Below, one piece after another: positions 1 through 9,663 of a DNA stretch of 9,663 nucleotides (within the stretch, counting starts at the first letter, position 1; every line of letters starts with the position of its first letter). A program made the translations under genes and the position numbers. The stretch lies in assembly GCA_027335515.1 (NCBI GenBank), contig DAHWHT010000255.1, forward strand, positions 1 through 9,663, in the 5' to 3' direction. The notes beneath the pieces are model-generated. The model saw only the letters and a program-made list of their open reading frames with translations. It did not search any database and was not told the origin of the DNA. The DNA comes from Clostridia bacterium (GTDB taxonomy: Bacteria > Bacillota_E > RBS10-35 > JAJYVN01).

Positions 1-460
1 CCGGAAACTCGGTCAGCAGGGCGTCCAATTGCAGCGAGAGGTGTTCGGCGTCAAACTCTCCCTCGTGGCGCCCGATCACCCCTCCGGAGGGGTCGATGAA
101 GACCAGCGTCGGCCAGGCGCGCACCGCATACGACTGCCAAATCGCATGGGTTCGCTCATTGGCCACGGGGTGGCGGATGTCCAGGCGCGCCACGGCGTCC
201 GCCAGGGCGGCGGTTTCCGCCTCCGCAGGGAACTTCGGCGAGTGGATCCCCAGGACGACGACGCGGCCCGCATAGCGCGATTCGATCTGCCGCAACTGCG
301 GCAGGACGTGGTGGCAGTTAATTCAACAGAAGGTCCAGAAGTCCAGCACAACCAGGCGGCCCCGCATATCCGCCAGTCTGGGCGGTGCCGCGGCGCCCAC
401 CCAGTCGGTGTCGGCTGGAAAGTCTGGGGCGCGCACCCGGCCCGTGAATCGTTCAGCCAT
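1..460 (-). CDS. NHLRC2-type thioredoxin-like protein with in-frame TGA (candidate selenoprotein), 3' end outside window
   Basis: Reading from the ATG at 460 toward the left edge gives a thioredoxin-like fold of 153 codons, interrupted once by TGA at 325-323 (codon 46). Before it stands VVLDFWTFC and after it INCHHVLPQL; the NHLRC2 family has FxTYCCINCxHxLP here, so the TGA replaces the N-terminal cysteine of the C-I-N-C redox motif. Downstream homology continues (LGIHSPKFPAE, AWPTLVFIDP with the cis-proline), so this is not a decayed tail. In this family the thioredoxin domain is normally followed by NHL beta-propeller repeats, which would lie beyond the window. Likely a thiol- or selenol-disulfide oxidoreductase; no signal peptide is visible. 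The start is fixed by GGGAGG (471-466), five bases upstream. It lies 63 bases downstream of the Y-polymerase-like gene on the same strand, probably cotranscribed. Alternatives are a nonsense mutation or TGA read as cysteine; selenocysteine fits best. Confidence 0.8.
287..304 (-). promoter_or_regulatory. Putative bacterial SECIS hairpin
   Basis: The mRNA downstream of the thioredoxin TGA (325-323) can form a perfect 7-bp stem, CUGCCGC paired with GCGGCAG, closed by the loop AGUU. The loop begins 25 nt after the TGA. Known bacterial SECIS elements have a short stem, a 3-14 nt loop with a G in its first two positions, and a loop 16-37 nt from the UGA; all three conditions are met. The call rests on pattern, not on a folding calculation or a covariation test. 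Confidence 0.6.
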
Positions 461-523
461 GTGCGCCTCCCGGGATGCGGTCTCCGGCATGCCGACTTGA
501 GGATAGCACAGGCCGGCCCGGTT

Positions 524-1417
524 TCATGGTCCGGGCGGTGGTGCCGGTTCAAGAGCCAGTGCCTTGAGAAGCACGCGGCAGCCGGCGGCGGGCGCGGTGC
601 ATCCAGGCGCGCCGAGTTGCACGGCGACGCGGAACAGGTCCAGCGGGCGGTCCGTCGGCGGGTTCAGCGCGGCCTGGCGCGACGTGCCGCCCGGATCGAC
701 ACGCAGGTGGAGTCCCGCCGCAACCAGGCCCGCGCAGCGCAGTCGATGGGACATGCGCTCGGATGCCGCAAGCAGGGCGAGCATCCCGCCGGACGCGGTC
801 GTCTCGCCCGGGTCCAATCCCTGTTCGACCGCAATCTCCGGATGGGGGCCGCAGTCGTGCAGCGGCACCGCTTCATCGTTGCGCCCGTACGCGGCGAGCC
901 AGAGCTTCCAGCCGTCCGTCCCAAAGGTTGCCCCGGCCCGCACGGGGCCGAGTGCCGCGAGGTCACCGATCGTGCGCAGGCCGCACCGCAGGCCGATTTG
1001 GATGGCATCGCGGGACAGGCCCCACAGGTGGTCCAGGGGCAGCGGCCAGATACAACTGGGGACGGCGGCGCGCGTCAGGCGGCACGACCCTCCGCAGGGC
1101 GCGCAGCCCGCCGCCATGGCCGCCAGCACCCGGTTGGAGCCGACGCCGACGGCGGCCCGCACGCCGCGGGCGGTCAACTTGCTGGAGATGGCGGTGGCCA
1201 GCCGCAACCCGCTGGCCGTGCGCGTGCGATGCGCGCTGGCGTCGCACCAACTGGCCGGTCCCTGCGTCGCCACGCGGCGGCTGTATTGGAGCAACGTCCC
1301 AGCAACCAAAGCGGTGTGGTCGCGCTGCGGCGCAGGGGGGGCCACGTCCAGCCGCACACAGAGGATCAGCGGCTCCAGAGGACCGCCATCGCCACGAAAC
1401 CCATATTGTTCCATCAT
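524..1417 (-). CDS. Y-family DNA polymerase-like protein lacking most of the fingers and the catalytic acids
   Basis: The 297-residue product keeps landmarks of the UmuC/DinB/ImuB superfamily: a first strand ILCVRLD (residues 18-24, aligning with I-I-H-V-D-M-D), a YSRRV helix (45-49), a G-V-R-A-A-V-G-V-G-S-N-R palm segment (85-96), a helix-hairpin-helix thumb (PLDHLWGLS, then GLRTIGDLAAL, about 127-156) and a little-finger-like C-terminus with PPTDRPLDLFRVAV (253-266). Compared with a normal polymerase of about 400 residues, only some 20 residues separate the first strand from YSRRV, so most of the fingers is missing. The first catalytic Asp is Arg (residue 22), and the usual S-x-D-E motif is replaced by TQGPASWCD. 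Catalysis is therefore unlikely; by analogy with ImuB it could be a scaffold in translesion repair, which is inference. The ATG at 1417 is the first reasonable start, but no clear ribosome binding site is seen. It ends in TGA 63 bases before the thioredoxin gene. Confidence 0.65.
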   Translation of the reverse strand: MMEQYGFRGDGGPLEPLILCVRLDVAPPAPQRDHTALVAGTLLQYSRRVATQGPASWCDASAHRTRTASGLRLATAISSKLTARGVRAAVGVGSNRVLAAMAAGCAPCGGSCRLTRAAVPSCIWPLPLDHLWGLSRDAIQIGLRCGLRTIGDLAALGPVRAGATFGTDGWKLWLAAYGRNDEAVPLHDCGPHPEIAVEQGLDPGETTASGGMLALLAASERMSHRLRCAGLVAAGLHLRVDPGGTSRQAALNPPTDRPLDLFRVAVQLGAPGCTAPAAGCRVLLKALALEPAPPPGP

Positions 1418-1434
1418 GTTAGCCAGAATATGGG
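1400..1434. repeat. 8-bp inverted repeat bracketing the start codon of the polymerase-like gene
   Basis: CCCATATT (1400-1407) and AATATGGG (1427-1434) are perfect inverted copies separated by 19 bases. In the minus-strand mRNA the tandem ATGATG start lies in the loop. The AT-rich arms stand out from the GC-rich surroundings. It could be an operator or an mRNA hairpin controlling initiation. It does not match a LexA box I can name. Confidence 0.45.
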
Positions 1435-1460
1435 TCCTGCGGGCCCGCGTCAAGGACCGC

Positions 1461-1498
1461 ATGCCCGGCCGCGGGCGGGGCATCCTACGGCGGGATGC
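1461..1498 (+). promoter_or_regulatory. Overlapping alternative hairpins in the DUF3243 leader
   Basis: ATGCCC (1461-1466) can pair with GGGCAT (1478-1483). Alternatively GCATCC (1480-1485) can pair with GGATGC (1493-1498). The two stems share bases 1480-1483 and exclude one another. The second stem ends four bases before the ribosome binding site GGGGAGGT (1503-1510). This is only a structural possibility; short GC-rich pairings arise easily in such DNA. Confidence 0.2.
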
Positions 1499-1516
1499 AG
1501 ATGGGGAGGTCGAGCC

Positions 1517-1789
1517 ATGCCGTTCACCGACTCCTTTCAGCAGTTCAAAGAGGACCTCGGTGGCAAGCTCAACATGGCGCACCGCGTCGGGGGATCACTG
1601 GGTACGATCCTGAATGCCGCCCATGACTTCAGCGAATGGCTGGCGGCCGGGGTCGACCCGAAAAACCCCGAGCAGCGTCTGCTCAAGGAACTGTGGGAGG
1701 TCGCGGACAGCAACGAGCGCAACGCCCTGGTGAGCATGCTCGTTAAGTTCATGGACCGTGAGGAGCCCGCCGGAGGCAAGCCCCACTGA
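1517..1789 (+). CDS. DUF3243 family protein (YmfJ-like)
   Basis: A 90-residue protein whose centre reads VDPKNPEQRLLKELWEVAD (residues 47-65) and then LVSMLVKFMDRE (71-82). This is the signature of the DUF3243 family, short soluble proteins found mainly in Bacillota and represented by B. subtilis YmfJ. The length is typical for the family. Its biochemical role is not established. There is no signal peptide and no membrane segment. The start ATG is supported by GGGGAGGT (1503-1510), six bases upstream. The gene is transcribed divergently from the polymerase-like gene across a 99-base spacer and is followed by a strong hairpin, so it is probably monocistronic. Its main value here is taxonomic, as it supports a Bacillota host. 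Confidence 0.9.
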   Translation: MPFTDSFQQFKEDLGGKLNMAHRVGGSLGTILNAAHDFSEWLAAGVDPKNPEQRLLKELWEVADSNERNALVSMLVKFMDREEPAGGKPH

Positions 1790-1834
1790 CCCCGTCGGAC
1801 AGGGGTCGCACGCCTGGGTCGCGAACCGCTGGAA

Positions 1835-1860
1835 CGGGGGCCGCCATCGGGCGGCCCCCG
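1835..1860 (+). terminator. GC hairpin after DUF3243
   Basis: GGGGGCCGCC (1836-1845) pairs perfectly with GGCGGCCCCC (1850-1859) around an ATCG loop, and C1835-G1860 extends the stem to 11 bp. No T-tract follows, so it is a terminator-like hairpin, not a classical intrinsic terminator. It lies between the DUF3243 stop and the methyltransferase start. Confidence 0.55.
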
Positions 1861-1863
1861 AAG

Positions 1864-3084
1864 GTGGTGGGACGCGTGGGTGTGGTTCGGTTGAACACCG
1901 GTGAGGATCAAGCGCTGCGGGCCGGGCGCCCATGGGTGTATCGCAGCGAGATCGCGCGCCTGGAGGGCACGCCGACCACCGGCGACATCGTGGAGGTGCT
2001 CGACGAGCGCGGTTCGTTTGTGGCACGCGGCTTTTACCACGAGCGCAGCGTGCTTGCCATCCGCGTGCTCACCCGCCGCCGCGACGAAGTGGTCGACGCC
2101 GCGTTTTTTGCGCGGCGGATTCAGGCGGCCTGGGACCTGCGCCGGCGGTTGCTGGCGGATGCGACCGTCTGTCGGGTCGTGTTCTCGGAGGCGGACGGAT
2201 TGCCTGGGCTGATCGCGGACCGCCTGGGCGACGTCATCGTCGTGCAGGCGCTGGTGGCCGGCATGGACGAACGCCTGCCCGAGCTGGTGGATGCCCTGTC
2301 GCGGGCGACGGGTGTGGATGCGTTCTACGAGCGCAACGACGGAGCCGTACGACGCCTCGAAGGGTTGGAGGAGCGGGTCGGGGCGTTGCGCGGTCATCCC
2401 CCGGATCGGGTCTTGGTGGAGGAGGGCGGGGTGCGGCTGACGGTCGACCTGAGGCGGGGGCAAAAGACCGGCCACTTTCTGGATCAGCGGGAGAATCGAT
2501 CCGTTTTCGGCCGGATGGTGCGCTCGCTGCTCGTCGAAGGGGCGCCGGAGCCGGTGCGGGTACTGGACGCCTTCTGCCACACCGGTGGCTTTGCGTTGCA
2601 GGCGCTGGCGGCCGGCGCCGGCGAGGTGACCTTTCTGGACAGCTCTGCGACGGTGCTGGCGGCCGCGTTGGAAAACAGCCGCGCAAACGGTTGGGAGGAT
2701 TCCCGTGTCCGGCTGGAGGAAGCCAACGCCTTCGATGCCCTGCGGGCCCATGTCCGGGAGGGCCGGCGCTTCGATGCCGTGGTGGTCGATCCCCCGGCGT
2801 TTGCCCGCAGCCAGCGGCGGCTGGACGGTGCATACCGGGGCTACCGGGACCTCAACGTGCACGCGCTGCGGCTGTTGCGCCCCGGTGGTCTGCTGTGAAG
2901 TTGCAGTTGCTCCCAGCCGGTCACCGAGGAAATGTTCGAGCGCATGCTCTGTGACGCCGCCGTCGACACCGGCCGCCAGGTGCGGGTGCTGGAACGGCGG
3001 GGCGCGGCTCCGGATCATCCCGGACTGCTTGGGGCCGAGGAGACGCGTTACCTCAAGTGCTTCCTGCTGCAGGTCGTGGCCTGA
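1864..3084 (+). CDS. RlmI/COG1092-type 23S rRNA cytosine methyltransferase with in-frame TGA at 2896-2898
   Basis: An SAM-dependent RNA methyltransferase with an N-terminal PUA domain (about residues 5-75), a linker domain with GQKTGHFLDQR (199-209), SAM motif I LDAFCHTGGF (234-243) and catalytic motif IV VDPPAFA (308-314). In RlmI this architecture methylates a 23S rRNA cytosine at C5. The frame meets TGA as codon 345 right after PGGLL, then continues 61 codons with the expected family ending: SCSCS (346-350), VTEEMF, AAPDHPGLL, and YLKCFLLQV before TGA 3082-3084. E. coli RlmI has GGILLTFSCSG at the TGA site, so the recoded residue sits two before the first Cys of C-S-C-S, a hydrophobic or variable position. 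A hairpin lies just after the second stop, which supports the long product. Ending at 2898 would remove conserved motifs. Selenocysteine, a sequencing error or a nonsense mutation are all possible. The start is uncertain among GTGs at 1864, 1867 and 1876. Confidence 0.75.
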
Positions 3085-3089
3085 CCCTC

Positions 3090-3115
3090 GGGCCCGCCGC
3101 GGGCGGGGCGGGCCC
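3090..3115 (+). terminator. GC hairpin after the methyltransferase
   Basis: GGGCCCGCC (3090-3098) pairs with GGCGGGCCC (3107-3115) around an 8-base loop, starting six bases after the TGA at 3082-3084. No T-tract follows. The position supports the second TGA as the true gene end. Confidence 0.55.
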
Positions 3116-3159
3116 ATCTGCGGATGTACTGTCCGCCGCCGCGGGGATCATAGGGTACG

Positions 3160-3238
3160 CTGCCTCGGGGGGCGAAGCCGGACCACGGGCTCCTGTGGTA
3201 GACTCGGCTACACTTGGCAGGGGGCGGGCGACCGCCCC
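3160..3238 (+). promoter_or_regulatory. Structured leader RNA upstream of the glycosyltransferase
   Basis: Three helices nest inside one another: CTGCC (3160-3164) with GGCAG (3216-3220); AGCCG (3176-3180) with CGGCT (3205-3209); and CCACGG (3183-3188) with CTGTGG (3193-3198), the last with one G-U pair and a GCTC loop. They are separated by asymmetric internal loops (for example GA opposite TAGACT). Directly after comes GGGGCGG (3221-3227) paired with CCGCCCC (3232-3238), capped by a GCGA tetraloop of the GNRA class. The ribosome binding site follows about 40 bases later. The shape resembles a cis-regulatory RNA, but I cannot match it to a known riboswitch class. Confidence 0.35.
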
Positions 3239-3293
3239 TTGCTTGATGCCGTTCGTTCGCGGCGACTTGGTGATGGAACGAGGTGACAAGCGG

Positions 3294-4619
3294 GTGAACG
3301 GAACCGCGCATGCTGCGGTCGCGGGGGCATGGCTGGCCATGGTCATGGGACCGCCGCGCATCTATCCGCCGTTGCCGTGGCCGCTGATCGGGCTGATCGA
3401 TGTGATGGAGTGGGTCTTCGTACTCTATTCCCTCTACACGGTGGCCATCCCGCTCGCCGGATTCTTTCGGCGCAGGCCGCCGGTCCGGGTGGAACCGCAA
3501 GCACGCTTTGCGATTGTCATTCCGGCGCACAACGAGGGTCGGGTTCTGGCCCCGCTAATCGAATGCTGTAAAAACCTGGATTACCCCGAGGCGCTGTACG
3601 ACGTTCATGTGATTGCCGACTACTGTGGTGACGACACGGCGGCGGTGGCGCGCGCCGCCGGCGCCCGGGTGATTGTGCGCACCAACCACGACCAACGCGG
3701 CAAGGGTTACGCTCTGGATTACGCCTTTCGCAAGATCAACGCCGAGTCGCGGGGGTACGATGCCTTCGTCGTGTTTGATGCCGACAACCTCGTTCACCCT
3801 GATTTTCTCAACGTGATGAACAGCTACGTGGCGGCGGGGCACCAGGTTATCCAGGGCCGCATGGATGCGAAGAATCCGACGGATTCGTGGATTTCGGCGA
3901 CGTTCGGCATGTCGGTATGGGTCAGCAACCGCTTTTGGTTTCTGGCCAAACACAACATTGGCTTCTCCTCGGTCCTCGGCGGTACCGGTATGTGCATTTC
4001 CACGGAACTCGTGCGCCAGATCGGTTGGGGCGCCACGTCGTTTACGGAAGACCTCGAATTCACCATGAAGGCGCTGCTGGCGGGGGTTAAGACCGCCTGG
4101 GCCCACGATGCCATCTGCTATGACGAAAAGGTGCTCACCTTTGCCGCGTCGTGGAAGCAGCGCGTGCGCTGGGTGCAGGGGCAGGCGACCGTGGCCCGGA
4201 TGTACATGGGGGCCACCGCGAAGCGTGGCCTGCGTGAGGCGGCCCCGATCTTCATTGAGGCGACCTTCCAGATGTTTACGCCGTTCTATCTCATGCTGGG
4301 CACCCTGCTCATGCTGCTGGGCTACGTCATTCCGGGCGAGTTCATGACCGACCCGATATTGCACCGCCTGGCATCCTCTGGATTCTGGTTGGCCCTGATG
4401 ATCCTGGAATATTCCCTGCCCATCGCGGCGGCCGTCATCGACGGCCTGCCGCGCAGGGCGTTGCTCTATCTGCCGCTCTATCCGGTCTTTCTCAACTCCT
4501 GGGTTCCCCTGACGTGGTATGGCCTCCTGCGGCGCAAGCCGCGGCACTGGACACATACGGAGCACACGCGCGCCATGGCATACAGCGAACTGGTCGCCCT
4601 GCGCGCGGGACGGCGCTGA
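3294..4619 (+). CDS. Membrane GT2 family glycosyltransferase (BcsA-like processive type)
   Basis: A 441-residue inner-membrane family 2 glycosyltransferase. After one N-terminal membrane segment (about 31-56) the cytoplasmic GT-A domain shows IPAHNE (76-81), the metal-binding F-D-A-D (161-164), the acceptor-site T-E-D (251-253) and Q-R-V-R-W (289-293). This D, D, D, Q(Q/R)xRW set is typical of processive beta-glycan synthases such as cellulose, hyaluronan and poly-GlcNAc synthases. Three further membrane segments follow (about 323-347, 362-384, 390-412). It probably uses a nucleotide sugar to make or extend a surface glycan; substrate and product cannot be read from sequence. No PilZ domain is present. 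GTG at 3294 is chosen because GAGGTG (3280-3285) lies eight bases upstream; ATG 3273 is in frame but lacks such a site. The next gene starts two bases after the stop. Confidence 0.88.
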   Translation: MNGTAHAAVAGAWLAMVMGPPRIYPPLPWPLIGLIDVMEWVFVLYSLYTVAIPLAGFFRRRPPVRVEPQARFAIVIPAHNEGRVLAPLIECCKNLDYPEALYDVHVIADYCGDDTAAVARAAGARVIVRTNHDQRGKGYALDYAFRKINAESRGYDAFVVFDADNLVHPDFLNVMNSYVAAGHQVIQGRMDAKNPTDSWISATFGMSVWVSNRFWFLAKHNIGFSSVLGGTGMCISTELVRQIGWGATSFTEDLEFTMKALLAGVKTAWAHDAICYDEKVLTFAASWKQRVRWVQGQATVARMYMGATAKRGLREAAPIFIEATFQMFTPFYLMLGTLLMLLGYVIPGEFMTDPILHRLASSGFWLALMILEYSLPIAAAVIDGLPRRALLYLPLYPVFLNSWVPLTWYGLLRRKPRHWTHTEHTRAMAYSELVALRAGRR

Positions 4620-4621
4620 CG

Positions 4622-5326
4622 GTGCGCTCCGTGGCGGCCGGCGGGCCGGGGCGGCGACCGCCGCTGGGATTGTGGGGTATTGGCGCCACCTTTGCGGTGG
4701 CGCAACTGCTGGCGCTGGCAGCCGCCCTTGCCGTGGCTGGCGCCGTGCGGGCCGGCGCGCCCCGGGGTACGTTTGCCCTGGCCTATACGGCATTTTCCCT
4801 GGCCCTGCTCGTCTGCGCTGCGACGGCGCTCCGCTGGGCGAGGTTTCCGGGCGGCGCCGCCCGCCTCTTTTCCTGGCCGGGCGGGCGGTGGCTGGCGGTC
4901 GGGGCGGCGGCGGGCGTCGTGCTGAAGGTCGCCGCCGACGCGGTGGCCCGTTTGGAGATCCTGACCGGACTGCAACTGCGCGGCAATAACCCCGTTGTGC
5001 TGCATCCCAGGACCTTCGCCGGGCCGCTGGCGCTGGTGCTGCTTGGTCTGACGCTCGTCCTGCTTGTGCCCCTCGCCGAAGAGCTCTTCTTTCGCGGACT
5101 GCTGTTTGGCTGGGCGCGGGCGTACCTGCCGGGTCCCCTCGCCGTCGGCGTCGCCGCGCTGGTCTTCGCTGCGGCCCATGGAAGTCTCACCCTCCTGCTG
5201 CCGTTGACCGTGGTTGGGGTCGGTCTGTGCTGGCTGTACCAGACGTCGGGCTCGCTCCTGCCGTCGGCCGTGGCCCATGCCCTCATCAATGCCACCGCGC
5301 TGCTGTTCGCCATCCGCCTGCGCTGA
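4622..5326 (+). CDS. CPBP family intramembrane metalloprotease (CAAX protease/Abi type)
   Basis: A 234-residue hydrophobic protein with the three signature motifs of the CPBP (Rce1-like) family: EELFFRG (153-159) with the paired glutamates, F-A-A-A-H-G-S containing His186, and H-A-L-I-N (219-223). Several membrane segments cover most of the rest (about 18-45, 52-66, 90-105, 135-152, 173-205). Members are glutamate intramembrane proteases; roles include prenyl-protein processing, bacteriocin self-immunity and anti-sigma cleavage, so the substrate here is unknown. The start is the GTG two bases after the glycosyltransferase stop, which implies translational coupling; GTG 4631 is an alternative, and the ribosome binding site is weak. 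The tight spacing suggests shared transcription with the glycosyltransferase, possibly an envelope-related unit. Confidence 0.85.
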   Translation: MRSVAAGGPGRRPPLGLWGIGATFAVAQLLALAAALAVAGAVRAGAPRGTFALAYTAFSLALLVCAATALRWARFPGGAARLFSWPGGRWLAVGAAAGVVLKVAADAVARLEILTGLQLRGNNPVVLHPRTFAGPLALVLLGLTLVLLVPLAEELFFRGLLFGWARAYLPGPLAVGVAALVFAAAHGSLTLLLPLTVVGVGLCWLYQTSGSLLPSAVAHALINATALLFAIRLR

Positions 5327-5418
5327 GCGCCGGGCCGAGTGCGAGGAGGGATCGCCGCCCTTGGCGAAGTGGGGCGTGTCCGGGTCCGTTCTCGCGCGGG
5401 AGCAGGGGGGGGATCCTG

Positions 5419-6612
5419 GTGGCGGCGGGCTCAGGCCGGTCCGGCGCGACGGTCGCGGATTGCGCCGCGCTTTGCGATCGGCTTTGGCCGAAGGAGCGTG
5501 CCGAGTCGTGGGACAATGTCGGCCTTCTGGAGGGCGACCCCGCCATCGCGGTCCGACGGTGCCTGTGTGCGCTGGATGCCGACCAGGTCACCGTGGCCGC
5601 CGCGGTGGCGGTAGGGGCGCAACTGTTGGTTGCCCACCATCCACTGCCCTGGCGGCCCCTCACCCGCCTGATCGCGACCGAGCCAGCCCAGGCGGCCCTG
5701 CTGGCGGCGGCCCGGGGCGGCGTTGCGGTCTATGCGGCCCACACCAACTTTGACGTGGATCCCGCGGGCACAAGCCGGGCTTTGGCCGACGCGCTCGGGC
5801 TGCAGGCGCCGCAGGTGCTGCGGGTGAGCGGTCGCGCGGTGCTGTACAAACTCGTGGTTTTCGTGCCGCGGGACCAGGCGCCCGACCTGCGGGACGCCCT
5901 GGATCGGGCGGGCGCCGGTCGGCTGGGCCGGTACACCGCCTGCAGCTTCACGGGCGTTGGTGTTGGGCGTTTCCGACCGGAGACGGGCGCCCATCCGACG
6001 ATCGGCCAACCGGGGGAACTGGCGGAGGTGACGGAGGAACGCCTGGAGGTGCTGGTCCCCGCCGAGGCGCGCCCGGCGGTTCTGGCCGCGATGCGCGCGG
6101 CGCACCCATACGAGGAACCGGCGTATGACCTGCTGCAGTTGGACAACGGGGGCGCGGCGTATGGTCTGGGGATGGTGGGCCTGGCCGCGCCCGCCATGGG
6201 GTTGGCGACGTTTGCCGCCTTTGTGGCCGACCGCCTCCAGGCCCCGGCCACCCGGTTTGTGGGGGATGCGGGGCGGGTGGTGCGCCGCGTGGCCGTCTGT
6301 GGGGGCGCCGGCATGGAGTGCGCGGCGGCGGCGTTGGCCGCGGGTGCGGATGCCCTGGTGACGGCGGACATTCGTTACCACGAGGCGCGTGAGGCGGAGG
6401 CGCGGGGCCTGGCCCTGGTGGACCCAGGCCATCAGGCCACCGAGGTGCCGGGCGTGGCGGCCCTGGCGGAGCAACTGCGGTCGGCGACCCGTCAGGCGGG
6501 GTGGGATGTGGATGTCCGGGTCGAGGCGTCGCGCGCGGATGTGTGGCATCGGACCGATCTGGGTGATCGGGCGCGGGAAGGTGGGGGGCGGATGTCCGGA
6601 TCCCACGATTGA
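5419..6612 (+). CDS. Nif3-like dinuclear metal centre protein (YqfO/DUF34 family)
   Basis: A 397-residue Nif3 family protein of the long YqfO form. The N-terminal half has AESWDNVGLLEGDP (28-41), the metal-binding His pair in AHHPL (72-76) and AHTNFDVDPAG (107-117). A central inserted PII-like domain follows, from YKLVVFVP to VLVPAEARPAVLAAMRAAHPYEEPAYD (to about 237). The C-terminal half ends with ADIRYHEAREA and DPGHQATE (335-342), supplying the remaining metal ligands. The family forms hexameric toroids with two metal ions per subunit; its cellular function is still debated. In many Bacillota it sits near sigA and trmK; here it follows a membrane protease gene instead, but keeps the common neighbour, the zinc-ribbon protein, downstream. 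The start is GTG, with an AGGGGGGGG run (5404-5412) about six bases upstream. It ends in TGA. Confidence 0.92.
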   Translation: MAAGSGRSGATVADCAALCDRLWPKERAESWDNVGLLEGDPAIAVRRCLCALDADQVTVAAAVAVGAQLLVAHHPLPWRPLTRLIATEPAQAALLAAARGGVAVYAAHTNFDVDPAGTSRALADALGLQAPQVLRVSGRAVLYKLVVFVPRDQAPDLRDALDRAGAGRLGRYTACSFTGVGVGRFRPETGAHPTIGQPGELAEVTEERLEVLVPAEARPAVLAAMRAAHPYEEPAYDLLQLDNGGAAYGLGMVGLAAPAMGLATFAAFVADRLQAPATRFVGDAGRVVRRVAVCGGAGMECAAAALAAGADALVTADIRYHEAREAEARGLALVDPGHQATEVPGVAALAEQLRSATRQAGWDVDVRVEASRADVWHRTDLGDRAREGGGRMSGSHD

Positions 6613-7092
6613 AATGCCGATGGGGCCCTGCGGGATCGCGCCGCCCGCCTTCGGCCCGCCGGTTCCACGGCGAGAGACCGGGTGTGGTTGGTGATGATCC
6701 TGACCGCATTCGGATCCGCATGGAGGGACCGGCCGCATGGTTGCAGCGGGATGCCCCCCCCGGTTCCCACGGCGTTCTCACTCCGCCTGCGGCGCGCGAA
6801 GGCCGCCGTCGGGGCGAGGGACCACGGGTGGCGGTGCCGCAGGCGTCTGCACGGGTGGCGACGGCTGGCCCCGGGCTCTCCAAGCCGAATGCCACAGTCC
6901 CCAGTGCGGCGCAGACGCGACGAAACTGCGGGGTGTACCTTGCGGTGGTGCCACGCCACGCCATCCCAGGCCGCGGCTGCTGCTTCGTCCACAGGCGCCC
7001 GCAGTATGATCGCCGACGCTACGTTTGCGCCAAGGGGAGGGAGGCGCGGTCCTGCCTGCGGTGGACACCCCGGGGGGACGCGCTGAGAGTGG
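6613..7092. other. 480-base spacer between Nif3-like and zinc-ribbon genes, no convincing gene
   Basis: Open frames exist here, but they give arginine- and proline-rich translations without recognisable motifs, as expected by chance in high-GC DNA. A minus-strand frame ending with TGA at 6780-6778 has a proline-rich tail (PAAPPPVVPRPDGG) and moderately coding-like third positions, but no start with a ribosome binding site, so it is not called. One weak hairpin is possible: CCCC-AGT (6899-6905) with ACT-GC-GGGG (6925-6933). No promoter or tRNA is evident. Confidence 0.4.
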
Positions 7093-7815
7093 ATGAACTG
7101 GCAGGCTGAGTTGCGCAAGCTGCTGCCGATTCAGGACCTTGATCGGGAAGTCGACGCCCTGGGCGATGAGCGGCGCCGGCTCCTGGGGGCGGCCCAGGAA
7201 ATGGTCCTGGAGCGCGAGCTGCACGCGCGCAAGGCGCGCGTGGCCCAACGCGAAGCGGAACTTGCCGCCACCGAACGCCAGCAGCGATTGGCCGAGTTGG
7301 AGCGCCAGTCCCAGGAGGTTGAGCGTGAGCGTTCCACGCGGCGGTTGTATGGGGGGGACGTGCGCTCTCCGCGCGACCTGGAAGGCCTTCAAAAGAACAT
7401 AGCCGGCAGCGAGACCCGCATCTCGGATCTGGAGACCGCCATCCTGGAGGCGATGGAACGGGCGGACCTCCTGCGCCAGAAGCTGCAAGCGGACCGCGCC
7501 GCCGTGGCCCAGGCGGCGGGCGCGCTGGAAAAGCACCGGCAGACGCGGCGCCAGCGCCTGGCCGTCGTGGATGGGCGTCTACCGCTATTGGTGGCGCAGC
7601 GGGCGTCCGCCGTGACCGCGGTGGAGACCGTGGTGCTGCGGGAGTATGAGCGCGTGCGGCGCGGCACGAACGACGGCGTCGGGGTGGCGCGGGCGGAATC
7701 CGGCCGCTGCACCGGTTGCCAGGTTGAGTTCGCGCCGCTGGTTCGCGAGCGGCTGCGCAACGCTGCGGAACGGGTCTCCTGTGAGCATTGCGGCAGGCTT
7801 TTGGTCTCCGAGTAG
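7093..7815 (+). CDS. C4-type zinc-ribbon coiled-coil protein (CT398-like)
   Basis: A 240-residue protein with a long charged helical hairpin (about residues 5-190, heptad-like E/R/A/L-rich coiled coil) and a C-terminal zinc ribbon with Cys206, Cys209, Cys230 and Cys233. The segment LYGGDVRSPRDLEGLQ (85-100) at the turn of the hairpin is the hallmark of this family, typified by chlamydial CT398. The fold suggests a nucleic-acid- or protein-binding adaptor; CT398 has been linked to sigma-54 and secretion components, but a general role is not settled. The family is often found beside Nif3 genes and next to rnpB, as here. The start ATG fits the family length; only a weak GAGAGTGG lies upstream. 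The TAG stop lies 38 bases before the RNase P RNA. Confidence 0.9.
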   Translation: MNWQAELRKLLPIQDLDREVDALGDERRRLLGAAQEMVLERELHARKARVAQREAELAATERQQRLAELERQSQEVERERSTRRLYGGDVRSPRDLEGLQKNIAGSETRISDLETAILEAMERADLLRQKLQADRAAVAQAAGALEKHRQTRRQRLAVVDGRLPLLVAQRASAVTAVETVVLREYERVRRGTNDGVGVARAESGRCTGCQVEFAPLVRERLRNAAERVSCEHCGRLLVSE

Positions 7816-7832
7816 CGGCGGGCCCGGTGCGA

Positions 7833-7841
7833 TGGTATCCT
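7833..7841 (+). promoter_or_regulatory. Extended -10 element for RNase P RNA
   Basis: TGGTATCCT carries a TG-N extension and a TATCCT hexamer. A start about seven bases downstream would fall near 7848-7850, just before the P1 helix of the RNase P RNA. No good -35 lies 17 bases upstream, which is common for extended -10 promoters. Confidence 0.4.
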
Positions 7842-7853
7842 GAAGCGGAATTG

Positions 7854-8191
7854 CGACCCGGTCAGGCGATCGCGGCCACCGATGGGTGGCTGAGGAAAGT
7901 CCGAACAGCGCAGGGCAGGGTGCCGGGTAACGCCCGGCGGGGGCGACCCCAGGGAAAGTGCAACAGAAATCAGACCGCCGGCCAGTGGCCGGTAAGGATG
8001 AAACGGTGCGGTAAGAGCGCACCGGCGGCCGGGTGACCGGTCGGCCAGGCAAACCCCACCCGCTGCAAGGCCAAATAGGGGAGGCATGAGGTGGCCCGCC
8101 GACCTCCCGGGTTGGCTGCTGGAGGCGCCGGGTGACCGGCGTTCGAGAGAAATGATCGCCCCTGACAGAATTCGGCTTACCGACCGGGTCG
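7854..8191 (+). ncRNA. rnpB: RNase P RNA, bacterial type A
   Basis: The catalytic RNA of RNase P, which trims 5' leaders of tRNA precursors with the protein RnpA. All conserved regions are readable in order: GAGGAAAGTCC (7892-7902), CAGGGCAGGGTGCC, AGTGCAACAGAAA, GGTAAGAGCGCACC, CTGCAAGGCCAAATAGG (8063-8079) and GACAGAATTCGGCTTAC (8164-8180). The terminal helix P1 is a perfect 10-bp pairing of 7854-7863 with 8182-8191, which sets the ends. The overall order and length match type A (the E. coli-like form), not the type B of Bacillus. Mature ends may differ by a few bases. Confidence 0.97.
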
Positions 8192-8198
8192 TAAGTAA

Positions 8199-8241
8199 CA
8201 GGGGTAAGGCATCCAGCACCAGACGCCGGGTGCCACCCCTG
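8199..8241 (+). terminator. Long hairpin after rnpB
   Basis: CAGGGGT (8199-8205) pairs with ACCCCTG (8235-8241). After an unpaired AA, GGCATCC (8208-8214) pairs with GGGTGCC (8228-8234), giving 14 bp with one G-U. No T-tract follows. It starts eight bases after P1 and is the likely 3' end or processing structure of the rnpB transcript. Confidence 0.5.
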
Positions 8242-8259
8242 CTACACAGATCGAAGAAG

Positions 8260-8454
8260 TTACCGGTTCCGCAGGTCGATTGCGCGGGAAGCGCCCCCAC
8301 CATAAGAGGCGCCCACTGCGGGTTGGGCTATCTTGAAGCGTGCGCGGACTAGCAGTCCGAGGAGCACGTGGATCGCCGTGAGCGAGAATACCATGGCAAG
8401 TGAGCCCGCTTCGGGTGCCAGCAGCGCCTGGCCGAGGGCGACGTACCGCTGCAT
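8260..8454 (-). CDS. Possible small membrane protein or gene remnant
   Basis: A 64-codon frame from ATG 8454 with one hydrophobic stretch (about residues 19-36, SLAMVFSLTAIHVLLGLL) followed by a basic segment VRARFK, the charge pattern of a single-pass membrane protein. I do not recognise it. No ribosome binding site is at a normal distance from the ATG (GAGGGT is about 15 bases upstream), and TGA and TAG codons lie upstream in the same frame. It overlaps the stem-loop at 8339-8368. It could equally be a chance frame. Confidence 0.2.
   Translation of the reverse strand: MQRYVALGQALLAPEAGSLAMVFSLTAIHVLLGLLVRARFKIAQPAVGASYGGGASRAIDLRNR
8339..8368. repeat. Stable stem-loop
   Basis: CGTGC (8339-8343) pairs with GCACG (8364-8368), and inside it CGGACT (8345-8350) pairs with AGTCCG (8354-8359) around AGC. 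The result is 11 bp with a 1-base/4-base internal loop. It could be a terminator or part of an unrecognised RNA. Confidence 0.35.
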
Positions 8455-8828
8455 GGCGTGCCGTGTGACCCTCGTCTTGCCGATTCGGGATCACCCCTGC
8501 AGGCGCGGCAGTGTCTTGTGGGCGGACTCCGGAAGCGCCCCGGTCTACGGCGGCAAGGCCTACAGGCAAAGAATGACATTTCCGGATGGCTGTGCGATAC
8601 AGTCTGCGGGAGCCCTTCGCCCGGCCCTTGGTCCAGGTCAGGCATCCTCACCTTGACCCCAATGCCTGCGCCTGAGCGACGTTCGTTGGCCGCATGCCTT
8701 ACTCTTGCTGACGGTGCCCTCCGTCCGTTCAGCCCGTTCCCCGCCTTACACAGCCGTCACCAACAAGATCGGTCTGTCCGGTCAGCGGAGTCCTCAAGTA
8801 CGCGGTCAGTCAGCCGCAGGGCTGCACC

Positions 8829-8847
8829 TCGGCCCCACCGGGGCCGA
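8829..8847. repeat. 8-bp GC hairpin
   Basis: TCGGCCCC (8829-8836) and GGGGCCGA (8840-8847) are perfect inverted copies around ACC. No T-tract is found on either side, so its role is open. Confidence 0.35.
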
Positions 8848-9276
8848 AGAAGGATCCTAGCCGGCGGACTTCTTGGACGCCTTCGCAGAGCTGGCGGGGG
8901 ATCGACAGGGCGATGTCCGATGGCTGGCCGGGCGACGTCCACGCGCCAAGATCGCTCACCGAAAAGGCGGGGGACGGTCTGGGGTGGGATGGAAGAGGAG
9001 TCTGTCACCAGAGAACCATGTGCCGAGGGTTCAGGCGGAGGCAGGGGTTGACGCTCAAGAACCCGCCTGTTCCAACGACTCGCCGTTACAGCCGCGGAGC
9101 CACGGGTTCGCTCTCCAGGGCGAGGACACCCAAGACGCCAGGGTGGACACGGTGCAGGGGTTCCCCCGCGAAGAAGCGAGACAGGGAATGGATCCCCAGC
9201 GCGAACGCCGGCCGAGGGCTGGCGAAGGCGTTAAGGGCGGGATTGTAAGTCCGAGCACGGGCGGGGCTCCCATCCC

Positions 9277-9663
9277 CTACGGGCGGGGGATCTGCGCCAC
9301 CAGCAGGTCCAGGGCGGCGCCCTCGACGGGTGCCTCTCCCCCTCTGGGCAGGTAGAAGGCCGGCGGGGAGTCCCAGTAGAAGCCGAAGAGGTTGCCGCTG
9401 CGGTCGTGCTGCCAGAGGGACTGAGCGTTGCGCTGCAGGTAGGCCGTGTACCGGCCGGTGACCGCGTTCAGTTCCCCGAGGTTTCGCACGAAGATCCCTT
9501 TGAAGGCGTATGCGGGCGCGTAGGTGCACGGACTGGTCTCGCAGGGCTCGCTCAGAATCCCCCGGGCATCCATCAGGACCGGGTGGGCGACGGCCGGGTT
9601 GCCGCCGCAGCCCTTCTGGGTCACGCAGTTGGCGATCGTCTCCGCCTGCTGCAGGTAGGTACG
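9277..9663 (-). CDS. Glycoside hydrolase family 76 (alpha-1,6-mannanase-like), C-terminal part
   Basis: The frame is open from the right edge to TAG 9279-9277, giving the last 128 residues of a larger protein. The segment YAFKGIFVRNLGEL, then YTAYLQRNAQSLW (72-84 region) and GNLFGFYWDSPP, is the pattern of the last helices of the GH76 (alpha/alpha)6 barrel, where enzymes cut alpha-1,6-mannan backbones. The catalytic D-D pair of GH76 lies nearer the N-terminus and is outside the window, so activity cannot be judged. Five cysteines in the first half of this segment (two in PCETSPC) hint at disulfides and secretion. The short C-terminal tail after the barrel has no anchor motif. It converges on rnpB across about 1 kb. 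Confidence 0.75.
   Translation of the reverse strand, partial: RTYLQQAETIANCVTQKGCGGNPAVAHPVLMDARGILSEPCETSPCTYAPAYAFKGIFVRNLGELNAVTGRYTAYLQRNAQSLWQHDRSGNLFGFYWDSPPAFYLPRGGEAPVEGAALDLLVAQIPRP

Follow-up and report, generated by a model that had tools for sequence, protein, structure and literature searches.

The window analyzed here is a 9,663-nt stretch of DNA in which a minus-strand reading frame carries a TGA at the position where thioredoxin-like proteins of the NHLRC2 type have a presumed active-site cysteine. The question raised by this locus is whether the codon ends or damages a gene or is instead read as selenocysteine (Sec). The frame begins at an ATG (positions 458 to 460), with a Shine-Dalgarno-like GGGAGG (positions 466 to 471) 5 nt upstream, and contains exactly one in-frame stop, the TGA at positions 325 to 323 (context FWTFC-TGA-INCHHVLPQLR), after which 107 codons remain open up to the window edge. 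A bacterial-SECIS-like (bSECIS-like) hairpin follows at positions 287 to 304, in which a 7-bp stem (304 to 298 with 293 to 287) closes an AGUU loop (297 to 294); the TGA and the loop are separated by 25 nt. The preliminary description had reported a single FWTFC-TGA-INCHHVLP frame, a strong ribosome binding site before an ATG at position 460, more than 100 open codons after the TGA, and a 7-bp stem with an AGUU loop 25 nt downstream, and all of these were found as described. We read positions 2 to 460 (minus strand, as are all of these features) as the 5' part of a selenoprotein gene encoding an NHLRC2-type thioredoxin-like domain. Its 153 codons leave the window at the left edge before the NHL repeats, into which this copy presumably continues. 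The product has no signal-like start by eye and is probably cytosolic.

The identity of the interrupted residue was evident from homologous proteins. In the window gene, a domain scan detected Thioredoxin_8 (E 2e-12) and AhpC-TSA (E 1.6e-8). A motif of the FWTFCCINC kind was present in 117 of 122 proteins (i.e., the 120 matches listed plus two window translations), with FWTFCCINC in 58 and FWTFCCVNC in 39. The earlier statement that NHLRC2-type domains carry C-C-I-N-C here thus holds, and the TGA occupies the position of the second cysteine of CCINC, read here as Sec46 of a C-U-I-N-C motif. One of the 117 motif-bearing proteins, the database entry P0004, has arginine at the Sec/Cys position (FWTFCRINC). 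Cys49 (codon at positions 314 to 316), the presumed resolving residue of UxxC, is invariant across the six rows of alignment A1. Pro117 in W-P-T is likewise invariant in A1, and a cis geometry for it would follow only by analogy with NHLRC2 (PMC6107167).

The same TGA recurs in genomes related to the window. The best 80 loci from one scan of public genome contigs all had Cys at this codon (75 TGC and 5 TGT), the nearest being L001 in a "Bacillota bacterium" MAG (61%). When stops were read through in 61 genomes (that of L001 and its relatives), G005, G028, and G061 had one TGA each, in the same codon as the window, and G001 and G048 had Cys. The G005 orthologue is 82% identical to the window gene, and collinearity between G005 and the window extends across 6.5 kb (76% nucleotide identity) plus another 1.1 kb (82%), which marks G005 as a close relative that is probably congeneric with the window's organism. 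A collinear G005 stretch aligns over window positions 7085 to 8194, at the region of a bacterial RNase P RNA of class A (positions 7854 to 8195, plus strand; E 4.9e-97). Among 154 genomes of G005's class, 13 strong orthologues were counted (E 1e-120 or better, with weaker or partial rows left unclassified). Eleven of them have exactly one in-frame stop, in every case a TGA at the Sec46 codon, and the other two are stop-free with Cys. The preceding residue is Gly instead of Cys in 10 of 12 class genes. Across 398 genomes from the wider phylum, matches at E 1e-40 occurred in G005 and G061 only, so the gene looks restricted within that phylum.

The orthologue in G005 also provided the full architecture. 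It comprises 489 codons, and a Pfam scan placed a thioredoxin-like domain before NHL repeats. The public protein P0126 (427 aa), which has NHL repeats, agrees with the window's post-TGA stretch at 95 of 97 residues. The nearest solved structures by sequence for the G005 orthologue are SOQ1 of Arabidopsis (7djj; E 6e-97) and human NHLRC2 (6gc1; E 1.3e-83), and the 7djj alignment sets residue 46 on the second Cys of CCINC. These two proteins and the bacterial Cys orthologues likewise consist of a thioredoxin-like domain followed by NHL repeats, with a CCINC-type motif at the same place, whereas here the second Cys is encoded by TGA with a hairpin behind it. Unlike NHLRC2 and SOQ1, the 489-aa orthologue yielded no HAD domain in the Pfam scan and ends soon past the NHL repeats. 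The thioredoxin-like domain of DipZ (2hyx and 5cyy), a protein with a membrane link, matched at an E value of about 3e-21. It likewise has an xCINC motif (SCINC; PMC6107167) but carries Cys where the window gene has Sec, and the match spans residues 11 to 174 only, so it includes no NHL repeats.

A second group of TGA-containing genes was found in the phylum of the "Chloroflexi" MAG G539 (locus L004). Matches at E 1e-40 were obtained in 92 of 400 sampled genomes, and 76 rows qualified as strong orthologues (E 1.4e-136 or better). The rows left out as weak or partial included G871, G825, and G870, each with one TGA, two with a TAA (G905 and a second one from G636), and G711 and G679, which lack stops. 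Fifty-five of the strong rows had one TGA and 21 had no stop; a codon check on the DNA of all 76 placed the TGA at the site in 55 of 55 and Cys in 21 of 21, L238 being among the latter. In total, 170 DNA rows were resolved at the codon (the window, L001 to L080, L141 to L153, and L171 to L246, where L001/L141 and L004/L236 are the same genes). TGA was present in 67 of these, i.e., the window and 66 further genes, the rest had only Cys, and there was no TAA or TAG. On a quick tree (108 rows, 145 columns; L001 and L141 the same gene, L238 skipped), the Sec/Cys label needs eight changes, at least four of them forced by starred branches, and gain and loss of Sec are not separable because 145 columns are too few.

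The hairpin required more caution. Its AGUU loop and 25-nt spacing fall within published bSECIS limits (hairpin 16 to 37 nt past the UGA and G within the first two loop bases; PMC13188914). We applied these generic limits as a coarse scan of our own, which also passed 63 of 101 Cys homologues and 29 of 60 positions chosen at random on the plus strand of the window and failed 2 of the 67 TGA genes. In DNA this rich in GC the limits lack specificity and were therefore rejected as proof, and a hairpin is weak evidence on its own, since Cys genes and random places widely show one. An Rfam scan of the window detected no SECIS element; its sole match above the gathering score was the RNase P RNA. 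Taken by itself, the 22-nt hairpin has a folding energy of -14.1 kcal/mol, with none of 200 shuffles as good; the 71-nt piece around it is unremarkable (z -1.15; 28 of 200 shuffles as good).

It is the pattern across genomes that exceeds chance, in that other genomes repeat the TGA, the register, and the AGUU loop and show compensatory changes in the stem. Six or seven of the 7 bp plus the AGTT loop were present in 63 of the 67 TGA genes (12 of 12 for the window and its class and 51 of 55 in the second group), and the remaining four, all in the second group, have a CCCGC-GTT-GCGGG hairpin with the register shifted by one. Among Cys genes, 6 bp were reached by none of the best 80 loci of the first scan, neither of the two class genes, and 4 of the 20 scored in the second group (L238 excluded), so the hairpin is not strictly diagnostic. 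Those four (L227, L229, L230, and L231) have it at the SECIS place, perhaps as a remnant of a recent change from Sec to Cys.

Compensatory changes were evaluated on 41 TGA rows (34 distinct), namely the window, 11 class genes, and 29 of the 55 second-group genes. Paired bases filled 97.5% of cells (0 of 500 shuffles as high), two-sided changes occurred in four of the seven pairs (15 of 500 shuffles as high) and in 27 cells (0 of 500), and the covariation score was higher than every shuffle and every slid register, with the proviso that kinship among the rows can inflate such shuffle statistics. Within the window's class (12 sequences) the covariation was modest, with two two-sided pairs, a number that 32 of 500 shuffles reached. 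The encoded residues vary along with the stem (LPQLR, LAQLR, and LSQLG), which argues for a constraint on the RNA. An alignment of homologues at the codon and a covariation test on the hairpin had been suggested in the preliminary description as checks on the idea that the NHLRC2-type family has a Sec form in which the site reads UxxC, and both came out in favor of that proposal. In three ResA/TlpA-like genes (L088, L097, and L169, from genomes G039, G057, and G078), we observed FWGTT-TGA-PAC with a hairpin around CTGCAGTTGCAG; these are candidates for another thioredoxin-like selenoprotein with the same AGUU loop.

A search for the Sec machinery, which had also been proposed, was made in relatives, and for these the answer was positive. 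SelA, SelB, SelD, and the tRNA-Sec model were above the cutoff in all seven relatives' genomes, i.e., three with the TGA gene (G005, G028, and G061), two with Cys (G048 and G001), and two in which no NHLRC2-type orthologue was found (G039 and G057). Since specificity was lowest for the Rfam tRNA-Sec model, we relied on ARAGORN, which found a tRNA-Sec with anticodon TCA in all seven. Fourteen control genomes gave 1, 2, 2, and 5 results above the cutoff for SelA, SelB, SelD, and tRNA-Sec, respectively. SelA was also above the cutoff in all of another 24 genomes (18 carrying a TGA gene and 6 a Cys gene), so that it was present in 21 of 21 TGA genomes tested; SelB, SelD, and tRNA-Sec were present in 3 of 3. 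Only 6 of 16 genomes with Cys forms from the first scan had SelA. The best SelD match has one in-frame TGA of its own in all seven genomes (genes L117 to L124), and some of these genes show a hairpin with a three-base G-U loop past it.

Taken as a whole, it is very probable that the gene encodes a selenoprotein of NHLRC2/SOQ1 architecture (a thioredoxin-like domain and NHL repeats) in which UGA46 is decoded as Sec by SelB and tRNA-Sec by way of the AGUU-loop hairpin. The computational support consists of the repeated occurrence of the UGA, the hairpin with its covarying stem, the exchange of Cys and Sec, the Sec machinery found in relatives, and purifying selection before as well as after the codon. 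Insertion of Sec at codon 46 is itself a prediction from sequence, in which the hairpin 25 nt downstream would direct decoding of the UGA. Sec46 would then be the attacking residue and would form a selenenylsulfide with Cys49, and the substrate group, a disulfide or other oxidized group, would be bound in the interdomain cleft. The occurrence of Sec at exactly this Cys, the invariance of Cys49 in A1, and the replacement of the preceding Cys by Gly point to such a selenenylsulfide-forming redox center for a cleft-bound substrate. In NHLRC2, the CCINC motif sits in the cleft between the thioredoxin-like domain and a six-bladed propeller (PMC6107167). A redox function for Sec46 and Cys49 is thus suggested, and the missing insulin reductase activity of human NHLRC2 weighs against a plain thioredoxin role. 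The gene neighborhood was considered as a clue to the substrate and set aside, as the ORFs beside the gene in G005 and G061 look unrelated (glutamate synthase-like and pyruvate kinase-like by eye).

Alternatively, the main role of Sec insertion might lie not in catalysis but in making protein output depend on selenium, as a switch. Human NHLRC2 does not reduce insulin, for which reason its authors doubted a role in thiol-disulfide exchange (PMC6107167), and Cys forms are present in genomes that have SelA, both of which would suit a switch. We nevertheless regard this as unlikely, given that the residue is the N-terminal position of the thioredoxin active-site motif, that it alternates only with Cys in the DNA rows (the arginine of P0004 belongs to a database protein), and that its partner Cys49 does not vary in A1.

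A still less probable reading takes the TGA as a true stop, with the real product starting downstream as NHL repeats plus a thioredoxin remnant that lacks the active site. Database proteins might seem to fit it. Searches with the post-TGA part of the G005 gene returned at least 5,921 proteins at E 1e-60 or better, and those with the post-TGA part of a second-group gene returned at least 7,762 at 1e-100 or better. Among the 120 matches listed for the former, 115 were without the motif and started shortly past it, and 5 were full-length Cys forms; among the 110 newly listed for the latter, the corresponding numbers were 107 and 3. Names on the motif-less proteins among the matches listed include Thermomicrobiaceae, Nitrolancea sp., Chloroflexi, Dormibacteraeota, Limnocylindrales, Gemmataceae, and Candidatus Fervidibacter sacchari. 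With the G005 protein, every NCBIfam model stayed below its cutoff, and viral contigs yielded no relative. Gene callers, however, must start past an in-frame TGA, so a selenoprotein gene would give the same late starts; a TGA probably lies upstream of these motif-less proteins, and some of the starts may reflect contig ends. Moreover, the dN/dS value between the window and G005 is 0.134 for codons 1 to 45, before the TGA, and 0.144 for codons 47 to 153, after it, so that both parts behave as one protein. The ribosome binding site-like sequence before the ATG at position 460 and the Cys orthologues that span the site also speak against a downstream start.

There is next to no likelihood that the TGA is a nonsense mutation or a sequencing error in a decaying Cys gene. 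The window does contain a second in-frame TGA that may well be of that sort, at positions 2896 to 2898 (plus strand) in a gene for an RlmI-like 23S rRNA methyltransferase (GGLL-TGA-SCSCSQ). Past it, a further stretch matches the G005 orthologue, which has TGC (Cys) there. A loose scan found no bSECIS-like hairpin at this TGA, which makes nonsense, a sequencing error, or a shortened protein seem likelier than Sec. Decay of the NHLRC2-type gene, in contrast, is already contradicted by recurrence: the codon is common to 67 genes in two groups, TAA and TAG do not occur there in the resolved rows, the hairpin is nearly the same, and purifying selection is equal on both sides. A nonsense-decayed gene in related strains, named in the preliminary description as an observation that would speak against Sec, was not borne out. 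Genome-wide reassignment of TGA (e.g., to Trp) has nothing in its favor beyond the open frame and is equally implausible, since neighboring ORFs in the window end at TGA (glycosyltransferase, CAAX protease, NIF3, and Y-polymerase-like), Cys is the alternative to TGA in the DNA rows, and relatives have SelB and tRNA-Sec(UCA).

The protein is thus a UxxC selenoprotein with a thioredoxin fold in an architecture that we did not find described as a selenoprotein in the literature searched. A 2026 catalogue (PMC13188914) distinguishes 119 prokaryotic selenoprotein families or subfamilies, including Trx, Prx-like, thiol:disulfide interchange, redoxin, and several Trx-like UxxC proteins. The Sec-containing thioredoxin (UxxC) and the generic Trx-like, Prx-like, and redoxin UxxC selenoproteins of this catalogue likewise combine UxxC, a thioredoxin-like domain, and a UGA followed by a hairpin with G then U in the loop, but an NHL or NHLRC2 type is not named among its table rows, and "NHL" is absent from its main text. 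NHL was likewise not found in the main texts of PMC1088965, PMC2398784, PMC5029168, PMC12013277, PMC1794560, and PMC5330540, and a literature search that combined selenium-protein terms with NHLRC2, NHL, or taxon names returned no relevant title. Some members may lie unrecognized within broad classes, for example "Trx-like 1" of the ocean survey, and HEU0032618.1 ("redoxin family protein," UxxC) might be related.

These results suggest a widespread selenoprotein family whose database entries mostly lack the N-terminal part and, with it, the active site. The NHLRC2 family includes a human member associated with disease (FINCA) and the plant member SOQ1, and its chemistry is unsettled. Natural replacement of Cys by Sec singles out that residue as likely catalytic, and the bacterial enzymes are assayable. 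We consider it reasonably likely that selenoproteins of the NHLRC2 type make up a large family that has gone essentially unannotated, that this family is widespread in Chloroflexota-like and several other environmental lineages, with repeated exchange between Sec and Cys, and that the exchange identifies the second cysteine of CCINC as the residue responsible for redox activity throughout the NHLRC2/SOQ1 family, contrary to the published doubt that the human protein takes part in thiol-disulfide exchange.
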